Below are positions 1-36,012 of a stretch of 36,012 bases of DNA, in pieces. The notes beneath the pieces were generated by a model. The model was given only the letters and a program-made list of their open reading frames with translations. It had not been told where the DNA came from and ran no database searches. Location: IMG/VR virus record IMGVR_UViG_3300043425_000084, positions 1 to 36,012 of that record; one strand, given 5' to 3'. The translations under genes were made by a program, and so were the position numbers. This stretch comes from a virus. How positions within the stretch are numbered: position 1 is the first letter of the stretch; every line of letters begins with the position of its first letter.

Positions 1-77
1 CTCTTGTGCATTGCACAAAGATTTAAGTTCTTCCTAAATTTCTCTCAAACCACCCTTAAAACGCATTTAACAAGGCA
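1..77. other. Non-coding end region, likely part of cos
   Basis: No gene is seen here. The stretch lies downstream of the HNH gene on the minus strand and, if the genome is circular or cos-ended, directly before the small terminase gene at the other end of the window. It contains a perfect inverted repeat at 4-18 with arms TTGTGCA and TGCACAA around one central T. In HK97-like phages cos lies between the HNH protein gene and terS, so this dyad may be a binding or cleavage site for terminase or HNH protein. That role is inferred from position only. Confidence 0.45.
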
Positions 78-533
78 CTATGCTTGCTCTGTGATTTTCA
101 TAACCCATGCATAGTCTGCTAGGGTGTAGTCCTTGTTAGGGATTGTGTAGTGCCTATAGATTCCCCTTTGCTCTAGGGTAGTCTTAATGCTATGGCATGA
201 AGCACAAAGGGATTGAAAGATGTTGTGATGAAAGGCTCTTTCGCCTATGTTTGACCAAGGGAACAAGTGGTCAATATGTTCTGCTTGTGTAATCCTGCCT
301 TCACTTAAGCAGGCTAAACATAAGGGGTGCTTAGATAATTGTATCTGCCTGAGTTTTCTCCATTGGGCAGTCTGATACTTACTGTTGAACTCTTTGCGTT
401 TAGGTGTGTCGTTATATCTCTTGTGGTCAAAGGTATCTCGCCCACCATGATCCATGCAATACGCATTGAACTTACTGCGTTCTCCTTTGCATCCTAACTC
501 TAAACACTTAGTGAACTTCGGGATCGTTGGCAT
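78..533 (-). CDS. HNH endonuclease, packaging-associated
   Basis: A protein of about 151 residues with an N-terminal Cys-rich segment (CLELGC, then CMDH) that may bind zinc, and a C-terminal HNH nuclease core: CLAC, then EHIDH, an Asn about 15 residues later, and CASCH followed by K-T. HNH proteins of this size next to terminase (HK97 gp74 type) help terminase cut cos DNA, and this gene faces terS across the window ends. The ATG at 533 is preferred; an in-frame TTG three codons upstream is the alternative. It overlaps the 3' end of the upstream small gene by 26 bases, suggesting coupled translation. Confidence 0.85.
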   Translation of the reverse strand: MPTIPKFTKCLELGCKGERSKFNAYCMDHGGRDTFDHKRYNDTPKRKEFNSKYQTAQWRKLRQIQLSKHPLCLACLSEGRITQAEHIDHLFPWSNIGERAFHHNIFQSLCASCHSIKTTLEQRGIYRHYTIPNKDYTLADYAWVMKITEQA

Positions 534-747
534 CTCTTTCAACCAAATCGCAGTCTTGGAATGTAGGCTTGTCCATTGCTTCTAAGGCTCTAGCCATGTA
601 GGTGCGTAAGGCTTCTTTGCTCTCGCCCATCATTGTTGCCCGACTATGACCCCAAGGTTTGCCATGCTCGTTGTAAAACACTTCCCTGATTTCATAGTAA
701 CTAGATGCACCATCAGGCACTTCTAGCACCCTTAGATTCCATGTCAT
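508..747 (-). CDS. Small phage protein of unknown function
   Basis: A 79-residue acidic protein that I do not recognise. It has no membrane segment, no Cys pairs and no obvious motif; the N-terminal half (residues about 3-30) looks like beta strands rich in aromatic and charged residues, the rest helical. Its ATG overlaps the stop of the upstream Dps-like gene as ATGA, and its own 3' end overlaps the HNH gene, so it is translated as part of the nuclease/packaging operon on this strand. The tight coupling supports a real gene; function cannot be inferred. Confidence 0.7.
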   Translation of the reverse strand: MTWNLRVLEVPDGASSYYEIREVFYNEHGKPWGHSRATMMGESKEALRTYMARALEAMDKPTFQDCDLVERDANDPEVH

Positions 748-1235
748 TTAAGAAACCTTAATTTATAGATAGTGCTATCAATCAGAGTTGCAATCGTATC
801 AATCTCATTCTGAATGTTAGATTCCTGTGGCATATCAACACGCTTTTCTGCAACATAATCCTTGAGCATCTCTAGGTAATTCAATGGCTCGCCTAATACA
901 TTAGCGAACATGGTTGGGTAGTTATCGATTAACTCGCCATAGCATCCCTGAATAGCCTCGGCTAGACCATCTACATTTTCGACCACCTCATCGTAATAAG
1001 TAGCAAGTGCTACATGGGTAGCGTAACTCGTTGTTTTCAGGTGCATAAAATGGGTAATGGTTGCCGAATGTAGCAAGTTCCCGATAAATTCACCACAGCA
1101 ATTCTTATCCATTTGATTTTCCTCTTTGTAGCCACTAGCGTAAGCGGCAGTTGCGACCTGTTGAGCCTTCGCCCTAGTCGAAAATGGACCTTTCGATCCC
1201 CAATACCATCCTTTGTCTGTATGTCTTATTGGCAT
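744..1235 (-). CDS. Fusion of a small phage domain with a Dps-like helical domain
   Basis: A 163-residue protein in two parts. Residues 1-39 match a short stand-alone phage protein type (charged start, G-W-Y-W-G-S-K-G, then an 'AAYASGYKE' end). Residues 42-163 look like the DUF5856/Dps-like four-helix family: GEFIGNLLHSATITHFMHL, a YATHVALATYYDEV helix and a VDGLAEAIQGCYG turn. Members are often labelled starvation-inducible DNA-binding proteins, though ferroxidase activity is not shown. Met42 (ATG at 1112) has its own ribosome site, AGAGG eight bases upstream, so the helical domain may also be made alone. AGGA lies six bases before the ATG at 1235. Family names are from memory. Confidence 0.7.
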   Translation of the reverse strand: MPIRHTDKGWYWGSKGPFSTRAKAQQVATAAYASGYKEENQMDKNCCGEFIGNLLHSATITHFMHLKTTSYATHVALATYYDEVVENVDGLAEAIQGCYGELIDNYPTMFANVLGEPLNYLEMLKDYVAEKRVDMPQESNIQNEIDTIATLIDSTIYKLRFLK

Positions 1236-1247
1236 AGTAATCCTATT

Positions 1248-1532
1248 TTACTGACTGTCGAGTATCTTGACTAGCCTTATTGCACTATCAACTGAATCAA
1301 TTCGTGCAACTGCTGAACCTCGCCAATTCATCATAAACAATTCTTGAGCAGGTGTGTATTTAGATTTCTCATCTGCTTTTACTTCAACTAATACTGTCTT
1401 ATTGTTGCGACCTACAACTAAATCGGGGAATCCACCTGCAACACGACTTGTATCAAATACAGAGCAACCCAAATCTCTAAGGGTTTTCACTATAGTTGCA
1501 TGGTTTGAATCAACCCTTTTAGCGTATGCCAT
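1248..1532 (-). CDS. VRR-NUC domain nuclease
   Basis: A 94-residue protein with the hallmarks of the VRR-NUC branch of PD-(D/E)XK nucleases: an N-terminal helix, then GGFPDLVVG (catalytic Asp near residue 37), then LVEVKAD (E50, K52), and a Gln near residue 63 in the following helix. The whole protein is the domain, as is usual in phages. Stand-alone phage VRR-NUC proteins are thought to cut branched or flap DNA during replication or recombination. It is the first gene of a leftward run that ends in the HNH and packaging genes and is transcribed divergently from the metallophosphoesterase. Confidence 0.88.
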   Translation of the reverse strand: MAYAKRVDSNHATIVKTLRDLGCSVFDTSRVAGGFPDLVVGRNNKTVLVEVKADEKSKYTPAQELFMMNWRGSAVARIDSVDSAIRLVKILDSQ

Positions 1533-1559
1533 TGTTTTTTAATGATATTCGTTTAATAT
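1532..1559 (+). promoter_or_regulatory. Possible promoter for the metallophosphoesterase gene
   Basis: TTGTTT at 1532-1537 and TAATAT at 1554-1559 are 16 bases apart, giving a predicted start near 1566 and a leader of about 24 bases before the ATG at 1590, with TAGG as a weak ribosome site. It lies between divergent genes. I could not find an equally good promoter for the leftward VRR-NUC gene in the same gap. Both hexamers are imperfect. Confidence 0.4.
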
Positions 1560-1589
1560 AAGGCAACTTTATCACGATTAGGTTCAATT

Positions 1590-2549
1590 ATGAATAAATC
1601 CCAAACTACCGATGAAGAATTTATAGCACTTTGGAAAGAGCATCAATCAGTAGCGGCACTTTCTAGGATTCTGAATATTTCATATCGCAATGTCTTAAAA
1701 AGAAGAAAAAATATAGAAGATCGCTACGACATAATGCTTAAAGCCTTAGATAACAAAGGCAGACCTGATATTTACATTCCCGATCTTCAAACTCAATGTG
1801 ATATTACGCTAGAGAATGGTGTAATTATTGTTGGATCAGATTGCCATTACAACCCTAAATACATAACAACTGCTCATCGTGCTTTTGTGCAATGCGTTAA
1901 ATTTCTTAAGCCAAAAGTAGTTATTTTGAATGGCGACCTTTCAGATTTTGCTAGTATTTCGGCACATCATCGAATTGGATGGCAGAATCATCCAACTGTG
2001 AAAGAAGAATTAGAAGAAATGCAAGCAAGGTTAGGCGATATAGAAGCAGTCAGACCTGCAGGGTGTAAATTGCTAATTTCGATTGGAAATCATGACCTTC
2101 GCTTTTCGGGCAAACTTAGTAATGTATTGCCGCAGTATCAAGGGATAGAAGGTTTTGATATTGCTGATCATACACCTCATTGGAAATGGTTTTGGAGTAT
2201 CATGGTTAACAATACTTGCATGATTAAGCATCGTTGGCATAACGGAATTCATGCTGTTTACAACAACACGCTAAAGTCAGGCACTTCGTTTGTGTCAGGG
2301 CATTTACATAGCCTAAAAGTAACCCCTTGGACTGACTATACTGGAACTAGGTATGGTGTAGATACAGGCACAATGGCTTGCGTAAAAGATAGCCAGTTCA
2401 TATATGCGGAAAACAATCCCCTTAACTGGCGTTCCGGATTCGCTGTGTTAACCTTTAACAATGGCAAATTAATGCCACCTGAGTTGGCAGAAGTTGTGGA
2501 TGAAGATAAAGGCTTATATTATTTTCGTGGTCAAGTAATGAAAGTATGA
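1590..2549 (+). CDS. Calcineurin-like metallophosphoesterase with N-terminal HTH
   Basis: A 319-residue protein. Residues about 7-45 look like a helix-turn-helix (AALSRILNISYRNVLKRRK), a pattern seen in phage proteins of this type. Residues 78-245 carry the full metallophosphoesterase signature: D84 and H86 in SDCHY, GDLSD at 115-119, GNHD at 166-169, a His in KHRWHNG near 214, and GHLH at 237-240. These residues bind two metal ions and cleave phosphoester bonds; the substrate (DNA ends, nucleotides or other) is unknown. Its stop overlaps the SprT-like gene as ATGA. The pair runs against all its neighbours, like a separately acquired module. Confidence 0.9.
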   Translation: MNKSQTTDEEFIALWKEHQSVAALSRILNISYRNVLKRRKNIEDRYDIMLKALDNKGRPDIYIPDLQTQCDITLENGVIIVGSDCHYNPKYITTAHRAFVQCVKFLKPKVVILNGDLSDFASISAHHRIGWQNHPTVKEELEEMQARLGDIEAVRPAGCKLLISIGNHDLRFSGKLSNVLPQYQGIEGFDIADHTPHWKWFWSIMVNNTCMIKHRWHNGIHAVYNNTLKSGTSFVSGHLHSLKVTPWTDYTGTRYGVDTGTMACVKDSQFIYAENNPLNWRSGFAVLTFNNGKLMPPELAEVVDEDKGLYYFRGQVMKV

Positions 2550-2899
2550 ACATTACTCCTGCAATGCTTCGTAATTTGTATGCAACTATCTATTGTTGCC
2601 ATCCATTTACAAAATGGAATATGCCATTGCCTGAAGAAATTAAATTTGAAGTAATTGAAGATCCATCTGCGTATGCATACTATACATATGATGAGGGAGA
2701 AGATTACGCACACAAGATACAAATATCTAGGGCTTTATGTGGTCATTTCATGACTGTGCTTCGCAGTCTTTGCCATGAAGCAGTTCATATGAGTAGATGG
2801 GCTCACGCAAGAGAACGATGGAATCATCATGATAAGGTTTTTAAAATGCGTTGCAAACAGGTTGCCGATGAGTTTGGGCTAGATCCATTAGAGTTGTAG
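2546..2899 (+). CDS. SprT-like zinc metallopeptidase
   Basis: A 117-residue protein with the zinc protease motif HEAVH at residues 77-81 inside a long helix, followed by W-N-H-H-D near 92-96, which offers the third His ligand, and a short helix ending at GLDP. This arrangement matches small SprT/DUF45-like phage metallopeptidases. Substrates are unknown; relatives such as SPRTN act on DNA-bound proteins, which would fit a gene next to a phosphoesterase, but that is inference. Translation is coupled to the upstream gene by an ATGA overlap. No signal peptide or membrane segment. Confidence 0.82.
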   Translation: MNITPAMLRNLYATIYCCHPFTKWNMPLPEEIKFEVIEDPSAYAYYTYDEGEDYAHKIQISRALCGHFMTVLRSLCHEAVHMSRWAHARERWNHHDKVFKMRCKQVADEFGLDPLEL

Positions 2900-2949
2900 C
2901 CAAATCCAAAATGCTATGAATGGCGATAGCACAACAAACAGACCAAAGT

Positions 2950-2979
2950 AAAAAGCCCAATCATTCATGGGTGGGGCTT
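2950..2979 (-). terminator. Possible intrinsic terminator of the leftward early operon
   Basis: Read on the minus strand, AAGCCC (2974-2979) and GGGCTT (2953-2958) can form a 6-bp stem with a 15-base loop, followed by a run of T through 2950. The stop codon of the Ref-like gene lies in the loop. The stem is short and the loop long, so it may be weak. It would stop the leftward operon before it runs into the convergent SprT-like gene. Confidence 0.42.
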
Positions 2980-3252
2980 GTAGGCAAGTTCAAGACTTCT
3001 GTCCAACAAATATTCTTCGGTAATGCCTTTGTATCTTTCAACAAAAGCCTTTCTGCCCAAAAGGTGAATTCCGGTATTTCCACGATGGTGTTCCGGGCAG
3101 AGGGGGATAACAGGACTGCGGCTTCGTATGCCACCTCGTCTAATGTGATGTATTTCCGCAGGCGACCCATATATACCCAAATATTCAATACATAAAATGC
3201 AACCGAGTTCAGCAAGTTTACGCATATGCTCTTTCTCGGCTTTTGTTGTCAT
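2965..3252 (-). CDS. Ref-like HNH recombination nuclease
   Basis: A 95-residue protein with a zinc and HNH pattern: GCILC near residues 17-21, EIHHIRRG at 34-41, IPLCPEHH at 49-56, then GIHLLGRKAFVERY. This is the compact form of the Ref family (RecA-dependent nuclease of phage P1), in which HHIR and the second Cys/His set make the active site. It is found in the recombination segment of many phages. Its ATG overlaps the stop of the preceding gene as ATGA. It is the last gene of the leftward early operon and is convergent with the SprT-like gene. Confidence 0.85.
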   Translation of the reverse strand: MTTKAEKEHMRKLAELGCILCIEYLGIYGSPAEIHHIRRGGIRSRSPVIPLCPEHHRGNTGIHLLGRKAFVERYKGITEEYLLDRSLELAYKPHP

Positions 3253-3422
3253 TGCTTTACCTTATTTGATTCTGCTTGCAGTATATCTTCAAGTTCTTGT
3301 GCAAGTTCTGTTACATCACATGAAATTAAGTATGCTTCAACATCATCTTTCCTTAAAACCCTGTGATGCAAGTCTTTAAGTCTGCGATGTAGTTGAACAT
3401 AAACTTCTGCAAAATCTCTCAT
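3249..3422 (-). CDS. Small helical phage protein of unknown function
   Basis: A 57-residue, mostly helical, charged protein, starting MRDFAEVYVQLHRRL. I chose the ATG at 3422 because it overlaps the stop of the upstream gene as ATGA and has AAAGGG seven bases upstream; a longer in-frame start at 3470 lies inside the upstream gene and has no ribosome site. It in turn overlaps the Ref-like gene by ATGA. Nothing recognisable beyond a possible coiled coil; it sits in a chain of coupled early genes. Confidence 0.7.
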   Translation of the reverse strand: MRDFAEVYVQLHRRLKDLHHRVLRKDDVEAYLISCDVTELAQELEDILQAESNKVKQ

Positions 3423-3748
3423 CGTGCTACCCTTTCTATTGTTCTTTCGTTGTATTGTTGCGTTTTCCATACTTCAACTCTAAGTTGTGCCGCAACAAGC
3501 GACCACCTAAGTTTCTCGGCTTCTTCGGTTGCAAGACCAATGGCTTTGCATAGTTCCTGATACTCAGGGCTACGATAGGCTTCTCTTTCCTGAGCCCCAA
3601 GGCTCGTTTCATCGGTCTGCGACATTTTAATAGCCTTAAGACTATGGCGGTAGTTCTCAAGTTCTGCCAGTTGCCCTTTAGCCTTTGCATATAGGCTTGC
3701 ATTTTTAAATATGAAGTCAATCGCTTCATTGGGATCTATCTCTTTCAT
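3419..3748 (-). CDS. Conserved phage protein, helical, unknown function
   Basis: A 109-residue protein predicted almost wholly helical, with a middle part like a known but uncharacterised phage family (QEREAYRSPEYQEL, then ATEEAEKLRWSLVAAQLRVEVW). Such proteins occur in early or replication regions of many proteobacterial phages and are about 100-120 residues long. The ATG at 3748 overlaps the stop of the upstream small membrane gene as ATGA; its stop overlaps the next start in the same way. No catalytic motif is visible. A small DNA- or protein-binding adaptor is conceivable but not shown. Confidence 0.75.
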   Translation of the reverse strand: MKEIDPNEAIDFIFKNASLYAKAKGQLAELENYRHSLKAIKMSQTDETSLGAQEREAYRSPEYQELCKAIGLATEEAEKLRWSLVAAQLRVEVWKTQQYNERTIERVAR

Positions 3749-3891
3749 TTATTTGCCATTATATAAAGTCCAACATTACTAAAGGCATATCCGCTATATA
3801 CAACTGCCATAGGCATATTACCTTTAACCCCCTGTTCTATTGCTATGTAAGCATAGATAAGACCAGTAACAATGATTAACCAAGCACTCAT
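3745..3891 (-). CDS. Small membrane protein (48 residues)
   Basis: A 48-residue protein not evident from longer-gene searches. Residues about 3-18 (W-L-I-I-V-T-G-L-I-Y-A-Y-I-A-I) form one hydrophobic segment and residues about 28-44 a second, weaker one, so one or two inner-membrane helices are likely. Both ends are coupled by ATGA overlaps (start at 3889-3891, stop at 3745-3747), which is the main reason for calling it. The start region copies that of the upstream gene: both begin MS(A)WLI after a GGAAATGA junction. Function unknown. Confidence 0.65.
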   Translation of the reverse strand: MSAWLIIVTGLIYAYIAIEQGVKGNMPMAVVYSGYAFSNVGLYIMANK

Positions 3892-4082
3892 TTCCAAAAC
3901 CAATCTGCTTTGTTAAGCAATTCACAATCTTGCAAATAATGTGGATTTGCATCATATTTAACGATAAATTTTAAATTTGGATATTCTTTTTCAAACCATT
4001 TTTTAAATTGTATTGCTGTATTTTCTGATGCCCAATATCCATCAACTAAACCAGTAGTAACTTCTTCTATTAACCAACTCAT
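3888..4082 (-). CDS. Small unknown phage protein
   Basis: A 64-residue soluble protein starting MSWLIEEVTTGLVDGYWASENTA. I prefer the ATG at 4082, overlapping the upstream stop as ATGA; an in-frame ATG at 4097 adds five residues but has AGGAG only one base before it, too close to work well. It is rich in aromatic residues (several Trp, Tyr and Phe) and ends in ADWFWK, whose codons also supply the GGAAATGA junction for the next gene. No family recognised; the W-A-S-E-N-T-A-I-Q part resembles small early phage proteins of unknown role. Confidence 0.62.
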   Translation of the reverse strand: MSWLIEEVTTGLVDGYWASENTAIQFKKWFEKEYPNLKFIVKYDANPHYLQDCELLNKADWFWK

Positions 4083-4285
4083 TTCCAAACCCCCCATTCT
4101 CCTGTTCTGTTACCTTTAGCCCATTGGTCAGCATAATCGTCTAACAACTTTTTGCTAATCTTGTGCTTAGACAAAAAATCTCTCCACCAATCAAGACCTT
4201 TCTCTGCTCGCCATTTAATCAACTGCCTTACTGCTGATCTGTGCAGAAAGTCTTGCTCTGTATTGCCCCATAGATTCTCCTGCAT
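4079..4285 (-). CDS. Small Trp-rich phage protein next to the replication gene
   Basis: A 68-residue basic protein with eight Trp residues (KWRAEKGLDWWRDFLSKH in the middle, GNRTGEWGVWK at the end). Similar short proteins often follow DnaT-like replication genes in phages, and I take it as conserved but uncharacterised. The ATG at 4285 lies 71 bases inside the upstream replication gene in another frame and has no good ribosome site; a TTG about 18 codons later, at the end of the upstream gene, is an alternative start. Its last codons overlap the next start. Confidence 0.6.
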   Translation of the reverse strand: MQENLWGNTEQDFLHRSAVRQLIKWRAEKGLDWWRDFLSKHKISKKLLDDYADQWAKGNRTGEWGVWK

Positions 4286-4598
4286 AAGGCATCAATCCTA
4301 GTTCCCTGCCTTTTTCGATGGTAAGTTCGTCTGTCGAATACCAAGGGAGTTTTGGCTTCTTGGCTTCTTTTGGAGTAAGGTCGATTTCATCTTCCCACCT
4401 TGCTTGGTTGAGCCATGTTGCCGGGTGTGGGATGTATTCTTTTTCTGTGTCTTGGAGTTTCCAGTATTTGACATGGGCGGGCAAGGCTTCCATTGCTTTT
4501 CGCTTTTCAGGCTCGGATAGTCGCCCCCAAATACGCTGACTAGCCTTTTTCGCCACTTTCCTAGGATACATCTCATACCATGCTTCAAACCCTTCCAT
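4215..4598 (-). CDS. DnaT-like replication protein (short form)
   Basis: A 127-residue protein. Residues 3-75 match the DnaT/replisome-organiser C-terminal domain common in phages: FEAWYEMYPRKVAKKASQRIW, a central ALPAHVKYW, then YIPHPATWLNQARWEDEI. A second conserved stretch follows near residues 83-115 (PWYSTDELTIEKGRELGL, then AGESMGQYRARL). Phage proteins with this domain help load the host DnaB-type helicase at the phage origin or bind ssDNA. This copy lacks the N-terminal DNA-binding domain of full-length initiators, so it may need a partner. GGAG lies eight bases before the ATG. It is the only clear replication initiator candidate seen. Confidence 0.8.
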   Translation of the reverse strand: MEGFEAWYEMYPRKVAKKASQRIWGRLSEPEKRKAMEALPAHVKYWKLQDTEKEYIPHPATWLNQARWEDEIDLTPKEAKKPKLPWYSTDELTIEKGRELGLMPYAGESMGQYRARLSAQISSKAVD

Positions 4599-4744
4599 TG
4601 TTTTTTCTCCATTTCTATTGCTTCTTTTATCGTATAAATAACACCCTGTTGCATTAAAAATTTATGTGCTTCTTTATCGTAATGAACAGTAACAATGGCA
4701 GAACCATCGTCTAATTCTTCAACCATTTCAACTTTTATTTCCAT
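4298..4744 (-). CDS. Small acidic phage protein with run-on reading frame
   Basis: The first 49 residues (starting MEIKVEMVEELDDGSAIVTV) match a common short phage protein type of 45-60 residues with an 'EELDDGSA...' strand and a C-terminal helix. The frame then does not stop but continues about 100 residues through the replication gene in another frame, giving a basic, unfamiliar tail. Just before that gene is a run of six A (4601-4606). One base fewer would end the frame at a TGA at 4585-4587. The genuine protein is probably about 50 residues; the stop was lost by a homopolymer change, either real or a sequencing error. Confidence 0.45.
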   Translation of the reverse strand: MEIKVEMVEELDDGSAIVTVHYDKEAHKFLMQQGVIYTIKEAIEMEKKQWKGLKHGMRCILGKWRKRLVSVFGGDYPSLKSEKQWKPCPPMSNTGNSKTQKKNTSHTRQHGSTKQGGKMKSTLLQKKPRSQNSLGIRQTNLPSKKAGN

Positions 4745-4905
4745 GATATTTTGTGAGCCTTTTCTATTCTGCGAGCAAATTCTAATTGCCATCCATGTTT
4801 AATTTGCATACGAACTACATCGTAATAAATGTCCATAATCTGTTTGTCAGTCAATGGAATTGTTTTATATGCTTGTTCTCTGTCCTCAGTAGTAAAAGTA
4901 GTAAT
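4735..4905 (-). CDS. Fourth member of the 'LSDEE' small-protein family, probable ATT start
   Basis: A 56-residue frame ending with PLTDKQIMDIYYD, then LEFARRIEKAHKI, the same module that ends the three proteins encoded at 5458-6358. No ATG lies at the right place: the first in-frame ATG would give only 33 residues and remove the conserved LTD part. A strong AAAAGGAGAT at 4911-4920 lies seven bases before an ATT codon at 4903-4905, so ATT is the likely start; the TTG of P-L-T-D is an alternative. The ribosome site lies in the last codons of the homing endonuclease gene. Its stop overlaps the next gene's ATG. Confidence 0.5.
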   Translation of the reverse strand: MTTFTTEDREQAYKTIPLTDKQIMDIYYDVVRMQIKHGWQLEFARRIEKAHKISWK

Positions 4906-4908
4906 TTT

Positions 4909-5409
4909 TTATCTCCTTTTGTTTGTTGATCTATTGTTTGCTTGTTGTTTTGGTGTAGCCCAACGACAATTTAAAGGTTCATAATTACCATCATTATCAA
5001 TTCGATCTATAGAATGATTTATTGAAGGTCTTTTTCCCATATCCTTTAAAAAATTTTCAAAATTTAACCATCTTTCGCAAACTTTAATTCCTCTTGCACC
5101 ATATCTATGAAAACTATTAGAACTTTTCCAATGCGTTCTAGACAATATCCCTGACCAAACTATGTATTCTGGAGTTTTAAATAAACCATGTTTTGTTGCT
5201 CTTTTTTTAACAAGTTCATTTTTTAAACAACCACAAGATTTTTGTCTTTTATTGTTTAAAGTTGCAGATCTAACAAAAGATTCATTGCCACAATCGCATA
5301 AACATTTCCAGTAATAATGCCCATCTTTTTGATAAGCAAATTCTTTTATAAGCAATCTTTCATATCGTTTGCCAATCATTTTTTTACTAATTGTTTGTAA
5401 TCTAGTCAT
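4909..5409 (-). CDS. HNH/AP2-type homing endonuclease
   Basis: A 166-residue protein. Residues about 33-62 form a zinc-ribbon (CLCDCG, then SCGCL) like that in many free-standing phage endonucleases. Residues about 77-165 carry the phage endonuclease pattern: [53 protein letters not shown]. Such genes are selfish homing elements that cut related genomes lacking them. It splits a cluster of related small genes, is more AT-rich and Lys/Asn-rich than its neighbours, and has its own promoter. The ATG at 5409 lacks a ribosome site and lies where transcription should start. Confidence 0.88.
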
Positions 5410-5415
5410 GCAAAC

Positions 5416-5444
5416 AGATTAATATAAATTGCTAATGTTGTCAA
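5416..5444 (-). promoter_or_regulatory. Promoter of the homing endonuclease gene
   Basis: On the minus strand a perfect TTGACA (5439-5444) is followed after 17 bases by TAATCT (5416-5421). The predicted start is at 5409, which is the A of the endonuclease ATG, so the message would be leaderless. This is the only full-consensus -35 in the leftward early operon. Confidence 0.72.
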
Positions 5445-5457
5445 GTTGTAAAAATAG

Positions 5458-5670
5458 TCATTTTTCACTCGCTTTCTTTAGTATTGCTTTAGCAAATTCA
5501 ATCCATCCTTCATTGGAATCAATAAGGTTTACAACTGCATTACCTATTTCAATTATTTCCTCATCACTTAACTCTTTTATTTGTGGTGAACAAGTATGAA
5601 TGGAATCGCCAGTTACTCGTTGACCACAATCAAGGCAAGAAGTCCAAATATCTGCTGGTTTGTTGTCCAT
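5458..5670 (-). CDS. 'LSDEE' family small protein with Cys motif
   Basis: A 70-residue protein. Residues 12-27 hold a C-x2-C, then H-T-C pattern (SCLDCG, IHTC) that may bind zinc. Residues 33-70 are the repeated module ELSDEEIIEIG ... FAKAILKKASEK shared with the next two genes upstream and with the frame at 4735. Proteins ending in this module are widespread in phages of Burkholderiales-like hosts; none has a known function as far as I know. The gene's 3' third is nearly identical in DNA to that of the neighbouring copies, pointing to recent duplication. Confidence 0.68.
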   Translation of the reverse strand: MDNKPADIWTSCLDCGQRVTGDSIHTCSPQIKELSDEEIIEIGNAVVNLIDSNEGWIEFAKAILKKASEK

Positions 5671-6075
5671 TTTTACTCCAACTCAAAGTGGATATTCTCA
5701 CTCGCTTTCTTTAGTATTGCTTTAGCAAATAAAACATTCCAATTCTTATCTGGGGTGCAAGTTAAATTATTGGCTATTGCTTTTATTTCCTCATCACTTA
5801 ACTCTCTTGGTGAGGTGTAAAGTGGAATATTTATTTCCGAAAATTTGCTTTCTTTAGACTGAAGTGATTTTCCGTTATCCACATCTATAATCATCCATGC
5901 AACAGGCTTCATTTTTCACTCGCTTTCTTAAATGCTTCTTTCCAACGGATTAACTGTTCTTTCTTCCACTCGTCACGAAGTTCATAGTTAAACCGCAATA
6001 CGCCTTCATCTGTTTCGCAGTAGTAATCAAACGCTTTATTGAGTTCCTCATCACTTAACTCTTTTATTTGTGGTG
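5461..6075. repeat. Direct repeats within the 'LSDEE' gene cluster
   Basis: Two kinds of near-identical stretches recur. The 32 bases at 5466-5497 recur exactly at 5699-5730, and the first part recurs at 5912-5929. A second stretch of 32 bases at 5557-5588 recurs exactly at 6044-6075, with its left part again at 5785-5805. They encode the FAKAILKKASEK and LSDEE parts of the module. Identity at silent positions shows recent duplication or gene conversion rather than protein-level selection alone. Confidence 0.9.
5673..5912 (-). CDS. 'LSDEE' family small protein with MKPVAWM start
   Basis: A 79-residue protein. The start (MKPVAWMIIDVDNGKSL ... IPLYTSP) is a familiar N-terminal segment of small phage proteins, followed from residue about 36 by the module ELSDEEIKAIANN ... 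FAKAILKKASE. Unlike its sisters it does not stop after KKASE but runs eight residues further (NIHFELE). The ATG overlaps the stop of the preceding gene as ATGA. It is soluble, with no catalytic motif. The different N-termini on a common C-terminal module suggest domain shuffling. Confidence 0.7.
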   Translation of the reverse strand: MKPVAWMIIDVDNGKSLQSKESKFSEINIPLYTSPRELSDEEIKAIANNLTCTPDKNWNVLFAKAILKKASENIHFELE

Positions 6076-6358
6076 TGGTTCTGTGAACTAAGTCATGTAT
6101 TGGACTGTCGCCAATCTTGCCAATAATTCCGTTATTTGAATTTATAAATCTATCCACACTTGATTCCCTTTGCTTTGCCATACCATCGATAAACCCTTTT
6201 TCATAGGCTTCGTTGTGTTCGCTTGGGCAGTATTTTGTTGGCGTTTTCTCCAACTCCGCTATGCGGTCTGCTTGTTGGCGTAACAGTTCTCCTGCCTCAA
6301 CAAATTCAGGATAGTTTGAATACCATTCAAGTTTTTTTGCTAATTCATATGCGTTCAT
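5909..6358 (-). CDS. 'LSDEE' family protein with coiled-coil N-terminus
   Basis: A 149-residue protein, the longest of the family here. Residues 1-40 form a helical segment typical of phage proteins (NAYELAKKLEWYS, then LLRQQADRIAELEK). The middle (about 45-95) is polar, and residues 98-149 form the shared module (IKELSDEELNKAFDYYC ... WKEAFKKASEK). A good ribosome site AAGGGGG lies close before the ATG at 6358. Its final codons, GAGTGAAAAATGA, also provide the start of the next gene. Function unknown. Confidence 0.74.
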   Translation of the reverse strand: MNAYELAKKLEWYSNYPEFVEAGELLRQQADRIAELEKTPTKYCPSEHNEAYEKGFIDGMAKQRESSVDRFINSNNGIIGKIGDSPIHDLVHRTTPQIKELSDEELNKAFDYYCETDEGVLRFNYELRDEWKKEQLIRWKEAFKKASEK

Positions 6359-6367
6359 ATTTCCCCC

Positions 6368-6535
6368 TTAAAATAATGCATCAGGTAAATCTAATTTTTG
6401 CTTCTTAGCAGGCACATAAAGGTAGGACCAATCTTTGTATGTCTTAACAATATGTTCTGCTTCATGCTTTGTTTTGACCCATCGCATAACCTCGCCATGT
6501 TCGTCAAAAATAACATAATGCTTTTCTGTTGGCAT
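6368..6535 (-). CDS. Small conserved phage protein (55 residues)
   Basis: A 55-residue protein beginning MPTEKHYVIFDEHGEVMRWVKTK and ending KKQKLDLPDALF. The pattern (a short strand, 'G-E-V-M-R-W', a helix with H-E-A-E-H, then a basic tail) resembles small phage proteins of the type that reads 'bind D..G...RW..T..EA'. Start ATG at 6533-6535 overlaps the upstream TAA as TAATG. The next gene's ribosome site AAGGGGG follows its stop. No function known. Confidence 0.65.
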   Translation of the reverse strand: MPTEKHYVIFDEHGEVMRWVKTKHEAEHIVKTYKDWSYLYVPAKKQKLDLPDALF

Positions 6536-6780
6536 TAGTGTTTCCTTAATTGACTATGTTCTAAGCCAACTGCATAACCATTGTTCCAAACTTCTTCTAA
6601 CTGTTGTTTGGTCATTGGTTTGACTTCTGCATTAAGTTCTTTAAGTTGCTTTTTATATTCTTTCCAAAAGGTAGTGGCATACATATACAGTTCTGCAAGC
6701 ATCCATGCACACATCAAAGCCCACCATTGCCACGATGCGTTAAATACTAGAAACAAAAATGTTGCAGTAATGTATTTCAC
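6535..6780 (-). CDS. Small membrane protein with soluble C-terminal tail
   Basis: An 81-residue protein with two hydrophobic segments at about 3-18 (ITATFLFLVFNASWQWW) and 20-37 (ALMCAWMLAELYMYATTF), then a basic linker and a soluble tail ending in KQQLEEVWNNGYAVGLEHSQLRKH. The start codon is GTG at 6778-6780, overlapping the previous TGA as GTGA. The C-terminal part looks like a helical tag seen in other small phage proteins. Likely an inner-membrane protein of unknown role. Confidence 0.65.
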   Translation of the reverse strand: MKYITATFLFLVFNASWQWWALMCAWMLAELYMYATTFWKEYKKQLKELNAEVKPMTKQQLEEVWNNGYAVGLEHSQLRKH

Positions 6781-6947
6781 TTAACTTTTCCCCCAAAGAT
6801 TTGTGATTCTAATTCGTGTATGCGTTCTTGCAGTTTCATGCATTGTTCTTGCAACTCTAGCACTCGGTCTGTATATACCTTTACTTGTGCATCAGCAGTT
6901 GCGAGCATTGCATATAACATTGCGATTCGTTCATCTTTTTCCATCAT
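6777..6947 (-). CDS. Small coiled-coil protein, first gene of the leftward operon
   Basis: A 56-residue protein, helical throughout, with a strong heptad pattern from about residue 25 (VYTDRVLELQEQCMKLQERIHELESQIF). It ends GKVK with its TGA overlapping the GTG of the next gene. The ATG pair at 6947/6944 has no ribosome site upstream; instead a -10-like TAAGAT ends eight bases before it, so the mRNA may be almost leaderless. Small coiled-coil proteins of this sort are common at the start of phage early operons; function unknown. Confidence 0.6.
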   Translation of the reverse strand: MMEKDERIAMLYAMLATADAQVKVYTDRVLELQEQCMKLQERIHELESQIFGGKVK

Positions 6948-6955
6948 ATTAATTT

Positions 6956-6986
6956 ATCTTAAACTATATTTCAAAAAAAAGGTCAA
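6956..6986 (-). promoter_or_regulatory. Candidate promoter of the leftward early operon
   Basis: On the minus strand TTGACC (6981-6986) and TAAGAT (6956-6961) are 19 bases apart, longer than ideal. The predicted start is near 6949, two bases before the ATG at 6947. The same TAAGAT occurs in the repressor promoter at 7548-7553, which supports it. The -35 lies in an arm of the GGTCAA/TTGACC dyad, so binding there could control it. Confidence 0.42.
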
Positions 6987-7000
6987 ATTTTTTATTGACC
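6973..7000 (-). terminator. Possible intrinsic terminator behind the repressor transcript
   Basis: Read on the minus strand, GGTCAA (6995-7000) and TTGACC (6981-6986) form a 6-bp stem with an 8-base loop, followed directly by eight T (6973-6980). The stem is AT-rich but the T run is good. It would end transcripts coming from the repressor gene and isolate the early operon. The same dyad could instead be an operator overlapping the -35 of that operon. Confidence 0.5.
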
Positions 7001-7020
7001 AATAATTTATAACTTAAAAG

Positions 7021-7070
7021 TTAACAAATTTGTTAATTTATATACTTATAAGTAACTTATATATTACTTA
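7021..7070. promoter_or_regulatory. Operator-like dyads
   Basis: Three dyads lie close together: a perfect 16-base palindrome TTAACAAATTTGTTAA at 7021-7036, a perfect ACTTATAAGT at 7044-7053, and arms TAAGTAA and TTACTTA at 7049-7055 and 7064-7070 around 8 bases. Such spacing is typical of repressor sites. A weak plus-strand promoter (TTGTTA at 7030-7035, TAACTT at 7053-7058) overlaps them and would start near 7065. Confidence 0.5.
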
Positions 7071-7266
7071 GTTACCCTTCTGTGAACGAACCTAGCCCAA
7101 CCGAGGTTCGCCTTCAAAACTGTTACCCAACTGAGTTACAGAACCCGACAGTCGTTCAAGGAATCGGCACTATCTTCGCCACCGATCTTGGGCTATTACA
7201 TCCTTTAAACCCCTAGTAACCCTTGTATCTTGACCGCTAGTGGTTGGAGATGTCCCCAGTCAAGAC
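7065..7266 (+). ncRNA. GC-richer island: candidate structured RNA or short gene
   Basis: This stretch is clearly richer in G and C than its surroundings and holds no clear gene. Possible pairings: a stem of CGAACC (7087-7092) with GGTTCG (7105-7110); its loop bases TAGCCCAA (7093-7100) pair with TTGGGCTA (7188-7195), giving a pseudoknot; ATCGG/CCGAT at 7163-7167 and 7182-7186; and a 3' hairpin TCTTGAC/GTCAAGA at 7228-7265 with further inner pairs. It could act on either strand, on the minus strand as the 3' region of the repressor mRNA. Against RNA: a 44-codon GTG frame (7082-7216) is open here, with repeated PTE..LQN words but no ribosome site. Confidence 0.4.
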
Positions 7267-7278
7267 CTAAAACAGAAA

Positions 7279-7539
7279 CTATTCTACTCGAATTTCTTCT
7301 TTAACCAACTCAGGGAAAACGATATGCCATGATTGGGGCAAAATGTCTTTGCGAGTAATTAAGCCTTTAGATTCCTTTTCTAAGGTTGCCCCTAGAAATA
7401 CAAATTGACTTGCAGGAATCCCCTTTTTTCGCCACATTGAAACTGCAGGAACGCTTATGCCACATAGCCTTGCGACCTTTGTGCATCCCCCTAGTAAATC
7501 AATAATTTGGCTATCTGTAAGTTGTAGTTTATTGTCCAT
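7279..7539 (-). CDS. Cro/YdaS-like helix-turn-helix repressor
   Basis: An 86-residue protein. Residues about 8-40 make a helix-turn-helix (QIIDLLGGCTKVARLCGISVPAVSMWRKKGIP) in which the second helix begins GISVPAVSMW. The C-terminal part (LITRKDILPQSWHIVFPEL) matches the tail of YdaS/Cro-like proteins, which usually reads R-x-D-L-x-P-x-x-W. These bind operators as dimers. It is transcribed away from the rightward operon. I chose the ATG at 7539; a TTG two codons upstream is possible. There is no ribosome site and the -10 ends eight bases upstream, as in leaderless lambda cI mRNA. Confidence 0.85.
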   Translation of the reverse strand: MDNKLQLTDSQIIDLLGGCTKVARLCGISVPAVSMWRKKGIPASQFVFLGATLEKESKGLITRKDILPQSWHIVFPELVKEEIRVE

Positions 7540-7547
7540 AGGCAATA

Positions 7548-7576
7548 ATCTTAACCCTTAAATCCCCGATTTGCAA
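7548..7576 (-). promoter_or_regulatory. Repressor gene promoter
   Basis: On the minus strand TTGCAA (7571-7576) and TAAGAT (7548-7553) are exactly 17 bases apart. The predicted start is near 7541, so the repressor ATG at 7539 has a leader of about two bases. Its -35 is only six bases from the -35 of the opposite promoter. Confidence 0.6.
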
Positions 7577-7582
7577 CACTTG

Positions 7583-7611
7583 TTGACAAACACTTTAAGT
7601 AGGTTTAACCT
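7583..7611 (+). promoter_or_regulatory. Rightward early promoter with overlapping dyads
   Basis: TTGACA (7583-7588) and TAACCT (7606-7611) are 17 bases apart, start near 7618. Small dyads fall on the core: TTGTTGACAA over the -35 (7580-7589), ACTTTAAGT in the spacer (7592-7600) and AGGTTTAACCT over the -10 (7601-7611). The first gene has a normal leader and ribosome site. Repression by the adjacent HTH protein is likely from position. Confidence 0.75.
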
Positions 7612-7648
7612 TTAAATGCCCAATTAGGGTTTTAACTAAGGAAATTAT

Positions 7649-7822
7649 ATGAATGAGTTTGAACAGGAATTAGATGATTTATTAGATAGGCTTGAAAAAG
7701 TATTGACCGAGCAAGACATGGCAACACTACGATATGCCTGTGGAAAAAGTAAGCAAAGTAAAGATTTAATGCGAGATGTATTTATTGATTTTGGAAATAT
7801 TTTTGGAGAAAAAAAGAAATGA
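7649..7822 (+). CDS. First small gene of the rightward operon, unknown
   Basis: A 57-residue charged helical protein (MNEFEQELDDLLDRLEKVLTEQD at the start, GEKKK at the end). AAGGA lies eight bases before the ATG at 7649, and its TGA overlaps the start of the SSB-like gene as ATGA. It is the first product after the rightward early promoter, a place where phages often encode regulators or host-takeover proteins. Nothing else points to its function. Confidence 0.68.
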   Translation: MNEFEQELDDLLDRLEKVLTEQDMATLRYACGKSKQSKDLMRDVFIDFGNIFGEKKK

Positions 7823-8418
7823 TATTAGATAAACCAACTGAAAGTAAGGTTATGGAATTTAGAAATCCTGATGCAGGCAGTTACCTTGGTCGTTGCATAT
7901 CGGTCATTGATTTAGGACATCAAAAGACTGTGTGGGATGGGGTAGAAAAAATGTCGCACAAGATTCTGTTGAATTTTGAACTTTTTGGTGAAGATTCCAA
8001 AGGGGCATTGGAAATAGAAGGTAAGCCTTTAGTTGTATATAAACGCTACACATTAAGCAACCATGAGAAATCAGGCTTGATGGCTGACCTTAAAGGATGG
8101 TTTGGCAAAGTTGAGTTGCCATTGAATTTTGAAAGTTTGTTAGGAAAGTTTGCTTTAGTTAATGTTGTTCATAACGAGTTTCAAGGCAAGACCTACGCAA
8201 ATATAAGTGGACTCGCACAAGTTCCTTCAATGATTGCGAAAGGTGGACTCCCACAAGGAGTTAACGAGCCTTTCATGTATGACATTAAAAAACATCCCAA
8301 GAATTTTGAATCGGTTTGGGGATGGCAACAAGAGATGATTAAACGATCATCTGAGTTTGTAAATATAGAAGTAAAAAGGGAAGCAGTAACCATTCAAGAT
8401 GATGATGTTCCATTTTAA
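7819..8418 (+). CDS. SSB-like phage DNA-binding protein
   Basis: A 199-residue protein of a family conserved in phage replication operons, with GSYLGRCISVIDLGHQ near the start, KMSHKILLNFEL, a YKRYTLSNHEKSGLMADLKGW block near residue 80, LLGKFALVNVVHN and GKTYANISGL. The strand-rich N-terminal part fits an OB-like fold, and the acidic C-terminus ends DDDVPF, very like the tip of bacterial SSB that recruits partner proteins. I infer single-strand DNA binding alongside the exonuclease encoded further down. No metal or nuclease motif is seen. Confidence 0.72.
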   Translation: MILDKPTESKVMEFRNPDAGSYLGRCISVIDLGHQKTVWDGVEKMSHKILLNFELFGEDSKGALEIEGKPLVVYKRYTLSNHEKSGLMADLKGWFGKVELPLNFESLLGKFALVNVVHNEFQGKTYANISGLAQVPSMIAKGGLPQGVNEPFMYDIKKHPKNFESVWGWQQEMIKRSSEFVNIEVKREAVTIQDDDVPF

Positions 8419-8430
8419 AAAGGAAAAGAT

Positions 8431-8559
8431 ATGAAAAAAGCATTGGTAATTTTTGCATCGTTTTTTGTAGTTGGCTTTGCAGTAGCACAACAGGCTAATT
8501 GTTGGCAACAATATGTTTGTGGGCCTGCAGGGTGTCAATGGGTAACCATTTGTCGATAA
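8431..8559 (+). CDS. Small secreted Cys-rich protein
   Basis: A 42-residue protein with a clear signal peptide: MKK, a hydrophobic core (ALVIFASFFVVGF) and an A-V-A cleavage site before Gln at about residue 21. The mature peptide of about 22 residues has four Cys with spacing C-x6-C-x4-C-x6-C, suggesting two disulphides in the periplasm. AAGGA lies eight bases before the ATG. It sits in an early operon, not with the lysis genes, so a role in superinfection exclusion or envelope modification is conceivable, but this is a guess. Confidence 0.68.
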   Translation: MKKALVIFASFFVVGFAVAQQANCWQQYVCGPAGCQWVTICR

Positions 8560-8590
8560 CTTGGGGGATAACCTAAAAGGAGTGCATACT

Positions 8591-8788
8591 ATGGATAGCA
8601 CGATTAAGGATACGATTCAAGCAAGAGCAATTCGTGGTCGAGTTGAAGTTGATTACGATGATGAAAGACCAGTAATGGCTTTCACAGAAGAAGGTCTAAA
8701 GTCTGTCGTTAAGACTGCTATTCGAGTATGTGCCGACAGGTGCATTGATCCTGAAGAACGAGAAAAAATGCTTCGACTAGGCGACTAG
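8591..8788 (+). CDS. Small acidic phage protein of unknown function
   Basis: A 65-residue protein starting MDSTIKDTIQARAIRGRVEVDYDDE. The ATG at 8591 is chosen because AAAGGAG lies eight bases upstream; a TTG at 8561 in frame has no such support. It has a strand-rich middle (RVEVDYDDERPVMAFTEEG) followed by a helix with two Cys (VCADRC). No family is recognised. It lies between the secreted peptide gene and the exonuclease gene and is probably co-transcribed with them. Confidence 0.65.
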   Translation: MDSTIKDTIQARAIRGRVEVDYDDERPVMAFTEEGLKSVVKTAIRVCADRCIDPEEREKMLRLGD

Positions 8789-8808
8789 TAAATAATCAAG
8801 GGGGAATT

Positions 8809-9567
8809 ATGGAAGTGAAAAAGAATTATGTGGCTGAATCAGGACATTGGTATTGTGCCAAGACTGGTGAGCCAAGATATACAGTTATTTCCAAATCTAC
8901 AGGAAAGGAACGACCTACAACTCTTGCAGATGCTAGGAAAGAAAATTTAGTTCCATCAGTAACCACGCTGTTGTCGCAAATCAGCAAACCGGGGCTAACT
9001 AATTGGCTAAATCAACAGTTATTATTGGCGGCCCTTACTTTGCCACGCATAGAAGGTGAATCCGAACAGGATTGGATTGACCGAATTATGGTTGATAGTA
9101 GGTCTGCGTCTAAAGAAGCAAGCCAAAGAGGAACTGACATCCATGCAATCATTGAGCAGTTTTATAGGGGTGATTTCTATCTGCCCGAATATCCTGTGTA
9201 TGTGCATAAAGTAAATCAGGCTTTGGTAGATGCTTTTGGACCTCAAAATTGGATTGCAGAAGAATCGTTTGCCCATTCATCAGGCTTTGGGGGCAAGGTT
9301 GATCTGTATGCCAAATCAGGCTTTATTGTCGATGTAAAGACTACAGAAAAAGATGTGGCTGAAATCAAGCCATATCACGAGCATTTAATGCAACTATCGG
9401 CTTACCGAAATGGATTGAATTTGCCTATGGCTAGATGTGCCAATGTGTTTGTCAATGCCATAACCAATCAGGCAAGGGTCATAGAACACGCAGAAAACGA
9501 CCTACAGGATGCTTGGGAGTGTTTACAATACCTTTTGATGTTCTATAAACGAAAGAATCGTCTATAG
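8809..9567 (+). CDS. PD-(D/E)XK exonuclease (RecB/Cas4-like)
   Basis: A 252-residue protein of the phage RecB-like nuclease family. Visible motifs: the N-terminal substrate part with RPTTLADARKENLVPSVTT; motif I GTDIHAIIE at 108-116; motif II GFGGKVDL with D165; motif III IVDVKTTE with D175 and K177; and QLSAYRNG near 195-202. The D-...-D-V-K set binds metal and cuts DNA. In phages such proteins usually work as 5'-3' exonucleases with an ssDNA-binding or annealing partner, here perhaps the SSB-like protein. A strong GGGGG ribosome site precedes the ATG. Confidence 0.9.
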   Translation: MEVKKNYVAESGHWYCAKTGEPRYTVISKSTGKERPTTLADARKENLVPSVTTLLSQISKPGLTNWLNQQLLLAALTLPRIEGESEQDWIDRIMVDSRSASKEASQRGTDIHAIIEQFYRGDFYLPEYPVYVHKVNQALVDAFGPQNWIAEESFAHSSGFGGKVDLYAKSGFIVDVKTTEKDVAEIKPYHEHLMQLSAYRNGLNLPMARCANVFVNAITNQARVIEHAENDLQDAWECLQYLLMFYKRKNRL

Positions 9568-9571
9568 GGCT

Positions 9572-9577
9572 TATAAT
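9572..9577 (+). promoter_or_regulatory. -10 box TATAAT before the structured RNA
   Basis: A perfect TATAAT lies so that the predicted start, 9584, is exactly the first base of the 12-bp stem. No good -35 is seen 16-18 bases upstream and no extended -10 TG, so the promoter would be weak or need an activator. Confidence 0.4.
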
Positions 9578-9583
9578 GGCTTT

Positions 9584-9646
9584 GGGTTGGGCTTGTGCGT
9601 TACCCCCTAACGCAGGACTGATTCTCCTTCACACCAAGTCCAACCC
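9584..9646 (+). ncRNA. Strongly folded RNA element or small RNA
   Basis: GGGTTGGGCTTG (9584-9595) pairs with CAAGTCCAACCC (9635-9646) over 12 positions with one G-U pair. Inside, TGCGTTA (9596-9602) and TAACGCA (9608-9614) make a perfect 7-bp hairpin with a CCCCC loop directly stacked on the outer stem, and GGA/TCC (9615-9617, 9625-9627) may form a small third arm. GGACT (9615-9619) could instead pair with AGTCC (9637-9641), an alternative fold. There is no T run after it, so it is not a standard terminator. It lies in a 201-base gap without a gene. Too short for a tRNA. Strand of action is inferred from the operon direction. Confidence 0.6.
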
Positions 9647-9768
9647 ACCCCAACTACTGTATATCCATTCATTAGGGTTTTCCTTAGTAAATATCCCTTG
9701 TCTTATTAAGCAAAATTAATGATACTGTCTTTACTGCAATGTGCAGGGAAATTAACAAGGAAATCAAA

Positions 9769-10386
9769 ATGCCAAAAATGAAATGTGCAGATGGTAGTTA
9801 TATCAATGTAGCCCCAATTATTGAGCATCCCCATGCTTATGCCGAGGCTACTAAGGCTCGCATCATTGCTAATGCTCAAAAAACATTTTGCAGAACTTAT
9901 GCAGATCATGATGAAATCCAAAACTTTTTGTGTGCTGGTCGTGTGCATGATGACGAAGGCAATTTCAAGCACTATAAAGAAGGATTTATTGGTTCATTAG
10001 CATCTGCATTTGATTCTTATGGCAAGTTGTCTGAAAAACAAGTTTTAGCAGTTCGTAAATGTATTGCTGATCGTAATGCTCGAAAGGCTGAATGGGCTAA
10101 TAAGCAGGCTTTAATTAATGCTAAAAAACAGCATATTGGCAATATTGGTGAAAAAATTACAATAAGCATTGTATGCGTTCATGTTGTTGTGCTTGATAGT
10201 ATTTATGGCACAAATTACATTCATATTTGTGAAGATGCTAATAAAAATATTATTATTTACAAAGGCACTTCTTTAGATTTTCCAAACAAAGGTGAATCAG
10301 CAACAATTAGAGCAACTGTTAAAGAACATGGTGTTAGAGATGGAGTTAAGCAAACAGTAATTCAACGACCAAAATTGGTTCAATAA
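9769..10386 (+). CDS. Conserved phage protein with possible OB-like C-terminal domain
   Basis: A 205-residue protein. The first part (to about 100) is helical with FCRTYADHDEIQNFLCAGR, GFIGSLASAFDSYGKLSEKQVLAVRKC, a pattern seen in large phage and bacterial replication-related proteins. The last 80 residues (GEKITISIVCVHVVVLDS ... IRATVKEHGVRDGVKQTVIQRPK) look like a small beta barrel of the OB type that could bind nucleic acid. The ATG at 9769 has AAGGA eight bases upstream; a more upstream ATG at 9739 lacks one. Known only as a conserved protein; nucleic-acid binding is inferred. Confidence 0.68.
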   Translation: MPKMKCADGSYINVAPIIEHPHAYAEATKARIIANAQKTFCRTYADHDEIQNFLCAGRVHDDEGNFKHYKEGFIGSLASAFDSYGKLSEKQVLAVRKCIADRNARKAEWANKQALINAKKQHIGNIGEKITISIVCVHVVVLDSIYGTNYIHICEDANKNIIIYKGTSLDFPNKGESATIRATVKEHGVRDGVKQTVIQRPKLVQ

Positions 10387-10399
10387 TTTAGGGGGATTT

Positions 10400-10513
10400 A
10401 TGAAAGACTTTCGTGGAGAATGGATTGATATATTAGTAGGTGCATTAGCAGGTCTGTTAATGTTTGGCATACCTGCTATTGTTTATGTATGGAGAACAGG
10501 GGGCATATCATAG
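10400..10513 (+). CDS. Very small single-span membrane protein
   Basis: A 37-residue protein with one hydrophobic helix at about 9-30 (IDILVGALAGLLMFGIPAIVYVW) between charged ends. AGGGGGA lies a few bases before the ATG at 10400. The stop lies 25 bases inside the next gene. Its size and position in an early operon recall small phage inner-membrane proteins of unknown role. Confidence 0.6.
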   Translation: MKDFRGEWIDILVGALAGLLMFGIPAIVYVWRTGGIS

Positions 10514-10989
10514 TAACCAAGGTTCTACTGACTGATACAGAAGTCGAGATATGCAAAATCATTGGCAAGATTAGAAACATTAAGACTTCTGCATTGTGTG
10601 CCGAGCAAATCCAATCAAACAAAGATCCCATACAAATATCCATTGATGGGGTCTTGTCTGAATACATGATTGCCAAGCACAAAGGTTGGTTTTTTGATTT
10701 GAATTGTGATGTTCGTAAGTTTGGGGCAGACTTAATTGCACCAACAGGTCATAAGATAGATGTAAAAAGCACACGCAGAATTAATGGTGATATGAATGTG
10801 CGTATTACTCATGCAACAAAAGATTATGACTTTTATGTATTAGTAGAGTTGGATGCAAATGACAATGGCACTATAGTTGGCATTGCATCAAGAGAAGTTG
10901 TAATAGATGATGAAAACAAGAAGGTTAGTAATTTAACCAACCAAGAATACTACTGTGTTCCTAGGTCTAAACTAAAGGAGTGGAAATGA
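10489..10989 (+). CDS. Predicted PD-(D/E)XK nuclease
   Basis: A 166-residue protein with the core pattern of a restriction-like nuclease: GVLSEYMIAKHKGW (Glu in the first helix, near residue 58), then GADLIAPTGHKIDVKSTRR, in which the Asp of GADL and the D-V-K of IDVK make the metal-binding centre, and a strand YDFYVLVEL. This topology fits PD-(D/E)XK proteins of phages; substrate unknown. The first ATG (10489) lacks a ribosome site and overlaps the preceding small gene, so the true start could be a few codons later. Its end AAAGGAGTGGAAATGA doubles as the ribosome site and start of the next gene. Confidence 0.7.
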   Translation: MENRGHIIVTKVLLTDTEVEICKIIGKIRNIKTSALCAEQIQSNKDPIQISIDGVLSEYMIAKHKGWFFDLNCDVRKFGADLIAPTGHKIDVKSTRRINGDMNVRITHATKDYDFYVLVELDANDNGTIVGIASREVVIDDENKKVSNLTNQEYYCVPRSKLKEWK

Positions 10990-11210
10990 CTATAAAAGAT
11001 GTGCATCTAAACAATGGCAAAGTTTTAATTGGCTCTGCTTATTATCTCAACCCATTAAAGCCAAAGTATGTTGAAGAAGATACAGATATGCTATTGCTTC
11101 AAAGTTGCTTTATTTATGACCCTGCAATTATTCGCAGACAATATTTACTTAAACTAGCCTATGGCATCTTTGTAAGTTTTTTATTGTTTTACTTAATCGT
11201 TATTAGTTAA
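10986..11210 (+). CDS. Small C-terminally anchored membrane protein
   Basis: A 74-residue protein, soluble at first (MTIKDVHLNNGKVLIGSAYYLNP) with a C-terminal hydrophobic helix from about residue 54 (LAYGIFVSFLLFYLIVIS). The ATG at 10986 overlaps the upstream TGA and has GGAG five bases before it. It is the last gene of the rightward operon and its 3' end overlaps the endolysin gene on the other strand by 18 bases, with no terminator between. Confidence 0.7.
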   Translation: MTIKDVHLNNGKVLIGSAYYLNPLKPKYVEEDTDMLLLQSCFIYDPAIIRRQYLLKLAYGIFVSFLLFYLIVIS

Positions 11211-11792
11211 GATTTGTAAGACTTGGGCTATTTTGGCTTTACGATCATCAATGCCGATTAGCCCACCATTGATTCTTTTGGTCATTGTTTCGTAATCTTT
11301 TTTATCTGCTAATTCGTTCAGGTTATGTTTGTTGTAAAACCACCCTGCCGATAAACAAGCATACTTAGGCTCTAGCAATAAATCAGGATTGGTAACAAAA
11401 TCTACACCTAGTGCATTGCCACAGTTACGATAATTTTCTTTTCCTGTCAGTTGCTTAATTCCTCTGCCACGATATTTCCAACCATCCCCATCTTCAGTAT
11501 TGCCCATACGACCACCATAAATCTTATTAGCAATCTTTTCAGGATTACGATGATATTTGTCTGCTTCTTCTTTTGTTGGGAATCTCGATCCCCAAATACG
11601 CATTAACGCATCAGCAGAATAGTTTAGGTTTTCTTGCAGTAATTGAAAGTTGCCTGATTCATGTTGGCATTGTCCTACAAAGGATGCAATACGATCAGGG
11701 GTGTTTATCTGATATTTCTGTAGCGTTTGGTTTAATGGCTCAAGCCACTTTTGGTCTATTTTAAGTTTTTGTAATTGCTCAACTGTTAGCAT
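11193..11792 (-). CDS. Endolysin, glycoside hydrolase family 19
   Basis: A 199-residue chitinase-like lysozyme. The catalytic Glu lies in QCQHESGNFQ (E45), with a second acidic residue at E54; the family block WKYRGRGIKQLTGKENY is at about 105-121, and GWFYNKHNLNELAD near 156-170. GH19 endolysins cut the sugar backbone of peptidoglycan. No signal peptide is present, so release depends on the holin encoded just upstream, whose end overlaps this start by 14 bases. Ordinary length for a single-domain phage GH19 enzyme. Confidence 0.93.
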   Translation of the reverse strand: MLTVEQLQKLKIDQKWLEPLNQTLQKYQINTPDRIASFVGQCQHESGNFQLLQENLNYSADALMRIWGSRFPTKEEADKYHRNPEKIANKIYGGRMGNTEDGDGWKYRGRGIKQLTGKENYRNCGNALGVDFVTNPDLLLEPKYACLSAGWFYNKHNLNELADKKDYETMTKRINGGLIGIDDRKAKIAQVLQILTNND

Positions 11793-12195
11793 TCGGTTTC
11801 TCTTTTGATTTCATATCAATAATCTTTTCTAGGGTGCGACCACCAAAATAGAAAGACATAATTAACATACCCCATTGACCAAGCAACTCAACATACTTTT
11901 CGTTAGCATTCATGCCAAATGTGGACATTCCTGCAAAGATAAAATAGCCTGCTAAGATGGCTATAAGGGTCATGGGTCGAATGTTTTTGGATAGCCAAGA
12001 ATCAGATGCCATGTCTGATTGCTGTCGCTTAGTCAGTTCTTGGGCTTCGATGTTATCGGCTTGTAGTTCAGCCAACTTGCCTTCTTGTTGCAACTTAATT
12101 AGTTCTTGTTGGGCTTTGGCTTTCGCTTCAGGATCAGGAATAAATTTGTCTAATACTTTCATTCCTACATCAAACAATGCTGTTAATGGAAACAT
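11779..12195 (-). CDS. Holin of the 3-TM superfamily
   Basis: A 138-residue protein. A polar, helical N-terminal half rich in Ala, Gln, Lys and Glu (to about residue 60) is followed by SWLSKNIRPMTLIAILAGYFIFAG, a linker, and WGMLIMSFYFGGRTLEKI, the hallmark of the GTA/3-TM holin family. Two or three membrane helices near 70-90 and 105-125. It lets the endolysin through the inner membrane. It is part of a tightly overlapping lysis cassette. Confidence 0.87.
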   Translation of the reverse strand: MFPLTALFDVGMKVLDKFIPDPEAKAKAQQELIKLQQEGKLAELQADNIEAQELTKRQQSDMASDSWLSKNIRPMTLIAILAGYFIFAGMSTFGMNANEKYVELLGQWGMLIMSFYFGGRTLEKIIDMKSKEKPNANS

Positions 12196-12455
12196 TATTT
12201 TTTCTGCCTTTCTTCAATCAACTTAACTCGCACATGAAGATCATGAATTTCTTTATAGATTTCTTCACGCTGTTTTGCTCGTCTTTCTGCTGAAATTGGG
12301 CTATCTGTTGGCACACCTTCGTTTGTAATTAGAGCAGGCATCTTGCCTTCAATCTTTGTCAATCGTTCTTGGAATGACGATACTTGACCGAGTAACCATG
12401 CTATACAGGCAACCAAAATAGGTATGACTGCCTTGAGCAAATCTTGCATAGTCAT
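12195..12455 (-). CDS. Lysis-cassette membrane protein with coiled coil
   Basis: An 86-residue protein with an N-terminal membrane helix (residues about 6-24, LLKAVIPILVACIAWLLGQV) and two coiled-coil segments (SSFQERLTKIEGKM and EEIYKEIHDLHVRVKLIEERQ) flanking a GVPTDSPISAERRAKQ linker. It could be an i-spanin-like or an accessory holin protein; I see no outer-membrane lipoprotein partner nearby. Overlaps the neighbours at both ends (ATGA start, stop at the holin start). Confidence 0.7.
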   Translation of the reverse strand: MTMQDLLKAVIPILVACIAWLLGQVSSFQERLTKIEGKMPALITNEGVPTDSPISAERRAKQREEIYKEIHDLHVRVKLIEERQKK

Positions 12456-12664
12456 TTATGGCTAAACCAAGAAGTAAGGTAAGTTACTAAACCACCCATA
12501 AAGGATGCTATTGCCATACCTGCAAACATACCACCTTTTGACTGATTAGCCATTGCTAAAAGGGTTTTAATATCCTTTTCCATGACATCGACTTTTTCTT
12601 GTAGGGTTTCTACTTGCTTAACCAAACCCCCGAATTTAAACATATCGAAATTGTCATCAGGCAT
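12452..12664 (-). CDS. Lysis-cassette protein with coiled coil and C-terminal TM
   Basis: A 70-residue protein: a heptad-rich helix at about 10-45 (KFGGLVKQVETLQEKVDVMEKDIKTLL) and a Gly-rich membrane helix near 48-66 (GGMFAGMAIASFMGGLVTYL). I chose ATG 12664, which overlaps the end of the glycosyltransferase gene; an in-frame start at 12706 lies deeper within it. The arrangement mirrors the next gene (membrane helix first, coiled coil after), so the two may interact. Similar to XhlA-like or phage 'DUF' lysis accessories. Confidence 0.65.
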   Translation of the reverse strand: MPDDNFDMFKFGGLVKQVETLQEKVDVMEKDIKTLLAMANQSKGGMFAGMAIASFMGGLVTYLTSWFSHK

Positions 12665-13709
12665 TTTCGCCACCATAATACTTAAGATTGTTAATAAGCC
12701 TGTCATTGGCAGGTTCTAGGTCAACTGCTATCTTGCCATGTATTATGGAGTCTTCTTTTTTTCCTAAATGATACGCTGAAATTGCAATTAAGTCATGTGG
12801 TTTTGCACCCCAAACAGTCGGGTCCATCGTGTAAACCAACTCTTTGTCTTTGATTTCTAATGCCCTTGTCGCAGAATCAAAGCATTCCTGCCATTCGCCC
12901 TTGAGATAACATGAATGAGCAAGTTCTACCCAAGGCTCACGAGTATTAGGTGCTTCTTTGCAGGCTTTGCGATACCATTCCCTACCATCTTGCCCCATAG
13001 CATCATACGCTTTGCCTAGTAAACGCATGGCATAGCATCGTTCATTTTGCCAAGTGGCTTCGGGCATAGCCAAGTAACGATTTAGAGCCACAATAGCATC
13101 TAACCATTTGCTATAAAAGGTAAGTTCCCTTGCGTAATAGAATGCATTTCTAGGGCATCTTGGATCTTCTTTAACGCTAACCTCTAATAGATCAAGGTAT
13201 TGACCACGAGATTTTGTAGGGTCAGGTTTGTGAACAACCAATAATTTATCAGTTGTTGCCCATACTTCATTAGTCCTAATATCAGGAACAGGATACTCAT
13301 GGCAAGGGTGATGCCAATGATAACCTTTTCTATGATGTATTTTTTCATAATAAAAAGATATACCACATCCCCAATCAAACTTATAGCGTAAACGAGTAGT
13401 GTCTTCTTTCCATACTCGTTCTATTTCTTCTCGCCAACCTTCTTGTAGTTCTTCATCAAGGTCTAGGCTAATACAAACATCTATATCTGCAGGAAGAAGG
13501 CAAAGGGCGACATCTCTAGCAATATCAAACCGCCAAGGCATAACAGAAATGTTGTGAACAGTAGCCCCATATTTTTTGGCTTCCTTAACAGTATTGTCAG
13601 TCGATCCTGTGTCTGCTATCAATACCATATCGGCATCTTTAGCAGATTCACAGAATCGTTTTACAAATTGTTCTTCGTTTTTTGATATTGCATATACGGC
13701 TATTTTCAT
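12657..13709 (-). CDS. Family 2 glycosyltransferase with TPR-like tail
   Basis: A 350-residue protein. Residues 1-150 form a GT-A fold: MKIAVYAISKNEE, ADTGSTDNTV at 32-41 and the metal-binding LDLDEEL at 82-88. Residues about 195-345 are helical repeats like TPRs (FYYARELTFY, ALNRYLAM, RLLGKAYDAMGQ, LAHSCYLKGEWQEC, AISAYHLGKKEDSI). It transfers a sugar from a nucleotide sugar, probably to a phage protein or host surface component. Its place between the fibre and lysis genes suggests the collagen-like fibre as a substrate, but that is inference. Confidence 0.88.
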   Translation of the reverse strand: MKIAVYAISKNEEQFVKRFCESAKDADMVLIADTGSTDNTVKEAKKYGATVHNISVMPWRFDIARDVALCLLPADIDVCISLDLDEELQEGWREEIERVWKEDTTRLRYKFDWGCGISFYYEKIHHRKGYHWHHPCHEYPVPDIRTNEVWATTDKLLVVHKPDPTKSRGQYLDLLEVSVKEDPRCPRNAFYYARELTFYSKWLDAIVALNRYLAMPEATWQNERCYAMRLLGKAYDAMGQDGREWYRKACKEAPNTREPWVELAHSCYLKGEWQECFDSATRALEIKDKELVYTMDPTVWGAKPHDLIAISAYHLGKKEDSIIHGKIAVDLEPANDRLINNLKYYGGENA

Positions 13710-13725
13710 GTCTTATCCTATGTTA

Positions 13726-16377
13726 TTAAACTGTATAAACTGCCTCTACTCTTGTTCCTGCAGGTAAACCTGTTGCAAATACGATTGATGTTCCACTTGT
13801 AATAGTTACATCACCACCTGCACCACCAACCATTTCAACACCATTACAGAACACCATTATTTTTCCTGATGTGTAAGTAGTAGAAGTTGTAAATGTAGTC
13901 TGTGATGCAGTAGCAGTAAATGTGTCATAGATTGTTCTGCCTACAACAACTCCTAACGATACTTGGCTTGCATTAGATGCAGTTCCTGTCAATGATGCAG
14001 TAATAGTTCCTGCACTAAAGTTGCCACTTGCATCACGCTGAACTAAAGCACTTGCAGTATTAGCACTTGCCGCTACTAATGATGTTCCCCAAGCAGTTCC
14101 AGTAGATACTGCTACACCTGATGCAGGATATGTTGTAGGTCCTGTAGGCCCAGTAGGTCCGACATTACCTTGAACACCTTGAATACCTTGAGTTCCTTGG
14201 ATACCCTGTGGTCCTGTCGGTCCAACTACACCTTGGTCGCCTTGTGGTCCTGTCGGTCCTACGACACCCTGTGGTCCAGTTGGTCCTACTGCACCCTGTG
14301 GACCTGTAGGTCCTACGACACCTTGAATGCCCTGTGGTCCTGTTGGTCCTTGTGGTCCTGTATCACCTGTATTGCCTTGAATACCTTGAGTTCCTTGCGG
14401 ACCTGTAGGTCCAACAACTCCTTGGATTCCTTGTGGTCCTGTAGGTCCAACAATTCCTTGTGGTCCTGTAGGTCCTACTGCACCTGTATTTCCTGTTGGT
14501 CCTGTAGGTCCTATTGCACCTTGAGCACCTGTTGGTCCAACTTCACCTTGTATTCCTTGCTCACCCTGAATACCCTGAACACCCTGTGGTCCAGTAGGTC
14601 CATGATCGCCCTGAATACCTTGTGGTCCTGTTGGTCCAGTTGGTCCTGCCACAGTAGAATTTGCACCTGTTGCACCTGTAGGTCCTTGAATACCTTGGCT
14701 ACCTGTTGGTCCTTGAACACCTTGTAAACCCTGTTCGCCTTGAATACCTTGTATGCCTTGAGGACCTGTTGGACCAACTGCACCTTGCGATCCTGTTGGA
14801 CCTGCACTACCTGTTGGACCATTCTGCGTATAGGTTACTTGCGTAATAGTTGCAATCATACTTGGCGATACAGGAGTTGTTGGGGTTGTGCCTGCCGCCA
14901 AAACTTCTAAACTTACGGCAGTATCTTCTGTTTGCCAATAAAATTCAATGTAATCATTAACACTTAATGGCATTACATAGTTCCAAGCGGCAATAATTTG
15001 TCCGTTTACTGAACCTTGTTTGCCCGGAACTGCTACTGCACCTCTACTGTCAGCAATATCAACATTATTTTTTTTCAGCCAAAACGATGTTTCAACAATA
15101 GCATTTGAAGTATTAACTGCTTGTGCAGAAAATTGAATGTTATAAACACCTGTTTCAGTAATGTTTAATCGAGAATTGTTGCTTAGATTTACACCATAAT
15201 TGCTAGGATCATTTTCATTAAATGTAATTGCATAAGCAGTAGTTGTATTTCCTGCTACTTGATTTTGTGTAGACCAAAATGATCCCCAATGTGCAACAGT
15301 TCCACCTGCACCGGGATTTCCTTGTGGACCTGTCGGACCTGTAGAACCAATGCTTCCTGTTGGTCCAACAAAACCTTGTGGACCTTGAATTCCTTGTGGA
15401 CCTGTTGGACCATCTATTCCCTGAATGCCTTGTGGACCAGTAGGACCAGTTGGACCTGCTATTGTGCTTGCCGCACCTGTAGCACCTGTAGGACCTGTAA
15501 TAGAGTTTCCTTGCATTCCTTGTGGACCAGTAGGACCAATATCGCCTACATTACCTTGGATACCTTGAACACCCTGTGGACCAGTAGGACCAATATCGCC
15601 TTGTATGCCTGTAGGACCAGTAGGACCAACATTGCCTTGATTTCCTTGAGCACCTGTTGGACCTAACGGACCTTGAGTGCCTGTAGGACCAACATTACCT
15701 TGTATGCCTTGAGCACCAGTTGGACCTTGTAAGCCTTGTTCGCCTTGGATTCCTTGAATGCCTTGAGGACCAGTTGGACCATGATCACCTTGAATACCTT
15801 GAGCACCTGTAGGACCAGTAGGACCTGCAACAGTAGATGCTTGTCCTTGTGGACCAGTTGGACCAGTAATAGATAATCCTGTAGGACCTGTCGGACCTGC
15901 TTGTGTAGATGCAGGACCAGTAGGACCTGTGTTACCTACAATACCTTGAGGACCTTGTATTCCTTGAGGTCCAGTAGGACCTGCAATACCTTGACTACCT
16001 TGATTGCCCTGAATACCTTGAGGACCTGTAGGACCTGCGACAGTGCTTGGCGAACCTGTTGCACCTGTTGGTCCAGTTGGACCAGTTCCCGATGGACCTG
16101 TAGCACCTGTTGGACCTGTTGCACCCATGCCTGTAGGACCAGTAGGACCTGTGCCACTAGGACCAGTTGCACCTGTTGGACCTGTAGCACCTGCCACACC
16201 TGCCGATCCTGTAGCACCTGTAGGTCCTGTAGGACCACCAAAAGCACCTGTTGGACCTACTGCACCAGTTGGACCTGTTGGACCACCTGCAGGACCTTGT
16301 GGACCTGTAGGACCAATAATGCCTTGATCGACAATTAAAGTAACTTGATTAGCGTTTTCGTAAGAAATAGTTGGCAT
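13726..16377 (-). CDS. Collagen-like tail fibre with embedded globular domain
   Basis: An 883-residue fibre. Residues about 15-355 and 518-750 are Gly-X-Y triplets, mostly GPTGP and GPQGIQG, which should form a trimeric collagen-like helix. Between them, about 358-517, lies a beta-rich domain ([12 protein letters not shown] ... [16 protein letters not shown] ... [10 protein letters not shown]) resembling a TNF/C1q-like jelly roll. The C-terminal 130 residues contain a fibre segment ([28 protein letters not shown]) and a beta-strand end domain. Likely a receptor-binding or accessory side fibre. The triplet DNA is repetitive, so length variation is expected. Confidence 0.88.
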
Positions 16378-16385
16378 GGCAGTTC

Positions 16386-16892
16386 CTAATTATTTACTAC
16401 TGCATCTGAACGAATCAGGAACAGTAAAAAAATGATCATATCGTTTGCAGGTGTTGAGCCACTTGCAGGAAAACTAATTTTTATGCGACCTGAAAAACCT
16501 ACAGGATTTACATCGTTAATATCTAGTTCAGGGTCGCCTGCCATTACACCCCAAGTCGATTCATTTATTACAAGAGTAAATGTGCCATTGGCAGGGATAA
16601 TATTTGTAATAGTTAGTGATATAGGAGTAGGAGTTGGATTAAAATCTGCTATGTCAAAAGTAAGTCCATAGCGACTATCTCGAACATTAGATAGTGTTCG
16701 TCTAATAATTTGTGCATCTATTGTTGCACCTGTAAGATTAATAGGAGTTACTGTGCCATTGCACTCAGTAGAATCATTATTGCCTAGCGTTAAATTCCAA
16801 TAGGTATTTTGGTTATAAACCAATTCACCTGCAATAATTTGATTATCAAACCCACTTACTTGAGTAAGTGTATTTTTATTAAAGACTGTCAT
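16386..16892 (-). CDS. Tail-associated protein, beta-rich, unknown
   Basis: A 168-residue protein of beta character with an N-terminal [14 protein letters not shown] block, [18 protein letters not shown], and [20 protein letters not shown]. The layout recalls the Ig-like N-terminal domain of baseplate/tail upper proteins (BppU type) and related proteins encoded next to fibres. It lies immediately upstream of the collagen-like fibre gene and may attach it to the tail tip; that is inferred from position. Confidence 0.6.
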
Positions 16893-16936
16893 GATTTCTC
16901 CAATTCTCGGTTAATGGGGAATGGCACTCCACTCAC
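16889..16936 (-). CDS. Very short possible peptide or leader
   Basis: A 15-codon GTG frame encoding [14 protein letters not shown], with its TGA overlapping the next ATG as ATGA. The words V-P-F-P-I-N-R-E-L-E resemble the core of a small conserved phage tail-region protein I recall, so it may be a remnant or a coupling leader. No ribosome site is seen; a longer open frame upstream has no start codon. Weakly supported. Confidence 0.25.
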   Translation of the reverse strand: MSGVPFPINRELEKS

Positions 16937-16971
16937 CCACGAATCATGTCTTATTTTTTATTTATTGTAAT

Positions 16972-17250
16972 CTAATACTTGCCTTCTGCGAATACATTTA
17001 TAAAAACAGTTTCATCTTCTAGTGCTTCAATTTCATGCCATTTTCCTGCTAATAAATTAACAGGAGTTGAATCTTTATTTACAATAACTGATTTTTCTTC
17101 TTGTGTTAATTTGCAAGAGCCGGAAACACAAACAGTTGCATGAGAATATTCATGTGCATGATTTGTAATTCCTTCTCCTTTATTAGCATGATAAATTCTT
17201 ACTACTGCACCGGCATAAGTAAATTCATGCTTTAATTTTGCAGATTCCAT
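16972..17250 (-). CDS. Small cupin-fold protein
   Basis: A 92-residue single-domain cupin: the first motif reads NHAHEYSHATVCVSG (His at H-x-H and after four residues), and the second reads LLAGKWHEIEALEDETVFINVF with the second-motif His. The three or four His could bind one metal ion. Stand-alone mini-cupins of this kind occur among tail genes of freshwater phages; whether structural or enzymatic is unknown. It lies between a glycine-rich tail adhesin cluster and the fibre genes. Confidence 0.78.
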   Translation of the reverse strand: MESAKLKHEFTYAGAVVRIYHANKGEGITNHAHEYSHATVCVSGSCKLTQEEKSVIVNKDSTPVNLLAGKWHEIEALEDETVFINVFAEGKY

Positions 17251-17252
17251 TT

Positions 17253-17567
17253 TTAAATAGTTACTGTTCCATTTGTATCAGGTTGATCGTTTTTTGGTTT
17301 TGGTGGTTTTGGTTTTTCTTGATTAGTTGTCAAAATTTGTGTTGTTGCGTTCCAAGTAAACCCAATATCTCCATCACCAATTTGCTCTTGTAAAACCCAA
17401 TCACTTAATTCTTTGTTCCAATTCCAAATTAAAGCAGGGGTTGTTGCTTTAACAAGCATTAAATAATTACTAGGCGGTTGCCATGTTTCAGAATTTCCAT
17501 CCCAAACACAAACATTATCTACAACATTAGTAGATTCATTAATCATTAAATAATTTTGAGTTGTCAT
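17253..17567 (-). CDS. Tail-region protein, possible fibre assembly partner
   Basis: A 104-residue protein (MTTQNYLMINESTNVVDNVCVWDGN at the start) with aromatic-rich repeats W-D-G-N, W-Q-P-P, W-N-W-N and a proline/lysine-rich tail. Similar short proteins accompany tail fibre genes in freshwater phages. The ATG at 17567 has AGGTGA five bases upstream; another in-frame ATG at 17585 overlaps the upstream gene's stop. Function not known; a chaperone or fibre cap is a guess. Confidence 0.65.
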   Translation of the reverse strand: MTTQNYLMINESTNVVDNVCVWDGNSETWQPPSNYLMLVKATTPALIWNWNKELSDWVLQEQIGDGDIGFTWNATTQILTTNQEKPKPPKPKNDQPDTNGTVTI

Positions 17568-17578
17568 ATATTCACCTA

Positions 17579-18382
17579 TTACCATTCAAACACTACAACG
17601 CCTGCCGCACCCGATCCACCACTAAGGTTTGATGCACCATTTGCACCGCCACCACCGCCACCATATTGCCTGCCAGCAATACCACCCCCATTATTTGCTT
17701 GACCACCGCCACCTAATATACTTGAACCACCTGCAATATATGGACCGGGAGTTCCTGCAATATTTAAAGTTCCGTTTGAACCAATACCACCTGCCGCACC
17801 ACCATTAGGAAATCCTCTAGCAACATTAGATGCACCAGCACCACCAGTTGCAGAAATAGTCGTAATGCTTTGAGTTCCTGATGACACACTTGATGTTCCA
17901 CCAGTTGCCCCTTGTTGTGATCCACCTGATCCACCGCCACCACCACCACCACCAATAGTTACAGATAGGGTTGCACCTGAAGTTAATCCTGTTAAAAATG
18001 ATATAGCCGCACCACCACCGCCACCGCCTGAAGCATTGCCACCACCATCACAGCCATTCCATCCACCGCCACCACCACCACCACCAACTACTGTAACTTT
18101 AAGAGCAGTAATTCCTGATGGGATGGTAAATGTTCCGTTACTTGTAAATGCTTGACCTCTATCACCAACATAAGTTGCACCACCGCCACCAGTAGCAGTA
18201 ACAGTTTGATTTGGAAAAGAACCTGAAATGCTAATTCCTGTTCCTGCTACTAAAGATGGGCTTGATGTTCCTGTTCCACCATTGGCTACTGGCAAAATTC
18301 CTGTTGCATTAGTTCCTACATTAAGTTGCCCTGATGTATTAACTGCGTTTGCGAGTATTGCTAAGTTATATGCTTGTGTCAT
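17579..18382 (-). CDS. Glycine-rich tail adhesin
   Basis: A 267-residue protein. The N-terminal part (LPVANGGTGTSSPSLVAGTGI) is a fibre motif common in phage tails. From about 80 on it is a glycine-rich domain with many G5-G8 runs interrupted by short variable loops and ends in GAAGVVVFEW, like the glycine-rich receptor-binding domains that form polyglycine-II sandwiches (T-even gp38 type). It probably makes the tip that touches the host receptor. Loops between Gly runs are the expected specificity sites. Confidence 0.8.
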   Translation of the reverse strand: MTQAYNLAILANAVNTSGQLNVGTNATGILPVANGGTGTSSPSLVAGTGISISGSFPNQTVTATGGGGATYVGDRGQAFTSNGTFTIPSGITALKVTVVGGGGGGGGWNGCDGGGNASGGGGGGAAISFLTGLTSGATLSVTIGGGGGGGGSGGSQQGATGGTSSVSSGTQSITTISATGGAGASNVARGFPNGGAAGGIGSNGTLNIAGTPGPYIAGGSSILGGGGQANNGGGIAGRQYGGGGGGANGASNLSGGSGAAGVVVFEW

Positions 18383-21300
18383 TAGACTGCCCCTGTTCTT
18401 GCAAAGGTTTGATTGACCATAATGTTAAGTATTGTATCGGGAGAATTGGTCAAAGTATAGACCCCCGTTGATGTTGTAAAGTCTGTTCCTTGGCTTAAAT
18501 AAATGCCATTTTGATATAAATTAAAGGCTAATGGATCAAAACTAAAGAAATATTGAGTTTGACCGATAATAGTATTAAATGTTACATTTACAGGGTTTCC
18601 ATTTGGTGTTCCTAAGTTATTAGGTGTCCATTGATAAACGACTACTTTGCCTGTAAGAGTAGATGGAAAATCGGTAATTATTTGCCCGACTATGTTGTAA
18701 TCCTGTTCATTTAAAACTGTGCCATTAATAAAAATTAATTCATAGCCACTTTCTAGCGTAAATAAACCTGTGCAATCTATTTCGCTAACATTGGTTACAT
18801 CTATTACATTTCGACTAAATGAGTTGTAATTGCCTGTTGTTGAGTTATACGATCTAAAAGATACGATTGTAATAATATCGCCTAATGTAGCACCTGTTGC
18901 TAAAGTTACTGTGCCTGTTGCACCTGCAGTATCTGTAAATTCAGAATTGTCTAGTAATACTCCATTTTGGAATACCCAACAGTTATTTATTAAGTAGCCT
19001 GAACTTCTTGTTACGCTATATACAGTTTGTCCTGCAGTTGCAGTAAATTGTTGCTCAGAATAATAAAATCCATCAGGGGGTGCAAAACCTACTACTCGAC
19101 CATAAATATCAATGGTTAAAGTTGCCGCAGATGCAGTCTTTTGATATGGACCACCAAAATCTAGGAATGGTTTTAGAGCCGCAACAATCTTGCCATCTGC
19201 ATTATTAACTACATCAATCTCGCCTGTGCCTACGCTAGTAGTTCCTGTTTGAATTAATTGACCTGTGCGTTCATCTAGGTCAATAATATTTGTGCCATCA
19301 GGCAAAGCAGACCAAATAGAAGGATCAAATATAGTTGCTTGCGTTAAAACAAACGCACCATTACCACCTGCGTATCCCGCAAAACCTGTATCAAAACTAA
19401 ATTTACGACCTGTTCGGTTTGTATAGCCTAAAAATATATTTGTGCCAAAAGCAGGATCGGCTAAATACCATGTATATTGCGTTGCATCATTTGGTGGTGT
19501 AATACTTATCTGATTGCATAAACCATAATACAAACGATTTGTAGGGCTAAAACTAAAGTTTGACGAGCCTGTAATATTGTCTGCATAGGCTACTGCTAAA
19601 TAACGATCTGTGTATTGGAATGTGCTTGGTCGCCATTGAAATAAAGTGCTAGGGCTACTATAAGCAGAACTAGCAAGACTATTGACCATACGAGTAAAAA
19701 AATACCAATTACCTGCAGGAATATTAGCAAGGAATACAGTAGGCAATACAGTATTAGTATTCCAAGGAGTTCCATTAGATTGAACTTCGCTTGTGCCTGC
19801 AAAATACATTTGACTTTGCAAAGGATTGCTATATGCCGAATACCAAATTTCTGCATATTGAATGATGCCTGATTGTGATGTAGTAATAACTACACCAAAA
19901 GAAGGATTGGTTGCAGTAGGGTATTGAGCAGAAAAAGTAGGTGCAGGAACAGTTCCAAAAAATGTTGGGTCGCCTATGCCTGTATTAGGTGCAGGTTGAA
20001 ACTGAGTAATACCTGTATCGTCATAAACTGTTGGATTAAATTCGCTAAGATTCAACTTAACAATGATTGCACCATCATCAGTAAATGTCTGTGATAGTTT
20101 TGTAATCCTAAATAGTTTATTTACCCATCCATAATTGCTATTGGTTACAGTTACTACATCACCTGCATCTAATTCAAGACCAATAAAATTTACATCTACT
20201 GCTACTTGCAAATCTTCTCTGCCTGATTTAAGAATACGAGTAGCAATATATTGAGCCTGAACATCATTGTTTACTAATGGCAGGCTTAACGATACTTTAT
20301 TAACAGGCTCATTAGGATATAGCAATGCAGGATCAATTTGTGATAAATCAAATGTGCTTGAATTAAAAGCATCCTGATTAGAGTTGTCAGGAAATTTGCA
20401 CTCTACAACATTATAAGAACCTGCTATATCTAATGGACTAATAGTAATTGCAGAAATCATATTACTATCATTAATGTTCATGGCTACTGTATAACTAGGG
20501 CTTTGAACAATTACACCCCATTTAGCAGACACTTCGTTATATTTAAGCAGGCAATCGCAACAAGATGTCATATCTTGTAGGTTATCCATAATATTACGAT
20601 TAGTATCTATAAGACCATTAAACTTAAATCTTGGTTGAGTATCAGGAAATCCATCATAGTTTGTATAACTAAATGTTTGATTAGAATACGCAGTTAATGC
20701 AGTAAGACTTGCAGTATCTATTTGACTTAATGGAATAGATGCACCATAGCGATTATTAATTAAATAGTCATAGAAGCAATCGCCTGTATTGGTGCGACTA
20801 TTTGTTACTTGAAATTTGGTTTGCTCAATACCACGAACATTGGCAGATTGGCTATATGTAAGTTTAACAATAGCAAATGCACAATTAGTCATTAACTTAT
20901 TGGCATCCCATTGATATACTAAATTAGGGTCTTGCATTACTGTAATAGCACTTCCTGAACCTCTTGCAGGAGTGTTAGACCCATTTGGATATAACCAAAA
21001 CTCTATACGACCTGCAACAGTTGTATCTACAATTCCTGTAGATTCATCAAGTAAGCCTGTAATACTTGAACTTGTGCTATTAGTAAATTGAACTAATTTG
21101 CCACCATAATAAACATCACCAAAAGTAATTGTGTCAGGTGTTTGTCCTGCATTTGTATTGGTTACTTCGCATAAAGCAATAACATAATAAAGTTGTTGAT
21201 TATCTTCTGTAATACTTAAATCTACGATTGTTCCACCAACATAGGAAGTTCCATACACTACAGGAAGTTTGTTATCTGTAGCAGGTGGCACTTGTTGATT

Positions 21301-21546
21301 GTTGCCGGGGTTAGGACTTGATCCTGCACCATATCCACCATCAGGTTGAGATGGACTAAAAAATGCCTTAGATACAACTGCCGCCACAATCATATTAATT
21401 GCAAAAGCAGTAACCGCAACATAAGTAGCAGATAAATATCCTGCAGTTACTAATGCAGTTGCAATAGTCATTCCAACAGCAAAACTAGACCCTGCAAAGG
21501 TCAATAAAAAAGTTGCTATTGCTAATTTACTGTATCCAAGTTTCAT
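18382..21546 (-). CDS. Tail tip hub / central fibre protein (J-like)
   Basis: A 1054-residue protein. It begins with a hydrophobic region (two or three segments in residues 5-65, ending before SPSQPDGGYGAGSS), then NKLPVVYGTSYVGGTIVDLSITE, a known start of lambda J-like tail proteins. The middle contains the hub domains (RFKFNGLIDTNRNIMDNLQDMTSCC, then KLNLSEFNPTVYDDTG and fibronectin-like parts), and the end holds short beta domains with repeated FQNGVLL and LYQNGIYL words typical of fibre-like tips. It is the host-contact hub of the tail. Its start overlaps the GNAT gene end by 20 bases. Confidence 0.85.
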   Translation of the reverse strand: MKLGYSKLAIATFLLTFAGSSFAVGMTIATALVTAGYLSATYVAVTAFAINMIVAAVVSKAFFSPSQPDGGYGAGSSPNPGNNQQVPPATDNKLPVVYGTSYVGGTIVDLSITEDNQQLYYVIALCEVTNTNAGQTPDTITFGDVYYGGKLVQFTNSTSSSITGLLDESTGIVDTTVAGRIEFWLYPNGSNTPARGSGSAITVMQDPNLVYQWDANKLMTNCAFAIVKLTYSQSANVRGIEQTKFQVTNSRTNTGDCFYDYLINNRYGASIPLSQIDTASLTALTAYSNQTFSYTNYDGFPDTQPRFKFNGLIDTNRNIMDNLQDMTSCCDCLLKYNEVSAKWGVIVQSPSYTVAMNINDSNMISAITISPLDIAGSYNVVECKFPDNSNQDAFNSSTFDLSQIDPALLYPNEPVNKVSLSLPLVNNDVQAQYIATRILKSGREDLQVAVDVNFIGLELDAGDVVTVTNSNYGWVNKLFRITKLSQTFTDDGAIIVKLNLSEFNPTVYDDTGITQFQPAPNTGIGDPTFFGTVPAPTFSAQYPTATNPSFGVVITTSQSGIIQYAEIWYSAYSNPLQSQMYFAGTSEVQSNGTPWNTNTVLPTVFLANIPAGNWYFFTRMVNSLASSAYSSPSTLFQWRPSTFQYTDRYLAVAYADNITGSSNFSFSPTNRLYYGLCNQISITPPNDATQYTWYLADPAFGTNIFLGYTNRTGRKFSFDTGFAGYAGGNGAFVLTQATIFDPSIWSALPDGTNIIDLDERTGQLIQTGTTSVGTGEIDVVNNADGKIVAALKPFLDFGGPYQKTASAATLTIDIYGRVVGFAPPDGFYYSEQQFTATAGQTVYSVTRSSGYLINNCWVFQNGVLLDNSEFTDTAGATGTVTLATGATLGDIITIVSFRSYNSTTGNYNSFSRNVIDVTNVSEIDCTGLFTLESGYELIFINGTVLNEQDYNIVGQIITDFPSTLTGKVVVYQWTPNNLGTPNGNPVNVTFNTIIGQTQYFFSFDPLAFNLYQNGIYLSQGTDFTTSTGVYTLTNSPDTILNIMVNQTFARTGAV

Positions 21547-21961
21547 CTAATTTATTAAACCCAAATTTGTCATACTTAATGTTAGGACTGCTTACCATCT
21601 TGGCTATGGAAAATAACTTAATACGACCTTGTTCTTTAAGTTGCTTTCCATAATCAATATATTCTTTTAATAACCTATAACCAACTGTCGTATTTCTATA
21701 ATCAGGCTTTACATACCACGCTAATTCATACATCTGAAATGTCCGATCACACCATGCAGTATGTGCAATCAAAGCCATTATTAAACCTTTGCCTTCTTCT
21801 AAAAATATAATTCCTTGTCCTGCCAAAATGCTATCTAATAACTTATTCCAATAAACAACATTGTCTAAATGCTTGTATTGCTCTATGTCTGCTTCTGCTC
21901 TAAACAGTTGCATCATTTCTATTATTTCTGTCTTATCATATTTTGTGGCTTTTCTAATCAT
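21527..21961 (-). CDS. GNAT family acetyltransferase
   Basis: A 144-residue protein with the GNAT fold: an N-terminal MIRKATKYDKTEIIEMMQLF, strand YELAWYVKPDYRNTTVGYRLLKEYI (acetyl-CoA-binding motif A, with R-x-x-x-x-G-x-R-L), and the final strands KYDKFGFNKLDETW. Transfers acetyl from acetyl-CoA to an amine. Lying between tail tip genes, it is a frequent resident of tail operons in freshwater phages; the substrate is unknown, a tail protein or host factor being possible. Confidence 0.85.
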   Translation of the reverse strand: MIRKATKYDKTEIIEMMQLFRAEADIEQYKHLDNVVYWNKLLDSILAGQGIIFLEEGKGLIMALIAHTAWCDRTFQMYELAWYVKPDYRNTTVGYRLLKEYIDYGKQLKEQGRIKLFSIAKMVSSPNIKYDKFGFNKLDETWIQ

Positions 21962-22566
21962 GAATTTGGACTTGCACCTTTTCCAAAGTAATAATTAATG
22001 TTTGTAATAAATGCTACTCGATTCATGCTTGTGTCGCCCGGTGCAAAAAATTGCCACGAGTTATCGTTAGTGTAGCGACCTGCAACACGATTTTTTAAAA
22101 TTAACTGAATTGAAGAAGCAGACACAGTTATTACACCAACAAACATTCTTACATCTTCCATCCATTGTTCTGAAATAGAAAATGAACTAATGTAGCCATT
22201 AAAGTATTGATACAAACCACCTTGCCCACCTGTAGTAATCAAAGCACCATTTGTGTCAAAAAAACCTTTCCATGCTTCTATTTGACTGCCTTTAATTTGC
22301 TGACCTAATACAAAGCCTAGCATTGCAGTATCAATACCTACAAGGGTAAATGTAGTTTCATTAGCAGTTGATTTAATATCTCTTTGCACATCACCAACTC
22401 GCACTAACTGACCAAGTGCATTAAATGGTTGAGCATCTACAGCAGATATAGTCAAAGAAGATGGTGCAGTAGAAAAGCGATATGTGCCATCAGGACTTGT
22501 AACCCTAACAAAGTCTGCATATCGTATATTGTTAGTATTTTCTACAGGTGTTATAACTTCACTCAT
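21958..22566 (-). CDS. Tail tip protein
   Basis: A 202-residue protein of beta type with YADFVRVTSPDGTYRFSTAP at the start, a long domain and the ending GRYTNDNSWQFFAPGDTSMNRVAFITNINYYFGK. I recognise the type as a tail tip/hub-proximal protein of phages with a J-like protein but cannot name the family with certainty. It lies in the usual place between the tape measure and the hub, and is coupled on both sides by ATGA overlaps. Confidence 0.65.
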   Translation of the reverse strand: MSEVITPVENTNNIRYADFVRVTSPDGTYRFSTAPSSLTISAVDAQPFNALGQLVRVGDVQRDIKSTANETTFTLVGIDTAMLGFVLGQQIKGSQIEAWKGFFDTNGALITTGGQGGLYQYFNGYISSFSISEQWMEDVRMFVGVITVSASSIQLILKNRVAGRYTNDNSWQFFAPGDTSMNRVAFITNINYYFGKGASPNS

Positions 22567-23243
22567 AGCACACTTTCAAAGGCTTGAAAATTACCTGACC
22601 ATTGGATAAATGAATCATTGGTCATAGGCACAAGGGTATAGGTTGGGTATTCTCTTAAAATTACAGGGAAAGTAACACCTGTATAAGAACTACCACCTAG
22701 TGATATAGTTGTTCCATACTGTCCAATAACTGCATTAACAGGGCTTACTAATGTAGCAATAAGATTTCTATGAACAGGAATATTGACTGTAGAACCACTA
22801 CCCCTTGTTACATTAGCAGTTGCAATATAAGCATAGCGACCTACTTGGCAAAAATCACCTGCTTTAACTATAAATGCACTAGCACTAATACTAGGCAAAG
22901 AACCTAACACAAGTGTTTTGTTTGCTGAACTTGTTTGCCATTGACAAGCACTAATTTGCCCACCTGTCATATTGCCTTGATAAGCAATATAGTTTTCCCA
23001 ACCAGTAGCACCAAAGTTAAGATATTGCTCTAAAGCCTTGTCAGGAATTCGTAAAGAATTAAGTAATACTCTATTTTCAGAATAAAGCAAATAGTTCATT
23101 GGTTTCATGTCAAAAGCAAAAGGCACGACAGTTGTAATCTCAGAAGTGCTAATGCGTTGATTTCGGCTAACTACTTGACCCACAAAACGATGGTCATTAA
23201 TGCCAACCGATTCACTAATAGAAAGGATAGTTGTAAGGCTCAT
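22563..23243 (-). CDS. Tail tip / minor tail protein
   Basis: A 226-residue protein of beta type lying just downstream of the tape measure gene, the place of lambda M/L or SPP1 distal tail proteins. Visible segments are VGQVVSRNQRISTSEITTVVPFAFDMKP, FGATGWENYIAYQGNMTGG and ILREYPTYTLVPMTNDSFIQWSG. I infer that it is a distal tail or ring protein connecting the tube to the hub. No enzymatic motif. Confidence 0.62.
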   Translation of the reverse strand: MSLTTILSISESVGINDHRFVGQVVSRNQRISTSEITTVVPFAFDMKPMNYLLYSENRVLLNSLRIPDKALEQYLNFGATGWENYIAYQGNMTGGQISACQWQTSSANKTLVLGSLPSISASAFIVKAGDFCQVGRYAYIATANVTRGSGSTVNIPVHRNLIATLVSPVNAVIGQYGTTISLGGSSYTGVTFPVILREYPTYTLVPMTNDSFIQWSGNFQAFESVL

Positions 23244-23245
23244 AA

Positions 23246-25168
23246 TTATCTCGATGTAGGCATACCACGACTAGCCGATTGATTTGCAGACCATACTGCA
23301 TTCTTGTTTTTAGCAAGGAACTGAGTTGCAGATTGCGTATCAATAGCAGACATATTGGCAATGTATGGTCCGTTATAGACTATTGTAGGCTTGTCGCTTG
23401 CCATTCCTGATAACTGTTGATTAGGTATTACAGTTCCACTTCTTTGTGGAATAAATAATTCAGGACCATTTTCGCCTACAAGAGTTGGTCCACTAATCAT
23501 TCCACCATCTGCCGCAGTCATAAATGCAGTTGATGGACCAACAAAGTCAGGGCTTGCCTGATTCATGCCTCTAACACCTAAATTAAATAATCCACCCAAT
23601 AATCCACCACCACCAATGCCACTAAACATTTGCATTGCTGACATACGCAACTGAATCTTAATAAGGTCTTTAATGACACTTTCAGCAAAATTACTAAATG
23701 AGAATTTGCCTGTTTCCACAAAATTATCTAATGCAGAAGTCATGTTGCTAGTCAATGATTTAAACATTTCCTCTGCCATACGACCATAGTTATAAGCATC
23801 TTCGGCAAATTGATTAAATGCTTTATTCCAACCAAATTCAAAAGTTCTTTGGGCTTGTATGCTTGATGTTTCAATAATTCTTGCACCATCTACATATTGT
23901 TGACTTAATCTTTGCACCTCTGCAATTTCATCGTCATAGACTTTTTTAAGTTTTTCAATATCTTTAGGATCGGCACGACCAATAGCATCTTCACGCTTCT
24001 TGGTTATTTCGTCTATTTTTTGGCTAGTAGAAATAAGAACTTGATTAATTGCTTCTTGAACTCGTCTTTCATCTTCGGTCATGCCAACCATTTGATTTCT
24101 AATGGCTAATTGTGCTAATGAAAAAGATTGTTGTCTTTCATATTCAACAGAAATGAGTTTTGCAACACGCATCATTTCATTCATTTTTTTTACTTCAGGA
24201 CTTTCTTTTACTTCGGCAACTGCAGGTCCTTTTGGTTGCTCTATTTTTTTTGTTTCTTCTAATTCTCTACGATATTCCCTAATAGCATGAAGTTGTAATT
24301 TAAGATTATTTTCAATATTCATTTGTGCTCGTTGAAAATCTTCAAAGGTCATATTGCCTTTTAAGAAATCCCACGCAACACCTAAAGAATCAATAGCATT
24401 ATTGGCATAACGCAAAGCACCTGCCATGCCATAAATAATGTTACTTATGGCTTCAAATGTTTTTTCTGCAAAACCACCTTTTACATCGATAGCATCAAAC
24501 AAAGCATTTACTGCAGGCAATACTTGCTGAGTAAAACTTAAGGTTATCATTTGAGATTTTTGTGCCAACTTGTCATTAAGTTCTGCCGCTATTCTTATAG
24601 CGTTTTCATACTTTTGAAATTCTTCCACACTTTGCGACATCTGAGCATTGAAGCCATTCATATCTACAGAACGCATACCTTTGCCAAACAGATCTAATTT
24701 TGTGCCTGTTTGTGTAGCCTTTTCGCCTACTTTTGCAAGACCTTCTGTAGTTTTTTGTAACAATTCTTCGACAGAAAGTTTAGTTAAATCATTTAATGAA
24801 ACACCTGCTTTGGCAAAAGCATCTTGCATTTTTTGACTGCCACTTGCCGCCTCATCAATGCTTTGAGTAAATTTAACTAAAATCTTTCCTGCATCATCTG
24901 CCTTACCACCTGACATGGTTAGGGCTTGGCTCATCTGTGTAATTCGGGCTATAGATACGCTAGTAGCATCAGATAGATCTGACATTTCGTCAGCAAACTG
25001 CATGGCTTTGTAGGTCATAGCACCAAGTGCCGCAGTAGCAACTGCACCTGCTTTCATAGCAAATTGACCAATATCGCCTAATTTGCGTTTAGCAGTTTCA
25101 ATACCTTTTGTGAATTCGGCAGTATCAATGCCTAAGACCACCCCTAGTCGTGCTATGTTTTGTGCCAT
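23246..25168 (-). CDS. Tape measure protein
   Basis: A 640-residue protein. It starts with ARLGVVLGIDTAEFTKGIETAKRKL, the usual first helix of tape measure proteins, then a hydrophobic part (GAVATAALGAMTYKAMQFADEMSDLSDATS), long coiled-coil regions (about 60-440) and a lambda-type C-terminal part (FAESVIKDLIKIQLRMSAMQ, GGLLGGLFN). Its length fits a tail of only moderate length, near 100 nm by the usual 1.5 angstroms per residue. Follows the chaperone GT frame by only a few bases. Confidence 0.92.
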   Translation of the reverse strand: MAQNIARLGVVLGIDTAEFTKGIETAKRKLGDIGQFAMKAGAVATAALGAMTYKAMQFADEMSDLSDATSVSIARITQMSQALTMSGGKADDAGKILVKFTQSIDEAASGSQKMQDAFAKAGVSLNDLTKLSVEELLQKTTEGLAKVGEKATQTGTKLDLFGKGMRSVDMNGFNAQMSQSVEEFQKYENAIRIAAELNDKLAQKSQMITLSFTQQVLPAVNALFDAIDVKGGFAEKTFEAISNIIYGMAGALRYANNAIDSLGVAWDFLKGNMTFEDFQRAQMNIENNLKLQLHAIREYRRELEETKKIEQPKGPAVAEVKESPEVKKMNEMMRVAKLISVEYERQQSFSLAQLAIRNQMVGMTEDERRVQEAINQVLISTSQKIDEITKKREDAIGRADPKDIEKLKKVYDDEIAEVQRLSQQYVDGARIIETSSIQAQRTFEFGWNKAFNQFAEDAYNYGRMAEEMFKSLTSNMTSALDNFVETGKFSFSNFAESVIKDLIKIQLRMSAMQMFSGIGGGGLLGGLFNLGVRGMNQASPDFVGPSTAFMTAADGGMISGPTLVGENGPELFIPQRSGTVIPNQQLSGMASDKPTIVYNGPYIANMSAIDTQSATQFLAKNKNAVWSANQSASRGMPTSR

Positions 25169-25519
25169 CTACTTATCTCCAAATAATGTTTGGGGTGCGT
25201 TTGGTTTACTCTTAACAAAATTTAATAACGATTTGTTCGCTAAATCCTTCTTGTCTTGTTCTGATAAGGGTGGATACAAATACTCATACTGAGTAGGAAT
25301 AATATCCTTAAGTTTAAAGGGTTGCTTACCTTTTGGCAACATAGAGTTAAAGTAGCCTGCAGTATGGCTACCTAAAACCTGTAGAAGCCCAAAGTTGCCA
25401 ATAATGCCATCGCTATACATGATGCAAATATCGGTAAAGGTTTCTTCATCGACTTGGCTAGGGTCTGTGCCATGAGCAGTTAAATAAGCCTTAACCTGCC
25501 TACGGACAGACCGAACTAC
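25169..25519 (-). CDS. Tail chaperone T extension, made by -1 frameshift
   Basis: This frame has no start of its own. It is read after a -1 slip at GGGAAAG on the end of the G gene, adding 116 residues (V-V-R-S-V-R-R-Q-V ...) to the 160 of G, for a GT protein of about 276. The part to the end (ITFTD... MYSDGIIGNFGLLQVLG ... KPNAPQTLFGDK) is Pro- and Lys-rich. As in lambda, GT should bind the tape measure and recruit tail tube subunits. The GGGAAAG sequence is the same as in lambda G/GT. Confidence 0.85.
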   Translation of the reverse strand, partial: VVRSVRRQVKAYLTAHGTDPSQVDEETFTDICIMYSDGIIGNFGLLQVLGSHTAGYFNSMLPKGKQPFKLKDIIPTQYEYLYPPLSEQDKKDLANKSLLNFVKSKPNAPQTLFGDK

Positions 25520-25998
25520 TTTCCCTTTGTGTCCTTGTAACTAGGGGATATAACTTCTCCAATTAATTCAACAAGTTCCAACTGAACGCTAAATGGAAAT
25601 AGTTCTTCTACCATTTCATAGGTTATCGTGGACATATCAAAGTCTTTTTCTTCAGGCACTAGCAATCGAATCATGGCAACAATACGATTCTCTGTAATAG
25701 CCTTGTTTTTGGCAGTATCCAACATTGATCTGCCCTGAATCTCTACATCGTTGTCTTTAAATACAACCCCCAACTCAGGGTCTAATTTGTCTTTGTTTTC
25801 AACAAACTGCTTGGTCAGTTCATCGTAATATTGCTTAACTTTTGCATCATCAACAACTTTTACTGCTTCAAACAATGCTTCGTATTCAGAAGTTAAGGGA
25901 ACTTTAACCTTAAAAGTATGCCCACCATACTCAAACGACTTGGTTCTTACTGCTTCTTTGTCAAACTTTTTGCCAAATGCCTTTGATAACTGATTCAT
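25516..25998 (-). CDS. Tail assembly chaperone G
   Basis: A 160-residue acidic protein (starts MNQLSKAFGKKFDKEAVRTKSF) with the strand HTFKVKVPLTSEYEALF, a helical middle, and a C-terminal helix SVQLELVELIGEVISPSYKDTKGK. Size, place between tail tube and tape measure genes, and the overlapping frameshift product identify it as the G-like tail chaperone that keeps tape measure soluble. It is not part of the virion in lambda. Confidence 0.86.
   Translation of the reverse strand: MNQLSKAFGKKFDKEAVRTKSFEYGGHTFKVKVPLTSEYEALFEAVKVVDDAKVKQYYDELTKQFVENKDKLDPELGVVFKDNDVEIQGRSMLDTAKNKAITENRIVAMIRLLVPEEKDFDMSTITYEMVEELFPFSVQLELVELIGEVISPSYKDTKGK
25519..25525 (-). promoter_or_regulatory. Programmed -1 frameshift site GGGAAAG
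   Basis: On the minus strand GGGAAAG is read as codons GGA AAG in the G frame just before its TAG stop (25516-25518). A -1 slip gives GGG AAA and enters the T frame at GTA. The site has the classical X-XXY-YYZ form and is identical to the lambda site. I saw no obvious stem after it, as in lambda. Confidence 0.9.
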
Positions 25999-26001
25999 CT
26001 T

Positions 26002-26523
26002 TTATCCTTTTTTTGCTTGTTTTGCTCTATATTTTTCTAAAACTTCTTTTAAAGAACTGCTTAAACTACCCACTACATTGCCACCTTGCGATTCCATAGC
26101 AGGTCGCATAAAGGGTTTTGCAGGCATCTTAGCAGTTCCAAACTCATTGGCTATGGCTCTTGCATCAGATTCAATGCCTTGCTGAATCTTGCCTGACTTA
26201 ACATTCATAAACTTTTTCTTAGCCAATACATTGCCGGGGGCAGTCGTAACATTGCCAATAACAATATCGGTATCCTCAACATACTTAGAACGCTTGTCTT
26301 TACGACTAGGCTTTCTAACCTCAAGCCTTAAAGATGCTCTTAACGCACCTGTGTCAACAGGCGACATATTCTTAGCAGTATTTAAAACATAAGTCATGGA
26401 CTTACGAACTGCTTTATTTAGGATTTTCTTGGAATCTTTCTCGCCAAAATCGTCTTGGATTTCTTTAAGCAAATCCTCAAATTCTTTCATCCCTTCAACT
26501 TTGAAGGTAACTGTGTCAGCCAT
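26002..26523 (-). CDS. HK97 gp10-like tail completion/connector protein
   Basis: A 173-residue protein of the HK97-gp10 type: VEGMKEFEDLLKEIQDDFGEKDSKKILNKAVRKS, MSPVDTGALRASLRL (the family signature), and EFGTAKMPAKPFMRPA near residue 130, where an FGTAKMPARPFLRP-like word is diagnostic. These proteins connect head and tail or cap tail tubes. Here it lies after the tail tube gene rather than before the tail terminator, a slightly unusual order. It overlaps the upstream TAA as TAATG. Confidence 0.88.
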   Translation of the reverse strand: MADTVTFKVEGMKEFEDLLKEIQDDFGEKDSKKILNKAVRKSMTYVLNTAKNMSPVDTGALRASLRLEVRKPSRKDKRSKYVEDTDIVIGNVTTAPGNVLAKKKFMNVKSGKIQQGIESDARAIANEFGTAKMPAKPFMRPAMESQGGNVVGSLSSSLKEVLEKYRAKQAKKG

Positions 26524-26747
26524 TATTCCCCCTTGACGAGTTTGGAATAGATAGCGTTATTAAGTTTGAGTGCGTATTCGGCACATTGTTCAGGTGTCAT
26601 TTTGTCAGCATGATTCTTGGCTATTTCGTATGCGACATTAATGCCTGCAATGCGTTGTTGTTGAAAACCAAACCAATTCTTATTTCCTGAATTGGCTTGG
26701 TTCAATAAATAATTTAATAAATCTTGTGAATTATTTTGTATTGTCAT
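26523..26747 (-). CDS. Small tail-region protein of unknown function
   Basis: A 74-residue, mostly helical protein (NSQDLLNYLLNQANSGNKNWFGFQQQRIAGINVAYEIAKNH, then DKMTPEQCAEYALKLNNAIYSKLV). Located between the tail tube and the gp10-like gene. It shows no known motif; a tail assembly helper is possible. Its stop overlaps the next start as TAATG, and the upstream tail gene ends ten bases before its own start. Confidence 0.65.
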   Translation of the reverse strand: MTIQNNSQDLLNYLLNQANSGNKNWFGFQQQRIAGINVAYEIAKNHADKMTPEQCAEYALKLNNAIYSKLVKGE

Positions 26748-26756
26748 TTTCTTGTA

Positions 26757-27275
26757 TTAAGAATTAGACCAACCATACTCATTGCCACCTACAGGATGGA
26801 TTGTGAAGATAAATTTACCTTCTGCATCAGGCGACATATCCCATTGCATACCACCAATACGACCATTGAATGCATAAGCAACTGTGTTTGTGCCATCATA
26901 AACTGCAACTACATAAGTGCGAATGGTCGTGCCATTGTAGCCATCATCACGAATTAACAACTGTGCAGGATCAGCAGGATTCCAAGGTGCAGTTACAGTA
27001 AGGCTAGTAACTTGGTTTTGGGTGGTGATCTTAGCACCAGTTCTTTGACCTGCAATAGAGTATGCGGCAAATGCATCGTCTGCACCAAAGGAAGGAACTG
27101 CTTCTACAGGAACTTGAATACCTGTAACACCTGTGCCACCTGCACTTGTGCCAATAATTTGCTCAGTATAGTCCCAATCGCTTAATTGAGTTACAGTTAA
27201 AGGAGATGGTGTTGCACCTGATTGCGTAAATAGGGTTGCAACATAACCGGGAAGAACTTTATTAATAAGTGCCAT
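26757..27275 (-). CDS. Major tail tube protein
   Basis: A 172-residue beta-rich protein (LINKVLPGYVATLFTQSG, DWDYTEQIIGTSAGGTGVTG, VEAVPSFGADDAFAAYSIAGQRTGAKI, NGRIGGMQWDMSPDAEGKFIFTIHPVGG). Composition, length and place between the tail terminator and the chaperones match a major tail protein of the lambda/HK97-like two-layer tube type. It should be one of the most abundant virion proteins. No extra Ig-like domain at the C-terminus is seen. Confidence 0.75.
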   Translation of the reverse strand: MALINKVLPGYVATLFTQSGATPSPLTVTQLSDWDYTEQIIGTSAGGTGVTGIQVPVEAVPSFGADDAFAAYSIAGQRTGAKITTQNQVTSLTVTAPWNPADPAQLLIRDDGYNGTTIRTYVVAVYDGTNTVAYAFNGRIGGMQWDMSPDAEGKFIFTIHPVGGNEYGWSNS

Positions 27276-27312
27276 TTTTAATTACTCCATAAAAAGTTAA
27301 ATAAATCTTATC

Positions 27313-27735
27313 TTATGCTGGCACATAAAGTGTGCAATCCATGAACACTTGATGCAGTCCTAACTCATTATCGTAACTATTGTATAACCACATTACATCT
27401 GCTTTAGCGATAAAAAATCCATCATTCAAGGGGTCGCCAAACATCCCCGAATATCCATGCAATGATTGTAGTATATCGTTGGACAAATTAAAAGTATCTG
27501 ACATAGACTGTCCAAATACCGATACCTGAAAGATAGGGCTATCTATGCCTTTATTGCTTTGAGTTTGTCCTGTAAATACAGGTTGATGGACATCCCTTAA
27601 ATGCCATGCAAGAAACAATGGCTCTTTAGCGTAATTCCTGTTGAAATTGGCATAAACAGGGGTAGGGCTAACAATCTCAGTCAACTGATATTGAATAGCC
27701 TTGGCATAATTGACAGGATTTAATTGAGTGGTCAT
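27313..27735 (-). CDS. Tail terminator protein
   Basis: A 140-residue protein, MTTQLNPVNYAKAIQYQLTEIVSPTPVYANFNRN, with the pattern of SPP1 gp17/lambda U-like terminators: an N-terminal helix that aligns, then a strand region around FLAWHLRDVHQPVF and ISVFGQSMSDTFNL. ATG at 27735 overlaps the upstream TGA as ATGA. It would cap the tail tube and join it to the head. Family assignment is by position and length rather than a clear motif. Confidence 0.65.
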   Translation of the reverse strand: MTTQLNPVNYAKAIQYQLTEIVSPTPVYANFNRNYAKEPLFLAWHLRDVHQPVFTGQTQSNKGIDSPIFQVSVFGQSMSDTFNLSNDILQSLHGYSGMFGDPLNDGFFIAKADVMWLYNSYDNELGLHQVFMDCTLYVPA

Positions 27736-28076
27736 ACAGGTGTATTCGGTTGGTTGTAGAAACACAAGAAGGTAACACTCATGCGATCATCCGATTCAAT
27801 AGCATCGGTAATTCGCCAATCCTGACCTCTCCAAGTAAGGCTAAACTCGTCTTGATTATCGACAATAGACTTAATGTTAGGAGTGTAATTAAATGTTAAG
27901 TTTACTAATTCTTGATAGGCTCGATACCTGTCAGCAATCCTAAGATTGTTCCTAACATCCCTAACAATGGCACGACTTATAAACCAAGGGGTAATGGTGG
28001 TCGTATATTGACCTAACTCATCTACACCATTGGTTACATTATTAATCGTAACATTCTCATAACGAGCAATAGACAT
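27732..28076 (-). CDS. Head closure / head-tail joining protein
   Basis: A 114-residue protein, beta-rich, with TINNVTNGVDELGQYTTTITPWFISRAIVRDVRNN and WRGQDWRITDAIESDDRMSVTFLCFY, the layout of SPP1 gp16/HK97 gp7-like head closure proteins, which are about 100-115 residues long. Lies between the connector and tail terminator genes as expected. Overlaps the next gene by ATGA. Confidence 0.72.
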   Translation of the reverse strand: MSIARYENVTINNVTNGVDELGQYTTTITPWFISRAIVRDVRNNLRIADRYRAYQELVNLTFNYTPNIKSIVDNQDEFSLTWRGQDWRITDAIESDDRMSVTFLCFYNQPNTPV

Positions 28077-28742
28077 TTATAGCACCAATGGTTTATAAGG
28101 TCTTAGAAGTTGAGCAACTCCAAATGGAATCTCATGCATGATTCCTGCAGTTGTATTGCTACGATTGTTATATAAATGGGTTAAGAGAAGTAAACCTGCC
28201 TGTTTGATAACAGGATAAGCAGACAATGGATTAGCCTTAGTTTGCCATGTAATCACGATAGGATTAGCAATAATTGTGCTAACGCTATTTGGAATCGTAT
28301 TAACAATTACACGATTAGCACTTGGATCGTAAAAATATTCTGAAGGATTAATTATAGTTAATACAGGCGGAGTGTCATTATTGTAATAAGCCACACAATT
28401 AATCACATTTCCACATTGCCCACGATAACCTTGAGATACTTCAGGCAAATCAAATGCAGTTTGCATTCCTGCAGAATTGTTTGTAGAGCCATAGTAGGCT
28501 TTATAAGTGATTGGGAATATGGACATACCAAGATAGTCCTCAATCGCCATACGAGTAGCCAATTCAAGCCCTGAAAGGTATGAATCTTGACTTTCGTCTT
28601 GGAACAGATTTAGTTGCTGAGTTATTTCTTCAAGAGTTAGCCAAGATGTTGTTATATCTCGGCTAATTTGCTCTACCTTCTCATAACTAAAGGGATTCCT
28701 TGGTGTTCCATAAAAAGAACCACTTGTAAGTTCACTAGCCAT
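28077..28742 (-). CDS. Head-tail connector (gp6/gp15-like adaptor)
   Basis: A 221-residue protein. Residues about 25-75 hold the adaptor helices (SWLTLEEITQQLNL, SYLSGLELATRMAIEDYLGMSIF) that bind under the portal; a beta-rich insertion of about 90 residues (YYGSTNNSAG to VITWQ) follows, then a final helix PVIKQAGLLLLTHLYNNRSNT. These features match HK97 gp6/'DNA packaging' adaptors. The insertion makes it about twice the usual length of about 110. Confidence 0.78.
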   Translation of the reverse strand: MASELTSGSFYGTPRNPFSYEKVEQISRDITTSWLTLEEITQQLNLFQDESQDSYLSGLELATRMAIEDYLGMSIFPITYKAYYGSTNNSAGMQTAFDLPEVSQGYRGQCGNVINCVAYYNNDTPPVLTIINPSEYFYDPSANRVIVNTIPNSVSTIIANPIVITWQTKANPLSAYPVIKQAGLLLLTHLYNNRSNTTAGIMHEIPFGVAQLLRPYKPLVL

Positions 28743-28751
28743 AATTTACCT

Positions 28752-30077
28752 TTATGGGGCAGTATAAGTTAGACGAACTCCTGCAAATACATCACGAATA
28801 GTGCTTACCATGCGTTTTTCAGCCCATAGCGTAACAAAGCCGGGTTGAGTTTGGTCAAAACGCTTAATAGTCAATTCTTCGCCATCAGCAATCGTCAAGA
28901 ACCTAGACCAATCAGCAAGGTAAACAGGGAACTTGCCTGCACCTACTTCATCCATATAGGGGTTAACAATTACTTCGTGTCCAAAAATATTGCCAACTGC
29001 AGAACCATTTGCATTGCCAACTTCAAGGAATACAGGCAAGCCCGATCCAGTTCCAGTAATTTCACGCAATGATTCAATAGTAGAAGGATGCATCATCCAT
29101 GCAGTCGTATCAAAGTTCCAATACTGAGCAGGCAATGCAGAAGCCAAAGCAGTAATGTCGTTATAGGCTAAAGAAGCACCTGCTTGTGCAACAGTTTTAA
29201 CAGTATGCAAACCATTAGTTAAACCTGAACCATTTGTGCCAAACGATGCATTTGCCCCACTAGGATAATAATTAAGACCTCTTAAACCTGCAGTTGCACC
29301 TGTAGTAGTAGTAGAAGATCCTGTTTGATCGTTATTAAACATCATTGAATTGGCTTCTACTTGCAAAAACTCTAGTGCCAAATCCTGAACAACTGCTTCT
29401 TCTAAATTATCAATATCTGACAATACTGCAGTTCTAATAGGAATGCTTGCACTTATTACTTTAGTAGAAATCTGCCAAAATGCAGTAGATATATCGCCTG
29501 CATTATAAGAAGGTGTATAACCCCAAGGATTACTTGGATCAGTTGCACTACCTTTTTTTACTACAAAGGCTTCATCTGAACCTGTAGTGGTAATTTGTCT
29601 TGCATATGTGCGTAATGGATTGCCCATACGCAAACTAGAAAATGCATCGTCATAAATGACACGACCACCAACACCCGAACCTGAACCAGTAAGTGCTGAT
29701 GCTTCATTGAAGGTAATCTTGGATTCCCCATTAATTAGGGCTTCTTTGATACCATCTAAAATTATGTTTTTTTCCATCTTTGCTAATTCCTTTTCTGCCC
29801 AAGATTTACCTGCATCACCGCCCCATAAAGCCCAAGCAATTCTACCTGCACTTGGGTATCCATCTTCGCCCTGACTGAAGCCTTGTCCTTTTTTATCTAC
29901 TTCATGTCTTGCGAAATAACTTACCATTCTGCCAATCGTATCTTTACTTAAATCTCTACCATTGACAATATCTCTTGCTCTAGCAACACCAACTTCTGTT
30001 CCACCTCTACCAAATTCTTTTCGCCAATCTAAGCCCCTTTGGGCTTCTTCTTTCATGGCTTGTGTTGGTTTTGGCAT
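28752..30077 (-). CDS. Second HK97-fold capsid protein with extra N-terminal domain
   Basis: A 441-residue protein. Residues 1-97 are a small domain known from other phage proteins (RRG-like AQRGLDWRKEFGRGGTEVGVA, then FARHEVDKKGQGF, SAGRIAWALWGGDAGKSWA). From about 124 (NEASALTGSGSGVGG) it follows the HK97 capsid fold and resembles the neighbouring capsid gene throughout, ending WAEKRMVSTIRDVFAGVRL. Met101 (ATG 29777) has AAGGAA about ten bases upstream and could give a 341-residue form. It lacks the coiled-coil scaffold arm. Could be a minor or vertex subunit; not determined. Confidence 0.85.
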   Translation of the reverse strand: MPKPTQAMKEEAQRGLDWRKEFGRGGTEVGVARARDIVNGRDLSKDTIGRMVSYFARHEVDKKGQGFSQGEDGYPSAGRIAWALWGGDAGKSWAEKELAKMEKNIILDGIKEALINGESKITFNEASALTGSGSGVGGRVIYDDAFSSLRMGNPLRTYARQITTTGSDEAFVVKKGSATDPSNPWGYTPSYNAGDISTAFWQISTKVISASIPIRTAVLSDIDNLEEAVVQDLALEFLQVEANSMMFNNDQTGSSTTTTGATAGLRGLNYYPSGANASFGTNGSGLTNGLHTVKTVAQAGASLAYNDITALASALPAQYWNFDTTAWMMHPSTIESLREITGTGSGLPVFLEVGNANGSAVGNIFGHEVIVNPYMDEVGAGKFPVYLADWSRFLTIADGEELTIKRFDQTQPGFVTLWAEKRMVSTIRDVFAGVRLTYTAP

Positions 30078-30091
30078 ATCTTTTAATCAGG

Positions 30092-30109
30092 TGGGGGCTT
30101 TCGCCCCCA
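30092..30109 (-). other. Strong hairpin with GNRA tetraloop between the capsid genes
   Basis: On the minus strand a 7-bp GC stem (TGGGGGC with GCCCCCA) closes a GAAA tetraloop. No T run follows, so it is not a standard terminator; it may cause partial termination or protect the 3' end of the first capsid mRNA, setting a lower level for the second capsid protein. This is inference. Confidence 0.6.
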
Positions 30110-30115
30110 TCCCTA

Positions 30116-31456
30116 TTAAACTGTGTAAACAGTTGAACGATAGCGAACAATCGCAAAAGGATCAACTACAGATGTTGCCAAACGCTTCTCACCATAGAAG
30201 GTGATAAAGCCGGGCAATGTCTGATCGTATCTACGCAGAACCATATTTAAACGATCTACAATAGCATGACCTTTTTGGAAGTCGCCAAAATACATTGGAT
30301 ACACATTGGTTGTAGCGGCAGGTGCAGTAAGCAACAATGGGCTTGATAGATAGTTGTTTGCAACTACATCAAAACCAAGCAACTTACCAATAATGCCATC
30401 TTCACGAGCCAAACCATCAACATAAATTGGGCGACCTTGCTCATCTACTAATCCACGAATTGCAGAAAGCATTACAGGATTGATAATGAACTTGGCAGTT
30501 GGTGTCCAATATTGTTGTGGCAATGCATAGATAAAGTTAACAATATCTGCATAGGTTACGCTATTGGTAGTTCCAACAGAGTTGGCAGTAATTTGGTCAT
30601 AGGTAGCCAAATTATGTAAACCACTAGAAGAACCAGTTCCACTAGAGCCATAAGATGCAGTAGAAGTTGTGCCACCAGTATAGGTTGAATTAGCACCACC
30701 ATATTGATTCAAACCACGCAGACCATTGCTACCACCATAAGGCAAGTTAGTTGCACCTTGGTCGTTGTTCTGAATCATGGACAAGCCTTCTTGTTGGCTA
30801 AATTCAGCCATCATGTCGCTAACAACATTGCCTTCCAAACCATCGATGTCGTCAAGTGCGGCAGTTCTGATTGGGAATTGGGTGTTCAAATCTTGCAAAG
30901 TTAATTGCCAAATGTTTGTTGCAACAGTAGTTGGGTTTGCACCTGATGAAGTGTTGTTATTTACTGCATAACCCCACATTGCACCTGCGTTACCAGTTTT
31001 TGCACGAAACTGATAGGTAGCACCTTCAGTTGCGACAGAACGAGAAACACCACGCATAGGATTCATTAAACGCAAAGAAACAAATACAGGGTCATAGGCA
31101 GTTCTACCACCAACACCTGCACCTGAACCAGTCAATGCAGATGCTTCGTTCATATATGCATCGTATTGACCTTCGTCAGCAAACATCTTAATTTCTTTTT
31201 CTACACGACTTCCGTTTTTAACGAAATCACGCAGTTGCTCTTTAACAGCACGATTAACTTCTTGGCTAACAGTCTTGTAGGTTTTAATTACAGGAGTTGC
31301 ACCCATTTCGCTAACTTTGGCTTCTAAGGCGGCTACTTTTTCTGCGAATTCTGCTTTAGCAGATTCAACAGTTTGAGCAACTTCAGCCTTAACTTCGTCA
31401 ATCTTAGCAACTTGGGTTGCTTCGATTGCATCTAATTTTTCAATAACTTCTTTCAT
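30116..31456 (-). CDS. Major capsid protein, HK97 fold
   Basis: A 446-residue protein. Residues 1-100 are a coiled-coil delta/scaffold domain (KLDAIEATQVAKIDEVKAEV ... KVAALEAKVSEM, then a link to KEIKMFADEGQY). From residue about 103 (NEASALTGSGAGVGG) comes the HK97 shell fold, with FRAKTGNAGAMWGYAV, LNTQFPIRTAALDDIDGLEGNVVSDMM, a Gly/Ser-rich loop near 225-260 and the ending FYGEKRLATSVVDPFAIVRYRS. The protease encoded next door probably removes the delta domain, as in HK97. This is the likely main shell protein. Confidence 0.93.
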   Translation of the reverse strand: MKEVIEKLDAIEATQVAKIDEVKAEVAQTVESAKAEFAEKVAALEAKVSEMGATPVIKTYKTVSQEVNRAVKEQLRDFVKNGSRVEKEIKMFADEGQYDAYMNEASALTGSGAGVGGRTAYDPVFVSLRLMNPMRGVSRSVATEGATYQFRAKTGNAGAMWGYAVNNNTSSGANPTTVATNIWQLTLQDLNTQFPIRTAALDDIDGLEGNVVSDMMAEFSQQEGLSMIQNNDQGATNLPYGGSNGLRGLNQYGGANSTYTGGTTSTASYGSSGTGSSSGLHNLATYDQITANSVGTTNSVTYADIVNFIYALPQQYWTPTAKFIINPVMLSAIRGLVDEQGRPIYVDGLAREDGIIGKLLGFDVVANNYLSSPLLLTAPAATTNVYPMYFGDFQKGHAIVDRLNMVLRRYDQTLPGFITFYGEKRLATSVVDPFAIVRYRSTVYTV

Positions 31457-31465
31457 GACTACTCC

Positions 31466-32251
31466 TTATTTAATGCGTTTAGATAATGCCTTAACCAATT
31501 CTCTTTGCTCAATGGCTTTTAGAATTGCTTCGGCTTCTTCTACCACCGCAACAGGCTCACTCTGTGTTGGGGCAACTTCAACAGGTTTAGGTGCATCACG
31601 CACTTCTAAAACCTTTTTGAAGATACTAGATGCGGTGGTCGCATCTTTTCGGCTAACTCCTGCTTCACGCAACAGTTTTTCCAAACTTCTTGGGTTTATA
31701 TGCCCTTCGGCATCAAAACACTCTAATTTATTAATATTGGCTTCAGGATTGTTGGGATACATAACTACGCTGATCTCACGCAAACCACCTTTAGTAATTT
31801 GAAAATAACCTTCTTCATCATCATCACAAGGTTCGCCATTCATATCAACCATCATGGCTTCATCAGCATAAGCACCAACAGAAACACCACCAAACATTTT
31901 TGGTGATTCTTTGAGAATAGAATAAACATCACTACCACCAACTGTATTCATATACAGTCTGCCTTTGGCAGTCATGCCTTGTTCATCAAACATGATTTCA
32001 TCCCATTGACCAATAGGCATTCCCATGTCATTGTGATTTAGAAACATTGGTAATGGCTTGCCTTCTTTGGCAAACTCATCTGCCCAATCGTAAAAACCTT
32101 CAGGTTTGTAATTAAACTTACGACCATCAGCACCTTCTCTAGCACCCCAAGTCGTTGCTCTTGCTTCAATCTTTCCTGTGGGATTTTGGGCTTCGTCTGC
32201 CGACTGACCTAGTTGGACTTGTGCTTCGCAAATTAGAAGTAGATTTTTCAT
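31466..32251 (-). CDS. Prohead protease (HK97 S78 type)
   Basis: A 261-residue protein with the family core: GKIEARATTWGAREGADGRKFNYKPEGF, FLNHNDMGMPIGQWDEIMFDEQGMTAKGRL (His of the active site) and SVGAYADEAMM, then GLREISVVMYPNNPEANI (Ser of the active site in REISVV). The C-terminal 90 residues are helical and may act as a scaffold part. The ATG at 32251 is chosen with GGGG six bases upstream; a start four codons earlier is also in frame. It matures the capsid by cutting delta domains. Confidence 0.9.
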   Translation of the reverse strand: MKNLLLICEAQVQLGQSADEAQNPTGKIEARATTWGAREGADGRKFNYKPEGFYDWADEFAKEGKPLPMFLNHNDMGMPIGQWDEIMFDEQGMTAKGRLYMNTVGGSDVYSILKESPKMFGGVSVGAYADEAMMVDMNGEPCDDDEEGYFQITKGGLREISVVMYPNNPEANINKLECFDAEGHINPRSLEKLLREAGVSRKDATTASSIFKKVLEVRDAPKPVEVAPTQSEPVAVVEEAEAILKAIEQRELVKALSKRIK

Positions 32252-32387
32252 TAATAGCCCCATTGTTAATAGCCTGATTATTATCTTGTATTTTGGGGAA
32301 TTCTTCTACACTTTTAGGTAGTTTAACATTACTGCCTTTTATTTGTGAAGATAATTTGTCTAATATTTTGTGCAATATATCCATCAT
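32166..32387 (-). CDS. Small head-region protein overlapping the protease start
   Basis: A 73-residue frame starting at an ATG that overlaps the portal gene's stop as ATGATG. The first 47 residues (MMDILHKILDKLSSQIKGSN, SVEEFPKIQDNNQ) have a coding look; the last 26, basic and Ser-rich, overlap the protease gene in another frame for 86 bases. It may be a short assembly or decoration protein, or a linker frame; no family recognised. Confidence 0.45.
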   Translation of the reverse strand: MMDILHKILDKLSSQIKGSNVKLPKSVEEFPKIQDNNQAINNGAINEKSTSNLRSTSPTRSVGRRSPKSHRKD

Positions 32388-33781
32388 TTACCAATATTCA
32401 TTTTTCGCCTTTGATTGCCACCACCCCCACCAGTATCTTGTGGTGAACTGCTAGGCAAAGGTTCTGCTTTTGTAGATTTTGCTACTAAAGCATCATTTCC
32501 GTCAATTTTTGGCATATTTAAATATTCTCTTGCTTCATTAACAGACATAATTCCATTTGAAACACCTGCAGTTGCAAAGTTCATTTGGTCAAGTGCCGCA
32601 CCCTTTAAGAAATCTTTTGTATCAAAACGAATGCATAAACTTGGGTAGCCTTTTAGGAGTTGGCTCTTTAATTTCTGCTCAATATTGATAACCATAGGAT
32701 ACATGGTGGTCTTGTAGAACTCATCCAACATGGTTTGAGTGTTATTGTATTTGCCATCGGCAATACCAATCATGGCAGGTGGCACACCAAATAGACCACA
32801 CAAACGCTTCATTGTCTGCACTTTTAAGGTAGCACAATCAGCATCTTGCAGAGTTAACATTTCTAAAGGCTCATACTTCATGCCCTGATCTAACAACATT
32901 CCTTGACCCGGCTTGCTTAAATCGCTGTTCCTAGAGCCTGTCATGTTTGCCCATGCTTCTTTTAACCTGCCTGCAATTTCCTTGTATTTGCCATCAGGAA
33001 TGACCTGATCTGTAACAAACATACCTGTAGGCTTTGCACCATTTTGCATAATAAAGTTAGCATATAGGTCAATATCTTGATCTAAAGCAACCAATTCTGT
33101 AGCCAAAATTCCTTTGTTAAAACCTGCTACACCCTGCCAAGCCGCTTCCGAAATATGCATGACTTGGTGTGATGCGAGTGGCTCATCCTTGTTAAATCCA
33201 TAACTAGGAGTAGTAAGACGATAGGAAGGATAGCGAGTAGGAGTAAGTTGAACAGTAATAAGTGTTGCATCAAGGTTATACATTTCAAGGGGAGTTTGGA
33301 CAGGATCTTGCTGATCTTTTCTCCACCAAAGGGTGAAGCACTCGCCTGCAAGGTCTTGCCACATCGACCATTGATACCAAAACTCATATTGATTTTGAAA
33401 GTTGTTGGGTTGCTGAAGAAGGCTTAATACTTGTTTAGCCTTGGCTTTATCACGATTACCTACTTTATCAGATTCTATGGCATCAACAAACTCGCCATTA
33501 TCTGCCTTATACATAACTCGAATTGGCAGTTGAGCCAAAGACCGAGCCTTAACACCTACGCAAGCCATAACTGTAGAGTTACGACTTAGAACAGTCATAT
33601 CAACAGGTCTACCTGCTGATGTGCTACTTGCAGTTGTTACATAAAGTAATTGCTGACTTACAGTTTGCTTGCCTGCAGAGCCTTGATATATAACATTATT
33701 ACCAAGTTGGGTCTGACCAAACATGGTATTGGATTCGTTTTGTTGTATATTTTTACGCTTGAAAATATCCAATATTCCCAT
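32384..33781 (-). CDS. Portal protein (HK97 family)
   Basis: A 465-residue protein of the HK97 portal family: TVLSRNSTVMACVGVKARSLAQLPIRV, NQYEFWYQWSMWQDLAGECFTLWWR, and LKVQTMKRLCGLFGVPPAMIGI, which marks the family near residue 320. The C-terminal 40 residues are Gly-rich and disordered (DTGGGGGNQRRK). Forms the dodecameric channel at the head vertex through which DNA passes. Lies between terL and the protease in the standard order. Confidence 0.93.
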   Translation of the reverse strand: MGILDIFKRKNIQQNESNTMFGQTQLGNNVIYQGSAGKQTVSQQLLYVTTASSTSAGRPVDMTVLSRNSTVMACVGVKARSLAQLPIRVMYKADNGEFVDAIESDKVGNRDKAKAKQVLSLLQQPNNFQNQYEFWYQWSMWQDLAGECFTLWWRKDQQDPVQTPLEMYNLDATLITVQLTPTRYPSYRLTTPSYGFNKDEPLASHQVMHISEAAWQGVAGFNKGILATELVALDQDIDLYANFIMQNGAKPTGMFVTDQVIPDGKYKEIAGRLKEAWANMTGSRNSDLSKPGQGMLLDQGMKYEPLEMLTLQDADCATLKVQTMKRLCGLFGVPPAMIGIADGKYNNTQTMLDEFYKTTMYPMVINIEQKLKSQLLKGYPSLCIRFDTKDFLKGAALDQMNFATAGVSNGIMSVNEAREYLNMPKIDGNDALVAKSTKAEPLPSSSPQDTGGGGGNQRRKMNIGK

Positions 33782-33811
33782 GTTTTTTCTCCAAAAGTTT
33801 ATTTATTCTAC

Positions 33812-35479
33812 CTAAAAACTTCTGAAACCAAAAGAAGAAGTTGTATTTGGATTGTCTAAAGCACAATGCATTGCAATAATCATGGCAATAACACCATCGA
33901 CTTTTGCTGATTTATCTGCTTCGTTCTTCCTAACCTTGATGTTACCATTCACATCTGTAAAGACTTCGGCATTGGAAATTTGCCAACCAACAAATTGATT
34001 GCCACTATGTTTGATTGCTTTTTGCAATATTAACTTTTCTACATATTTGGAAGGATTGTTTAGAACTGCCATGCCTTGACCAACTTTCTTTACAGGAATC
34101 CCTGCATCATGCAACCGAGCCACAAGACTAGCCGCATTGTAAGCATCGTAACCTACCTCTTTTACATTGTATTTTTCGCATTGGGCTTTAATAAAGTCGC
34201 TTATTTCCCGATCATCCATTACATTCCCTTCGGTTAACTTTAAGACACCTGAACTTATAGCCAATTTAAAAATGTCTAAGTAATGTTTAGGAATAAGGTC
34301 TAAAGCCTGTTCGGGTAAGAAGAACTGAAAGTCTGCATAGTAATCATCTTCGCCATATCGCTTTAATACGCAAACTGCGTTCAAATCTCGTGTAGCGGCA
34401 AGGTCAAATCCAATAAATACATCGCTAGGTTCTCTAGTTTCTTGAGCAGGATCAATAATCGCATCATCCCAATATTGTCTGTCTATCCATGCAGTATTAG
34501 CAGAAACATAGACATTCAAGGTTTTGCAAAGGAATTCGTTAAGGGTTGCAGGCTTGTGCTTGGCTTCTTCTGCCCTTTGTTCAATGGCTTCTTGGAAAAC
34601 CGATATGCCATGCATCGGATTTGCCTTTGCCCAAGTCTTTGTATCTTTCCAATCGTCTTGTGGGTCTAAGCCATATAGCAATCCAAACCATCTAGGGTTT
34701 TCCCTAACATCTCCACATAGTATAGATTCAAGCATCTGCATATCTTCATAAAACTTGGTGTCCTTAGTAAAGGATGCAGTTGTAATGTAGATACGCAAAG
34801 GGTTTTGCCTTGCAACCATACCTGAGTGCAAGACTTCAATGGCATTACGATCTACGATCTGACTTGCTTCATCTACGATAATGCAACTAGGATTCTTTCC
34901 ATCGCCTGTCTTTTTGGTATCCCTAGACAGGGCTTTAAACATGGATTGGCTATCACCTGCCTTAGATATTTGGTATTTGCTGATATGAAACATTTGGCTA
35001 AGTTCAGCAGGCATCGATTCCACAAAAGCCTTGGATGCATCAAACACAATGCTTGCCTGTTCTCTGTTGGTAGCCAATGTAAAGACTTCAGCACCAGTTT
35101 CGCCACAGATTAATTCGTATAACGCAATAATGGCAGTCAGGGTTGACTTGCCTGCTTTGCGAGGAATGAACAAAATGACATCCCTGACCATGCGTTGACT
35201 GTGGTCCTTTTTAGACCGAAAGCCATAGATGGCACAAATGAACAGGATTTGAAAAGGCTCTAAAACAATGGGTTGTCCTGCTTGTGGTCCTTTGGTGTGC
35301 TTTAGGGCAGATGCAAAATTTAGGACATGAGCAGGATAGTCAGGATCAAACTCCCATTCCCATTCTTTGTTTTCGAGTTGGTTAAGAAATCGCTGACAGG
35401 CTAGTCTGACATTGCGACAAACCTCAATTTCTCCTTTAGCAACCTGAACTGCGTAAAGGACACCATCTTGCCAATCCAT
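33812..35479 (-). CDS. terL: Terminase large subunit
   Basis: A 555-residue packaging ATPase and nuclease. Walker A is IPRKAGKSTLTA (about 105-116), Walker B is CIIVDEAS (about 199-206), the coupling motif ITTASF lies near 234. The nuclease domain has metal ligands in FIGFDLAATRDL (about D359), VGYDAYNA (about D445) and VDGVIAM (about D528). The family is the HK97/P27-like cos terminase group. The ATG at 35479 overlaps the terS stop as TGATG; a TTG just upstream is also in frame. Confidence 0.95.
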   Translation of the reverse strand: MDWQDGVLYAVQVAKGEIEVCRNVRLACQRFLNQLENKEWEWEFDPDYPAHVLNFASALKHTKGPQAGQPIVLEPFQILFICAIYGFRSKKDHSQRMVRDVILFIPRKAGKSTLTAIIALYELICGETGAEVFTLATNREQASIVFDASKAFVESMPAELSQMFHISKYQISKAGDSQSMFKALSRDTKKTGDGKNPSCIIVDEASQIVDRNAIEVLHSGMVARQNPLRIYITTASFTKDTKFYEDMQMLESILCGDVRENPRWFGLLYGLDPQDDWKDTKTWAKANPMHGISVFQEAIEQRAEEAKHKPATLNEFLCKTLNVYVSANTAWIDRQYWDDAIIDPAQETREPSDVFIGFDLAATRDLNAVCVLKRYGEDDYYADFQFFLPEQALDLIPKHYLDIFKLAISSGVLKLTEGNVMDDREISDFIKAQCEKYNVKEVGYDAYNAASLVARLHDAGIPVKKVGQGMAVLNNPSKYVEKLILQKAIKHSGNQFVGWQISNAEVFTDVNGNIKVRKNEADKSAKVDGVIAMIIAMHCALDNPNTTSSFGFRSF

Positions 35480-35952
35480 CAACCTTTAGGACCTTTAAGG
35501 AATTTAGCGACTGCACTATCGTCTTGGGGTTTGCCACTCGATAATCTGCTTTTAGGGGTTAACCCTAATTCATTCATTAATTGAATAATTAACTTAACTG
35601 CATTGTTGCGAATGCTGATAGCAGGATGGGGTGCAAGTGTTTTGCCATCATTAGTGGACACGACAATATCTTCGGGTCGGATTTGTGCGTTACATGAAAC
35701 ATACAATTCCATCTGATCTGCCAACATGGTCAGGGTGTGCTTGTCTTGCTCGCTACCGATTCCATAGACTTCAAAAAGAAATTCAGCAGTTTCTTCAAGG
35801 AATCTTTTTTTGTCGAACTGGTCGGGTCTGTCCAACCACTCAGCAAAGGGAATTCTTTTTTTAACTGACTCAGGCAGGGGAATTCCTTGGTTCTCTCCCT
35901 TTGTGCCATGCACCAAATGGAGTTCGGGGGGCAATTTATTTTTAATAGTCAT
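35479..35952 (-). CDS. terS: Terminase small subunit (P27 family)
   Basis: A 157-residue protein, MTIKNKLPPELHLVHGTKGEN, with the family pattern: a flexible start PPELHLVHGT, FAEWLDRPDQFDKKRFLEETAEFLFEVYGIGSEQDKHTLTMLADQMELYV in a helix bundle, then PHPAISIRNNAVKLIIQLMNELGLTPKSR at the end. It recognises cos and hands DNA to the large subunit. A run of seven G on this strand at 35978-35984 lies about 30 bases upstream of its ATG. First gene of the late operon inside this window. Confidence 0.9.
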   Translation of the reverse strand: MTIKNKLPPELHLVHGTKGENQGIPLPESVKKRIPFAEWLDRPDQFDKKRFLEETAEFLFEVYGIGSEQDKHTLTMLADQMELYVSCNAQIRPEDIVVSTNDGKTLAPHPAISIRNNAVKLIIQLMNELGLTPKSRLSSGKPQDDSAVAKFLKGPKG

Positions 35953-36012
35953 GACCGAGCCATTCTAATTTGGAATACCCCCCCTTGTAAAGTCCTTTTA
36001 CAGAAGATTGGG
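35953..36012. other. Upstream region of terS with hairpin and G7 run, likely cos side
   Basis: No gene is seen. The stretch holds a 6-bp hairpin TGTAAA/TTTACA at 35986-35991 and 35997-36002 (loop GTCCT) and a run of seven C on the plus strand (35978-35984). Together with the palindrome at 4-18 on the other window end it makes a candidate cos region of about 140 bases. The exact cleavage site cannot be read. Confidence 0.5.

Follow-up and report, generated by a model that had tools for sequence, protein, structure and literature searches.

A putative phage small RNA family encoded 3′ of a PD-(D/E)XK nuclease gene, with C-rich loops complementary to Shine-Dalgarno sequences

The folded element and its neighbours

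In the 36 kb stretch of a virus record analysed here (the window), a tightly folded element lies between two genes at 9584-9646 on the plus strand. The locus raises the question of whether this is an RNA made separately, to which of the flanking genes it belongs, and what its unpaired segments might bind. The features concerned are:

8799-8804, plus: ribosome-binding site of the nuclease gene, AGGGGG type, candidate target of the C5 loop
8809-9567, plus: PD-(D/E)XK nuclease gene, 252 amino acids, phage exonuclease family, directly upstream of the RNA
9572-9577, plus: TATAAT, -10 box, 4 nt past the nuclease stop codon (overlapping the stop in most relatives)
9584-9646, plus: body of the small RNA, predicted 5′ end at 9584, from fold z-score and family comparison
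9584-9595, plus: 5′ arm of stem P1, GGGUUGGGCUUG, from P1 covariation in window-type and type C sequences
9596-9614, plus: hairpin P2, UGCGUUA-CCCCC-UAACGCA, arms 9596-9602 and 9608-9614
9624-9632, plus: segment CUCCUUCAC, anti-Shine-Dalgarno-like, partly inside a weak third arm
9635-9646, plus: 3′ arm of P1, CAAGUCCAACCC, from P1 covariation
9647-9649, plus: ACC, following P1 in nearly all members of the family, type B being the exception
9672-9687, plus: TTAGGGTTTTCCTTAG, imperfect palindrome beginning the control region of the next transcription unit
10390-10395, plus: AGGGGG ribosome-binding site of a small gene at 10400, candidate target

The nuclease matches PHROG 298 (exonuclease, E 7.5e-14) and, slightly under that family's cut-off, Pfam PDDEXK_1 (E 2.7e-4). 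The gap 3′ of its gene holds the RNA, and the next gene, of unassigned function, starts at 9769. P1 has 12 positions with a single G-U pair (9591/9639), the CCCCC loop of P2 occupies 9603-9607, six of the seven P2 pairs are closed by RNAfold, and the weak third arm, AGGA/UCCU, is predicted to pair 9614-9617 with 9625-9628. The -10 box, the stem with its one G-U, the C5 hairpin and the third arm are thus all present as the first-pass annotation had described them. Position 9584 is 7 nt beyond the last base of the -10 box, an ordinary start distance; a -35 hexamer is not evident upstream of the box. The ACC after P1 was considered as a tRNA-acceptor-like tail.

The fold, which had been called stronger than chance, has a minimum free energy of -29.4 against -17.9 ± 2.7 in dinucleotide shuffles (z -4.25), with none of 200 shuffles as good, and just 2 of 10,272 sampled 63-nt windows from both strands of the contig fold at least as stably. 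The CCCCC loop has an unpaired probability of 1.00 in the window, and of 0.99-1.00 across the folds of the window, its nearest relative L105, type C and L227. The earlier statement that the element is not a terminator is fair because no U-tract or T-run follows 9646 in the window; a terminator that could set the 3′ end of a small RNA was likewise not found in the window.

Two of the earlier proposals fared less well. An alternative pairing of GGACT (9615-9619) with AGTCC (9637-9641), suggested as a regulatory switch, can form in the window and is lost in L105 (GGATT/AGTACC), so this pairing is unsupported. Control of the gene at 9769 had also been suggested, and that gene has a conserved upstream region of its own past the RNA, with TTAGGGTTTTCCTTAG and the CTGCAATGTGCAG leader. 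No RNA was seen directly upstream of relatives of the 9769 gene elsewhere, and model R1 (see below) found none in the 12 such relatives tested; a TTAGGG...CCTA-type box precedes relatives of this gene that have no RNA there. By position and comparison, the RNA is linked to the upstream nuclease gene and not to the 9769 gene. In the window, 9672-9760 holds TTAGGGTTTTCCTTAG, a weak promoter-like TTGTCT-17-GATACT and the CTGCAATGTGCAG leader hairpin, and similar elements occur upstream of 9769-gene relatives.

Elsewhere in the window, Rfam identifies a Betaproteobacteria-1 RNA (RF02932, 89.8 bits) at 7143-7266 on the minus strand, with further matches in L037, L047, L049 and L101. This small RNA, present in the same phages as the nuclease-linked element, differs from it in place and family, and its presence suggests betaproteobacterial hosts. 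An 883-amino acid protein with many collagen-like GPTGPQG repeats, encoded at 13726-16377 on the minus strand, is probably a tail fibre or appendage protein.

Conservation of place and fold

The first-pass annotation had named conservation and covariation in relatives as the check on its RNA, and both were found. Relatives were collected by nuclease similarity and not by the element itself, which keeps the sample free of selection for the fold. Four aligned nucleases yielded 80 IMG/VR loci, and a second alignment, begun from a phage record, another 80 that partly overlap the first. A genome contig search added seven nuclease relatives, with the RNA in L105 alone (nuclease identity 79%); in the five others checked (L108 left out), the gene is followed by no gap that could hold one. 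L105 (JAHEYD010000010.1) is filed under an archaeal metagenome-assembled genome (Nitrosotalea), which is probably a binning error for a phage contig.

More than 100 IMG/VR contigs carry a -10 box, a stem and the CUCCUU/UUCAC segment at the same place at the 3′ end of this nuclease gene. Directly past the nuclease stop, an exact TATAAT is present in 94 of 106 loci, with near-matches in most others, and CUCCUU in 89 of the 106. The sequence past the box differs greatly between types, and in all types P1 starts about 3-6 nt past the box and closes some 30-60 nt further on. Box and stop codon share letters in most loci (ctaTAAT). The window and L105 end the nuclease gene with TAG and carry the box 3-4 nt further on, with the same spacing between box and stem. 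CUCCUUCAC is identical in L105, L104, L025, L064 and L189; types A, B and E have CUCCUUG, and in some type C members the segment is degenerate with UUCAC retained.

The stems covary strongly. P1 was scored on nine distinct sequences of the window type and type C: pairing is 98.6% and covariation 0.299, against 0.132 ± 0.033 in shuffles, none of 500 reaching it; the shuffles do not keep relatedness and so do not give probabilities, and slid controls, which do keep it, reach at most 0.108. Fifteen distinct sequences of types A/E and others are 84% paired, against 62%, with a covariation of 0.530 (shuffled 0.180 ± 0.032; slid controls at most 0.196). With the P2 arms aligned by hand, all 11 distinct sequences form the inner pairs, which are of many types. 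Between the window and L105, P1 and P2 both show compensatory U-A to C-G changes, and AUUCUCCUUCACACCAAGU is identical.

In two DNA-pattern scans independent of the nuclease, 50 matches of the first and 47 of the second fall at the nuclease 3′ end, the latter overlapping contigs already sampled; the remaining matches (4 and 24) are chance matches without a stem. Every stem-forming match adjoins the nuclease 3′ end, and these scans place the RNA nowhere else. An exact-pattern scan with TTCTCCTTCACACCAAG gave seven matches, all by chance. In a maximum-likelihood nuclease tree, all RNA-bearing loci fall in one clade (100/98), with the RNA-lacking L023, L024, L106, L107 and L109 outside it; within the clade, an RNA could not be recognised in L118, and that of L101 is a different one. 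Since relatives carry the element at the same place with compensating mutations, the RNA family is very probably real in placement, fold and strand. A small RNA starting at 9584, as the first-pass annotation had proposed, is supported by this comparison: relatives keep the -10 box, the spacing from box to stem and, through compensatory change, the stems.

The family is apparently undescribed and new to Rfam. Rfam 15 gave no gathering-level matches in the window and ten relatives, except RF02932 elsewhere, and none on the RNA in six relatives at E 0.5; within 9400-9800 there is one chance match (mir-458, E 2.2), on the adjoining stretch. Searches for DNA similarity to the element in phages and plasmids returned chance-level matches only, and a description of this RNA family was not found in the openly licensed literature. 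Model R1 was built without window-type sequences; it misses the window, L105 and type C and so does not cover them. Run on 30 sources it had one match, L019 445-511 (E 0.017), in a phage contig, with a GAA/AGUA scaffold, a TATATT box before it, a tRNA-like stretch after it and no CUCCUU, which may be chance.

Given its place, the element could instead belong to the 3′ end of the nuclease mRNA, with a fold that ends, protects or destabilises the upstream transcript. It does always lie directly 3′ of the nuclease on the same strand, its stem is long and stable, and a T-run follows soon after the stem in a few members (L113, L116, L227 and L027). This is nevertheless unlikely: the -10 box keeps its fixed distance to the stem even where the stop has moved (window and L105), type B has a separate intrinsic terminator (CGCCCCGTAATTGGGGCG-TTTT) directly after the RNA, and a terminator or processing site has no need of conserved unpaired CUCCUU/UUCAC or CCCCC.

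C-rich loops and ribosome-binding sites

The reading that we tentatively favour is that the phage transcribes a small RNA independently and that C-rich loops of this RNA base-pair with Shine-Dalgarno sequences rich in G. A structured RNA of ~63-75 nt would be made from its own -10 box, abutting or overlapping the nuclease stop codon, with the first base of P1 as its 5′ end. In a freshwater phage clade, always 3′ of one PD-(D/E)XK nuclease gene, members of this family would use a rigid P1/P2 scaffold to present two C-rich loops, CCCCC (9603-9607) and CUCCUU (9624-9629). These may cover G-rich Shine-Dalgarno sequences of phage mRNAs, the nuclease AGGGGG first, and so lower translation. Sequence comparison supports the family with its strand, place and fold; we infer its production as a separate transcript, its pairing inside the cell and the repression that would follow. 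The secondary structure is conserved, as for a phage small RNA, and the accessible C-rich loop is complementary to a candidate target, an observation of complementarity only and 6 bp long at the window nuclease site (CCCCCU/AGGGGG). The case for an own promoter is the -10 box conserved at a fixed distance. Against this reading, the pairing at the window nuclease site is short, GGGGG is itself a strong Shine-Dalgarno sequence, and the window has neither a -35 box nor a terminator.

The distribution of the loop bears on this reading. The members with a CCCCC loop (the window and L105, type C, and L227) occur in phages with GGGGG ribosome-binding sites, including the nuclease's own, and members without the loop mostly do not. 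In type C, GGGGG is 20-fold enriched near start codons (264 of 791 occurrences; 11.2 per kb versus 0.56 elsewhere). Upstream of starts the enrichment is 9-fold in the window and L105 (2.7 versus 0.31 per kb) and 14-fold in L227 (4.65 versus 0.34), and types A, B, D and E have 0 to 0.15 start-proximal GGGGG per kb. Such sites precede 12.5% of starts in type C, 5.8% in the window pair, 0.6% in type A, none in types B, D and E, and 1.1% in unrelated phages (type C versus D plus L101, Fisher p 0.002, with loci that are not independent). At the nuclease gene itself, nearly every type C member and the window have AGGGGG as the ribosome-binding site, L105 has GGGGGGG, and the remaining types use some other sequence. 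In the window, GGGGG sites precede the starts at 8809, 10400, 6358 (minus) and 26523 (minus), and at the site before 10400, UUAGGGGG is complementary to CCCCCUAA, the loop with its flank. Complementarity between loop and Shine-Dalgarno sequence extends to 8-9 bp, for example AUCCCCCUG/CAGGGGGAU in L197.

When own and swapped complementarity were compared across all loci, swapping lowered it and 6 of 5000 permutations reached the observed mean, with related loci treated as independent; within types there was no signal. On the tree the association reduces to a few events, one gain in the subclade of the window and type C and one joint absence in D/L101, and L104, which lacks a CCCCC loop and has CCCC and UCCC runs only, still has GGGGG at two sites. 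The signal thus lies between types, and the match of loop and Shine-Dalgarno sequence is regarded as real at the type level, resting on about two evolutionary events.

For the second C-rich segment, a host target has also to be weighed: CUCCUU might cover AAGGAG sites on host mRNAs, with the phage using other sites for itself. AAGGAG is found at 0-1% of starts in types A, B and E, compared with 5-6% in unrelated phages and in RNA-lacking relatives, and because it is so rarely used there, CUCCUU could not have the same own-gene role in these types. Set against this, phages of the window type, type D and L104 use AAGGAG at 4-14% of starts, and CUCCUU has been lost in several type C members, so that a small RNA aimed at the host appears decidedly improbable. 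Types A, B and E keep CUCCUUG in the RNA despite their own rare AAGGAG sites.

Protein binding, tandem RNAs and known systems

Between P1 and the inner stem, GAA opposite AGUA is nearly invariant in types A/E, L104, L133, L134 and L173, and in types A/E we take it to match the bulged-G/loop-E motif. This, with the confinement of the RNA to one nuclease clade and its place beside that nuclease, could mean that the adjoining nuclease is bound or inhibited by the RNA, or that the RNA binds another protein through the loop-E-like motif. However, the RNA-bearing nucleases are no longer than their RNA-lacking relatives and have no extra domain, and the motif is absent from window-type and type C first RNAs; we regard protein binding as very unlikely. 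That the element acts as DNA, as an origin or packaging hairpin, is highly improbable: compensatory change would preserve a single-stranded DNA fold too, but the G-U pairs here are A-C on the other strand, and the conserved -10 box and the type B terminator lie on the same strand.

Type C loci often have a second or third RNA in tandem, neither of which is in the window. The second has the P1-GAA/AGUA-inner stem scaffold with different apical loops and, in most cases, an ACC tail (L073 2193, L189 275 on the minus strand, L207 2594, and two copies in L101, at 4493 and 4525). The third, of ~95 nt, consists of P1, three inner stems and a pseudoknot of AAGCCGC with GCGGCUU, followed by a T-run, and occurs at L039 2479-2574 and in type C/D loci such as L064 4960, L199 3633, L025, L101 and L073. 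Its 27 pairs are 96.3% paired, 15 of them changed on both sides, a result reached by none of 500 shuffles, and Rfam returns nothing for it at E 0.5 in L026, L049 and L053. This third RNA is possibly more interesting than the nuclease-linked element itself.

Among known systems, the lambda sib site acts on the int transcript through RNase III. Like the RNA described here, this retroregulator is structured and sits just 3′ of a phage recombination gene; a -10 box conserved at the stem, and unpaired motifs that are conserved too, set the present RNA apart. The c4 antisense RNA of phages P1 and P7 has defined antirepressor targets. Like the RNA proposed here, c4 (RF01695; PMC12197685, PMC2864571) is a small phage-encoded antisense RNA controlling phage genes, but position and architecture differ and RF01695 gives no match. 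Masking of Shine-Dalgarno sequences by C-rich motifs in small RNAs is established for RsaA (PMC3961350). The Staphylococcus aureus RsaA/RNAIII class (PMC3961350, PMC2837412) shares with the phage RNA a structure with unpaired C-rich motifs complementary to Shine-Dalgarno sequences; those RNAs are chromosomal, from other hosts and without shared sequence, whereas the RNA here is phage-encoded, shorter and tied to one gene, and its pairing is predicted.

A wider reading, which goes beyond pairing at single sites and is speculative and somewhat unlikely, is that a new small RNA family has been inherited with one nuclease and that its loop co-evolves with the Shine-Dalgarno repertoire of the phage. 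The GGGGG sites would then form a regulon that the phage's own RNA shuts off, and in some relatives this RNA would be the first of two or three in tandem, including a new RNA with a pseudoknot. So clear a comparative record is rare among phage small RNAs, and freshwater phage contigs commonly carry the family. If the wider reading is true, a phage would use the letters of its ribosome-binding sites to bring its own genes together under the control of an RNA.
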